Part shown: positions 1 to 64,000 of the stretch, piece by piece
How the letters are laid out: the number at the start of each line of letters is the position of its first letter
How positions within the stretch are numbered: position 1 is the stretch's first letter
Source of the DNA: Acorus gramineus
Taxonomy: Eukaryota > Streptophyta > Magnoliopsida > Acorales > Acoraceae
Length of the DNA stretch: 64,000 bases
NCBI GenBank assembly: GCA_030737835.1
Contig: CM060849.1
Coordinates: forward strand, 21,188,074-21,252,073
Reading direction: 5' to 3'
Program-made: the position numbers and the translations under genes
The notes under the pieces: model-generated
The model's input: the letters and a program-made list of their open reading frames with translations, nothing else
The model's database searches: none
What the model was told of the DNA's origin: nothing

Positions 1-318
1 TTGTATGATTTCTAAAGGAGACAAGAAACCCTGAAATCTTGCATTCAATTATCTCATTTGTTTAATATGTCACATGATCACCCACACTCGTGTCTACATT
101 AAACATGCCACTTATCCGAAAAATATGCTCTGAATCTGAAAAGTTCTGAATTTGAATGTTAATATCTGTATCCAAAATATTTAAGATAAGATACAGATAT
201 TAATATCTGACCCATTGACATGATTACATATTAGCAACTCATTAACATGTTGAATAAACTGAAAAAATGGGTATTTTTAAACTAAAATCAAGATATGTTT
301 AATAGTCCAAATGCCTAC

Positions 319-3300
319 CCGTCGAACGAGATCCAAGCATAGGTGGCGTTGAATATCTCGACGTAGATCAGTGGGTAATGCTCGAAGGATAGTTTCTTCA
401 TCTACTCCTCTTGTTGCTAGCCATTTGTACTGGACAAATTGCCTGACACGCTTTTGCAAATCATGAGGTAGTTGTCGATGCCTCATCCACTCCTCAGTGT
501 CTCTTCGCTTGAGTCTCCATTCCTCAAGCCTCACAGTCATGGATTGCAAGTATGTCTGCATCATGCAAAAGATAACATATAAACCAAAAGAATCAGAAAG
601 TGCCAAAAAATACAAAAAAAACAAAAGCCTCATCCTTAAACATTTCAGAACATCGGAGTAATGGACAATGGAAACTGCCAAAATGTTTGCATATCTCAAA
701 TATGCAAATAAAGGTGATCAGTAATTATTACTTCGGGCCCATACAAATGTTGTTCCTCAGAAGCTAGCATGAACAGCCAAAGCTCATGTATATGACAAAC
801 CAATAGATTGCATTTTTTTCTGAATCAATAATAGATTGTATGGTTCTTTCATTTATTTCAATTGGAAAAAGTATATAGATGAAATAAATGCAATAACCAT
901 AATCATTCATAATGATCCATTGTGACATTGTAAATTCACATAAAAAGTGATGCAGCTGGTGTATATCTCACACCCTGACCTTTCCAGATAAAATAGCACA
1001 AAAGCTGTAGCCATTGTGTGAACTCTAACATACAGAAGCAAGGAGACATCTTATATGTTGAAGGACCCCAGATGCACAGAGAATTATAATTAGTCAACTA
1101 GGCGGAAAAAAATTAAAGTATAAGCGTATTATCAGCACTAAATCATGAAAATCCAAAATATCACAAACAAAATCTGCTTCTGTCTATGTATTTACAAGAA
1201 TTTGGACAAGAGACACTTGTCTAGGAACTCGTAAACTAATTTCCACTTCACATATGGCTCATATTATTAGAAGTCACTCTTGAGAGAGAACTGTTGTTCT
1301 ATACAGAAATATATTAATACATATAATGCAAGATTTCAAAGACAACAAAGTTGAATTGGCTATGCTTGAAAATAATCGTGTACAGAAACCATATTGTAAT
1401 TCCTGAGCCATTGACATGCGAAAGCAAAAGAGTAATACTGCTCTTTTTATTTGTCCAGAATTTATCTTCTCAAACTATGATTTGCACCTGAAACTGTCTG
1501 ATATATATTTCACATTATTCTGAGCAACAAAAAAGAATGAAATATACGAGAAACAAAAATTCTTCAGCTCCGAAAAGACAAGCAAAATTTTCTTTAAAAT
1601 AAAATCACAAATTCACCAGCAACAAACACAAATGAATAAAAAGTATTAAGTTCTAATTTAATTTCTTCATTCAAAGAAGAGGCATGAGCATGCACAAGAT
1701 CACAAATTGGTTGACTAATTCGAATCATTTTTAAAGTATAATAATTAGCATCATTATTATTGATATTTTATATAAAAGGAGGAAACTAACGCAAATACCT
1801 GCATGTTCCCTATCAAATGTGCAAATAAAATCAGACCAATAATGGCAATGAGTATGGCGAATGATGTTTCCCCCATGTAAGTGCTAGTCTCCAAATTCTG
1901 TCCATAAGAACTGAAAGAAGAAAATGAAGAATATCAGAAAAAGTATAATGGAAAATGTAGCACCTATTACTTAATTGAATACTTTAATATACAACATTCA
2001 CAGGTAGCTCATCAGATAAGATTATTATGATCAAAATTCCACAACAATGTCATTCTTTTTAATTGTCTGGTGGAATATACACCAATAAATGGCAAACAAC
2101 CAAATCTGGAGAGAAGAAGCCTTCCCAACAAAATTTACAAAACAATTTCAGAATCTCTAGCTTCCCAACACACCCAGCACGTATACCACACTCAAACCCC
2201 TTCCTGGTTCAATATTATTCCATATATTCAGATCCTTCCACGTTGGGTTCCCTCTCCCCTATGATTAAATGGTTTTATTTTACCTTTGTTTACTTCTATT
2301 TTATCTTTGTACGAAGATCCATTGTCTCCTTCTATTATGGGCTTCTTTTTAATAAGATATTTCCCAAATTTCAGACAAATTAATACTCATTAAGATGCTA
2401 AAAAAAGTGGAACAAGAGAACATACCTCAAGTTTTGCAAACCCCACCAAAGACAATAGAAGTATTTTCTAACAAATTCGGAGGAGAGGACATCGTTGGTC
2501 AATGCATTCCCAAAAATACCATAATTGAAGTTGATATTATTACTAGGACCACAATTTTGGAACACTTGTGTGGTAGTAGCCCAAGTTTGTCGTTCTGTAG
2601 CATTGAAATTTTGACAATCTAAAAACTTTGGGATGCAACGGATCGAATTGACTATTCCATTTTCCTTCCTGCATTCTGCTCTCCAGCATGTGGTCTGTCG
2701 TTCAAGAGACAGCAAATACCACGACGCCCCTAAGACCTACAAAATCAATTATTGAAAATTGTGGTAAGTGTTAACAAGTTCCTTGAAACTATCCCAAATA
2801 TCTGAAAAATCATAAGATAGTAAAGAAAAAACTACATACATGGCTAGCCAACATGTATAGAATTAGATTGTACGCAGCCCCTGCCCAAGCAGTTTTCATA
2901 ACAACTCCAGTAGCTTTTATGATCTGGGAACTCAGTGGGAAAATAAGATATAATCTAGGAATATATTGGAAGAGAACAATCAGAGCCAGGGCATTATTAG
3001 TATGGTAAGCGTTGGAGTTTTTCCTGATTGCTGGAATTATGACCCAAATTAGAATCTGCAAAATTAAGCAACCATCAGTGGATGTGTAAAATTTAGACAG
3101 AAGAAGACTAGAAATAAAGGGGAAAAAGTAGATGCACACGCACATAAACATTTTGAATGAAACAAGACTTATGAGCACTAAATATAGTCATATAGATATC
3201 ATCCAGGACCGAATAATTCAACTGATGAAGCTAAACTTGTAAATGGCCGATGCTAAGAGATGCATGGGTATACCATTTATTAATTTTAACACAAAAAGGG

Positions 3301-4667
3301 CACATTTCTAATGAGTCAGTTTGCAACACCACCACCCGGACAGATATACCATCACTAATAAATACATTCTCTTGATTTAAAAGTGTATTTCTTTTTATCA
3401 AGAAGACATTTTTGTAGCAAACATAAAGGGTTTACTCACCACCTTCAAAATTTTGTTGGCTTCAGGTAGCAGAATGAAATCAACTTCTAATAATGTAGAA
3501 ACCATATCCTGAACATTATTCTACCTCAAATTTTCCTTCACTGCTGTCTTTCAGTCTTTCATATGCCAGGGCACCACATTGGAACTTGGAAGTAAACATC
3601 ACTATACAACTTTTTTTTTTTCCTTAGAATAACATGCCAAAATGCCTAAATTTTACCTTCGGCGAGATCTCCTACTAGTCAGACATGAAAACTATGCTTT
3701 ATTTCCCTTGTAATATCTGACCAAGCTTCTCCCCTGAAAAAAGGTCAAGCAATTGTTCTTCCAAATCCATAGATGCTCCATTCACTTCAACAAATGCCTT
3801 CCAAATCCAAACCCCAATTGAATAAATCCCTCCCATCAATCAAGCTCTAATCCAAATCAAAAACCCCCAATAAATCCCTCCCATCAATCAAGCTCTAATC
3901 CAAATCAAAAACCCCCAATAAAGATCACATCTTTTCATCCTGGAACAAAGTTTTCTACTATTAAAAAAAGGACCCATTTCATAATCTCCTCAGATTCGAA
4001 AAACCCCTTCCCCCAATTCACATCAAAACCCCAATTTTGACCCAACCCACCAAATGAAACCCGAAACCAACCAGTTTTCGCTCACCTGAGGCAGCGGCAG
4101 GGCGGCGGCGAGGTCGATGAGGAAGTCCGACCTGAGGTACCTCCTAGCGATCAACCTCCGGTCCTCGACGAGCTCCCCCCTCCCGAACACGCGCGAGCTG
4201 GGCGCGACGTACGCCGTCCTGAACTTGACGAGCATCTGCGCGACATAGAACACGTCCGCCACGCACCGCACGGCAGTGACCCCGATCCCGAGGTCCCAGT
4301 CCATCTTGATGCACGACGCCTCGTCGGCCCTCGTCGACGGCAGGTAAAAGTAGAGCGGATCGACGAACAGCGCCACCAGGCACGAGAAATGGAAGACGTG
4401 GTTCCACTTCAGCACGTGCTCGCTCCCCGGGTCCAGCGTCCGCTTCCACCACGGCGTCTTCGTCGTTGACGTCGTCCCTCGCCGGTGGTGGGGGTCCTCC
4501 GCCGCCGAAGGGTAAACCTTGGCGCCGACGATCCTGGGCGGCGGAGGCGGCGCGGGGACAGGGTAACCGGTGGCGATGGAGGGCTTGTGGTTGCCGACAT
4601 CGGCGCAGAATGTGACGGTCTTCTCCTGCTTGAAGTCCGGGGAGAAGTCCGGGAGGGGTTGCAGCAT
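319..4667 (-). CDS. CNGC15: Cyclic nucleotide-gated channel, CNGC15-like (3' end cut by window edge)
   Basis: Five exons are visible: 4086-4667, 2840-3055, 2426-2736, 1799-1910 and 319-555, joined by GT-AG introns with matching phases. They give 486 residues in one frame. Exon 1 (1-194) carries the cytosolic N-terminus and S1-S3, including VDPLYFYLP and FRTAYVAPSSRVFGRGELV. Exon 2 (195-266) carries S4 (YIPRLYLIFPLSSQ) and S5. Exon 3 carries a Cys-rich outer loop and the pore helix (YCLWWGLQNL). Exon 4 begins at the plant pore motif SSYGQNL and contains S6. Exon 5 is the C-linker (TYLQSMTVRLEEWRLKRR) ending at CLDLVRR. The cyclic nucleotide-binding and calmodulin/IQ exons must lie left of position 1. 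CNGC15 in Arabidopsis and Medicago is a nuclear-envelope Ca2+ channel in symbiotic and nitrate signalling; that role is knowledge of the family, not seen here. Start chosen at the only in-frame Met before the conserved region. Exon 1 is far more GC-rich than the later exons. Confidence 0.88.
3823..3918. repeat. Perfect 48-bp tandem duplication in CNGC15 intron 1
   Basis: Two identical 48-bp units, 3823-3870 and 3871-3918, each starting TAAATCCCTCCCATC and ending in ACCCCCAA. They lie in the first intron, about 170 bp from the exon 1 donor. Identity of the units indicates a recent duplication. Confidence 0.9.
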
Positions 4668-5230
4668 TTTTTTTCTTTCTTTCTTTATTCTTCTCTCTTG
4701 TTCTTCATTTGTGGGATTTTGTGGAGAAGTCCAAGGTAAGGTTTTACTGTGGTGAAAATGGGGGACTCTCTTTCATTCGATTGTAATGTTAAGGACGTGG
4801 TGGAGACGAAAATAAAAAATCAGACTTTGCGTTCTCTCGGAGACTGTACACTGGGTCAAGCTCTCACTGTCTGAGGATGTCAAACGGGCCGGCCCGGTTA
4901 ACTGAGGAGATGTCGTGCCATGTCGGGCCGGACGGGCCGGGCCTCAACAACCAAACCCCCCCCCCCCCCCCATTATTTTTTTTTTTAATTTTTTATTTTT
5001 ACGTAGTCAATTGTTAACTTAGTTTTATTAAGAAAACTGACATTAAAAAAGTTTGAAAGAGACATAAAGAACATGAAAAAAAAATGACAAGAAGAGGGAG
5101 AAAAAAAATGGGAAGAAAAACAGATAAAAAACACTGGAGTAGACGAGACTTCTAACCTCCTGTCTTCAGGCTCACGCCATGATTTACAAGGATTTACTCT
5201 GCATCTCAATAGTATTGACACTCACTAAAC
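4668..5230. other. CNGC15 upstream region
   Basis: Probable 5' UTR and promoter of the channel gene on the minus strand. It holds a pyrimidine-rich patch (4667-4700), GGGCCGG-rich sequence (4885-4940), a run of about 16 C at 4957-4972, and A/T-rich low-complexity DNA. No gene is visible. Confidence 0.5.
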
Positions 5231-5239
5231 ATTGACTAG

Positions 5240-5890
5240 TGACTACCACTCGCTATGCCACGTTGGTTGGATAAATTCATCCTTGATGGAATCTGATGTA
5301 GGACAGATTATGCAGATGGGAGCACTAAAAGAAGTCCATCAGATAAATTACAAATCAATGGTCACGATCTCGGAATCGCACGAAATTTTACATGGTGAAA
5401 TATATCGAGGAGATCTTCTAGATAGTTGTTATACAACTAACAATTCTTATTTTTCAAAAATTAATTCATTTAGGCCTTTAAATTAGCGATTTTACTATTT
5501 TTAGTAAGTTTTAGATTTGTGATATCTCAATCATAACAGATCAGAATTGATTTCTATCAATTCCTATGATCATTGAGGATCTCATAGAATCAGAAAAATT
5601 AGTTTTCAAATTTTACTATTTTTAGTAATTTTTTAATTTTATGTTATTAGTATAAATAGCAGACTTGTAATCTAAGGTTGACAGTTTTTTATCAATAATA
5701 TTTTGAATTTCCTCTATTTTGGGGCTTTCTTCCTTGTGGATTCAAGGATTCCTTATAGATTCAAGGAGCTTATGAGATCTCAACGCTGATTGGATCTTTT
5801 TATCAGTTTCACGCTGCGTTAGAATCTTTCGTTGTCGCCCATAAGTTCTCCGTATAGAATCGTTGATTCTAAAAAGTTACTGAGTTTCGA
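5240..5890 (+). mobile_element. Possible solo LTR of an LTR retrotransposon (fossil)
   Basis: About 650 bp with LTR-like layout: a TGATGTAGGACA-type start near 5293, a TATA-like TATAAATAG at 5652, then ATCAATAATA and several short variants of GATTCAAGGA. No internal coding part and no partner LTR lie nearby, so a solo LTR is the best reading. The family cannot be fixed and the ends are approximate. Confidence 0.33.
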
Positions 5891-7756
5891 GTAAGCCAAA
5901 TTGGTCATATCCCCATCGGGATGACCCCACAGACCACCTTGACCGCAATACTATTATCCCCTCGACGCACCCAAACCTGAGCTGTTTCCCAAAGTTCCTC
6001 GGTGGTTTGAAAGGTCGTGCGAATAAGCCAAAAGCATTGTAGAGATTGATAGTTGTAGAACATGCACAAAAACTTAAAAATGAACTGCAACATGTTTAAT
6101 CATTCTTACCATCAAGATATATACTTTTACTGAAAAATGAAATATATATTTAATGAATTGAATTAATATCTTATTGTATTTTTTTATGATATAAGTATTT
6201 ATTTGTTTTCCTGAATGTTTGTACATTTTACATATTCGGTGAGGACAAGCAGCAGAGTGAATAAATTTATCAATATGTTACACTCAGTCTCTTGTACAAT
6301 TCAAAAAACAGATCTCGCATGCTTTAATTTTTTTTTTTTGTTCAGAATCATACGCCACTTCTATTTATTTATGTATTTTTATAAAATGTGATGTATATAT
6401 TTCAATAAATTAAATATTAACATTTACAAAAATAAATTATAACTTTTTTTAACAAAATATATATACCTTGTTACAGTGCCTAAAGAGGATTGACAAGGCA
6501 TATATGATTATATTTGTAACAGAATTCTTTAACATATAGTGGTTGATCAATTTAATCCCTCAGTTATGTTTTTTAGACGGGCCGGCCTGTTCCGTATTGG
6601 GCCGGACTGGCCCGTTTTACATTGTACGTACCACATTAACGAGGAAAATAAAAAGACAAACAAAATATTTAAAGCATTCACGAGCCTCCATCCGATGTAT
6701 CCGTAAAAAAAAAAAAAAATTAAATGGACGCTTAATATCACGCCTTATTATTAAAAAATAATAAATATATGTAAGTGATATCCGTGTGTGTAACGACAAT
6801 AATTGAATCGGTTGCTAGAGAAGAAGTGGTCGTTATAATTAGAGAGTGATGGTTTCATGTGCCCGCATATTTGTACATATAATTTCGTATTTTGTTAATA
6901 TAATAAGGTATTTGAATTAATCAAACCCGGAATGTGGTTTGACCCTTTCAAATTTTTTAATTTTTTTTATATTAAAAAAGAGGCATTTCAAAGATGACTA
7001 TGAAAGCTTTTGGTAATTGGTAGCGAGATTGTAAAACTGTTTTTTTACAACTTTTTCTAGTTTTTGAAAATCACAATTTTTAAATATTATTTGCCTAAAA
7101 TTAAAATTACAATCATTAAGGATAAACAAATAGAATAAACCTTGAATATTGAAAGAATGAGGTAATGTCTCAATTTGAGTGGAATGGTTGAGATGATGAA
7201 TTTTTTATAAAGACCAATATTTCACCTTCCCCTTTTTTCTTTTTTTTTTTTTCTCTAAATTTGTTCATGTTGTATTCTATATCCCTTCATACTCCAACTC
7301 ACTATTGATACGAATGAGTAATGACCCTATGACCCTTGGTTTTTCTGTAAATGCCACAGCCCCCACTGGCTCCTTGATCTGTCCACCCCTGACTACATCG
7401 TCTCAACATATATATATACTACACCAAAAACATAAAAAAAATATATATATATGCATTTTTCATTGAAGAATATATTTCAATAATTAAGGTATATATAATT
7501 TTTTTTAAAATCAAACATGTGCTCTAAAGCAATTTATTGTCTTTTTCAAACATATTTAAGCTAATGAATCGATCCAAGCTGCAGAGAACGCATTATACAG
7601 AGTGGACTTCAATTCAATTCAACCCCAACCACATTTTTTATTTCACATAAAAGAAGACGGCGTGAAGAAGTCACATGAAGAGGTCATACAAGTAGTGTGA
7701 AACAGATCTCAAATAATTGAAAAGAAAAGGCAGACTGCAATTGATCAAGAGACAGC
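5891..7756. other. Gene-free AT-rich spacer
   Basis: No supportable gene. Contents are A/T-rich low complexity, short GGGCCGG-containing patches near 6580-6620, and at about 6995-7110 a stretch resembling the MITE family also present at 23.4-23.8 kb and 34.9-35.65 kb (AAAACTGTTTT and TTTTTGAAAATCACAA motifs). Confidence 0.5.
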
Positions 7757-8350
7757 TTTTTTTTTTTGGTAAGTGATAATTGCATTGCTATACCAGATAG
7801 ATTCACAAGATATCTACAAAAAGTATTTTTTACAAAAACCACAAACCAAACTAGTCAATAGAAAAGAAACTAAAGGGATTGAAAAACTACATCAGGCCTG
7901 ATGAAGTAGGACCTGCTTCAGCCTGCAATAGTTGATAAATCTTGCACTAAATTTTTCATATTCTTAGAGGGCACCTCAACTAAACTTGGGGAAACAACAG
8001 AAACCACCATCACTTAAGGCAAAGCCTAACCACACTCATGTGGTCTACAAGGTCAAAATATGAAAGAAAATGCTCTGAATAGCATTATGAATTACCACAC
8101 CCCACCACAGCCAGAGGAAATCAAGCAGAGATGATGCGGAACAATTTACAATTTGTAGAAGACAAGCATCAAAGCCTTAGGCAGAGACAACCCAAATCAA
8201 CTAATTGAGGTTGGGAATGGAGACTAATTGTGGTCAAGATTTCATCGGATAGGGCGTGCAAGATGCGAAGGGTAAACCCACAAGATATTTATTTGTAGAT
8301 ATCTTGTGAATCTCTCTTGAATGGGCAATGCAATTATTACTTACCAAAAA
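7757..8350. mobile_element. Terminal-inverted-repeat element (MITE-like), about 590 bp
   Basis: The left end (7767-7821, GGTAAGTGATAATTGCATTG then GATTCACAAGATATCTACAAA) recurs as the reverse complement at 8292-8346 (TTTGTAGATATCTTGTGAAT then CAATTATTACTTACC). The arms are about 55-60 bp and imperfect, both bounded outside by A/T homopolymers. No clear target-site duplication is seen, so the superfamily is open. Its interior contains copy A of a dispersed repeat also found at 9.7-10.3 kb. Confidence 0.65.
7990..8220 (+). repeat. Dispersed repeat, copy A
   Basis: Shares ordered blocks with copies B and C: ACCACCATCA, CTCATGTGGTCTAC, CCACCACAGCCAGAG, ATCAAGCAGAGATGA, GCATCAAAGCCTTAGGCAG and a final CAACTA-TTGAGGT. 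It sits inside the TIR element at 7757-8350. Confidence 0.7.
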
Positions 8351-8589
8351 ATATGAAAATGATATATCCATCCTTTCATGTAATCCATTCATATTCCACA
8401 TTGGTTTTTTTTTTTTTTTAAATATATATTCTTACGTTAAAAAACTTATTGTTATATGCTCATATGAAATGAAGATACTGAAATAAATAATATTTTTTTT
8501 TTTTGCATTGTGACACAACATAATGTATGGTATTGTAGACGATGCTACAAAACAAAGACCCCATATGTATCCATTTGGGGTAGACGCTG

Positions 8590-8795
8590 CATTTAAAAAA
8601 CTAAAAATTCTCAAACATATATCTAAATACATTTTCAACATTTAACTTTTCAAACTATCATCTTCCTTTTTCAAGTTAGAAAAATCTAACAAAATTAAAA
8701 AATTAATAAAACATTTTTTCAAAGGCTGAACTTAAAACACAAAATTTTAAAAATATCAGTGTTTCACTCATACATCCAAACGCTACCTAAGTGTA
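8590..8795 (-). mobile_element. MITE-like repeat related to 15.0-15.57 kb
   Basis: Read on the minus strand it has the layout of the repeats at 15 kb: a TTTGGATG-type start, Phe/Leu-like T-rich runs with TTTTCAAA blocks and an AAAATGTATTTAGATAT stretch. It is a diverged, non-coding copy with uncertain ends. Confidence 0.4.
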
Positions 8796-8799
8796 TCGG

Positions 8800-9700
8800 T
8801 GCTATTCTTTCAAACATCACATTTTTGTCATCTTTTATACAAACATCATGTTATGTTACAATTTAATACAATATATAAACTTTATTATGTCAATATATAC
8901 TCATATACTCGACTGCTAAAAAGAGAAAGCGAGCCAGAATTATTTAAAGAACACTATTTCTCAATCCCATTTACAATCTCACGTATAGGTAATGGAAATT
9001 TACTTTTTACACATGGAATACATAAAATGATTGGGATACATACCTCATTCACAAACTATATACTTTATTACATAAACTGCACGTCAGACCGTTATCGAGC
9101 TGTATGTAAGTTACCCTTCCTAAGAATAATAGAAACCCTGTTTAAACTATCGAAATTGTTGTTTGGAGAAGGGGAGAGGGAGTTCATGATCATTAGGGGG
9201 TAGGGAGATGACTGAGTTTTGTAGAGGATAAATCATAGGTGAAGAAATAATTTTCTCTTTCTGTATTACCCAGAGATAAGAGTAGAAACTTTTTCTACCT
9301 CCTCGATGAATATTTTTACAAAGTGTTTATACTTTGAGCAACCGCTTTCTTTCATCAATAAAATTAGGTGCATATGCCTGCATGAGCCATTCCAGATTTT
9401 TGCAGCCGGAATTGACTATTATTGACTTCACCCAACAGTCTTGCAGAGGTCACTATGCTATCATTGATCAGTTGCGAGTCTCGTGACTTGCAGAATTTTG
9501 TCCTCAGTTTAAGAGCAAGTATAACTCGAGGAGATAGCCTTTTCTAGCCACTGTTGTACATAATTTTTGGAACTCATATGAGCGTAGGCAACCTCTTTAG
9601 ATGTTCTTTCCCACCAAAAAAATTAAAAAAACCACAGCCAAGGTTCCACGATCCAGCAACAAAACATCAGTAAAACGACAGAGCCATGAAAGGTCGTGGA
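8800..9700. other. Gene-free spacer
   Basis: An open frame of 134 codons at 8799-9203 has no recognisable domain and ordinary AT-rich composition, so I do not call it a gene. Nothing else identifiable is seen. Confidence 0.4.
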
Positions 9701-9719
9701 AGACGAAGAATAGGACTCA

Positions 9720-10070
9720 GCATGCAATTGAGACCACCATCAATCAAGACAAAGCCAACCCAAGCTCATGTGGTCTACGATGTGAAGTATGTGAAGCTTG
9801 GAGGAGTCAGGCCACCACAGCCACAGCCAGAGATGATCAAGCAGAGATGACCGATGGCAGGCCAATTTACAGTTTGGAGAAGGCAAGCATCAAAGCCTTA
9901 GGCAGGGACGACCCAAGTCAACTATTGAGGTAGGGCAATGAACATACTGTTTTAAAGGTGGCAGAAAGGCGTGTGAAAGGCGAAACGTGGAAGCACAAAA
10001 CCAGTGTGTGGTGATGAAGTCTCGTGAGTCATTAAGCAATGACCCCAAAAAAGCACCAGATAATAGTCAG
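9720..10070 (+). repeat. Dispersed repeat, copy B
   Basis: Contains the blocks seen in copy A (CTCATGTGGTCTAC, GCATCAAAGCCTTAGGCAG, GACCCAAGTCAACTA). It continues downstream with GGCGAAACGTGGAAGCACAAA-like sequence and TGATGAAG, which recur after copy C. B and C therefore look like a roughly 370-bp diverged tandem pair. Confidence 0.7.
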
Positions 10071-10124
10071 TTAAAATTTAAAATTTCTTAAAAAGTGCTC
10101 TGAATTACCTGCCCAGCTTGTGAA

Positions 10125-10420
10125 GCAGCTCCTCGATCTTTACAAGATGTTTGGAGGAGTCGACCATCACAGCCAGAGAGGATCAAGCAAAGATGATGTT
10201 AACCAATTTATAATTTGGACGAGGCGAGCATCAAAACCGGAGGCAGAATCGACCCAAGTCAAACTAGTGCAGAAGGGCAGTGACGACGAGATTTATTTTC
10301 AAAATGACGTATTTGGCGAGCAAAGGGCGAAACAACAGGGGTGAGGAAGCACAAAGCCAGAGTGCAGTGATGAAGAAGCAAAGCTGTCTACCAGAGTCTT
10401 TTAAGCAGGGCCAACGCCGC
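10125..10420 (+). repeat. Dispersed repeat, copy C
   Basis: Diverged tandem partner of copy B. GGAGGAGTCGACCATCACAG, GATCAAGCAAAGATGATG, GACCCAAGTCAAACTA and the downstream GGCGAAACAACAG / GAAGCACAAAGCCAG / TGATGAAG blocks appear in the same order. No coding function can be assigned. Confidence 0.65.
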
Positions 10421-10672
10421 CTCAAACACAAGACAGAAAGTGCAAATCTTAGTTGTGTTCCATGGTTCATAATTCATTTTAACTGACAAACCATTCTATA
10501 AATACGGTGCTAATAAAGTTTGCTTATTAAAGACATAACTAAATCCAAATGAAGTTGGAATAGAACTTAACCAAATCCGAGTAAGCAGGGCCCAGTGAGC
10601 GTCGCTCATTAAAAAAAGTCTACTTCCCATTATAGTACTTTGTAGAAGTTGGGTCCCTACAGCAGGCAGCAC

Positions 10673-13600
10673 TTAGCTCCTGCTTCGGCGACGATCCCTG
10701 TCAACATTGGTTCTGCACATATTAATAACAGATAAAGTCATCTTAGAATGTTAGGTAAAGGATTAAAGTGTAATTAAGAGCAGCTTACCCATTGGTGTAA
10801 GGTGAGTCTTCACGGCCACGGGTGTAAAGTGGTGACTTGCTGTAACTACGCCCACGAGGAGGTGATACACTGTGTCGCCTTATAGGGGAACGAGAACGAT
10901 CACGAGGACTGTAACTCCTGCTCAAACAAAACAGCAAAAATAAATTGTTCACACTTTACATGTATAAAAATGCACATTCTACAAAAACTCACAATCCCTT
11001 GGGTATATAAATACTTTTCAGTGCAAACCCCAAACATGCAAGTAAATAATAGAACACCAATGGTGATCTGTATCCATTAAATAGGTGACAAAATCAATCT
11101 ACGTCTAGGAAGTACAGACACTTGAATAAACATGCCATGTATATGTGTAATATATATTGAATGACACAACAAGCGTCAGACAAGCATTGGATGCAGGTTG
11201 GACAAGACAAGATATGGGAGACTTTTTTTCTTGATTCTTAAAGTTATACATGGTAAGACCCATCCTTTTATTTATATTTATTTATTATTATTTTTGTTAG
11301 GTATGATATATTTGATTATATCTTTATTCATTTAAGGTTTAAATTATATCTTTATTTATTTCTTTGATTTTTATAGTTATATGGTAAGACCCAATACATC
11401 ATGGTTGCAAACACTATTGTTGAACCACTAAACTACCGATCCAAGCCCATATAATAAGATTTATGGGCATAAGTTTATTATGATATTAAAATCTTAAAGA
11501 AAATAATAGTTTACACAGAATAAATTAAATCAAATTCTCATCGTTTACGGACATGTTCTTATATTCTCAAATAACTAAAATAAAACATAATAAATATATA
11601 ATATTTATTTACTTATTTCCCCTTCAAAAAAATTTATTTGTTACTGCGTGTCTGAGACACAACCATGTATTAGTTTTTTTTTTTTTTTTTTTCAAGGTTG
11701 GTCATTTCGCAGTCTGTGGTATCCATGTTCATGTTCTGAAGATCTACATACAAGATAACTACCACATAGAAGCTGACACGACACTTTATATACACACACA
11801 GATATATGATCAACAGTACCTTCGCCCGTAGCTTGGACTCCTGCGATATCTTGGGCTCGGACTCCTGCGACGCCTCCCGCTTCCCAGCCCTCCAGAACCT
11901 ATGCGCAGGCGGCACTCACGAGCAAAATGACCTGGCTCACCACACTCATAACATTTCATATCTGAGCCTCCCCCGGAACGTCCACGTAGAGCACCACGAC
12001 CCCCACCCCCACCCCTAGAACTGTGTGACATCTCAACTCTCCATCCATGTACACCTGCGTGTCCCAGAAGATAATGTAGTCACACGCAAAAACATCAAAT
12101 AAGATCAATTTCAGGATTTTTATCATATATGCAAACAAAGATGTATTGCCTGTGCAAATAACAATTATAAACAGATGCAATCATTTTAAATATATAGAAG
12201 TTCCAGTGAGAAAGTAGGTCCAGTAAAGGATATATCTTGACTAGCAACAATAATGGGGAACACGAAATGACTGCAGTAGAGAAACTTATTTAAAACTTGA
12301 AGAACAAAAGTGTGAAAATTTGATTCCAAGAACTACAAATCTAATTGATAAAACTCAGTAAAAAGAATTTTCCACGCACCATCCAATCCTCGAATTGCAT
12401 CTTCAGCATCTCTACGATCATCAAAGTCAATGAATGCATAGCCTGGAGGTTTTCGTGCAACCCATACACTGCACCAAGCAAATAAATGACCAGACTAATG
12501 AATTCTATCCATATAAGCCAAGTAATTTTCAGTATGAAACTCTGTATTATAGACCCATCAATTCATTCGTAATTTCACATGTAAACAGAAAATTTCAACA
12601 AATAGCAATTAAAATAGCTTTTGACAATGTCTAACAAATCCTGTTCGCAATGGCTTTTGTTATAGTGGCATGATAAACTGCGTCAAGTTTTACAAAATTT
12701 TCATGTTTTCCGAAGTTAAATGAGTAACATAGGAATGCTAAACCTACATCAATGTGCAATACATACTGCAAGACAGCAAGCGATGATCTTGAATGTCATC
12801 TAAATGGAAAATTCAATCCTACTATAACAAATTATATGGCATGTCCATGCATCTATCTCAAGCAAAACAAAACATCCAAATCACAGAAACTGATGATCTC
12901 ATCATCCCCAACATAAAACACCAAGATATTTTCAACACATATAGTAAGTTTCAGCCAACAACCAACATATCAAAAAGACAAGCAACTTGGATGACTTTTT
13001 TCCCTCAAAATCAAGGTACACAGATGAATGCACAGCCACATTTCATAAGAATTATCCTCCAGTTGATGGTTATATACTTACATTGACAAGAAGACAATGA
13101 TCAAAGACGAGAGTAACTTTAATTAATAGCAAAGAAAGACATGCTTAAATAGCTGAAAATATTAAATATCATTAAAAAAAAAAGATTGCAACTGACACCT
13201 TCTTCACTAACAAAAGATCCCTCACAAGCCTAAGTCTAATAGCCTTGACATATGAAAGCAGAAAAGCATCATAAATAAGACCACATAACAATAATACACA
13301 CATGAAGGGCTAGTTTAGCAATGGAATAAGTGGTGCGATAAGGGATAATTATGAGAATAAGTGAGTGGGAGGACGTCTTATCTCCATTTAGTATAAAAAA
13401 TAATTAGGATAAACTGCAAGCAATTGTGCCAATTTTGAAATGAAAATGAAGAGATTTGTTCCACCTAAAGGTTGGGATAGCATTCAGCCCCATTTTTTGT
13501 CCCAATTTGACAAATGTGAATATAAACAAAATTAATGGACTTTTAACCCCTAAAATTAAGACAATTTATGCTCGAAATCTTAACCCCTTGCCAAACTACT

Positions 13601-13911
13601 CGGAAGTGAATAAGAACATATAACAATAACATACACATGAAGTCAATAAGACAAATATTATGATAAAGAGTTAACAAATATAAAAAATCCCTATAAGATA
13701 AAAGTCTTTATACTGTTCTCCTGAAAGACAGCAAACAATGTTAATATACATATTTCAGAAAAGAATAACCAAATCGAAAAAGAACATGAAGTGAAAGTTT
13801 ACTGTTTCATTTTAAAAATCACCTTCTTAGAACACCATAAGATCGGAACTCGTCCTCGAGCTCCCGCTCGGTCACCCTCGGGTCGAGGTTTCCCACGTAA
13901 ACACGAGTCAT
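10673..13911 (-). CDS. RSZ22: RSZ21/RSZ22-type serine/arginine-rich splicing factor with one zinc knuckle
   Basis: Five coding exons: 13823-13911, 12380-12468, 11820-12054, 10789-10917, 10673-10712, all with GT-AG junctions and consistent phases. The protein is 193 residues, close to the usual RSZ21/22 length. The RRM (1-70) has RNP2 VYVGNL and RNP1 PPGYAFIDF, then WRVE. A Gly-rich linker leads to a CCHC zinc knuckle ([17 protein letters not shown], around residues 98-114). The C-terminal RS domain has [27 protein letters not shown] and ends RDRRRSRS. The family binds pre-mRNA and U1-70K in the nucleus to define 5' splice sites. Start chosen at MTRVYVGNL, the conserved N-terminus. Whether it is RSZ21, RSZ22 or RSZ22a cannot be decided. 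SR genes are often alternatively spliced in the long intron 1 (here 1.35 kb, carrying a MITE). Confidence 0.93.
13309..13602. mobile_element. MITE in intron 1 of the RSZ gene
   Basis: About 290 bp. The left end GGGCTAGTTTAGCAATGG and the right end CTTGCCAAACTACTC are inverted copies of each other. It is AT-rich and non-coding. The flanks both contain GAAG, too short to be a secure target-site duplication. Confidence 0.55.
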
Positions 13912-14114
13912 TTCTGACACAGAAAATACACACAATAAGAAGGGTTTGCATACAGAACATATAATAGAAGCATCAGAATCCACAGGAGGACCGATCGCAC
14001 ATAAAAATCAACAAAACAGAATTGGATCGCTCGCCGTCAGATTCAATGAAGAAAATATGTGTAGATCGGGGAACAATAAAAACGTATTCAGAGAGCGAAC
14101 CGTTTCAGATCGAG

Positions 14115-14224
14115 AAACCCTAACAAGAAATGCAGAGAGAGAGAGAGAGAATCGTGAGATCGAGAGAGAACCTGAGAAGGAGAGGAGGTGATTTCGATGG
14201 AGGGGACTTTTTGAGAAACCCTAG
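14115..14224 (-). promoter_or_regulatory. 5' leader/promoter of the RSZ gene with two telo-boxes
   Basis: AAACCCTAA at 14115-14123 and AAACCCTAG at 14216-14224 flank a (GA)n tract near 14133-14170. Telo-boxes and pyrimidine tracts near the start are common in plant genes for translation and RNA machinery. A CAG/GTTCTC at about 14171 could be the donor of a 5' UTR intron; this is inference. Confidence 0.5.
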
Positions 14225-14409
14225 CGATTTGGTGAGATGGTTGAAAGAGTTCCGCAGAAACATATATACGGGGGTGCTTTACGGGTGCTCGCCTTCGCGT
14301 TATATTGCAATCAATTTCCTTCGCCTTAGAAACATGGTTCGAGGCTTTGAGTTCGGCCCGTCCGTGAGCCCATCGGGGTTAGCAATGTGTGGAACCCGAT
14401 AGTCCGATC

Positions 14410-17298
14410 AATTGATCGGGTTGGGCCGAACAAGCTGAAATTATATTCCATTGAAAATGACACGCTGAAATTTTTTCCTACCTTTTTGCCTTTATGCGTA
14501 CATGTTTTTATAAAAATTAAATGTATATTTTAATAAATTATATAGATGTATTTATAAAAAATATAAAGATATTTTAATTAAATGCATATCTCGTTAACAT
14601 AACATATGAGACTTGCATAATAGATGATGTGTAACAACTAACAGAGCTCTAAGTTTAATTTGGAGCGTGTAGATGTTTTGATTGTTTTTTAAAGTATATA
14701 TTTAGTTGATGAAGTATACTTTTTTTTAAAAAAAATAATGTATACGCTTATACTAATTGAATGAATTTTTTCTTTTATATTTCTCATAATAACGTATGTA
14801 TTGCATTAGACGATTTTATTTGTTAGTGATGTGACAACTGAAAATAGGATATGTTCTCTTTGATTGAGGAATATAGTTGAATTTAAATTAAGTTGTTATT
14901 TGATAATTCAAATTCCGACATAACATGTCTTCTCTTTTTTATATAATTACATAGGGTCAACATGTCAAATTATTTTTAAATTTTCATAAATCATTATCCA
15001 CAATTTATTTATCTTCAAATATAGGCTTGCATTTAAATGTGAGGTTGAAACACTATATGTTTTATTAGATTTTCAACTGTAAGATTTTTTTGCCTAAAAA
15101 AGAAAATTATGGTTTGAAAAGCTAAATGCTCAAAATATATTTGGATCTGAAGAATTTTTAACTTTTCAAATGTAAAATCTACCAAAGCTCATATCCAAAC
15201 AGACCCTTAAAAAATCTTGTATTTCAAAATCAATTTTTCAAAATCGTTGTTTTATTAGACACTATGGGGCTTAAAGGGTGCATTTGGATGTGAGGTTGAA
15301 ATTCCTATAATCTTATGTTTCAAACCCAGCTTATGAAAAACTATGTTTTATTAGATTTCAGTTTTTTTTATTTAAAAATGAATATTGTGGTTTGAAAAGC
15401 ACCACCTGAAAATGTGTGTTTGGATATGAGTTTCAGAATTTTTAGCTTTTTAAACGCAAAATCTATCTAAACTCATATCTAAACGGATCATAAAAATATA
15501 TTTGAATCTGAGTTTGAAATTTTTTAATTTTTCAAATGTAAAATCTACTCAAACTCATATTTAAATAGAGGATTAAAAAAAAACAAACCGTTTATATGGT
15601 CCGCTAAAAATAGTGCAAAAATGAGTAAACATTTTCCTTCGAGTATTAAATAAATATTGTAGTGGCTGTCAGGTCAAGATAACCACCCTATACACTTGTA
15701 ACTATTTTATATTTTAATTGCCATGATTATTATTGGGGGAAATAATTCACATACCCCAACTTATAGAGACCCAAGTAAGTCCCATATACATAATACATAT
15801 TTTATTTTTTTTGTGATTTTTTTTCTTTATTCGGTAACTGTTCTCATAATAAAAAAGACAGTTATAATTACTCATTTCCACCTACATAGAACGAGTAATG
15901 ACAGTGACAATAAATCATTTCTATTTATAATTCACGTTTTTTTTTTTTTTTTTGAATTCATTTCAATTGAATTATTTATCCATCCATAATCAATAATTCA
16001 TTTTTTTTTATAACGCCATTATTGTTTTTAAAAACACATAGCAGAGGATCGAATTTTTGTTTTTGAAGATCCATCAACCACTAAGTTAATTTGAACGATT
16101 TTGATTATCGTTTTAATGTATGTCGATTCAAGTGTGTCTTTTTTATTTATTTGGTTATGCAATTGAGGTCTAAATCATCTTATTTTTACATATATTTTTT
16201 TTGTTAAAAATGGTTTTTGATGTTAAATTATTCATAAAAAACAATTTTATCCCTATTACAGCCACAATTAATCCGGAGCCACGTTTCATATTCCAGAAGA
16301 ATCGGAGTTAGGAAACAATAAAAAATGTGTCGACTACAAAAAAATTGATTTCTAATCAACAGCAAGAGAATATGACGTTATTTTAAAGAGTCAGCATCAT
16401 GATTAACATATACAAACAGGCTATGATAACAAGTTCAATGCACACCTCTTAAATAGTGTGTCAAACCTGATCTTCTTTAAATTATTTGCTTTTTATAGTC
16501 CAAAAAATAAGAACAATACCACAAGCAATCACGTGCCTCTTTGGACCTATGCTGTTCAAAAATTTCTTGTCATCAACACCAAAAAGGGAGGAGACAATGA
16601 CAACTTTCCAAGTAAAGCTAGAGTGGGTGGAGACAGTGTCCCAACCCCACACGTTTATATCTGGTTTACATGGATACATCATATAAATTAGAATTTGAGG
16701 TCTCCAACTCTGCAGTGCTGATATTGATTTTTATCCCCCCAGATTGTATAGGTAGGGAAGAGCAGTGGTTGAGATGGATAATAGCAATGTAGGACAAGTC
16801 AAAACCAATGAATATGTATAACAGTATAAGTTGACTCACCTAACATAGGCGGCTAATCTGTTTTCTTTCAAAGACTTTATCAAGCTAATAATCTGGAATA
16901 AGAAGACATCAGTCCATAGGTGCCAAAGAAAAAGGAGAACAAGAATACTTACTTGCCAGTCTTGCCTGCTTTTTCTATGCAGGAATAGGAGGATCCGTTA
17001 CGGCTTTGTTCCTGGCATGATTGACTTATCTACACATCTAACTTGTTCATATGCGACTAACTACACATCTAACTTGTTCGGATGCATGGATCACAAATGA
17101 ATAAATGTTGAAAATTTGAAATGATTGAATCTATATAAATTTATGTCACTGGAAATCTACAGGAGAACAAAAAAGGTATTGAAAAAGAAACAGATGAACC
17201 ATGGCGAAATGTACATTGGAGAAGGGCAATGAAGCTTGTACATGTTTCTGTTTAGAAGAATTTGCTTTCTCCCAACTTTGGGCAGAGCAAGAAACACT
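14410..17298. other. Gene-free AT-rich spacer
   Basis: Lies between the RSZ promoter and the 3' end of the TPS gene. Apart from the repeat block at 15.0-15.57 kb it holds A/T homopolymers and short AT-rich ORFs without recognisable domains. Part of the right end is the 3' UTR and flank of the TPS gene. Confidence 0.5.
15020..15570 (+). repeat. Three diverged consecutive copies of a MITE-like unit
   Basis: Units start near 15025, 15275 and 15495. Shared blocks in order are GCATTTRRATGTGAGGTTGAAA, TTTTATTAGATTT, GGTTTGAAAAGC, TTTTTAACTTTTCAAATGTA and AAATCTAC-CAAACTCATAT. The third unit is partial. No coding potential. This layout looks like serial insertion or local duplication of one short element. 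Confidence 0.6.
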
Positions 17299-20286
17299 TC
17301 AAAATGATACCCTTTGAGGTTGTTGCACTTTGGGTGGTTGAGTGGCTGCCTTTCCAAGTCCTTGAAGCAACCTTATGACATCAACAGTGTCATCAAGGTA
17401 ATACTTTGCCTTGCTGGGCTTCTGGCCAACCGTGCATGCGAAGACTTCGGCGATAGCTGGTATGGATGGGTTTTTGACAGCACTGATGATGCTCTCAAAC
17501 ATGTCCTCATCGGACCGGTCATCCCCAATACACAATACAAATTCGGGAGCTTTTCCTCTGCTCGACATGGTTGAGATGATATTATCTACAACCACGCCCT
17601 TGCTTATGCCCTGCATCATATACAAGACAGCATCAGCACAAATGTTACTGTGAATTGTCTCACACTCTATGAAATGAGACACATGTATCATCGAAATGTG
17701 GAATAACCAATCCACCGTTCAACAGTTAGCTATGGTTGATGGAATGACGATAAATAACTTGCAGTCCATAAGATGTTGGAGGGTCTAAAAATTGGTAAAG
17801 GTTCATGATATAAAATTCTAAATGACCAGAATACAAGCATCGCAAATATCGACCAAATGAAACTTATTATCATGCATAACAACTGACAACCAACAATTCT
17901 ACGCATCAGGCATCAACCGGGACTAAAGTAAACCTCAATGAACTATTCAAAAAATGTATATGTTTCTTTTACCTGTGGTTTCACCTCCACTATATGTTGA
18001 CCCCTTTTAACAACCACGGGTTCATTAGCCAGAACATTCTCAAGATGGTCAAGAAGCTCTTTCGCCTGGCAAGATCCAAAATCCGGATCGGCCTCCTGGT
18101 GATGCCATACTAATGCACTTTCTTTATGTTCAATATAGGACCCATCAGTGGCCTCTGTATACAATTCCATCACCGGCTCCGCAATCCTCTTCCAATCAAA
18201 ATCCGGAATTAACATACATGAATCCCATTGCGAACCCTTACTCCACCTAAACAAATAACAAGTTCAAACATTTTAGGAAACGAAACACCCAAAAACTGAA
18301 TAGAGTGATTCATTCAAAAGCAGCACCAAACACATACCTTGTGAAGTATCCATGCTCAGCTGAGATCCCCAGCTTCTCGCAAGGAGAGAACCACTCGCTC
18401 AACGAGTCCTTCCCTCTCCCACTCACAACAAAGACAATGTTATTCGGGTCACTGCACAAATCTTTCAAAATCGAAATGACTTCATCGCTAGGTGTCTTGT
18501 TCACCGAGGCCTGAGGCATCATAGTCCCATCATAGTCAAGCAAAATAACCCTATTTTTCGTCCTCTTATATGCAGAGACAATGTGCTCAACCGACAACTT
18601 CCTGAAATTCGGCCCAAGTGCGATGATCCGGAAGCTCAACCCAAATCCAATCCCCCAACACCTCTTAAGGTAATGGTCCTTGCAAGCCCTCTCCAGGTCC
18701 TGATCGAAGCTCCGTGCCCAGTAAGCGACATCATGTGAGCTCACATACTTGTAGTGCTTCTCATGTCGGAGCCGCTTCTCCATCTCAGGCATCGTGAGTG
18801 CGAGCCCCATCGCCTCAGAGACCGCATCCACATCCCACGGGTTCACCCTTATCGCCCCACTCAGCGACGGGGAGCACCCAATGAACTCGGAGACGATGAT
18901 CAAGCTCTTCTGCTCCTCCCCGAACCCCTGCCTGCAAACCGTGTATTCATACGGCACCAGATTCATCCCGTCCCTCACCGCATTCACAACACAGCACTCA
19001 CTAACCGCGTAATACGCGACCTTCTCGTGAGTAGGGACTGTCCGATCAATAAGTACGATTGGTTCATACCCCGCGCTCCCATACCGCTCATTGATCCTCC
19101 TCGCAACCGCTCGGACCTCCTCCTGCACTTCTTGAACATCCCTTCCTCTGCTCCTCGCAGGGTTCGCAATCTGAACCAGAACCACCTTCCCTCTCAATAC
19201 AGGACTCTGTTCCAACAACTTCCCCATCGCAAGGAACTTCAAGCTGATCCCTTTAAACAAATCCATGTCATCCACACCCAAAAGAATGGTTTTTCCCACA
19301 AACCGCTCCCTAATCTTCCTAACCAAATCAGCCGTATCGGACCGCGACATCACCGATTCCAACTGCCCCATATGAATCCCAACGGGAAGAATCTTGATCC
19401 CGACCGTCCGCCCATAGTACTCCAACCCCATATACCCCCTCTTCGACTCATAATCAAGCCCAAGCATCCGACTACAACAAGAAAGGAAGTGGCGGGCGTA
19501 GTCGAACGTGTGGAACCCGACGAGGTCCGAATTCAGCAACGACCGAAGGAGCTCCTCCCGGACGGGGATCGTGCGGTAGATCTCGGAGGTGGGGAAGGGG
19601 GAGTGGAGGAAGAACCCGAGGCGGACGCGGTGAGAGCGCTTGCGGAGGAACGTCGGGAGGAGCATCAGGTGATAATCATGGGCCCAGACCCGGTCTTCAT
19701 CGGGATCAAGAACCTCCGTCACCTTATCAGCGAAGGCCTTGTTCGCGGCGACGTACGCGCGCCACTGCGATTGCTCGAACCGGGCCCCGCCCCCGGCCGG
19801 AGAGAGGGGGAGCATGTAATGCAGGAGCGGCCACAGGTAGTGCTTGCAGAAGCCGTGGTAGTAGGCGTTGTAGGTCTCGGAGGGGAGGAAGACGGGGACA
19901 CATCGGTAATTCTCCAAAAGACGCTGCGCGATCTCGTCCTGCTCGGATGGATCCACCTCCGCCTTGAGACAACCGACGTAGACGACCTCGGCTTCGGCGG
20001 AGAGGCCGTCCCTCAGCTGGAGGACGAGAGAGTCGTCGTCCCACTCGAAGTCCCAATCGCCGGAATCCGATCGAGAGGTCCTGAGGGGGAGCTGGTTGGA
20101 GACGATGATCCGCCGCTCCGGCGCGGCGGAGGAGGAGGAATCAGCGCCGTCGGATTCCGAATCGGCGGTGATGATGCCGGGGACGGTCATGACTCTGGGG
20201 ATGTTGTAGGCGGTCCTGCTTGGATTGGGGAAGTCTTCGCCGCTCGATGCGAGGTCGAGGAGGTTCACGCAAGATCGAGACGCCAT
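17299..20286 (-). CDS. TPS6: Class II trehalose-6-phosphate synthase (TPS5/6/7 group), GT20 plus TPP-like domains
   Basis: Three exons, 18338-20286, 17973-18246 and 17299-17610, give 844 residues, the normal class II length and exon pattern. The start is the second in-frame Met (MASRSCVNLLDLAS), which matches the conserved family N-terminus; an upstream Met at 20307 is less likely. Residues of about 60-545 form the GT20 domain (VWAHDYHLMLLPTFLRKR, GFFLHSPFPTSEIYRTIPVR, GFHTFDYARHFLSCCSRMLG, ILLGVDDMDLFKGI). The TPP-like HAD domain starts with LLDYDGT (582-588), then VVSGRG, and ends with GDDRSDEDMF (about 770-779). The phosphatase motifs are intact by eye. Class II TPS proteins usually lack strong synthase activity and act in sugar signalling, binding 14-3-3 proteins and SnRK1; that is family knowledge. 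The symbol gives the closest recalled relative, not a proven orthologue. Confidence 0.92.
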
Positions 20287-20323
20287 TGATTTATGGGAAA
20301 GAAACAAAAAACAAAAATAAAAA

Positions 20324-20338
20324 TTAGGGTTAGGGTTT
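20324..20338 (-). promoter_or_regulatory. Double telo-box in TPS 5' leader
   Basis: On the minus strand the sequence reads AAACCCTAACCCTAA, about 40 bp upstream of the ATG. It is probably in the 5' UTR or core promoter. Confidence 0.55.
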
Positions 20339-20654
20339 CGTGATACGAATGGATTTGGACATTCAATGGCGACGATTCATAATTTTTTTTAAATTCGTGT
20401 AACGGACTTTGAAATCTCAAAAAATAAAAATAATAAAAAAAATTGATCGTTATAACGTGCTGGTCGTAAAAAAGAAGAAGATAAGAGCGACCTCTCCAGC
20501 ATTAGATGGCAACTGTTTGGATGACTGGCTGTAGCCGGTAATTATCAGGACAGGTGGAGGTTTTTAAAAGGTCTCAACGGATAAGCTCCAGCTGGCGGTT
20601 TCTCGGATAACGATAACCTCTCCCTTCCCCAATTTTTTAGCTTCTCGTTTTGCG

Positions 20655-20900
20655 GCCACGTCACCTCACACGTGCGATGTGACACGTGTCCGGTCAAAAA
20701 ACCACTGTGGTTCGCCGAGCCTTGTTGACCACGGCAAGGGATAATGAAAATGATGATCATCAACCTCGGACGGCGCACGTGGTGTCCACGTCAGCATCAG
20801 CCGACTGCGTTTAAAATCACGTATTTGAGACGACGTGGCAAGAGCAGTAGTTATCCGAAACCATGCATGTCATGCATGGGCTTGTGCCACGCGTTCCAGT
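20655..20900. promoter_or_regulatory. Dense ACGT-core (ABRE/G-box) and W-box cluster upstream of TPS
   Basis: Within about 250 bp there are CCACGTCA (20656), CACACGTGCG (about 20667), the palindrome GACACGTGTC (20681-20690), CACGTG (20776-20781), CCACGTCAGC (20786-20795), GACGTGGCA (20832-20840) and CCACGCG (about 20887). TTGACC and GGTCAAA W-box cores lie between them. Such clusters bind bZIP (ABF/GBF), bHLH and WRKY factors. They sit 370-610 bp upstream of the TPS start, in keeping with stress or sugar control. Confidence 0.6.
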
Positions 20901-20909
20901 GGGCCCCAC

Positions 20910-21778
20910 GCTTTAAATGTGAGATAAACCGTTGAAAAACATTCATTGCCGGGTCAAACGACCGCTGGATGTACTGAAAGAGGAGAGAAGTTTTTTTTTT
21001 TGTTTTTGTTTATCCATGACATGTTTGGATGCTTTTTAGTAGTTTAGTGTGTATAACACGTGTATATCCATGTATGGCCAGATTTTCTTTATAAAACGTT
21101 CTTTGGGTTGGGTTGGCTTGGTTGGGCTTTTATAATATACTAGTTTTTTTTTAAATAACAAATAAAGCTTATATTTTTTAGACTTTAAAGCATATAATGA
21201 TATTAAAGTATCAAATCATAGTCAAATGATGAAATTTTACTAAATTATAAAAAAACGTTGTAATTCATAAACCACATTAAGAGAGTGTATATAATATATA
21301 TACATATTATCTTGAACTTATAAATAAGTAAAATAAAATTTTTACCAAGCAATATCATAATGATCTTATAAGCTTGATTTCTTCAAGTATAATAAATCGA
21401 TATTTTAATATATAAAATTATTAAGGTCTCTATTCTAAAAGAATTTGACTCTTATACACATTACAACATTATATATCATTTAAATTTAATTATTTTATAT
21501 CAAATCATAGTCTTTAAAATTTAAATTATCATGATTTCAAATCCACGTTATTAGAAAGAGTCACGTACGATGAAAAAGGGGAATCAGCGTGGAAGGAAGC
21601 AGAGGAGACGTCTGATTTTTTTTTTTTGGGTATTGATGAAGGAATGCATAATTGGAAGGTGTTTCTTGCAAAATTAATCGATAGGCAAAATTACCACTGT
21701 GCCTACGACCTTGCCATCCTAGATAAAAACGTTTGTCGTATCGTCGTTCTTTGGGATATTGGAGTATTAGATATAGTT
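20910..21778. other. Gene-free AT-rich spacer
   Basis: Upstream of the TPS promoter. AT-rich, with short homopolymers and no supportable gene or identified element. Confidence 0.4.
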
Positions 21779-22310
21779 AGGTATGTCATTAGACAGATAA
21801 AGATCGAATAGGCCTATATCTGTATTCGTATCTAAATTAGATATTCAAAAAAATATCTTTATCCAATATCCGACGGATATTTTAAAACACATATCCGTAT
21901 CCGATCAAAAAATCCAGATCGGATAATATCCAAAATATCCAAACAAGATTAAAATATAAAGAATTTATAAAATCTTAAGTTCTAACATGATTAAATAGGT
22001 ATCCACCAAAGACATAAAAACACAAATCCTAATATAATTAAACAAGTATCCAACATGGTTAAATAGGATTGTGTTTTACCCTAGATCATGAGCCATTGGA
22101 TTTTTCATCTAAGGATTAAAACTAATTCTAACATATATAAATAAAATAACAGTTCGGATACGGATATTGTTCGGATCGGATATCCGATCCAAAAAAATTT
22201 GAATACGGATAATTTAGTTCGAATACGGATACGGATTTTTGGATATCGGATATTTTCTACATTTTCAGATCGGATACGGATATTTTTTCGAATAACTAAC
22301 AGGGGAGCAA
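21779..22310. mobile_element. hAT-type MITE of the GGATATCC-rich family, older copy
   Basis: Closely related along its whole length to the element at 35080-35625: shared ATATCCGACGGATATT, AAAATCTTAAGTYCTAACAT, GGTATCCACYAAAGACATAA, CATGAGCCAT and AACAGTTCGGATACGGATAT blocks in the same order. The ends are more eroded here, so no target-site duplication can be called. Rich in GGATACGGAT / ATCCGTATCC subterminal motifs. Confidence 0.75.
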
Positions 22311-22322
22311 ATTTGTATCACA

Positions 22323-22641
22323 CTAGGGTGTGTTTGTTTGTGCACAAATTTAAAAGAAAGTGAGAGAATTTGAGTAAAAAAAAAAAAGTTAAAAAATAAA
22401 ATATTTTTCTTTAACCAATTTCATTGTGTCTGTGTATATGATGAAAAAAATTTTCATCACTCTTTCAAATTCTCATTTACAGGAAGAGAATTTTTTTTTC
22501 ACTTTTTCTAATAAGATAATATATGAGAGAAAAAGTGATGAAATTTTTTTTTTTATTGTTTGACACAAACATTAGATTTTTTAATGGTTAAAAGAAAAAT
22601 TTTCACTTTCCTTAACCTTTTCTTATTACAAACACACCCTT
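22323..22641. mobile_element. MITE with TAGGGTGTGTTTG terminal inverted repeats
   Basis: Left end TAGGGTGTGTTTGTTTGTG and right end ACAAACACACCCTTA are inverted copies. About 320 bp, AT-rich, non-coding; A- and T-runs inside suggest the arms extend imperfectly. Confidence 0.65.
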
Positions 22642-22800
22642 AAACAAATACAATGTATGATAGGTTAAAGAGTGTGCTGTAAAAATAAGCACATAAGTTG
22701 GCAACTCTGTCTTCACAAGCAACGGCGAGGTGGTGTTTTTTTTTTTTTTTTTTTTTTTGTTGTTGTTGTTAAAGAGAGATTTATAAGGCCATTCACTCAC

Positions 22801-22995
22801 AACTTTTTTAAAACCCTGTTTAAAAACACGCGTGAAAAATAAGATTTTGAATAAATTGATTTAAATAAAATTGATTTCTGAAAAACAGATTTTTTTTTTG
22901 CTTTTTAAAAATCAAATTTTTTGCATTAAAAATTGAAAATAACTTTTTAATTAAGTCAATTTTTTAAAATACATTTGTGCATTTGACAACACTTT
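22801..22995. repeat. MITE-like repeat, copy 1
   Basis: TGAAAAATAAGATTTTGAATAAA, GATTTAAATAA and TTTTTAATTAA blocks recur in the same order at 33014-33250. A (T)19 plus (TTG)n tract precedes it at 22736-22772. Confidence 0.5.
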
Positions 22996-23404
22996 TTAAC
23001 CTTCTATTTAACTAAAAATGAAACCAAAGCCCTAAGATGACTTTATTGTCTCGGTGGATTTAATTCGGACCTTTTCATAAAGGTGGTGTTTATCACGAGT
23101 GGATTTAATTGATAATGACTAGGATCAACAAAAAAAAAAAGAAAAAAGAAAAGATTTGACATGTTTTGGCGTGGAAGCATTGAATATTCGTGTGAACCCT
23201 CTAATAAAAGCAATCAAGATAGAAGGGAAGATGATGAACGTGTCAAACATTGGCTTAGAATTTTGACCCGATTAGGTGACCCGACAGGCCGACACCACCT
23301 TCCAAACAACTTCTTGAGTAGAGCAATTTTAACCCTAAAAACCTAATTAAACTCTAATAGCTCTCAGAATCTTGGGAAGATAAAAGGATTCAGTCACACT
23401 TTAG

Positions 23405-23830
23405 ACAACGTTTGATTGCACGATTAGATAATCAAACAAAAAAACTTGACAGCTTCCTGCAGATAGATTTCAAGCAAATAGTGCTTAAAAACTGCAATTT
23501 TCAAAAACTAGAGGAAGAGCTTCTTGCATAATCAGTTTTAAATCCAACATATACAGAAAATCAGTTTTGCAATCCCACCACCAAACACTATCTTAGGGTG
23601 TGTTTAGTTACGCGATAGCAAAACTGATTTTACAGGAAACTGACCCTCCAGCTTTTGAGAATCACAAATTATGAACACTATTTGTCTGAAATCTATATGC
23701 AAAAAACTGTTACAGTAAAACTGTTTAATTACACATTGCAAAAGAAGCTTCATATAAATAGAAAAGCTATCAAATCTGTAACCAAATCCTATCTATAAAA
23801 TTGTCTGTTGTTTTTCCATTTAGTTAGGCC
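23405..23830. mobile_element. Head-to-head pair of one MITE family
   Basis: The stretch 23405-23590 (GCAGATAGATTTCAAGCAAATAG through CAGTTTTGCAAT) is matched in reverse complement by 23591-23800 (TAGCAAAACTGATTTTACAG through ACTATTTGTCTGAAATCTAT). A third relative, split by a hAT-type insertion, is at 34930-35650. Confidence 0.6.
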
Positions 23831-24101
23831 ATCAGAGTTGGGTCAGGTTGAGGTAGGTTGGTTTGACCCGGCAGAGATACCTATCTAGATCAAACGGTGT
23901 ACAAGAGAATAGCTTCTAAGTTAAAAAAGCTGAAAGGTCTACAAAACTAGTGATGAACGTTGCAGATGCCTTTATAAGTGACAATGCCAATGACATCTGG
24001 GTTTTTCATCTGTCGTTCCGAGTGATATATTAACCGCCCGAGAGAGGATGACCTGTCTACCTCAGATACCTCTTATCATTTTTCATTTTAAAATTCAAAG
24101 C

Positions 24102-24486
24102 ACATGTTTGGGTAGAGGGTCAATGGTGTTTTAAGCATATTTGGATGTCAATGTATGATGAAATTAAATGATGTATCAATTCTATCTTTCCCTAGTATTA
24201 AGCTATTTTAAGCAATAAGAGTGGATCCCACCGTCAAATCAATTGTCATCACTTTTATGATTCAGGGATCCGCAGGTCACGTCATTTTTCACCTTTTTTA
24301 TATTTCTTTATCCATATCTTACTCACAATTTATCCATAGTCAACCACACAATAAAACTTTATCATTATAAACAAGAATAATTAAAAACATAACTAAACAT
24401 AAAATCTCTTATTCCACTGCTATAGTAATTTATTTCTAGAATAGTCATAAACTCCATAATAGTTTATCTCTGTCCAAACGGCACCA
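24102..24486. mobile_element. Probable MITE
   Basis: Left CATGTTTGGGTAGAG and right CTCTGTCCAAACGGCA are imperfect inverted copies about 385 bp apart. AT-rich and non-coding between. Confidence 0.4.
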
Positions 24487-27339
24487 AAACAAATAAGGTG
24501 TTTTTTTTTTTTTTTTATGGTTCAAGAAGAAATAAGGTGTACACACACAATTTTAGATGGGATCCACTAAATGCTGGATCCCATTAATTCGTGTCAATCA
24601 CCAATCAAAAGCTAAAACGTGTTCCCTTGCATGCTAAACTTGTGACATTTTGCAAACTTTCTGAACATGTGTCAGTCTTTGAGGACCGACAAAACTGATG
24701 GACTCCAAAATTGATCTCATCCCATCTCGTTAACAACAAAAAAAATATGCCCCTCATTACCTAAAAAAAGAATATGCATCATTAGACAGGATATGTAATT
24801 TATCACCTTTTTTTAGTCCATACAAATATATTTAGTTTTACGAATGTACACGCTTTGTTCTATGAAGCACGCACATTCAAAAAGATAAAAAAAACACAAC
24901 AAAAATAAAAATTATATGGGGTTGTCCCTAACAATAATAATGTCAAAGAATAATGTCAAAGAACAACCTTGAATGCAATCCAATTATATGCAGTCCCAAA
25001 TGTTATGGATTTCTAAATGTGTATTAATATAACAAAACATGTATATTTAAATTAAAACATTATATACTCCAATAAATTGTATATAGTTCTTATACAAAAT
25101 AAAAAAATCACGCGCTTAATCTATCAACCTTATTTTACAACTCATTAGGATACATGAGACAACAAACAATGCCTAGTACAAAATGGTGTCACCTACAAGG
25201 AGAGGAAAATGTTAGAGATAGTTATTTCTACGGTCACTTTGGAGTCCCAACATGTTTTCTACTTTTACTTACGCAAAAAAAAATAAAAAAATTGAAGTAT
25301 ATACTATAATTATTTGAATGTATACTTTCTTGCATTTTCCTTAATCAAGTATATAGTCTGTCTAACCAACTAAGCCCACAAAACAGGCGAAACAACCAAA
25401 ACAGAGAAAACAAGAAATTTAAAAGAGCAACTCCAAAAACTCCAAACATAAAACAATCTCCAACTACTCTATAAAACTTATACGCAGCGAGGATGAAAAC
25501 ATTTAATACAAGCTCCACCACTATGACAACAGGGTGAACACTTTTGACATGAAAACAAAGAAAAAATGTGAAAAATAACAGCAATCTTTGCTTGCATAGA
25601 GTAATAAAATTTTGAATAGTTCATGCAAGTATGCCAGGATGCAACACGTCATGGCATAATAATGATCTGTTATTTGTCTCAGAGGATAATACAGGTTGAT
25701 TTAGAGTTTCAACTTTCCAACTTTCGCCATCAAATATTTAACAATTAATTTGTTTGTAGCTTTGAAGATATCAGAAGACAGTCCTTTAAAACGTGTTGCA
25801 CATGTAATAGTTGTTGAGAATCCCACATGACCCCCACCCACACCCACACCCAGATGAATGAATTGTGTTTGAAGAATAAAATCAGTGTGGACAATGACAC
25901 TTGAGATCTTGAACGAGAAAATATAGAGCTTCTAAATTGGGGAATCACATATTTGGAGATATATCTGGAAGGGAACAGCATCTTGGCCATTGATTGACTC
26001 TATTAAATTCATCTTGAGAGGCAAATTCCTAATTGAATCCTTGAAAGTTTGTTTACAGAGACACTGTTAACTCTTTCTTCTATTGGGAATTTTGATTCCA
26101 CTCCCATCACATATCCCTTCAAATACCATGAGATATAACAATACCATTTTCGACTTGCTGATAACCTTGTTCCACTGTATGTGATGAAGAACATTTTTTT
26201 TATTATTGTGTTTTTTCTCGAACGAAGATGTTCAACCAAAATAGATCTCTTTAATTGACTTCTTGAATCTCCATTTCTGATATAACATTTTGATTTTTTT
26301 TTTAAAATGTAAGTCGGGATGTTTCCTGTATAATATTAATGAGATATAGTGGAAATCCGAAAAAAGGGAGGACAAGCTGGCTTCCCAAGATAGGCATAAA
26401 ACTAAAGCCCTAAAACCGAAATTAGCCTCCCAATGGTACATTATTTGTCCACAAAAAGCCCATCCCTGTTTATGATCACCATTCAGCCAAAATAATGTAT
26501 TTATTCCAGCTTTTCAAACTTTCAATACACTGTTCCTTGGATGGAAATTTCTCTTCTTTGTGAACCAGATGCGCCAACAAACCACATGGAGGACTTGTTT
26601 TTAGCACTTCTGTGCCATTTCTTTTGTTTCTTTTCTGTGCATGAAATGCCACATCTAATGTACCAAACTGATATCTCATTTCCAACCTTTTCTCAATTTT
26701 TTTTTTTTTTTTTGCTATGATTTTCTCAAAATTGTTGGAACTCCCACATAGCTCCATATGGTAGGTGCAGCAAGACAGCAAGTTATTTATTGTTTCCACC
26801 GCCTAAAATCTCTCTGTTTTGTCCCTCAAAATCATTGTTTGAAAATCCATAGAGTCTTCTTAGCATGTTTCAGCCTCTGCAACCCCCTCATCCATTAGGT
26901 TCTTTCAAAGCCGTGAACACCATAGTCATGAAAAAAATGTGCTTTTTGCCTCTGCAACCTCCAATCCAATATTTATTAAGTTATGCTTGCAAACTGACTT
27001 TTTCAAATTTAGTTCAGAGGATGATATGTTGGTGGTCCTGAGGGGAGGGTCATGGGTCATTCAGGATCATATCCTTTGCCTACAAAGGTGGAAGGATGAT
27101 TTTGATCCATCCACGGCAAGTTTCGAATTGGCACAGGTTTGTATTCATTTTCCAAACTTGCCACTGGAATATTGGGATGGCATTACGCTTACAAAGATTG
27201 CAGCGTTTGCTGGTACCCCGATAAAGGTGGAGACAACTGTGGAAGAATTTGGTAGGTGCCATTGTGCGAGGGCATTGGTGGAAGTTGATCTTTGTCTCTC
27301 CTTGAGTCCAGGAGTGCGAATTGGAAAGTCTTATCGATG

Positions 27340-27605
27340 GCAACAATTTATATATGAATTGTATCCCTCGTATCAAGAAATAAATGGAATAATGTGTATT
27401 ACGTAATGAATGCCGAAAGGTCCCTTATATAGTTACAAGATGTACAAACCCTAAAACAAAAAAAGACCAAAATACCCATGACAAAAATTCGAGTGTTGCC
27501 CCCCAACCCCCGGGCCTCCGGGAATAGGCCCAACAACAGGCCTATCCAATAACTCCAATTATCTGTCAAAGATGTGGTAGAATAACTCATACCACCTCAC
27601 AATGT
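27340..27605 (-). mobile_element. Possible LTR-like insert within the LINE (fossil)
   Basis: This stretch breaks the LINE protein similarity. On the minus strand it has TATATAAGGG-like sequence, AAACCCTAA-rich DNA and a GGTGGTATGAG end, typical of a plant LTR promoter region. Boundaries and family cannot be fixed, and no internal region is present. Confidence 0.3.
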
Positions 27606-30495
27606 ACAGAACCAAGGGTCAGAACAGATCTTGGAAAGGAGCAGCCAGGTATTGAAAGGACAGGGAGTCCACCGAGACTGAGTCAGTCACACAATCTGGA
27701 AGCGTCCCAGGAGGAGGGTCACCAGAAACCAGCGGAACAATGGAGGGTTGTTCCCCCTAGTTGATGTTCAAGACAAGGTAGTAAAGTGGAGTCCACAAAT
27801 ACCAACTCCCCTTCAAAGAGTGGTCCAACAAAACTAGCCAAATTAAATGGGAAATTCCAGGCTCTAACGATTACTGAGTCAGATACATCAGAAAATCGGA
27901 TAAATGCAACCGGGAAAAAGGTAGACATTCACATTGCAGAAGACTAGAAAGGAAGGTATTAAGGGGAAGGAGCAGACTCCAATTTTGAACTCCTGAAATC
28001 CAACGGGAGCTGGTAGCTCAAGGGTATCACCAATTGTTCACCCAAACAGGGAGCAACAATTGGATGAAACTAGAGTTCCTGAGACAGTAAGGGGACATTT
28101 TTAGCCCAAAATTGTTTCTCTAGTGGAAGCAGCAGTGCAGGGCTTGAGGACAAGATCAAGCTACATATCTTATTATGGGGCAGTCGTCCTCAAACCCATG
28201 GATTATTACTGGTATTTATGCCAGTCCGAATCCATGTCTGCGATTTCAATGTTGGGAAGAGACAGCAGCCTGTTCTTTCTATAAATTTACCAACTATAAC
28301 AGCAGGGGATTTCAATACATTGTTATGGCCAATGGCTAAGAGGGTGGATTTACCTGATGGTCTATTACGGACTCAGATGTCTTCAGATCAGGCAGAGGAG
28401 CTGATTAAGCCTTTCACTGAAATAGAAATTGAACAGGTAGTCAGGTCTTTACCATCCAATAAGGCACCAGGGCCTGATGGTTTTATAAAAAAAATTGGCC
28501 GATCATCAAAGAAGATCTGTTAAAGACTGTTAACTACTTTCACGGGGAAGAGAAATTACCAATTTCATGGGGTTCTACCCATGCTCTAATTCCCAAACAA
28601 AAAAATCCTGTAAATCTGAAGGATTATAGACTGATAAGTATTTGAGACACAATATAAGATTGTGTCCAAATTACTTGTGCAACGACTGAAAAAGGTTTGG
28701 TGAGTGGGAACACAGTGCGTTTGTGTCAAATCGTTCTATGCATGAACATCTTATCTTAGCTCAAGAGATGGTACATTCGCTCCGTATCCGTAAAGGTAAA
28801 CATGCTATGATGGGGATCAAGATTGATCCGGCAAGTGCATGACTCTGTGGATAGACGGTGTGTACAGGTGCTTAAACAGTTTGGTTTTCCTGATAAGTGG
28901 ATTAGATGGATAGAGCAATGTCTATCAGTAGTTCATTTATCTGTGTTAATAAATGGTTCTCCAATGGTGTGGTTTCCAATGGAACGTGGATTACGACAGG
29001 GAGATCCATTGTCACCATATATTTTTGTATTAACAGCTGAGGTGTTGTCAGCAGTAATTCGGCAAGAGGAGGAAGCAGGGCGTTACTCGGGTTTTCAACT
29101 AGATCCACGACTGACAGAGAATCATTCTCCTCCACCTATTTCCCATCTGCTTTATGCAGATGATTTATTATTACTAAGTACAGCAAAGCCATCGCAATGC
29201 CAGTGTATTTGTGATATTCTTCAGAAAGTGAATTTATTCACGGGTTTATCGATAAATTGGCATAAGTCAGATATCATGTTCTTGCCTCAGATACCGTTTC
29301 AATTTCAAAGATGAATGGAGAGAATTTTAAAGATTAAAAGTCGAGGTCGGCCATGGAGGTACCTGGGCATTTCAATTTCAGTAAATGATAAAGATAGATT
29401 TTAACCAATCTTAGATGGTCTAAAACAAATATTACAAGGGTGGCAGAAGCCATTACTTAGTATGGCAGGCAGATTAACTTTGGTGAAATCGGTCCTGTAG
29501 TCATTACCTCAGCATTCTATGAGAGCTTCTTGCTCGAGAACTATGGATGCTTGCAAGTAGGATATTGAAGCCAGTAAATTCCTGTGGGGAGGGACATATA
29601 AGAAGCGGCCGATGCACTACATCAGCAGGAAGCGTATTATTAGAGACAAGGATAAGGGAGGACTGGGTTTAAGGTTGATGAAAATAATGAAGGACGCAGC
29701 TTTAGCCTCAATGGCCTTCCAGGTTCTTCTTCAGCCGACCATGGCAAGAAATTTATTTTGCGTGAAGTATCAATGAACAGCTAATCCATGGGAAATTAAT
29801 AGGATTCCAAGAGTTTCCCAGGTATGGAAGGCTCTTTGTCATGGATCGAGATTAATCAGGATGTTTTTAAGGAAAATTCCGGGAGAGTTAAGCTCTGTGG
29901 ATCGAATTTGGGATCCTTGGCTGATGCCGGTTCCATTTCTCACATCCCGATTTTCATTAATATGGACTCGGTATTCCTTGATATAAAATTATCATCAGTA
30001 GTAACGGAGGATGGTTGGAATGTTCCTTTTTTGGAAAAAAATATTTCCCAACTTTTGGTTAAATAAGATTATGCGATCAGAACCCCCAAGATCAAAGGTC
30101 ATGAAGCTTATTGGACCTGGGAGGGGTCAATGGTGCATACTCCTCGAACTACAGATATATACCCGCTGTTACAAGGAAATACTTCACCGGTTGAAAAACG
30201 AGCATGGAAAGAGATATGGAGATTACTAGTTTTTCCTCGTGTTAAAACCTTTGTTTGGCAATTAGTTTGGAATAGTTTACCTACTAAGGTGTTATTGGAT
30301 TCGCGAGGAATTTCCATGGATACTACATGTTCAATTTGTCACTCCTACCCGGAAACTGCTGCTCAGTTGTTCACACAATGTTCCTTGGCTGCAGAGTCTT
30401 GGCATCTAATACCGCGTTCGCTTCGACCTCGACAGAGAATTTGGCAAGCAAGTAATTGGTTGGAATTGTTGGTTGCCAGAAACTGGGGTGATGAT

Positions 30496-30591
30496 CAGAG
30501 GGCGATTCAAAAATGAATTGTATCCACTCTCATGTCATGGAAGCAGAGGGCGATTCAAAAATGAATTGTATCCACTCTCATGTCATGGAAG
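30496..30591. repeat. Perfect 48-bp tandem duplication inside the LINE
   Basis: Units 30496-30543 and 30544-30591 are identical (start CAGAGGGCGATTC, end TCATGTCATGGAAG). The duplication arose after insertion or in a recent parent copy. Confidence 0.9.
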
Positions 30592-31516
30592 TTATGGAAG
30601 GCATGAAATTGCCTAATATTTGAACACAAGACCCCAGATCCAGTGCTCATTGTAAGCCGCATAATGGGTATTTATAAAGAGTGCTTGACTTTACTAAGTG
30701 GTGAGGATCTGATTGGTGTATCCAGCTAGGAGGAGCATATTAATAGACTGAATATTCAGTCACAGGTAATGAAACTCCCTAAGCTTCAAGGTTCTGATGA
30801 TTGTCTAATGACAGATGGTTGTGTAGATGCATAATCTAGACAGGCAGGAGCAGGTTTTATACTTGTTAATCCAGAAGGGAGGCAGGTACTGGCTGCTGGA
30901 TTCAAAGCTTGTCCATGGGCAAGCATAATTGTCATGGAGGCTAAAGCTATTAAATTTGGTCTCCAAATAGCATATGAAATGGTAGTTAGACATTTGGTGG
31001 TTAAATCAGACTCATTGACTTTAATAAATCTGTTACAAGGTTCTAGTTTGGGACCTCCCCAGATTTGTCAAGTGGTGGAATACATTAGATACTTCGTATC
31101 ACGTATGGAATCGGTGAGATTTGAATGGGTTCCTCGGGAGGATGTTCGTGCCCCAGAAAGTCTTGCCCGATATGCGCACATACATCAAATGGATGATATT
31201 TCTGTAGGTCTCATGGATGATACTATCCCGAGAATACTTCATCCTTTTGTAAGTAGTATTTTTGAATGTACAGCTCAGTCTTGAGCTGAGGACTTGAAAA
31301 TGTACATACTGTTAAAATAAAATAATACTATACGCCCTGTTTTGGGTCTTGTTACCAAAAAAAAAAAAAAAGTGGATGCATTCTTAGAAAGCATGTATCA
31401 AACACAGTACCACTACAAGCAATGCAAAGAAAATGCAAACCAAACCAAAATCAACTCCAAATTTTTTTAAAAAAAGAGAGCATAAACATCACCTCATAAA
31501 AGCCCAAGTAAATCAA

Positions 31517-31930
31517 TCAACTCTTCGATGTCTTGCCCATTTCCCAAACAACACCACCATCCTCTGCAAGAAATCAAACAAAACCCCAGTAAAAAAAAAT
31601 TCAAACCCTCCCAAAAAACCAAGTTCCTCCAATCAAAACAACGACAACCCGACCTTCCATCTTCTTGTCGATCCAAGCCTCGATGAGCATGCCGGCGCCG
31701 ATGCCCGCGGCGGCGTACACCGCGGTCACAGCGATCGCTTGTGGCCAGGGCCTCCGAGGGAGGAAGTAGTAGTCGGGAATCTGCCTGACCTTCCTCGGCA
31801 GCCGCTTCTTGGTCACCGGTCCACTGGTCGTCGTCGTCGCTGCCGCGGTCGACGTTTCGGGACCGGCTTCGGACGACACGGTTTTCCAGTCCATGCTCTT
31901 CAACGGGTCTTTAGGTTCTTCGGTCGCCAT
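31517..31930 (-). CDS. Small single-helix conserved plant protein (107 aa)
   Basis: Two exons, 31654-31930 and 31517-31563, joined by a 90-bp GT-AG intron; the junction restores EEDGGVVWEM, a C-terminal pattern I recall from plant homologues (the KEDGGVIWEF type). The N-terminal half is polar and Ser/Thr/Ala-rich (MATEEPKDPLKSMDWKTV). Then come the basic KKRLPRKVRQ, the conserved PDYYFLPRR (about residues 53-61) and one transmembrane helix (about 65-84, Ala/Gly-rich) with GIGAGMLIEAWI. I recognise it as an uncharacterised family conserved in land plants; the function is unknown. The 3' end is only 145 bp from the LINE poly(A). The start is the first Met, followed by the conserved MATEE-type N-terminus. 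Confidence 0.8.
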
Positions 31931-32281
31931 TGATGAAAATTTAAAAAGGCAAAAAAAAAAAAATCGCTCAAAGAGGTACAATTTGGGATGGTAGGGTTTT
32001 TTTTAAAGGGTCTTTTGAAGGGAAAGAGAGAGTGTTCTAGATCTTATGTTTCTCCTTATCTTACACTCGCTTTACTTCGCTAACCTAAAACATCTCGGAT
32101 TGCGGGGTTCATCTAGGGCAAGCTCGAGGCGCTCTTCAGTAGTTTCGTCGTCGTCGCGGGAGGAGAAGCCGAAGCCGTTCGAGCTGCTCCAAGGACGTCG
32201 CGTCGTTTCTCGATCCTCCGATGCACCACCTTCGACGATTCTAAAGATTGTTGGACGAATTGTTTATGTGTTTCATACAAA
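31931..32281. promoter_or_regulatory. Shared spacer between the 107-aa gene and tRNA-Tyr
   Basis: 350 bp between divergent transcription units. It is GC-richer than the surroundings at 32100-32240. Nothing identifiable beyond a presumed 5' UTR and promoter. Confidence 0.35.
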
Positions 32282-32375
32282 CCGACCTTAGCTCAGTTGG
32301 TAGAGCGGAGGACTGTAGTTCGGTTTCAGCCTTTCAGCCATCCTTAGGTCGCTGGTTCGAATCCGGCAGGTCGGA
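32282..32375 (+). tRNA. tRNA-Tyr (GTA) with a 21-nt intron
   Basis: The 7-bp acceptor stem CCGACCT/AGGTCGG, D-arm GCTCAGTTGGTAGAGC, anticodon stem GAGGA/TCCTT and T-arm GCTGG-TTCGAAT-CCGGC all pair. Anticodon GTA is 32315-32317. The intron 32319-32339 starts one base 3' of the anticodon, the canonical site; nuclear plant tRNA-Tyr genes always carry an intron here. Mature length is 73 nt before CCA addition. Confidence 0.97.
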
Positions 32376-32376
32376 C

Positions 32377-32382
32377 TTTTTT
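32377..32382 (+). terminator. RNA polymerase III terminator
   Basis: Six T residues directly after the tRNA discriminator base and one C, followed by a second T-run. Typical Pol III stop. Confidence 0.85.
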
Positions 32383-33609
32383 CATTTTTTTATATATATA
32401 TTTTTTTCTCTTTTAAAGAAGAAAATTGGGGATGACAATCCTATAACCCCATATGGAGTGTGACATTGGATTATTCGTTCCTGAGAACTATATTGTGATA
32501 GATAATAATTCATGTTGAATAAGAAACTTTTTTTTATTGTCTTTTCTGTTATTTTCATTGGGAAATGTAAAAATAATTTTTGTTGTTGTTTGATTCACTT
32601 TGGATAAAGCGATGATAAACTAGTTGATAAGGGATGAATAAGAGTTTACGCCTTTTAAAATGACCATTATACCCCCTGTGAATAGTATGAGAGATACATG
32701 ATTGATTTGATAAATGTGACAATTTTTAAAATCTGTGTGAGACTGTTAGGTGAAATAAATTTTTTAAAATGACAGAGAATGATATTTTTATCTATTGGCA
32801 TAGATAAGTCTTGATAAGCAATTCTAACATTTCCTTATAATAGTTATCAGGTTTTATCCTAGCTTATCCAGACATAACTATCGGAGTTTATTATATCAAA
32901 ACAAACAATTTTTTTAAGTTATTCTCATGTATTTTTTATTATTCTTGCCTTATGTTCTACGCCATACGGGGGGTAAAAGAATGTGATGTGGTGACCGCTA
33001 TCCCACGCTCAAGTTTTTTATTTGAAAAAACATTTGAAAAATAAGATTTTGAATAAAGTGATTTAAATAAGCTTGATTATTGAAAAAATAAGCTTTTTGT
33101 ACTAAAAGCTATAAATAATTTTTTAATTAAACTTTCAATCAATTTTTTTTTAATTAAGCCTATTTTTTAGAATACGTTTGACAGTACTTTTCAGCTTTCT
33201 ACTTAATTAAAAGCAGAATCATTTTATTTAAGTGATATCAAACGCCCCCTTCGAATAGGGCGCCGACACACACTTTTTTGCTGATCAAATTAGTAAGCTA
33301 CATTTACTTGTTTGTCCACTCAATTGTTTTGTTGGTTGCTTAAACATTTCTGAGTGTGGTTATACATATAATTATATATATTTTGTTCATTATATGTTAT
33401 TTCAGGTAATATTTTTTGCGTGGGCTGATAATTTAATAGAAAATTGTTAGCATTATTTGCAACGCGCGCATGCACACATGCACATATATTTATAATAAAA
33501 TATTATTTTTATACACGTGTCAAATATACATGAATCTAAATGTACAATATGTAACTACAATATTGATATAAGTAATACGATCAATTTATATATCATGTAA
33601 TAAATATAT
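32383..33609. other. Gene-free AT-rich spacer with MITE-like repeats
   Basis: A probable MITE lies at about 32574-32913, with TTTTTGTTGTTGTTTGATTC on the left and AAAACAAACAATTTTTT on the right. 33014-33250 is the second copy of the repeat at 22801-22995. No gene is seen. Confidence 0.45.
33014..33250. repeat. MITE-like repeat, copy 2
   Basis: Matches 22801-22995 in order: TGAAAAATAAGATTTTGAAT, GATTTAAATAAG, TTTTTAATTAA, then TACGTTTGACAGTACTTTT-like and AAACGCCCCC ends. Confidence 0.5.
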
Positions 33610-34507
33610 GGTGAATTGTCCAAATACCCATACAGTCAACCTCTAATATTTCCTGTGGCCCCATCTATTAAAAATAAATTTCTGTACCTCTGCAGCAAAC
33701 ACCTAATTTTTTTTTCTACCCTTATCCCCTTAGTTCTCCCAGCCCCACAAAATCGCAGTTTTCCCCTTGTAAGTGTATATATGTTTTCTGTAACTTGGAG
33801 AACACAAAATATAATTTTTGTAGATATTACCTGTAAATGCATTATTATGTAATGTAAAAATGGTAACTTGCAAAGCACTAGAAAAACAAACATTAATGCG
33901 TAACATTAATATATATGTAGTTCTTATATTGTCATGAAGTACACACTTGTTGATATTTTTTAAATTTATTTGGGTGTTTGACTAATTGTTGTATCTCTAA
34001 TATAGTTTGAACTGCGCTTTCTTCCTAATGATGTACGCTTGCTAACTCGAAGGTGTAACAGTGGATTCAATTTCAACCAAAATGACATGAAAATAATCAG
34101 ATTAAATACAACATCTTAGTTCATTAGGGTAGGAAAAGAACATCGGAATGTAAACATTAGATGAATTTAAGTACTTTGATGTATTTATTGTGATAAAATA
34201 TTTTTTAAGTGTTATGCATTAACGTATATTTCTAGTATTTTGCAAGTTATCATTTTTATATGACATGCATAGTAATGCGCTTACAGATAATATTTTCAGA
34301 AATTACATTTCGTATTCTGAAAGTTAAAAAAAATATATATGCACTTACAGAGGGAAAACTGTGATTTTGTGGAGTTGGGGGAATTAAAAGGATGAGAGTA
34401 GAAAAAATATTAGGTGTTTGCCGCAGGGGTACATAATTTTTTTTTTAAAAGGTGGGAGCACGGGAAATATTAGGGGTTGGCTGCAAGGGTATTTGGACAA
34501 TTAACCC
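33610..34507. mobile_element. Long-TIR Mutator-like foldback element (MULE-MITE) with 9-bp target duplication
   Basis: An 898-bp element whose two halves are inverted copies. The left arm starts GGTGAATTGTCCAAATACCC; the right arm, reverse complemented, starts GGGTTAATTGTCCAAATACC. Matches continue for about 315 bp per arm, including CACAAAATCRCAGTTTTCCC and TAACTTGCAAARYACTAGAAA. The direct repeat TAAATATAT flanks it at 33601-33609 and 34508-34516, the 9-bp size expected for Mutator-like insertion. No transposase is present. Confidence 0.88.
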
Positions 34508-34929
34508 TAAATATATATAGAATTCAATTGACATATATTTAATGAATATCTTTAATTTTAAATTATTAAAATTTGAATGTATGGATATGATTTATCCAAA
34601 ATTGATTTAAAAATCTTAAATCTTTAAATAAACATATATGATTAATTTTTTTTAATAAATAACACATAATAAAATACTAATTTTATAAACATATCAAATA
34701 AATGTGAAATTAACTAAATTATTAAATTTAAATATGTTAATATGATTTATTTTAATATGATTTTGAAATTTAAAAATATATTTATTATTTCTCTAAATTT
34801 GATTTAAAATATTAAAATTTGAATAAATAGATTTTATTGATTATTAAATTTATAGGAGAATAAAAATAAAAATAAAAATTGGATTTTTTTAATAAATAAA
34901 TGGAATATATATTTTATCAATGCCCAATC

Positions 34930-35650
34930 TAAAACTGCTTGTTGCAGATAGATTTTTAAACAAATAGCATTCAAAAGTTGCTATTGAAAAAAAACAAAGG
35001 AGATAGATTTCCATGGAATCAGTTTTAACTTTTAAACCCACACTGTCTGCATAAAATCAGTTTTTGCAAAACCTGCAACTAAGCCTGTCAATCGGACGGA
35101 TACGGATCGGATAGGCCCATATCCGTATCCGAATTAGATATCCGAAAAAATATCCGTATCCGATATCCGACGGATATTCCAAAACCCATATCCGTATCCG
35201 ATCCGAAAATCCGGATACGGATTCGGATAAAATCTGAAATATCCGAACCAGATTAAAATATAAATTTTTTATAAAATCTTAAGTCCTAACATGGTTAAAT
35301 AGGTATCCACTAAAGACATAAAAACACAAATCTTAATATAGTTAAATAAGTATTCAACATGGTTAAATAGGTTTGTGTTTTGTCATAGATCATGAGCCAT
35401 CCAAGGGTTGAAACTAATTCTAACATATATAAATAAAATAACAGTTCGGATACGGATATTTTTCGGATCGGATATAGGCTATATCCGATCCGATCCGAAA
35501 ATTTTCGGATACGGATTATTTGGTTCGGATACGGATACGGATTTTCGGATATTGGATATTTTCTGTATTTTCAGATACGGATTCGAATCAGATACAGATA
35601 TTTTTTCAGATAATTGACAGGCTTACCTGCAACTAAACATTACCTAAAGT
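34930..35650. mobile_element. Older MITE split by a nested hAT-type MITE
   Basis: 34930-35071 and 35626-35650 together match the family at 23405-23590 (GCAGATAGATTTTTAAACAAAT, AATCAGTTTTAA, CAGTTTTTGCAA, then CAACTAAACATTACCT). The block in between is the hAT-type element, so the outer copy was present first. Confidence 0.6.
35080..35625. mobile_element. hAT-type MITE with 13-bp TIRs and 8-bp target duplication
   Basis: 546 bp. It starts TAAGCCTGTCAAT and ends ATTGACAGGCTTA, a perfect 13-bp inverted repeat. The 8-bp direct repeat CCTGCAAC flanks it (35072-35079 and 35626-35633). An 8-bp duplication is the hAT signature. The interior is packed with GGATACGGAT / ATATCCGTATCC motifs, mostly pointing outward from each end, and has no coding part. 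A second, older copy is at 21.8 kb. Confidence 0.9.
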
Positions 35651-35790
35651 TCGATAGTGGCTAACAGATTAACAAAAGCATTAAAAATAGGAGAGGGTCT
35701 TCCTATCATCATCCAATCCAATCCAATCAGAATAACAACCAAATCCCAATGCACATCTCTCTTTCTCTGTCTCTCTCTCTTGCTGGAGGG

Positions 35791-38700
35791 ATGTCTCTTC
35801 AAATCCAAACCCTCCTCTCCCCAACCTTCACACCCTCCCTCCCCAAAACCCTCTCCCCACCACCCAACAAGAGGAACCCACTTCTCAGATCCTCAATCAA
35901 GCACCCATTGAGATGCACCCTCTCTTCGGTTGCATCCCCCTCCACACAACCAGTGACCAAACCATCCCCTGCCGAGGTCTCAAGGACCATAATGGAGCTC
36001 TCCTCCACGGGCACCCTCTCCACCCTCACCTCCGAAGGCTGGCCTCTGGGCATCGGCGCCCGCTTCGCCGTCGACTCGTTGGGGACTCCGGCGATGTGTC
36101 TCAACCTGCGAGACCCACAGTTCTCTTTGGGTCAGAAGTCAAGTTTCCATGTTCAGGTCTGTTTGGTCTGCTTCAAATGATTCTCTTTTTGGTGAATTGT
36201 GGTGTCAAGATTTGATCTTTCTTTCCTTCTTTCTTGGGCTTTATGACAGTTGCAGCAGAGCAAGTCTCGGACTCCGCAGTGTACGCTGCAAGGAAGCCTT
36301 AAGAAACCAGAAGATAGAGTTCTATTGAAAGTATGATCTTTTGTTCTATTATCATTGTATGTGGAAAATGGAGTTTGATTTAGATTTGGAGATTCTACAA
36401 ATTCATATTAGAGAAGTGTGTTGACTTTTTTGGCTTTGAAAATTTTGAGTAATTGATAATTTGGGACAATTGGATGAACTGTCATCTTGTTCTGTGTGCC
36501 TGGTGGTTACCTAGATGAACAAGTGAAGGGAATTGATGGATTTGTCCATTCATTACACACTCATTGTATTTTATCTATTTGTATACGGATTGCTGGTATG
36601 AGCTGTAATGTTATGAGTATGAAGCATTGATTTTGGGGATTTATCTTCCCTTTATATGTGTCGTATGATATTTATGGGAAATTAAAATATAAGTGCCGCG
36701 AAGTTATGCTTAAGCAAAAGGCTTCCTTTTTATTGCTTTCCATATTAAGACAATGCAATTCGACAACCCAATTAAACCAACTCTTGGCAGTTGGTTGAGG
36801 CACTCTCTCTTCACTAAGGGGTTTGGTTTGAGTCTTTCTCCCGTCCATAGTGGAAGAGTTAACCAGGAAAAACATTTCCCAAGAAACTTCCCTCAACCTC
36901 TGCTACACACACACACACAAAAAAAAAAGGAACGTAATGATCCAACTTTGTAAATTGTGAAAGGTTTGTGTAATTTTGTGTATAGCATATTCAATAAGTT
37001 GGCTTGCATTTTTTGTAGAGGCTTCATACAATATGGGAAAAGAAATTTGGAGAGGAACTGGATGAAGATCTTGCGTATGTTGTTTCAGTAGATTCTGTGC
37101 TTCAGATGGATGATTTTAAGGAGGTATGAATACATCAAATTGGCCATCAGTTATTTTGAACATTTGTATGCTATATTGGATGAATGACCTTTGGTTTCTA
37201 ACAAATTCGTATGTTTCGTGTTTATCAATCTCCTGTATGCTGACATTCTGAGGTTCTTAACTCCTACATCTTTCTGTACTCAATGAATGATGAAATTGCT
37301 TACCAGGAAGGAACATGGATGACCTCTTCGGCGTATATAAATGCAAGCCCAGATCCACTTCGGCACTGTGCAGAAAATATTGTTGATGAGATGAATACAG
37401 ATCACTTGGAAGATGTTCGCCGTTTTTGCAATATATACGTGGACTCGGAATTTCTGGTTTGTATTTACCCTATCTATCACATATGTTGGCTCTAAGTAGA
37501 TTTTTTTTCTCATAATTAATTCCCACAAGGTGTATTTTTAAATCATTTTTTTCTACTGTCTCATGCCATTGTCATTATCAGGATCACATTAAGTTGTTCA
37601 TATACCTAACATGCATGCTTGAAAATTGGTGTGCAATATTTTGTATGGGTCATCTGGCTGCTTCTATCGGAATGTTCTGTTGATTAACTAATGATGAATA
37701 TTGATATATGAATTGATCTGATTTTTGTGCATCTGACACAATATTATGCCTGCTATAGGAAGCTGCAGTACGTGTTCTATGCTTTGTTAATTTCGGAACA
37801 TGCCAATACCATAAGTATGGTGTAGCACTTTTAATGAATATTTGCCTCAACAAACATATTATGTTAAGGTAGATACAGAGTCGACATAGTGACAGGCAAT
37901 GTCATGGTGACAGTAGATACATAATGTAGCTGAACTTTTTGCACGATATCCAGTCAAAGCTTATCTATTGTTGTGTAGACAGTCCTGAAGCAAATGGATT
38001 GTATTCTGTAGGCCTTGAAACGAAATTTATTCCCAGCTGATCTAGGAAGGGAACAGAACGATGAGCTATTGTTTAAGAATAAACTGCAACTGGGCTCACT
38101 GTCCTATTGTTCTTTTACCATCAAATATAAAGAAAAGGTAAAAGAAAACACTTACATTACAGCTGCTGGTTGGGAAGCAATGTTTTTCCCGGGATAAGCA
38201 TTTTTTTAACCTTTTTTTGAGCAAAGGTAGTCCATATATAACTTCAAAAGGAATTACATAGGGCCAAAAAGGCAAGAGGAAGAGGGAGTAAAGAGAAACT
38301 AGGCAGTCACAAGAGGTTGCAACCAACCTACCAAAGAAACAGAGCAGGGGGGAAGGGAGAGGAGGAAATTCTAAATGGAACTTGCCGCTACTGAATGTAC
38401 AAACCACCCCCTCCAAAATTGATGCTTTTAGCCCCTGCCAAGCCACAACGCCACTCCTTGATGAGGTGGACCGCCGAGTCCAACAAATTTTCATGGTAGA
38501 AACAGTGGCCTCTGAAGAGCATGCCATTTCGAGTGAGCCAAATAACCCAAAGACCCGCCGGGAAGATAATCCGCTCCATCTTCGCTTGGACGCTTTTGTT
38601 GCCTCTTCAAGCCAGTGAATGCATATAACCCAAAGCTCATCTAGAGACTGAAAACCCAGAGGGGAAGGAGGGATTCTGCCCAATGAGGACCACAGATGCA

Positions 38701-40346
38701 CGGCTGCCGGGCAAGAGCAAAACAAGTGCTCAGCTAACTGCTGACTCGAAAGACACAGAACACAGGAGGTCTCCTCCTCTGGTTTCCATTTCGATCAGTA
38801 AACTTTCGTGAGAATACGCTGTTGAAGAGCCATCCACACAAAAACTCATACCTTCAGGGGGGTCTTCCACCTCCAGAACTTGGGGGACCACGGCCCAACA
38901 TGGGGATGTGCAGGGGACGTCCGCATCCACCAAAGGTAACCCTGTTTAACCGAGTATAGGGGCCCTCTGCCATGGCTCCAAACGATGGTATCATCAACAG
39001 AAGGTCGAGGGACCACAAAGCTGAGCTTATTCAGCAGGCTCGCAATCTCTAACACCTGACCTTCCCTTGATATCCTCCGGAGGGCCAGGTCCCAGCCCCC
39101 CCCCCCCAACATCATCAAGGCCTGTTGGATTCAGCAACATCAAAAATGTGTGGGAATTCCACATTTTAAGGAAGTTCCCCACACCAACGATTCCTCCAAA
39201 ACCGGATCCGATCTCCCCTTCCCAGATTCCATTTGATGGCCCATTGGAACTCCGGGCCCAGAGCAAACCAGCCCTTGCAAATCGAAGACATCCTCGGTGA
39301 AGGCGTGGGAACAGAGAAATAGAGCTGCTCAGTCCATACCCTTCTTGGAACAGCCTCACCCACCACTGAGAAGGATCAGAAAACCACTTCCAAAGCATTT
39401 TTTTAACCTTCAGCTGTTTTCAACAATTCACTTGCTGGTTAGTGCTGTTATGCTGAGTATTACTATATTAATATGTGATCCACTTCCATTCGTCTGTAGC
39501 AATGACTGGATCACTCATTGCAGCTTTTTTTTTTTACATTCAAGTTTCAAGAATTGGTAGGTTTTACAGAATCAGATAAGACTTACGTGAATGTACACTA
39601 GTTTCTTCTATAGATGAATCTGTGGTTAAAATTGAAGGTGCTTATGCACATTCACTTGGTTTTTAGCATTATAGTATGAGTAATGTTTCATGAACAGTGC
39701 TTTGAATGGTCATGCTATTCATTTAGTGGGGTTGAATGTGTGGCATAAATATGAGGCAAGTAGATAGAGATTTCTGCATGTTTATCATATTAGAATATCA
39801 ATAGCCCATGATGAAATAGCCTTCCAGCACCCATCAACGGAAGGAAATTTCTTCACTGATGTTTTTTTGCAAGCTATAATGTAGAGTGTGAAATTAAATC
39901 TTTGACTGGAATTTGAAAAATTCATCTACTATATACATACACCCATTTAAAATATCGAATGGGTGGATGCTAAGTCGAGCATGACTCATTACATTCACAA
40001 TTATGATCAAGTTAATACTTGTTGGCTTCACATATCTTTGTAGGTTTCCTGTCAGAATTTTTCCATCCTTTGATTCATAGCAAGGAAAGAATTTCTTCAT
40101 AAACACAATCTTGCATGGCAGGTCACAGATGCGAAAATGATATGGGTTGATCGGTTAGGGTTCGACCTGCATCTTTACTGGCAGGGAGAGACATTCGAGG
40201 TTCGCATTCCTTTCCCCAGGGAAGTCACAGATGAAAAGGGTGTGAAATCTTCATTCAATACAATGGCTCATCTTGCATGGGAAGTAGAGAAGAGTTATGC
40301 TGTTCCAGAGTTTGAGAAAATCAAGTTCATGAAGAGGATCAGATAG
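35791..40346 (+). CDS. GLUTRBP: Glutamyl-tRNA reductase-binding protein, chloroplastic (GluTRBP/PGR7-like)
   Basis: Five exons, 35791-36156, 36250-36330, 37019-37123, 37307-37456 and 40122-40346, all phase 0 with GT-AG junctions, give 308 residues. Residues 1 to about 55 are Ser/Pro-rich and basic with few acids, as in plastid transit peptides. Residues of about 60-175 match the split-barrel, PNPOx-like fold (VSRTIMELSSTGTLSTLTSE, GWPLGIGARFAVD, PQCTLQGSL). The C-terminal part matches the HugZ/DUF2470-like region (SPDPLRHCAENIV, WVDRLGFDLHL, FEVRIPFPREVTDEKG, AWEVEKSY). In Arabidopsis the protein holds glutamyl-tRNA reductase at the thylakoid for haem synthesis and protects it from Clp degradation. 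The start is MSLQIQ; an in-frame Met 14 codons upstream (35749) is possible but lies in a CT-rich leader. Intron 4 (2.7 kb) is enlarged by an antisense LINE. Confidence 0.92.
38196..39410 (-). mobile_element. 5'-truncated L1-type LINE in intron 4 of GluTRBP with 18-bp target duplication
   Basis: The inserted 1179 bp (38214-39392) is antisense to the host gene. The target duplication AAGCATTTTTTTAACCTT is perfect at 38196-38213 and 39393-39410. The element's 3' end is at the left with a short poly(T) on the plus strand. On the minus strand, frames encode the C-terminal LINE region: a WGLALRR-like segment, GPLYSVKQGYLWW, a zinc-binding piece (MFCSCPAAVHLW) and WSGLSSRRVFG. It is truncated upstream of the zinc-binding region and has few interruptions, so it is younger than the 27-31 kb copy. 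A C11 run lies at about 39099-39109. Confidence 0.88.
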
Positions 40347-41071
40347 GTTGACAACCTGTATTTCTTTTTCCCTATATTGAAGAGGGGAAGCTCTTTTGAT
40401 CGGCGGCATCATATTTTATCTTACTAGTCAATTGTTGTTCGATTCAACTCCCTACCTTCAGTTGCATTGGTTCTGCAATTGCATTTGTTTAGAAATGAAT
40501 AGATGCAGTTGCTTTTAAATAAAAATTGAAGATGTATTTTTTGGTAGTTCAATACTTCAATTGGCACTAACCTTCAAAGATATACATCAATATTTGAAGT
40601 GCCACGGAGAATCAACTGTCTAATCGATACTACCACGAAATCAATTTTCAGATAATTAGTTCTACATAAATTATTAAATCTTTAACATTTGATTTTGGAT
40701 TTTCATTTCAATGTGTTAAAAAATAACAGCTTTTTAGAAGAAAAAAAAAAACTGGTTGTGAACAGCTTTTATGAAAAAGTTATTTTTTAAAATTAATTCA
40801 AGGGGGTCAATAAAAAAAAAAGAATAGAAGGGGAACTATATTTTGATATCCTTTTGGACAAAAAAGTCAAGAAAATAAAAAATATACAGCCTGAAAGCCC
40901 CTGCTGAGAGTCATTTCACCATTACAGATTATGAGCCATCCAAGCTCAACAAAACTGAGTGACTGGGTGAATTGAATTTGTATCGATGACAACATCTCTG
41001 TGTACAATTCAAGCCAAAACACAGAATCAAAGGATGAGTTCCTGTGTCCATATTGTAGAATGGCTGCAATC
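40347..41071. other. Convergent 3' flanks
   Basis: 3' UTRs of the plus-strand GluTRBP gene and the minus-strand one-helix gene meet here. AT-rich; no further gene. Confidence 0.5.
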
Positions 41072-43087
41072 TTAATGGATGAAGAAACTGATGATGGTGC
41101 TCCAATATCCCGCTAACTGCACACAAAGAAACCACTCAACTTGTGCTTGTATATGTTGTTCTAACTCTCAGAATTTTAGAGACTGAACTCACCTGATTCA
41201 AAATGTTATTTCCAGTCTGACCTTCAATGACTAAACCTGCTGTAAGACCGATCATCGCCCATGCTCCATTAATGGCTTCAATTTGACGCCGTCTCTAAAA
41301 TTTATATAACCAGGTCAGATTTATCTATTAAAGAGTGGGAACTAAGGCTTTCAGGGTATATCACATTCAGTCAAGCAATTCATTTTGTAACAGAGACGAC
41401 GAAGGCGTTTTATCACTGGCCCTCTAGTCATCATATATAGGAATATAACAAATCACTGAACATCAACACATCCACAAAACTGATCTGCATAACAATTTTT
41501 CATGAGGATACGTATATATACTCACTTTGAGCCTCTCTTTGGCCTGAAGTTCTTCCATCTGTTTGGCAGCTAAACGTTTTGCCTCTAAAGGATCCACCAT
41601 TATAACCTCTTTCAGAATTTTTTTGCCAGGTGATGCCTTTATCACAAAATTAGCAATCAGTAGGTTGGCAGAAGAGCACAAGAAATTGTTCAATACTGAA
41701 ATACATTGGAAGTATTTAGCCTATATTAATTGAAGAAATAAATAAAACAACAATAGCAGTCGATACAAGGAATGCTTATATGCTACTACGTAAAATGCTT
41801 CCAAATTAATCTCTGATTTAATGAGTAGGAAATCTCATACCTCTTCCATTGAAAAAAAACCCTTAAATATAATGCAATGCAATTTTCAGTCCTCAAAGTA
41901 TGAATATCTGACAATAACATTTGCTACTTTCTACTCCAATAGTAGCAGGTAGATGAAGCAGAAAATCTATTCACTCAGATCCATTCATTTAAATAAATTA
42001 CCTGCAATATCTTATAAGCACTCAAACTCCACAATGGGAAGTGGTGGATGTCATGACGTACACTCCATTATATCATATACATATCTATTCATTTGTTCAT
42101 ACTATTACCAAATTTTTCACACCCTCATCTGGTCAATGGACACCATCACTAACAGGTTTTGAGAGAGGAGAACAATGGTTTAAACATTGTAACACATTTG
42201 CTTGCTCTATGTTACAATCTAACCTCTATATGATGCTTTAAGCTAAAACTACTTTGCTTTTTCAGTTCTGAGATGGACTTCACGAGATGACCATCACAAT
42301 CTTGCTCTACATCACAATCTTAAGAGAAACCAATGACAATCCACTGAAATGCTTTTGTAGATAAGTGTTTCTTTTTCTTTGTTTTGGGTCAAATTTTCTC
42401 CTATCAACAGAAATAAGACTCGAATCCAAACCCAAGTGAAGAGGGGTACCACTACCAACCTGCTAGTCTACTATATTTAGCATGAAGATGCCATTTTATG
42501 GCTCGCTTAATCATTGTATAGCGAAAATTTTCTTTAATGAGCATCACTTCATCTATTGATTTACCTATCAAGAACCAACGAATCTCAATCCATTAAACCA
42601 AACTTTACATAACGCATTAGCAAGACTTGATGCATACCTTTGCATTCACCAAAACCCGGCAAACATGGCTTTCGCGTCTATGGACTAGTTGTTTGCTTTG
42701 CATTCTCCAACTGTTAAAAGAAGGGGAAAATTAAAATTGTAACTAAATCAATAAACCAAAAATTGCGCAATTCAGAGTACAAGAAAATGTATAGCCATCC
42801 TCACAAACAAGCCTCCTTAACCCCCAAATAAAGGCCAAGAATAAAAAAATTTCAAAATTTTACTAGATGATTGGGCACATAAGAACTCAAAAGTTCAATT
42901 TACTATCATACAATTTTTTCAACTGGTACCCCCAAAAAATTGTAATTTTGTATTGTATTCCGAACATGTTGAGCCCACTTTTGCATACCCAATCAACTCA
43001 AAAAAGGGATTTTTTTAAAATGGGCTTTGAGGATCCAATCTAATGATGGAAAATCTAAGCTTCTTTAGAATTTTTGCTTACATAGCA

Positions 43088-43118
<31 letters not shown>

Positions 43119-43188
43119 CTCGCCTGAGAATGGTGAGAGGAGGAGGAACGCGAGAAGGTAGTAGTGAGAGGTGAGACGTCGCTTCCAT
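41072..43188 (-). CDS. Light-harvesting-like one-helix plastid protein (LIL/HLIP type)
   Basis: Five exons, 43124-43188, 42638-42710, 41526-41636, 41193-41294 and 41072-41116, give 131 residues in one frame. Residues 1-46 form a transit-peptide-like leader (MEATSHLSLLPSRVPPPLTI, rich in Ser/Arg/Pro). A basic helical segment follows (VDPLEAKRLAAKQMEELQAK), then RRRQIEAINGAWAMIGLTAG and LVIEGQTGNNILNQLAGYW. The last resembles the chlorophyll a/b-binding helix of Lhc-like proteins (ExxNGRxAMIG), but the Arg of the ion-pair motif is replaced by Ala and the next residue by Trp. One membrane helix is expected in the thylakoid. Exons 2-5 use canonical junctions; exon 1 fits only with a GC donor (CAG/GCGAGT). 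The family is conserved in plants; its exact name and role are not certain to me. Confidence 0.75.
43091..43120. repeat. (GA)n microsatellite in intron 1 of the one-helix gene
   Basis: Fifteen uninterrupted GA units, ending a few bases beyond the exon 1 donor. On the sense strand it is a CT tract right after the 5' splice site. Confidence 0.8.
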
Positions 43189-43311
43189 CCCTCTTTTGTT
43201 ATCTTCTTCAACAGATTTGTACGACCATAAATAGAGGTGATTCGTCCTCAAAATCGGTGGTTGATGGGACTACCGGGATGGGTGGTCCGACTGATGTATC
43301 TCCTTTTACGA

Positions 43312-43850
43312 ATGGGAAAAAGCCATATACCCCCTGTAAACTTCTCAAAATCCACAGAACCCCCTGCCTTTTTTTGAAATCCATGTAACCCATTTGAAAA
43401 CACCTATGTAAATTTAGTTAAACTTTTGTTGACAGATTATGATTATCATACTAATATTTTATCTGATTAACCATGTCTGAAAACATAGTATACAAAAAAA
43501 CCCCAATAATATGTGAAAATTACAAAAAATTCTCTGTAAATGATGATTTTATCCATCCGAATAAGGTTTAATAATCTACTAGAATATGTAAAATCAATAT
43601 TTATATAGGGTTTTTCATATTTTTAATAACTTGTAGAAGTTTTTTAGTATACTGTGTTTTATGTAAAGGTTAAGCAAATAAAATATTTATAAAATATTTC
43701 TCATCTATCAATGTAGGTTTAATTTAGGGGGTTATTTACATTTACATATGTGTTTTTAGAGGATTATATGAACTTAAAAAAAAAAAATTATATGCATTTC
43801 AGACAATTTACATGGAGTTATTTGGATTTTTTCCCTTTATAAATATCTGA
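43312..43850. mobile_element. MITE family with GGGAAAAA ends, copy 1
   Basis: About 540 bp. Left GGGAAAAAGCCATATACCCC and right GGATTTTTTCCCTTTAT are imperfect inverted ends. Colinear with 48789-49315: CCATGTAACC / CCATATAACC, AAAACACC-ATGTAAATT, AACTTYTGTTGACA, ATTTTATYTG and a final TTTCCCTTTA. It lies just upstream of the one-helix gene start. Confidence 0.65.
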
Positions 43851-44643
43851 TTGGACGGTCTAGAATTACAAGAGGTTCATCACGGTATGATGAAACACTT
43901 TGCGTCGCATGAAAGAAAAACAACAGTATTTATTTTTGTCATTTTAATGATATTTACAAATTTTCACTTTTCTTTATTTTTTATATAATGATGAAACCAA
44001 TTTTTCTTTATTTCTATTCATTTCTTTTAATCTAGAATGTTTTTTCTATATAAATTGTAAAATTACGCAGAAATACACAGTAAAATGTCCCCCCCCCCCC
44101 CCTGATGATATGTTATTGTTGATAAACCTAATTAGAGGATACTGAAGTATTCATTGACATCAAATATCAAAATCAAAGAAAGAAAATAATTCACCTATCA
44201 TGTCCGCCTCCAAACTAAAAAAAAATAAAAATAAAATTCTGGATGTCCTGGTTTTTGGCTTTGAATTTTAACTTGTGAAGTGGGTAGTAACTAAGCCCAA
44301 TTTTTTTTTTTAGCAATGATTTATGCAAATTGAGGTGTTTTGTTTAGAAAATGGTTATAAAAATCAATGATATCTAAATGAACATAATTGTTGATATGAT
44401 GTTCAAATAGCATGCTATGTTGATGATTTGAATTTTTTTAAGATTCTGAAATGGAGTGGTTGGCTTAATTAGCCACAGTTTAGTTTAGTAGGATAATTCA
44501 AAACTACAATTTCAAATATCTCTGTCACTCACTCATACAAACATACAAGGAATTATAGCATAAGTTTAAGTACAAGGTCTGCCATACTTATAATGGCACC
44601 TCAACAAAATAACACAACAACAACTGTGTAAGAACAATTTCAC
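43851..44643. other. Gene-free AT-rich spacer
   Basis: Contains a C12 homopolymer near 44090 and A/T runs. Nothing supportable as a gene. Confidence 0.5.
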
Positions 44644-45575
44644 TCAAACAACTTCACCAGCAACAATCATACTATACCCCTTCATCTCTGGCACCACCAC
44701 CACCTCTCCATGGCTCCTCTTGCGGTCATAATAGAACACTGTAAACACCACAAACACCAACCACTTAAACAAGTAAGCCACTGTCATCTTCACAACCCTC
44801 CTCACAATAAATCCTGAGAGAGGTGTGTGATTCACAATGGCTACCACAACAGAACTCAAAACTGATGAGAGCAAACCCTCGTAGCCTCCTTCCTTTGATG
44901 AGTTCCCTAGCTTTCTTGATAGCATCCATGCCATAACAATCTGCTTCTATGACTGACACAACTAGTCCGATCGTCCAAACAGCGAGTAAGTGCAGGTAGT
45001 AAAATGTCGCTAGAAGAGCCATAACAACGATCAGGGCCACCTCTGTAGCACCTTTGATGATCACCATGGAAACAATCATAAAAAACGCGACAGTGAACAC
45101 GTAGGCGAAGGTGAAGAGGCCTATGTAGATCATGGTGATGATGGGCCTCTTCCAGACCCACTTGATCTCCGAAAGCATGGCGCCTAACTGCCTAAGGTGA
45201 GGAACTTGTCGTGGTACATCGTAGCAGAGGAGTGAACCGTTGAGACTAGTGAATACGAAGAGATTATGAAAAATGGGACCATGAAGGCTAGTTGTAGTCC
45301 GGAGTGTTGTTGGAGGTTGTCGAGTAGCCCGGTCATGGTCACCATGGCTTCTTGGCTGTTGGGATCCTCTTTGGGGAGGAGGGCGGCCTTCGAATCCATG
45401 TCGATGATTACAGGATTGAGGGCTAGATTGAATGCGAGTGCGAGGAGGGTGAAGATTGTAAGCACGAGGAGCATGTTTGAAACCATGGGTTTGGGGTTCT
45501 TAAAAGGGAGGGTTAGTGACACCCATAGAATTGAAGAGGTGGTGAGTTTGGGAGTTGGATGATTCCATGATCATG
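44644..45575 (-). pseudogene. Broken member of the multipass membrane protein cluster (paralogue A)
   Basis: Protein similarity to the two intact genes at 46.1 and 52.3 kb runs in order through three frames: PFKNPKPMVSNMLLVLTIFT, SSYSLVSTVHSSATMYHDKF, then KRPIITMIYIGLF and GLVVSVIEADCYGMDAIKKA, then FKWLVFVVFTVFYYDRKRSH. The frame changes near 45187 and again near 44870. The N-terminal part (the ILWVSLTLPFKNP frame) has no Met; a Met-containing start is in another frame. So two or three frameshifts are present in a gene that is single-exon in its paralogues. The stop at 44644 is in the position expected for the family. It could be a recent pseudogene or, less likely, an assembly error. Confidence 0.75.
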
Positions 45576-46118
45576 TTTTCTTGTTTCATGTTTTTTTGGT
45601 TTTCTCGTCTGGCTGATTTACAATCAGTAGTGAATTTATTGAATGGTCTTTTGAATAATTTTCACCGGAAACTACATTGTTTGCAACGATGGGCTGATAA
45701 ATACTAGTTGATGTTGAAGTTTTATTTTAAGAGAGGGGGTTATGCCAAGTACCAAAGTTTTCTTTCTCGACAAGTTTGTAAGGTGTAAACAATTAAGATG
45801 ACTTTAGGAGCAAAAACAAAAACTTAATTATGGAAAATACTATGGTAAATACTTGGTGATCATATCATATACACCGTGCCTTTGACCTGTTGTAATAATC
45901 TTGGGCCACTTCAAAACTCGTTTGAAAATATAATGTTGTATAACACTAAAAGGTTTGATTGATTGTTAAATGAAATGCTTATAAGGTGAAACAGAACTAG
46001 TGAAATGAAAGAGAGACTGCTCCATTTCATAATCTGAACAAGACCCATAGATAATCTTTACAATCAAAACCAGAGGGAGAAGACTTAATCAAACAAATGA
46101 AAACAAAAAACCTGGCTT

Positions 46119-47084
46119 TCAAGGAAGATCAGCATCTACATCATCAAGAGCACTGTTAGGCACCACAGCATAACCCAAGCTCTCCATCTCCACCTTTTCT
46201 CCAGGTCCCTTCTTGCACTCATAGTAGAACACAACAAACCCAACAAACCCAAACAGCTTCACCAGACACATCAAAACAACCACAACCACACCACCCACAA
46301 TCCTACCCAACTGACCCAAATCATCATCCACCAAGTTCACATAACCCAAACCAGTCACCGGACCATACAATAGCAGCAACATCACCATAAGAAGGAACCC
46401 ATCACCCTTTCTTCCTTCAATCAGCTTATTAGCCCTCACGAGCGCATCCATTCCATAACAATCATCTTCAACGATCGATACAGTGAGACCCAACATCCAA
46501 ACCACAGAGAAATGGATGTAAAACACAGTTAAAAAGAGACCCACACAAGTGATTAGGATAACAAAAAACAGAGACCCAGAAGAGAACAATATGAGTGAAC
46601 CCAATATAACTGACATCAGAAGTGCATAAGCGACTGTGATGAGAAATACGTAACCCAAAGTAACGAATGGGTTCTTCCACTTCAATAGAGGAGAACGTAT
46701 CGAGTCATGGAGTGTGACATGTTTGTTGGTGTAAGTGGCCGATGAAGCGTGGACTGTGATGGACATCGCGAGCAGAGAAAGGACGGAGAGGGCGATGAAG
46801 AAGAGAGACTCGATGGAGATGATGAGTCCGATGTTGGTCGAGGGAGGGTCGGTGGGGTTGTAGTCGGAGTCGTCGTCGACGAGGGTCATGAGTCGGGGCG
46901 ACATGAGGAGGTGGTGAGAGAGGGAGAGGGGGTAGTCGGTGAGGAAGACGAGGAGGGCAATGGAGAGTGAGAGTTTGGGGTTCTTTTGGGGGAGCTTGAG
47001 TGCTTCTCTTATGATTGATGGAACACCTAAAGCATGGTTGTTGTTGGCCATGGCGATTGACTGAGCTTCCTGATCCTCCCCCAA
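46119..47084 (-). CDS. Plant multipass membrane protein, paralogue B (321 aa)
   Basis: Single uninterrupted exon. An in-frame Met at residue 12 (MANNNHALGVPS) may be the true start, since the family usually begins shortly before the conserved IIREALKLPQKNPK segment. About six hydrophobic helices are visible (near residues 37-57, 86-112, 138-160, 164-190, 193-214, 255-290). The family hallmark LTVSIVEDDCYGMDAL (about 206-221) is followed by RANKLIEGRKGDGF, and near the C-terminus by GFVGFVVFYYECKK. I recognise a plant family of uncharacterised transmembrane proteins (Arabidopsis At4g19950/At5g44860-like by recall). No enzymatic motif is visible. The low identity to C and A points to an old tandem expansion. 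Confidence 0.8.
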   Translation of the reverse strand: MGEDQEAQSIAMANNNHALGVPSIIREALKLPQKNPKLSLSIALLVFLTDYPLSLSHHLLMSPRLMTLVDDDSDYNPTDPPSTNIGLIISIESLFFIALSVLSLLAMSITVHASSATYTNKHVTLHDSIRSPLLKWKNPFVTLGYVFLITVAYALLMSVILGSLILFSSGSLFFVILITCVGLFLTVFYIHFSVVWMLGLTVSIVEDDCYGMDALVRANKLIEGRKGDGFLLMVMLLLLYGPVTGLGYVNLVDDDLGQLGRIVGGVVVVVLMCLVKLFGFVGFVVFYYECKKGPGEKVEMESLGYAVVPNSALDDVDADLP

Positions 47085-48788
47085 CTTTGGTCTCTGTTTT
47101 TTCTTGTGTTTGTGATACTTTTTTGAGGATTTGATGCTTCTTTTTTCAGTGGATTTGAGGTGTTAAGTGGGGGTGGTTAGTCAGGGGATATGACTCGTCT
47201 GCAGTTTATGTCTTTATGTCTCTCGTTTTTTTTATGCAGATATTATTATAAATAATTATATGGACCCACGAGATTAGATAGATAAAAAAAAAAAAAAATA
47301 TTTTGATTGTTGATCATTTGAGAGCACAGTCAAATGACCATGACTTTTGAATCATATATCAGAGTGTTATAATATGTTCACGCGTTCGTATCGATAAACT
47401 CTATATGAGTGGTCACTACGCCAGATTTTGGAGCGTTCGAGGATCGTCTTGAGGGTCAAATCGATAGATGAAAATTAATTTTACTATTTTTAATAGTTTT
47501 AAATTTATTAGGATTTATTTTTTTATTTTAAAATCTATATTTAGATTTGAATTTGGATATTAGTTAGGATTAAATAAAGATTTATATGTGATTCTAATAG
47601 GTTAGGATTTACAGATTTAGATAATCATTTGAGATTATAATCTTTAATGATTCTATGCTCTATAATACATGTAAACCAAATGATTAGGTAAGTTTTAATT
47701 ATTAAAATTTATTATTTTCATTCGTTTTGTTATTCATGGTAAATATCAATTACATAGAATTTCATCATCCGGTATTTTTTCAAGAAATCAACATATTATT
47801 GAAGCCCATCGTCGAAGAATCAACAGAGTCGTCTGCAGATTTTGTATCTTTGATCGGATCCGTAAAAGAACGTATTTACACACTACATCACTTTTCCATT
47901 TATTTATTTTTATGAGTCCATACAACTCGTTGGGTATAAAAATATATATTTAGTTAGATGGATTATATTATTTTAATAAAATAAAAAATGTATGCCAACC
48001 ACAAATGAGAAAGTAAACAAAATTGCGTTTAATGTTTTTTTTTTAAAATATGATGCCCTCTTATATTAGGTCCGTTTGAAAACACATATTGAAAAGTAAC
48101 TTTTGGTTAAAACTACTTTTTAAGATGATTTTAGACCTTGACTTTTATTGGGATATTTTTTTTTAATTCATGAATCAATATTTAAAAGCAGTTGATTGTT
48201 TAGCAGAGAAAGTTAATTTTCAATTAAAAAAATCGATTTCAATAAAAAAACGTTATTTTTGAGTTTTTCAAAATACGGATTTCAAGAGAAAAATTAAAAG
48301 GAATTCAGCTTTCGATTTTGAATAAAACTGTCCTATTTGACTGTACGATTTTAACTTTTCAATTTTTCAAAAAATAAAAGCTGTTCTAAACGTACAATTA
48401 CATACCTTTGATATAATGGTAACGGATAATGTTATCTTATAAGTTATCCCTCATTCAAACATGTTGCGTTTATATGGGAACAAAGGTTCTCACAATCCTA
48501 GTGGTTGGTTTTTTTAATCGATTTTGATTCACAAACATATACAATAATACAAAATACACATAAATTCTCTTTAAATGGGACTTTAAAACATGCTAACATC
48601 ATTGTCAAGGAATATGGGCCAGCCTCCGTGGAAGGAAATGATAAGAGCATGATTGATATAAATATAGCAAAACAACACGGATAAGTGGATAACGATGTAC
48701 TACATACTAATGTAGATTGCATACTAGTGATGGGCATGCTGGGGGAGGTGACATTCACATTGCTTATTTTTTTATATTTTATATAAGG
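47085..48788. other. Gene-free spacer
   Basis: Upstream of paralogue B. At 47417 CACTACGCCAGATTTTGG resembles a CACTA-type terminus, and 47460-47900 is AT-rich with LTR-like motifs but no boundaries. Near 48065-48390 lies a MITE-like GTTTGAAAAC...TCTAAACGTAC stretch. No gene. Confidence 0.4.
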
Positions 48789-49315
48789 AAAAATTTAAAT
48801 AACCCCCCATAAATTTTCAAAAATTTATAATTCTCTGATTTTTTTTAAGTCCATATAACCTCTTAAAAACACCCATGTAAATTCAAGTAATCTCCTGAGT
48901 TAAACTTCTGTTGACATATAAGGAATATTATGTGAATATTCTATTTGATTAATTATAACTGAATACACAGTATATTAAAAAACCCTACAATGTATTTAAA
49001 ATATAACAAACTTTGTATAAATGTCGATTTTATCTACCTGAATAGGTTATAAAACCTTATCGAAGAGAAGTAAAATCATCATTTATAAAACATTTTTCAT
49101 ATTTTTAACACATTGTAATTTTTTTTGTATACTTTATTTTTTTGTCAGGGTTAAACCAAAAAAGATATTTTCAATCTATAAACAAAAATTTATTTTAGAA
49201 AGTTATTTGAATTTACATTAATGTTTACATAAACACGTGGATTTTAGGAAAAATCACATTGTCACATGGATTTTGAAAAGTTTATAGTGGTTTATATGAA
49301 ATATTCCCTTTAAAT
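48789..49315. mobile_element. MITE family with GGGAAAAA ends, copy 2
   Basis: Colinear with 43312-43850 in the same orientation, about 530 bp. The right end TATTCCCTTTAAAT matches the first copy. More diverged internally. Confidence 0.6.
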
Positions 49316-49419
49316 AAAGATTCGAAAAAGGAATAAGACATTATTACATGGACCCTGTGCAGGCGTCGTGACTTGGCTTGTCTTGACTCGGCCTCTATTG
49401 GTCTATTATATATTCCTTT

Positions 49420-50265
49420 TATGGTATACTTATTCGATCTGCACATGCAACGCACGTGGGGAGGCGAAAAGATGGGCTTGACCATGTCAGAGCCCAATAA
49501 CAGAAAGAGCGGTGATATATGCAATTTTTTTTTATAACCCGGTTTACAATCTATGTGTTATGATAGGATATACTACATTATCATAGCGTATGAGTCTTAT
49601 TATAATATATGATTTAATTTTTTTTTATTATGAAAAAAATATATTAATATATCTCAGTATAGATTTTATTTTATATAATAGCATACATTTCAAAAATGAG
49701 TGTATGATTTAAAAAAAATAAATAACATGAACTGTAATTAAAGCCGTAAAAGTGGCTGTTATCTTTTTCCTAATGAAAATGATGACATAGTCAAAGCCAC
49801 TCGAAGGACCAAATGAGCTGCATATATATACGTGTTATACTCAAGTTTTTAGCTTAAACAAGTGGTGCCATGTTTATTTAAATTTATTTAAGTTAAATAT
49901 AATTTTAAAAAAATAGAATAATCACTCTCTAAAAGCTGTGTCAATAATGTTTTTGAATGATAGTTTACACAAAACTTTATAAATTTTTAAGAATATATAA
50001 CAATTACAAACACTATCAATTTTTCACTTTCGCTATTTAAAAGGTTATTTTCTTACAGTTTCACAACAAAAATATATTTTACAATTTAATCTGACAAACA
50101 TCAAACACGGTTTATTTGGTGTTTTTTTTTCTTCGCTACGTTATTTGGTGTTTTTTCACAGCTCCAACAAACACATCTGTTTATTATTTTTAAAAAGTTA
50201 AAATATATAATCCACGAGCTACAATCACATGTAAATTAAAAATACATCGAATCGAGTTCATATTT
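49420..50265. repeat. Segment duplicated at 51578-52275 (3' flank of paralogue C)
   Basis: Three blocks occur in the same order in both places: ATTCGATCTGCACATG through GATGGGCTTGAC (49430-49500 and 51585-51655), AAGTGGTGCCATGTTTA with AGAATAATCA (49858-49925 and 51959-51992), and ACATCTGTTTATTATT with TTAAAATATATAAT (50170-50215 and 52198-52235). Diverged by many small indels. Confidence 0.65.
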
Positions 50266-50283
50266 TATGTGTAACAATCACTA

Positions 50284-50852
50284 AAAGTATCTCCAACCCA
50301 AGCCTTTAAATATGGAGGGTAGAAAATTCATTTTTAGAGGGTGTTTGTATTTCAACCATCATCCTCTATTTTTTCTTATCATTTTTAAAATTATATAATG
50401 TTATATGAAAATTCATTAATAAATATTATTATTATTAATTCATTTTTGCAAAATATTATACTATTGAAAAGATTTCATTAAGAATTTTAAATTAATAATT
50501 TTTTAATTAATTAAATAAAATAATTCTTGAATAATTAAAGCGTTTGAGGATTTATTGAAAATCAAATATAAAATAATTTAATATTAGTCTCATTTTGAAG
50601 GTCTCGATAGGATCTTTCCAACTCTAGTACTTTGATTAAAAGTTGGATTAACGGATCTAAATATACATTAGGTTGAATTAATTAATGTATAAAGCAAAAG
50701 GTGAAAAAAGTGATTTAGAGGTGACCTCCAAATCTGGAGGGTCAAATCTAAATCTCCAAATTTGAAAGTGGATATGGAGTGTGGTTGGAGCACACCACCC
50801 TCCAAATTTTCACCCTTCAAATTTAGAGATATGAAATGTGGTTGAAGTTGCT
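50284..50852. mobile_element. MITE with TCTCCAACC-type ends
   Basis: Left AGTATCTCCAACCCAAGCC and, in reverse complement, right AGCAACTTCAACCACATTTC. ATATGGAGGGT and ACCCTCCAAATTT motifs are inverted inside. About 570 bp, AT-rich, non-coding; a common plant MITE type (hAT or Mutator-like; not resolved). Confidence 0.55.
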
Positions 50853-51035
50853 TGAAGAAACTTTGTATTTTCTAATAAAATAACATATCACATACACGCT
50901 AAAAAACCAACTCCATAAAATAATATCATTTGTGATGTTATTTACAATAAAATCAATGCATGTATTCTTTAATATTTTTTTAATCAACTACACGATACTC
51001 ATTGGTTGATCAACGTGGAATTTATCTGTGCATGT

Positions 51036-51110
51036 CTGCATCAGAGAAATCCTTTGATGCATCAGGGAAATCCTTTTAATCTCTGCATCAGGGAAATCCT
51101 TTGATGCATT
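51036..51110. repeat. Short clustered repeat, three units
   Basis: TGCATCAGRGAAATCCTTT occurs at 51037, 51058 and 51083. The first and third units are also followed by GATGCAT. Confidence 0.8.
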
Positions 51111-51577
51111 AAGTGATCCACTGTAAACTTGAGATGAGAATAAATTAGTGTTGGATCTTATTAGTGCATGTCAGTATTCAATGAAATGACTAACATGTAG
51201 TATCCCCTCACATATTAAATATATGATGTTTTGTGATAATTTTTTCATCAGAGATTGACATGTCAAATCGATCCTTTGAAGAAATATCGCTTGTCCTACG
51301 CACGGACGATTGGTAGACTTGTCGATGGACCTGCAGCTGATGAAGGTGAAGTCATGTGAACAAAATGGAGAGGCTTATGAGTGACTCTACTTATCTTTCC
51401 TCTTTTGTGGTTAGGGTTTTCGTGGAGTCAGACGAAGCGACATATGAATGAAGAAGCTGAAGAGATTTCCTGGGACAATGTTGGAATTTAAGCAAATGTG
51501 AAGGATATAAGTGTCAAATGAAAGTTTTTAACGGTTTGGTGCTTCTTATAGGTAGTATAGATAGATATAGATATAGA

Positions 51578-52275
51578 TACTTGATTCGATCTGCACATGA
51601 AACACATGTCGGGGAGGCGAAATGATGGGCTTGACAATGTTAAAGCCCATTAATGGAATTGATAATAGAGGTAAAGCCCATATATAGTCAAAGTTCCCTG
51701 AATAAACCTAAAATACAACACCCAGGTTCAAATGAGATCCATGGTGGGATGGATTCTGTGTCGTGGAACACCACAGATATTTAATTCAAGGTTGGGGTTT
51801 TTAGGGTAGTGGTAGTGTTAAGGTTATTTTTCTTTGTATTTGAAACGCTTGGAAACACCCCTTCTCTATTAGGGGTGGTTTTCTTAATGCCAAGTCCCAC
51901 GCTGCGATCCCAAAGGGAGCCTTAAATTTGCAATTGAAAATTAAAGTCTTTAATTTAAATAAGTTGTGTCATGTTTAAAGTAGAATAATCATAATTGAAA
52001 AACTAGATCTAGGATATTTTTTCGATTATAATTTAGTCAAAATTTCATAATTTTTTTTATCATAAACATAAATATCCTGAATTTAAATTAGGAATAACAA
52101 CTATGTCCTTTTATACACACACTTTATCAATTCTTTAATTCAACAAAAAAAAAAAAAAATTTATTATGACGACCATCCATTAACAACCACAACAAGTACA
52201 TCTGTCTATTATTAAAAAAATTAAAATATATAATTCATAACTTATAAGCAAATTAAAAATAGAACAAACATGACC
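51578..52275. repeat. Duplicate of 49420-50265, adjoining the 3' end of paralogue C
   Basis: See the entry at 49420. This copy runs to within about 40 bp of the stop codon of paralogue C, so the duplicated segment is effectively the gene's 3' flank. The short tandem tetranucleotide-like tract (GATA)n lies near 51558-51570. Confidence 0.65.
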
Positions 52276-52312
52276 TATACATCATTGTCACAGGCTCAAC
52301 CGTGACAACAAG

Positions 52313-53167
52313 CTATGCAAGAGCCTCAACCGCAGCAGACGCAGGAGGCGATGAAGGCACGCTAACGTATCCACCCTCACCTCCCCCAACAATAACATGA
52401 TCCTCCCCTCCACATCCCTTCTTGCACTCAAAGTAGAAACCCGTATACACCATCACCGCAAACATCCCCACCAAACAATCCAAACTCGAAAAGCCAATCC
52501 CAATCGCCACCCAAACACCGATCCCAACATCCGCGTTATTCAAACCAACAAAACGCAGAGCGAGCGCGCAAGCGAGAGAGACCAACAACGCGATCGCTCG
52601 CACAATCGCTGCGATGCTGAAGCCCTGTATCTTCCTCCCCTTGATGAGCTCCCCAGCCCTCCCAAGCGCTTCTAGTCCATAACACCCGTCGTCCTCCAAC
52701 ACCGAAGCGATCAACCCCACCGTCCATAACATTGTCAGATAGACATACAAGAGCTCCGCCACGAGATACAACCAATCAGTGAATATGATCAAGAAAACAG
52801 AACCGTTCGAGAGATCGAAGGAGCGGATGATGAAGTGCATGTAGCCTACGATGAGGATGTCGATGTAGATTCGGGTGATCAGTGGGCCTTTGAATCTCTT
52901 ACTGATTGATGAGAAGATGTCACCGAGGGAGGATGAGTTTGGGGTGGCGCATGCGTGTATGATGGCCATGGTGGAAAGCCATGAAACAGAGAAGTTGGTG
53001 ATCCATAACAAGGCTTTGAGGGGTGGGGGGAGATGGAAGAGGTGTTGAGAGAAGGAGAGTGGGGTGGAGATGAGGATTGTGAGGAGGGTGATTGGCAATA
53101 TGAGCTTCCATTTCTTTGTAATTGGGATGCTTAGGGAGTCTCTTACAATTCCCAATGTATCCATCAA
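52313..53167 (-). CDS. Plant multipass membrane protein, paralogue C (284 aa)
   Basis: Single exon, uninterrupted. It starts MMDTLGIVRDSLSIPITKKW, aligned with the IIREALKLPQKNPK region of paralogue B, so the annotated start fits the family. Hydrophobic helices lie at about residues 21-40, 47-68, 95-112, 122-142, 147-160, 190-210 and 222-250. The hallmark GLIASVLEDDGCYGLEALGR carries one extra Gly compared with the paralogues. RAGELIKGRKIQGF and FYFECKKGCGGE follow. The C-terminus is a Gly/Ser/Pro-rich tail. The function is unknown. It is separated from paralogue B by 5.2 kb of repeats. An antisense frame over its 5' half is a shadow. Confidence 0.8.
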   Translation of the reverse strand: MMDTLGIVRDSLSIPITKKWKLILPITLLTILISTPLSFSQHLFHLPPPLKALLWITNFSVSWLSTMAIIHACATPNSSSLGDIFSSISKRFKGPLITRIYIDILIVGYMHFIIRSFDLSNGSVFLIIFTDWLYLVAELLYVYLTMLWTVGLIASVLEDDGCYGLEALGRAGELIKGRKIQGFSIAAIVRAIALLVSLACALALRFVGLNNADVGIGVWVAIGIGFSSLDCLVGMFAVMVYTGFYFECKKGCGGEDHVIVGGGEGGYVSVPSSPPASAAVEALA

Positions 53168-53213
53168 GTTTGATAGGAGGATGAATGATGATTGGGAATA
53201 TATATACTAACAT

Positions 53214-54100
53214 TGATTTTTAATGTACCCACTCATCTTTTATTACATGCAAATGACATAAGTTGAGACTTCATGTATTCGTTGGCCGATCACATGTCGA
53301 TCGTTGCAATGGGTGGGCAAGGAATCTTTTAAATCTTAATTATGGAGGACCAAATTGAGCTGTCAGTAGTGGAGACAAAATTATCCAAGGAAGCATGTTC
53401 CAATATGCCATGGAAAACTATTTTTTCTTCTTATTATTTTTTATGATGAATGTCTCCCAACTTTATTTTTATAACATATGGATATGTTACGGAAAATGAT
53501 ATGTTGGATATTTTAAAAAAGTTGGGTTAAAAAAAATGAGTTTTTAAAGAATGAAAAGTGGTCATGTGCTTTTAATTCTACATCGATTGTTTTAATTTTT
53601 TTTTGAGGATTTATAAAGTGTGGATTTCTTGTATTCTAGTGAAGCTCTTTTATTTCTAATGTCTTCCATTGTCCCACATTTCCATTGTCTCCAACATAAT
53701 AGAAATTGTTAAATGAATAATACCAAGCTAAATTTGCATCTCATGCTATCTCTAGAAGCAATTTAATTATATGGGGAAAAAAATAGACAAAAACAGATGA
53801 TTAATGCATGTGGTGTTATTTCTGTCTTCCATTGCATCGCTTAAAGTGATTTTTTTCAGATGAATAAATTTTTGTAGTTCTCATAGAGAAAAAACAATTT
53901 TGACTTGTGTATAAAAATAAGTGTTATATGCACTCATAAATCTTAGTTAACGGTATCACAAGCATTCATTTATGTGGTACGATCATCTTTTATTTTATTT
54001 TTCCTTAATTTTACTAGGAACCCAACCGTAAGGGAAAACTCGGATGCATTGAGTGATTCACAAATCTCTACAGACTATAGAGATGAAACTATAGGCATGA
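53214..54100. other. Gene-free AT-rich spacer
   Basis: Upstream of paralogue C and of the CT-rich leader at 54.1 kb. No repeat or gene recognised. Confidence 0.4.
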
Positions 54101-54105
54101 TTGTC

Positions 54106-54170
54106 TTCTCTCCATTTTCTCTCTCCTCTCTCCCATTGTTTCCGAGATCTCTCTCTCTCTCTCTCAATGT
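54106..54170 (+). promoter_or_regulatory. CT-rich leader
   Basis: A (CT)n-rich tract typical of plant 5' leaders, ending about 90 bp before the ATG of the ORF at 54261. A second (TC)n tract (54480-54501) lies just after a GTGAGA donor-like site. Confidence 0.4.
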
Positions 54171-54260
54171 ATCTGGGGATCTATTTTGAGAAATATAATT
54201 TTTTTAAGTATTCGATTGTTAAAATTCGAGGAGCTTGGGTTCGATCGGACAACTTCGGTA

Positions 54261-54474
54261 ATGTCGACAACTCGTCCCAACGGTGGTGGCGGCATCTATA
54301 TAGACGACGGTTGTTTCTCCCGGTCGGGCGATGAAGGCGGAGGAAGCGGCATTTGTCGCGGGGACCCGATCGGACTCGGATTGGTTCCGAATCGAGACGT
54401 TGATGGCGTCGTTTTCTTCCCAGGTCGGTCATCTCTAGTGATGTGGACGTACTTCGACGGGAATCGGACTTGGT
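54261..54474 (+). CDS. Unrecognised Gly/Asp-rich ORF, possible first exon
   Basis: Starting at MSTTRPNGGGGIYIDDGCFS it runs about 70 codons to GNRTW, with a donor-like G/GTGAGATC at its end. GC content is well above its surroundings and a CT-rich leader precedes it. This is the look of a plant first exon, but no matching second exon was found before the LINE remnant at 55.7 kb, and no domain is recognised. It could be a stranded gene fragment or the first exon of a lncRNA-like transcript. Confidence 0.3.
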
Positions 54475-54502
54475 GAGATCTCTCTCTCTCTCTCTCTCTC
54501 TG

Positions 54503-55740
54503 GTTGGTTTGGTCTTGCTTATGCACATCTTTGTTGGGTTCCTCGTTTTTGTGAAAGAAATGAAGCAAATCGTGATTTGAGATATCTGAATGTTCATGTA
54601 ATAGTGAATTGGTCTCGTCCATTGACGGTTTCTTTGTTGGGTTCCTGTGATTTGGGGAGGGGGAGAAGGAAAAAGAGAAGAATGAATGAAAACTTTAGAT
54701 TCGATTTGTAGGTCTAATTTTTTTTTAATTTTTTTTTTTGTATGAGAATTCTTTGGTGTGGGTGTTTGATTGTCTTTCAAAATTTCCTCAAATTGGGTCT
54801 CTTGCCATTGATTGGATGAGTCCATTTTTTTTTTTTGTCTTCTTGAAGAGTCCCTTTTTGGAAAGATAATGTTTCACACAAGCCCGGTTGCAGTCCCGCG
54901 TGCATTCTTTTTCCAAAATGTATACTTTGTGCATTCGTAAAAATGGAGTATATATTCCAACAAATTGAATGTGTATCGACTTAACAAAAGTAGAAGATTA
55001 TGTGCTTGGTCTAATGAAACAAATAGGTCGTTGGGGACATGAGACTACACAGAGGATTGCAAATAAGAACTATGTAAACAATGTCCAAAATAAAGGTGTG
55101 GTTGCGTGTGTGTTACCTTCATGGGGTCTTGATAAGTTAATGATCTTGTTATTTGATATTCGGTAGTTTGGGTCTTTGGTCATGGTGTTCTTGGTTGTGT
55201 TGGATTGTTTGTTGGGTTTCATTCTTTTAGAAGTGGAAGTGAACAACATGAGCTTGCTTTATATATCTTAAATGGATTTTGGGTTTGTGTTCTTGGTTGT
55301 GGTTCATTTGGTGAGCCTAGAAGCATAGCTAAGGTTTGATTTATTTTATTTGGCCTTGGTGTAGGTTCATGGGCCACTAAGCAAACGTTTGTACCAAATG
55401 ACGGTTTGGGGAGCAGATTTTTAATGCTCCAGGTTAAGATCTATTTGAGGTGAGTGAGACTAACATCTCCTCCCATCTGATTGATTTTTTTTTACTATGT
55501 TGTGTAATTTTAAATGCTATCATTCTAAAATTTATGGTTCACGTTTTAATGCAATGTTTGGGAAACTACCTTACCATTTTACTTTAACTTGCATGGTTTG
55601 AAGGTCAAGCATGCCTTTGAAATATTTTGCATTATGAGTATGATTTGTGAATGATAGAATGTATGGTGGTTATTTATCATATCATAAATTATCAAAAATG
55701 TTAGATGTAAAATCTCATTTTTTATTCTAAAGCACGTTTT
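54503..55740. other. Spacer downstream of the 54.26-kb ORF
   Basis: T-rich, intron-like composition; candidate acceptors (for example GTGTAG at about 55364) are followed by no clear coding exon. Nothing further supported. Confidence 0.35.
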
Positions 55741-55744
55741 AGAG

Positions 55745-56832
55745 GTATCATGTTTCCACAATATAACATGTTATATATAGCTGAGCATGTTTTTAATGTT
55801 TGCAAATCATTTATATTACATGTGGATCTTCAACCTAGAGTTTCCCCTTCAATGGTGTGGAAGAACATACTTGATTTGGCCATTGAGCTTAAAGAGGAGA
55901 TTCACTTTTGGGATAGATGGCTCCAAAGAGCCTCTCCTACGTCTCTTTTGCCGTTATCTTTCGTGGGTGGCTATGGATGAGAGTGATCTCATTTGTGACT
56001 CCTTCATATGCGGTAATACGGTGAAATCTAAATGACGTAGTATTGGAGGATATGTTTTTTCTTCTCATGTATCTCCAAGAGGTGGAGTTGAATTTGGAAG
56101 AGGAGGATACAATGTGTTGGAAGTTATCCCATAATTTCAGATTCTCCCAGAAGACTTTCTACCGCAAGCTTAATATGCATCTTCTCCAAGATATCCCCAA
56201 AATTCGTTATGAATGATTAATGGGGGTGTCATCTTCATTTGGATTCTTACACTTAACAAGGCCCTAACCAAAGACTACGAATTGATATGGGCGCATGATG
56301 ACATTGACATTTGTGAGCTTTGTGATAGGGGAGAGGAAACAAGAGAACATCTCTTCTTTGTGTTCTCGTTCAATGCGCAGATTTGGGAGAGTGAGCATGG
56401 CTTTAGGGTCTAACTGCTCCTTTAGATACCTCAAGGATACGTGGAAATGGTTATGGAAAGGGTGCAAGCGAAGTGATCTCACAAAGTTTCAGTCACTCAT
56501 CCCACACATGATGTGGTGGAGTATACTGCTTATGCGCAATGAATGTGTATTCCAAGTTCTAGAATAAGAGAACCTACATAGAATACTCGGGTGGCGATTG
56601 CCTCCCTTAGAACATGGGTGGTCATGCTCCTTGGAGTGGAGATGCCTTCCACTATAATGGGAAGCATATGATTTGAGTTGTGAGGCTTATGGATTGTCTG
56701 TCACTAGGGCGTCTCAATTGGGAGGGTTTTCTTTTGATTTTCAATCTTGCTTAACCTGTTGTAACAGAGATCCCTTGTCCTCCAGGGGCTTCCTTGATTA
56801 TAAGATTGCAACATTTTTCTTCCAGAAAAAAA
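55745..56832 (+). mobile_element. LINE 3'-end remnant
   Basis: Fragments in changing frames match the zinc-binding C-terminal region of plant L1-type LINEs: WKLSHNFRFSQKTFYRKL-like sequence near 56118, then LTFVSFVIGERKQENI / CSRSMRRFGR, corresponding to the usual CPLCGxxxETxxHLFFxC and AxxxW pattern. A LINE-like 3' end (TTGATTATAAGATTGCAAC then an A7 run, 56825-56831) closes it. Many interruptions; inactive. Confidence 0.6.
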
Positions 56833-58036
56833 TGGTGTCCCCCTTGGGGTGATAGGTCATGAATTTCGGGATAATGGTCCGGATGACTCAATTAATGATA
56901 AAGTGGCTTGTTGCAGCAGTAATGATAGAATGACTCATCATAACAATCAAGGTATTATGTGCTGAGTGTTCTCATTGTGGTGATAATAACTATCAATCAA
57001 CGTCATTCTAGATCGATCCTTCTTGCAAGGAGTTAGATGATGTTGTTGTCAGATTGAAATAATAGTCAGACCTGACACAACTTTGTAGGTATTGTACTTT
57101 TGTTCTTCAATATGAGAGGCTTACTGAGATATATGATGAGATAGTTTCCCTTATGGTGGAATATGATATTTGGAATCCTATTTGTGTTTAGTAATGGATT
57201 GCAGGATGAGCTTTATATGGTTACAGTACTGGATTTCTAGAATTGCATGTACAGTCTTTGAGGAACATGTTGTGTAAAAATCATGGGTTTTTATTGTGTC
57301 TTTGATAATAATCTCATTTATCAGGGTTCAAATAATTAATCACATTATCCACGTATAGTTATCAGAGGTTTTTACAGAGTAATACCAAATGTGATATTAG
57401 AGTCAACCTAAAATATTGTCTGAGAAAAACATTTGCATGTTTAGGGTAGTATGGGTAAATTGCACATGAGAAAACTTGTGTGTGCCTATACATGTAACTA
57501 TTGTATTTAGGGTGCTGATGCACTTGGTCAATCATGCTTTTATTCTTGCAATCCTAACCTAGTATCTACTTTCTCTAATGTAGGTTAGAGCTAGTATATT
57601 AATTTAGAATAATGTAAAAAGGTTAGAGCTGGTATATTAGGACTGTCTCTTAACTTTTTTCTGGTATTTATTAAAAACTATTTATGAAGCCGTTCCATTT
57701 ATGATTTATCCCCAGTTTGGTTTGAGGATTAATTTAGGACAAGATAGGAAAACCATTTATCTCGATCACAATAAAAAAAATCACAGCTTAATAAAAATCA
57801 AAATATTAATAGAATTATAAAATCAAAGATAGACTTTAATATGTTCTACATGTCTATTACTAAAAAAACACAATTCAACCTACCCAAAGAGGGACCTTGC
57901 TATATGTTCATCTTTGTCAAAAAATAAAACAAAATAAAAAGAAATCCTACTTCTACTAAAACCTAACTCAAAAATAAAAAATCCTCACCCTATGCTCATT
58001 ATCCTAATTCTCTACATCTTAACTAGCAATGGTTTC
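56833..58036. other. Gene-free spacer
   Basis: Mixed-composition DNA without a recognisable gene. The right end is the 3' flank of the GDSL gene. Confidence 0.4.
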
Positions 58037-58914
58037 CTATGGCTTCAGATTATTGCATGTCCACTTCATCCATAGCCCATAATTTGGGGAAGTGTAGCCT
58101 CCCATCATCAGCTCATCCGCCATGACATTGTATGCCGCCTGCGTGAGGTGTACCCCATCCCAGCTGATCATAGTCTCAGGTGAAGCACAGACCGGAACAT
58201 CTTGCATACCACACATATTTCTCACATCGAAGTTGTAATCTCCACCCTTTCCGCAACATGACTTCAACAAAGAGTTCCTATCAAAACCTGTCCAACAAAA
58301 ATAAAATGAGGCCTGAAGTGTATTGTGTAATATTTACCAATTGTATTGAGAGAGATCAAAACATGTATGGAAAAACAAACCTAGGACTGAAGCCCGAGAG
58401 AAGAGCTGTAGGAACGAATTGTAGTAATCTGCGTACATAATCTTGATCCTTGGATACTCGATCCTGAGCTTACTCAAGGCATTCGTGAGTTGGAGGTTGT
58501 GGAATTCTGCGAAGCTATTGAAATTTTTTAGACAATTGTTCTGGTCGTAGGCACCAGGGTTTCTGTCGTAGAATGTCGTTAGATAGCTAGGCATGCAGCC
58601 AATTGGGAAATTCCCAGGAACTATCAGCTGGGCAGCCCCATGATCGATGACAGCCTGTGCATCCATCAAAACAAAGTACATGAGAGTTACATTAGATGAA
58701 ACAATGTATCCATATGCTATTTCTTCTTATGATCAAATCCACACTAGGGCCTACTACTATATTTACTGTTATTGAGCTCAATAGAATTAAATTTGGTTTG
58801 CGTGTAACTAAATAAAGGAAAACTTACTCTAGCAGCCTCAATATGGACATGTACCAACAGAAGAGAAGATACCAACAAAAAGAAAAAGAGATCATCTTGC
58901 TTTCTAAGAGCCAT
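58037..58914 (-). pseudogene. Truncated GDSL esterase/lipase gene
   Basis: Three exons with good junctions, 58828-58914, 58381-58654 and 58037-58287, give an open frame of 203 residues. Normal plant GDSL esterases have about 360-390. Exon 1 is only a signal peptide (MALRKQDDLFFFLLVSSLLL ... EAAR). The protein then jumps to the middle of the family (AVIDHGAAQLIVPGNFPIGC). Block I with the catalytic GDS serine and block III (GxND) are both missing, while block V with the Asp-His pair (SWDGVHLTQAAYNVM) and SCCGKGGDYNF remain. The 173-bp first intron is too short to hide the missing exons, so an internal deletion joined exon 1 to a later exon. It may still be transcribed but should lack esterase activity. 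The closest group is the sinapine/acetylajmalan esterase type. Confidence 0.8.
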
Positions 58915-59328
58915 GCTGTTTCAACTATTGATTAAACGGATAATCTGGGTTTCTGGGCTATTTATTTTATAGGCGCCAGTACTTTGTTTAGATTCTTCAT
59001 AACATAAAGAAATATTTGTTTAGATTTTGATCTATATATATATATATATTTCCACCGTCTCAGTAAAATTTTATCTGTATATTTGTCAATATAAGTGGAT
59101 AAATATGATCTTGACGTTTTCGGCCAGCTCATCTTCTGGTTTCGTGTTTGTTACGTGTTGATGTCTTTTTATTAGATACTCACCATTGAACCCTTTTATT
59201 TGTAACAAACCCTCCATGGTATCCGATTTTTTAAAATATTAATTATGAATGATATAACTGTTATTAGGAGCGGATGTATTAATTGGCACGGCCAGATTTT
59301 AAAACACATTTTTTTTTTGCTATTATGT

Positions 59329-59330
<2 letters not shown>
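58915..59330. other. Upstream flank of the GDSL gene
   Basis: Contains TATTTATTTTATAG about 45 bp upstream of the ATG (TATA-like) and AT-rich DNA up to the TA microsatellite. No other gene. Confidence 0.4.

Positions 59331-59331
<1 letters not shown>

Positions 59332-59383
<52 letters not shown>
59332..59383. repeat. (TA)n microsatellite, left border of GC-rich element copy 1
   Basis: About 26 uninterrupted TA units, directly abutting GGGGTGCGCC. A shorter (TA)n, 60285-60297, borders the other end. Confidence 0.95.
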
Positions 59384-59385
<2 letters not shown>

Positions 59386-59613
59386 GGTGCGCCCGTGCGC
59401 CCCCCGTCGTCGACCGTGCGATCGACGTACTCGTCGATCGTGCGATCGACGTACTCGTCGATCGCACGGTCGACGTTTTTTTAAAAAAAAAAACAAAAAA
59501 AACCACGACCTGTCGCTGTCGTGTCTCTCTCTCACGCCGTCTCTCTCTCTCTCTCCCTGTCTCTCTCTCTCTCTCTCAATCTCTCGAAACCACTCACTCT
59601 CTCTCCCTCTCTC

Positions 59614-59680
<67 letters not shown>

Positions 59681-60284
59681 AAACCACTACCGACCCCCAT
59701 CGACGACGACCGTGACCCCCTGCCGACGACGCCCTTCCGACCCCCTCGACCCCCTTCCGACCCCCGTCTCTCTCTCGAAACCACTCTCTCTCTCTCTCGT
59801 CGACGACGACGACCCCCATCGACGTCGCCCCCGTCACCGCCATCGACGACGACCCCGTTGACCCCCGTCGACGACACGACGACCGCGACCCCCGTCGCTC
59901 CCGTCGACGACGACCGCGACCGACTGCACGGACCGACCCCCGTCGACGATGACCGCGCGACGTCGACGGGGGTCAACGGGGTCGACGGGGGTGACGGGGT
60001 CGACGGGGGTGACGGGGGTGACGGGGGCGACGGGGGGCGCGGTCGTCGTCGACGGGGGTCGGTCCGTGCAGTCGGTCGCGGTCGTCGTCGACGGGAGCGA
60101 CGGGGGTCGCGGTCGTCGTGTCGTCGACGGGGGTCGGTCTCGATCGCGATCGTCGACGACTGGTTTTTTTGTTTTTTTTTTAAAAAAACCTCGACCGTCC
60201 GATCGAGGTCCATCGATCGGACGGTCCAAAAACGGGGCGCACGATGGGGTGCACCGTGCGCACGGTCGCACCCCATCGTCCGTG
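59384..60284. mobile_element. GC-rich foldback element in a TA microsatellite, copy 1 (complete)
   Basis: 901 bp of very GC- and CpG-rich DNA in AT-rich surroundings, bounded on both sides by (TA)n. Left end GGGGTGCGCCCGTGCGC; the right end reverse complemented contains GATGGGGTGCGACCGTGCGC, so the ends are inverted repeats. Subterminal hairpins: GTCGACCGTGCGATCGACG at 59409-59427 pairs perfectly with 59456-59474; a second pair built on CGATCGGACGGTC lies at 60190-60226. T/A stretches (59475-59500, 60164-60188) follow each hairpin. Inside are (CT)n tracts (59521-59690) and a perfect 90-bp inverted repeat. Long Arg/Ser/Pro-rich open frames are low-complexity and not genes. The setting recalls rice Micron elements, which sit in TA microsatellites, but the relation is not shown. 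Confidence 0.75.
59860..60135. repeat. Perfect 90-bp inverted repeat with 96-bp loop
   Basis: Arms 59860-59949 and 60046-60135 are exact reverse complements, rich in CGTCGACGACGACC and GACCCCCGTCG. The loop holds direct repeats of ACGGGGGTG and GTCGACGGGG. It could form a very stable cruciform or RNA hairpin. Confidence 0.95.
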
Positions 60285-60299
60285 TATATATATATATGT

Positions 60300-61779
60300 T
60301 ATAATATATGTGTTTTCATTTATTCATAAAAAATCTAAATCAAGTAGATTAATATGATCTAAATTAAACATAAAAAATGGAGAATGATAAGTTTAGACCC
60401 TTGTGCAGCCCTAACCCCTAATTACAGTTCAGTCTACATCGGATTTCTTTTTTTTAAAAAAAAAAAATTATGCACTCTTTTATTGGAGTAGATGTTGTTA
60501 TATGAAATTAAGTATATGCTAAAATAGAATGGTGTATTTTTTTTTACGTTGAAAAAATGATAATTTTTTTTGTATCATACACTATAATAACACAGTGTAT
60601 ACTATGCTATCATAGCATATGAGACTGTAAACGGCCTGTAAAACGAATTGAGTGTATCAACGTTAAAAAAATACCAAATCCAATTCACTAGTCATGTAGG
60701 TTTTGGTTTTGAATATTATTCATCGCCCTTAAGTCATTTAAAATTGATGATATGTTTTTTTTTTATATTGTAAACACATAATAAATTAAATCTCATACTA
60801 AAGTATTGATCTCATTTTAATAAATCAAATATACTTAATAAACCAAATCTCAATAAATCAGATTTTATCCAGACAAATTAGATCTTTAATATATCATATA
60901 AACCCTAACAACTCCAAACATTATCCTAAATTGTAAAAAGAATTGATTAAAAATATCTAGATAAAATCATATGACTGAACTCAAATAATTCTATGTCATT
61001 TTGACTTTTTTTATGATTTATTTTTATTAGTGTCAGTCTTTAAATGATCTCATCTATAAAAATTTCTTGTAGCCGCCACTGTTTTAATCCATTTATTTAG
61101 AAGTCATGTGATAAAAAAAAACAAAGGAATTACTTATATGCATATGAATTGAAATAAAATAAAAACTTTTGTTAATAACAGGGCTAAATGTAAAAAATTT
61201 ATTTGAAGACTTGCAAAGAATAATGGTAGCTCCACATGATATTTTGTAATAATTTGGAACACCTTTGCAACAATAATTTCATTGAATTGTGAAAGTCTGC
61301 ATCGAATAAGCCCACAGAGGCCATACTACGAACCACCAAGTTGGAGGGGCCTGTTGGCTGGCTCTCCCATGGGCCTATTCTTAGATCAAGGAATTGAGTT
61401 ATTTTAGATAGATAACTATATCAGTGTATATAAAAATTATACAGGAATAAGATATTTTCTGTTTGGTTGTGTTTTTTTTTTATTTTTATTAGAAAACGTA
61501 AGAATAAAGGTTGAGTTGTTTGGTTGATGAAGAATAAAATATAAATCAGGTGTAAAAAGTTGATTTGACATGTGGGCTCTATTGATGTATAAGAGATGTT
61601 GATAAATGATTTGATGTGATGACATGTATTTTTTTTATTTGTAGGTGGGTCATATTTGTCCATGGGAATAGATAAACCGAGTATAACTTATCCTAGGAGT
61701 TACTTAGAATTGTTATACTCTCTTATACTTGCTTAATTGACTTAGTAATACCAAATTATACTCTGCAGACTAACAGTGA
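60300..61779. other. Gene-free AT-rich spacer
   Basis: A stretch near 60570-60650 (ACAGTGTATACTATGCTATC, ATAGCATATGAG) resembles 49550-49620. At about 61395-61725 there is a MITE-like segment. No gene. Confidence 0.4.
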
Positions 61780-61980
61780 GGCATCGGTGAGGGATCGTCC
61801 GATGGCACTGACGGAGGATCGTCCTATAGCGCTGGTGCAAGATCGAAGACGATGAAGGAACTGCGTCGGTGGAGGATCCTTCGATGGCGTCAATAAGGGA
61901 TCGTCCGACGTCCAACGACAAAGGATCGTCCAACAGCGTTAGTGAGGGATCGAAAGACGATGAAGGATCACGCACCATCT
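61780..61980. repeat. Degenerate minisatellite-like GGATCGTCC repeats
   Basis: About seven diverged units of some 30 bp built on GGATCGTCCGATGGCGYTR and GGTGAGGGATCG, with two units carrying GATCGAAGACGATGAAGGA. GC-richer than the neighbours. Confidence 0.65.
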
Positions 61981-62089
61981 AGAGGGGGTGTTAGGGTTCA
62001 AATGAGGGTTATGTTTTATTTTTTATACATATATATATATGAAGATCGGACAGCTGAAATTGTAAACATTAAATGGACAGTGGATGGAC

Positions 62090-62269
62090 ATTATAATATT
62101 TGTGACGGCATAAATCACCCGTCGCAAATGAGCTACTACACCAAACACCTGGCATAAATATCCCCTTTTAACAGTGCCTCAACCCAAACGATGCAAAAGC
62201 AAATTAGAGCATTTGCGATGGTTTTTTTGGATCCGTCGCAAAAAAAATCTGGCACCTTTTCTTGTAGTG
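62090..62269 (-). mobile_element. CACTA-type transposon terminus or small CACTA MITE
   Basis: On the minus strand the right end starts CACTACAAGAAAAGGTGCCA, the classic plant CACTA terminus. It is followed by GCGACGG / CATCGCAAA subterminal motifs that recur at 62096-62130. On the plus strand TACTACACCAAACACCTGGCA near 62133 is a plausible eroded partner end, giving a 138-bp MITE; alternatively this is one end of a larger deleted element. Confidence 0.6.
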
Positions 62270-63498
62270 TTATAAGTTTAATATATGTACTTATATTACG
62301 TAATTAAAGACCATTCATTACTGAGTAGTCAAAATTAATCCTTCAACTTTTGTTGAATGTCAATTTATAGTGTACCACCTGGCTGCTAGGTCTCTTCCAA
62401 GTACGGAGTCCAAAAAAGGTACTTATTTTACCCAAGTATAGAAATGATTTGTTTGTTAATCTATCAAATATTCAAAATATGTAATCAAATCCGACTTCAA
62501 GTTCCAACGTCTATGTTGCTCTATTTAAATGTTTTGGACGATTGCACGTGGATATGATTAAAAAAATAATAATAATTAACTTTACTTGATACATATAAAC
62601 ACGATGAAAATAAATTGTTTATCTCTTTAATTGATGCCAGCGGATGTCTCCCTCACAGATATAATATTCTCTATTCCACCGAATCAAATTCCACCTATTC
62701 TAATTAAAGACCTTTAATAATGTTGGCATGTGCTGTCAAATTTACAGTCAAGAACAGGTGGCAAGATATTGAAAGGGAAAAGTACCGGGAAAAATGATAA
62801 AAAAAAATCTTTAAAAAATTAAAAATATTTAAATTAATAATTTTTTAAAATTATATATATATAAAAAATCTCATTTTATAATTTTGAAAACATAAAAGAT
62901 TAATCTACCCTTATATATTTAGATCTTTAATTAACATATTTCATATTTTTTAACTTTGTTAAAATATTTCAACTTTTTAATTTTATAAATGTATTTCACA
63001 CATTCTCATGTAGAACTTTATTTTACTCTAAATTTTTTGTGAGATAAGTGTCAAGATAGTTTGAATTTTTAATGATGAACTTCATTAAATGTTGTGTTTC
63101 TTTAAAAAAAATGGATACATACTAATGATGCCATAAAAAACGTGAATAACCAAACAAAAAAAATGAATAAGAATTTGGAGTATTGGGGCTCAACACAGAT
63201 TTAAATTACATATTATGATTATATACAATGAAAAATGATAAACAACATCAGGTAGGATATATATAAGAAACACACAATATGATATATATACTAACAAAAC
63301 CTCAAGAGGGATTGATTTGGATCATATAGAGAGATATTGTTGTTTTGTAGGAAAAATAGATTTTTGGTGTGGAGTAACCTAACAAGGATTAGAGGAAAGT
63401 TAATGATTTAATTAAATAAGGGTAAATTAGTCTTTTGTTTTTTCAAAATTGTGAAACAAGACTTTTTTAAGTATAATTTTAAAAAACAAGAAACGAGA

Positions 63499-63502
<4 letters not shown>
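62270..63502. other. Gene-free AT-rich spacer
   Basis: AT-rich, no recognisable gene or repeat boundaries before the second TA microsatellite. Confidence 0.45.

Positions 63503-63542
<40 letters not shown>
63503..63542. repeat. (TA)n microsatellite, left border of GC-rich element copy 2
   Basis: About 20 uninterrupted TA units, joined directly to GGGGTGATGGGGTGCGCC. Confidence 0.95.
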
Positions 63543-63545
<3 letters not shown>

Positions 63546-64000
63546 GTGATGGGGTGCGCCCGTGCGCCTCCGTTCGCCCCCCGTCGTCGACCGTGCGATC
63601 GACGTATATATCGTCGATCGCACGGTCGACGTTTTTTTTTTTTAAAAAAAAACGTCCCGTCTCTCTCTCGCTGTTCTTTCTCTCTCTCGAAATCTCTCGA
63701 AACCCCCGTCTCTCTCTCGTCGACGACGACGACGAAATCGACCCCCGTCGACGACGACCGCGACCCCCGTCACCCTCGTCGACGTCCGTCACCCCCATCG
63801 ACGATGACCGCGACCCACCCCCGTCGACGACGACCGCGACCCCCGTCGACGACTGCACGGACCGCCCCCCGTCGCTCCCGTCGACGACGACCGCGACCCC
63901 CGTCGCCCCCGTCACCCCCGTCGACACGGTCGACGTTTTAAAAAAAAAACGTCCCGTCTCTCTCTCGCTGTTCTTTCTCTCTCTCGAAATCTCTCGAAAC
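63543..64000. mobile_element. GC-rich foldback element in a TA microsatellite, copy 2 (cut by window edge)
   Basis: Same orientation and design as copy 1: GATGGGGTGCGCCCGTGCGC end, the identical 19-bp palindromic arms (63586-63604 and 63612-63630) here 7 bp apart, a T/A homopolymer stretch, CT-rich tract and CGTCGACGACGACCGCGACC units. From CACGGTCGACG the unit starting CGTCCCGTCTC is repeated: 63653 and again at 63950, a 297-bp period. The right end is beyond the window. Confidence 0.75.

What the first reader, a model, noticed from the sequence alone, without database searches (positions are those of the whole stretch)
59332..60297. GC-rich foldback element family residing in TA microsatellites
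Two copies (59384-60284 and 63543 to the edge) are each joined precisely to a (TA)n tract. They share terminal GATGGGGTGCGMCCGTGCGC, identical 19-bp palindromic arms and T/A spacers, yet differ inside. This is the picture of a mobile family with (TA)n target choice. Rice Micron elements are known to behave so, but the CpG-dense, GTCGAC-rich foldback interior here is unlike any element I recognise. Two copies within 5 kb suggest local abundance.
Basis: partly seen in the sequence, partly recalled or inferred. Interest (0 to 1): 0.8.

Follow-up and report, generated by a model that had tools for sequence, protein, structure and literature searches.

The report
Acorus foldback transposons in TA repeats
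A sweet-flag-like plant genome carries many copies of a hairpin-rich, GC-rich jumping element that sits almost only inside runs of TATATA; such TA-loving elements are known in other plants, but this family is unusual in keeping CpG letters that plant transposons normally lose.

Summary
The host (Acorus or very near: one protein 94% identical to A. calamus) carries many relatives. I read 40 loci holding 42 elements: 33 of 42 have (TA)n of at least 8 bp at both ends, 8 at one end. A second set of 19 ends, chosen without looking at flanks, abuts TA in 19 of 19. Background positions do so in 0.7%. The ends are conserved and mostly of two kinds, (TA)n-GGGGGGCGATGGGGTGCG and (TA)n-(CA)n-CGGACGATGGGGTGCG. 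Copy 1 (59384-60284) has lost the outer bases of one; copy 2 is 1433 bp and ends in TA beyond the window. This is a TA-microsatellite-targeting foldback family of the MuTAnT/SaTar/Micron kind, probably moved by a Mutator-like transposase; no partner, target duplication or empty site was shown. Unusual: CpG observed/expected is 1.4-2.0 in 33 of 33 elements, and CpG transitions between copies are hardly in excess (ratio 0.8-1.3), whereas Mutator-like transposase loci of the same genome show ratio 2.9 and CpG 0.35-0.83. That apparent resistance to CpG decay is the point worth pursuing.

The parts
59332..59383 (.). (AT)26 tract at left edge of copy 1
59384..60284 (+). copy 1, 901 bp, 64% GC, CpG o/e 1.59; outer bases of its left (G-type) end, GGGGGGCGAT in other copies, are missing
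59384..59405 (+). left terminal module GGGGTGCGCCCGTGCGCC..., small hairpin
59408..59475 (+). left hairpin: 20-bp arms 59408-59427 / 59456-59475 around an extra 24-bp unit (nested hairpin)
59476..59502 (+). T7-A11-C-A8 block closing the TIR; inverse at 60164-60188
59524..59679 (+). (TC)n-rich stretch
59690..60163 (+). CpG-dense GTCGAC/GACCCCCGT minisatellite interior, itself a foldback: arms 59860-59958 and 60037-60135, 98 of 99 complementary, the one mismatch a CpG/TpG change
60164..60188 (-). T/A block of right TIR
60193..60226 (-). right hairpin, 14-bp arms
60241..60284 (-). right (CA-type) end: palindrome 60241-60279 plus outer bases to 60284; read inward CACGGACGATGGGGTGCGACC
60285..60297 (.). 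TA tract at right edge of copy 1 (13 bp)
63503..63542 (.). (TA)20 tract at left edge of copy 2
63543..64000 (+). copy 2, cut by the window edge; whole copy is 1433 bp in the assembly (L035:617-2049) with a CA-type right end against a 16-bp TA tract
63585..63631 (+). hairpin of copy 2, 20-bp arms identical to those of copy 1, 7-nt loop
63639..63703 (+). T/A + CT module, repeated at 63936-64000 (98.5%, period 297): tandem growth inside copy 2

Best explanation
A dispersed, non-autonomous foldback DNA transposon family of Acorus (or a very near plant) that inserts into (TA)n microsatellites, most likely mobilised by a Mutator-like (MULE) transposase made elsewhere. Shown: many copies with conserved ~120-bp hairpin-rich ends of two main kinds, nearly always directly against TA tracts, in otherwise different surroundings, with interiors built from one CpG-dense repeat vocabulary. 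Inferred: a transposase binds the hairpin ends, cuts at the G- or CA-terminus and inserts into TA runs (including runs at the edge of an earlier copy or in the centre of another inverted repeat); the TA (and CA) runs then lengthen by slippage; a target duplication would be invisible inside TA. The mobile, TA-targeting part is near certain (about 0.97); the MULE part rests on likeness to MuTAnT/SaTar (about 0.65).
For: Whole-copy search of the host genome: 653 first-look candidates, 40 scored, 258 matches. Of 42 elements at 40 loci, 33 have TA of at least 8 bp at both ends and 8 at one end (74 of 84 ends; tally by eye); 679 of 98,736 background positions (0.69%) in the same loci lie within 3 bp of such a tract end. 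All 19 ends that were new abut TA. 33 two-ended elements: 403-1433 bp, median 850; TA at 66 ends 8-77 bp, median 24.5; G-type with CA-type end in 20 of 33 (17 by script, 3 by eye), a second end pair in 6. Stacked elements share one TA tract in L024, L039 and L084. Same anatomy as MuTAnT and SaTars. MULE transposase domains are plentiful here: 1162 candidates, 150 scored, the 150 over the curated cut-off.
Against: No target duplication: none of the 103 ends read offers a non-TA site with a duplication. No autonomous partner: 0 of 30 MULE loci read (1.5 kb to each side of the domain) carries a family end, and by coordinates the nearest listed family site to any of the 150 scored MULE hits is about 45 kb away (by eye). 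Empty sites not tested. No MULE terminus was compared letter for letter with this one. 10 of 84 ends in the first set do not show TA of 8 bp or more: 4 unresolved (L011 next to an N gap, L043, both of L038), L015 with 7 bp of TA, L039 first element with an interrupted run, L020, L021 and L042 apparently truncated, and L045 plainly non-TA.
Confidence: 0.67

Rival explanations
1. Spread by recombination between TA tracts (circles or broken copies with TA ends), without transposase cutting: the SaTar circle model.
For: No copy read lies at a non-TA site with a duplication; rice Micron likewise has 0 of 510 with a duplication (table). The SaTar authors propose this route. Stacked copies share TA tracts. 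Length of the (TA)n and (CA)n next to the ends varies widely.
Against: Ends are conserved up to the TA tract in most copies, as defined cutting gives; MuTAnT, 11 of 15 guayule SaTar families and pineapple elements have members with 9-10 bp duplications outside TA.
Confidence: 0.2
2. A TA-targeting foldback element of another superfamily (hAT, Tc1/mariner, PIF/Harbinger or unclassified).
For: No duplication and no transposase seen with these ends; foldback form does not fix the superfamily.
Against: TA tracts plus G-rich terminus plus long modular ends fit the described MULE group best.
Confidence: 0.12
3. A satellite cluster or assembly artefact without mobility.
For: Tandem and palindromic interior.
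Against: Dispersed copies on many contigs with conserved ends and different flanks.
Confidence: 0.01

Closest known systems
MuTAnT (Medicago truncatula, PMC4486113)
   Same: Foldback of modular segments, (TA)n flanks, G/C-rich distal ends of variable number, non-autonomous copies of 0.2-1.6 kb
   Different: Autonomous partner and 9-nt duplications known there, not here; ends here are of two distinct kinds (G and CA) in 20 of 33 two-ended elements; sequences not compared (supplement not read)
SaTar elements, including Micron = rSaTar2 (guayule and rice, PMC5907723)
   Same: (TA)n-flanked TIR elements, stacked through shared microsatellites; Micron also lacks any copy with a duplication (0 of 510)
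   Different: Guayule families are 380-1120 bp with TIRs of 40-250 bp in the table read; no CpG-dense minisatellite interior mentioned in the parts read; sequences not compared
Ac-mMITEs (pineapple, PMC8449440)
   Same: (TA)n flanks, Mutator-related, clustered; the microsatellite-inserted copies are less methylated than the others
   Different: 210-570 bp and tens of thousands of copies; CpG content not discussed in the passages read
Tm1 (Meloidogyne, PMC3169594) and Tetris (Drosophila virilis, PMC4079207)
   Same: Composite TIRs with internal tandem repeats; Tm1 also has two different outermost motifs, one per end
   Different: Animal elements; Tm1 shows no target preference

Membership tests
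(TA)n-targeting MULE group (MuTAnT/SaTar/MiM) | Copies flanked by (TA)n | tested here: met
   74 of 84 ends of 42 elements and 19 of 19 further ends; control 0.69%
(TA)n-targeting MULE group (MuTAnT/SaTar/MiM) | Long terminal inverted repeats | tested here: met
   copy 1: 92 of 122 aligned columns identical between its two ends, score 84 against shuffle maximum 38
(TA)n-targeting MULE group (MuTAnT/SaTar/MiM) | 8-11 bp target duplication at non-TA sites | tested here: inconclusive
   no copy at a non-TA site with both ends intact among those read
(TA)n-targeting MULE group (MuTAnT/SaTar/MiM) | Partner with MuDR-type transposase sharing the ends | tested here: inconclusive
   0 of 30 MULE loci read carry the ends within about 1.5 kb of the domain; 150 of 1162 candidates scored
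(TA)n-targeting MULE group (MuTAnT/SaTar/MiM) | Empty sites that are plain (TA)n | not testable with these tools
   only one assembly reachable
Foldback transposons | Hairpin-forming ends built of sub-repeats | tested here: met
   three ends fold with z -10.9, -9.2, -9.5; nearby flank +0.7
Micron (rice) | Sequence similarity to Micron ends | not tested
   Micron sequence not held

The most novel reading that the evidence does not exclude
A plant transposon family that escapes CpG decay: because its copies stay unmethylated in TA tracts, or because its hairpins keep rewriting each other, hundreds of CpG islands are being seeded at TA microsatellites across the genome, and the GTCGAC minisatellite inside keeps growing.
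Probability: 0.3. Interest if true: 0.65.

Novelty: new variant of a known kind. Interest (0 to 1): 0.45.

Why it matters
It brings TA-targeting foldback elements to Acorales, the sister lineage of all other monocots, with a family whose members diverge yet keep CpG far above expectation. In the same genome, MULE transposase loci show the usual plant pattern of CpG loss. In pineapple, microsatellite-inserted elements are less methylated than their relatives elsewhere. If TA tracts shelter elements from methylation, this family would make that directly testable.

Tried and rejected
Segmental duplication of the two window copies: the 2-kb flanks, searched against the whole window (E 1e-4, dust on), match only themselves and short internal repeats (the right flank of copy 1 and the left flank of copy 2 physically overlap, the copies being 3.2 kb apart). 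Other family traces in the window: 0 hits with dust on; with dust off, 5 non-simple short hits per copy with E of 0.017 or more (9 of the 10 at 46837-46888, which repeats, whose lists I had cut at 2000 characters). Bacterial or viral origin: terminal 20-mer 0 stretches in IMG/VR, 2 in GTDB; arm 20-mer 2 in IMG/VR; taken as chance, no TA run within 200 bases (GTDB) or in the fetched locus (IMG/VR). Coding origin: one frame of copy 1 gave 96 protein hits, best E 2.5e-3; the 7 of 96 that I read share by eye only low-complexity stretches; one frame of copy 2 gave none. TA tracts in 15 of the 30 MULE loci belong to AT-rich, ~200-bp tandem-repeat-like sequence of other MULEs, not to these ends. First-draft idea that the ends are ragged: dropped, the genome shows two conserved end kinds.

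Full report
Observation. Copy 1 runs from 59384 to 60284 (901 bp) between TA tracts of 52 and 13 bp; copy 2 starts at 63543 after 40 bp of TA. The terminal 20-mer and the 20-bp hairpin arm are shared far beyond chance, the three visible ends align well above shuffles, and each end folds into hairpins (z -10.9, -9.2, -9.5; flank +0.7). Module order inward: GGGGTGCGmCCGTGCGC, C-rich spacer, hairpin, T-run then A-run. The interiors use the same CpG-dense words in different order; copy 1 has a second foldback with 98 of 99 bases complementary, copy 2 a 297-bp tandem step.

Host. One window protein is 94% identical over its whole length to an Acorus calamus protein.

Genome-wide copies. After 13 unanswered tries the host search answered: 653 candidates at first look, 40 scored, 258 matches; the number of real copies is not known beyond these. 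I took 30 loci from that call and 14 stretches; four of the 30 overlap others, leaving 40 loci with 42 elements (L024 and L039 hold two). Two further interior-like stretches, in L017 and L032, had no resolved ends and were left out. By eye, 33 of 42 elements have TA of 8 bp or more at both ends, 8 at one end, 1 (L038) is unresolved: 74 of 84 ends. The control in the same loci, more than 120 bp from elements, is 679 of 98,736 positions (0.69%). A search with the 121-bp CA-type end gave 605 candidates, 40 scored; 19 of its 41 strong places were new, and the 19 of 19 read abut TA, one of them (L087) with an interrupted run.

Ends. The two main kinds are (TA)n-GGGGGGCGAT-GGGGTGCG with small variants and (TA)n-(CA)n-CGGACGAT-GGGGTGCG. 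In 33 two-ended elements the pair is G with CA in 20 (17 by script; L013, L014 and L028 by eye), a second pair (GGGGAGTGWTTACC, GATAAATGATTAGG and like) in 6, and others in 7; L010 joins one end of each pair. Copy 1 has lost the outer GGGGGGCGAT. Lengths are 403-1433 bp, median 850. In L026 and L041 the outer flanks are inverted copies of each other (scores 81 and 53; next 28), so these two seem to sit in the centre of another inverted repeat. Stacked neighbours share one TA tract in L024, L039 and L084, as SaTars do.

CpG. Observed/expected CpG is 1.43-1.99 in 33 of 33 elements; 32 flanks have a median of 0.66, range 0.14-1.69; two GC-rich exons in the window 0.99 and 1.12. Transitions at CpG against other C/G sites: 2.34% against 2.34% in 78 global alignments of 13 of the 33 elements, chosen as long and similar (ratio 1.00); 2.21% against 1.70% in 109 blastn pairs (1.29); 2.73% against 3.40% in ends only (0.80). 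The control, 308 blastn pairs of 30 MULE loci of the same genome at 91.8% mean identity, gives 12.3% against 4.28% (2.87), and CpG o/e 0.35-0.83. Pairs are not independent, repeats align ambiguously, and the control differs in base composition, so this shows a clear contrast, not a cause. Low methylation, constant rewriting between hairpin arms or copies, and recent spread remain open. In pineapple, microsatellite-inserted elements are less methylated than their relatives elsewhere (passages).

Mechanism. See the best explanation. MULE transposase domains are abundant, and Mutator is named among the top three transposon categories of A. tatarinowii at 5.01% (passage), but no partner was found: 0 of 30 MULE loci read carries a family end, and the nearest listed family site to any of the 150 scored hits is about 45 kb away (by eye). 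No duplication or empty site could be shown.

Literature seen. MuTAnT: outline, results and discussion. SaTar: passages and two sections. Pineapple, carrot, 207-genome survey, Tm1 (47), three Acorus genome papers: passages only. Tetris: abstract and section list. Micron, TAFT and FARE originals: not seen. The survey reports Micron mainly in Poaceae and Rosaceae and its main text has no word 'Acorus'. Searches (15 of 339 listed; 7 of 7; 10 of 12; 12 of 52) listed no paper on such a family in Acorus or on its CpG content, judged by titles and abstract beginnings; most subscription journals and the supplements were not searched.

Noticed in passing
62841-62930 and 63400-63486: AT-rich inverted repeat (about 90-bp arms, 81%) ending 16 bp before the TA tract of copy 2; looks like a separate MITE-like element.
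   Followed up: partly
L049-L057, L067, L070, L072: MULE loci of this genome carry ~200-bp AT-rich tandem repeats with (TA)n inside, beside the transposase domain.
   Followed up: partly
33600-33714 and 34402-34516: Inverted repeat with 115-nt arms, 83% complementary, 687 nt apart.
   Followed up: no
61790-61967: Diverged repeat (two ~72-bp stretches, 79%) rich in GATCGTCC words between the two copies.
   Followed up: no
58040-58726: GDSL-lipase-like exons on the - strand, Pfam score just under cut-off, with no F[GN]DS motif on that strand in the window; likely a fragment left of copy 1.
   Followed up: partly
44765-53206: Three - strand ORFs (44765, 46119, 52313) that look by eye like paralogues; the two scanned have no Pfam match.
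   Followed up: no
3821-3922 and 30496-30591: Two unrelated perfect tandem duplications, both of 48-bp period.
   Followed up: no
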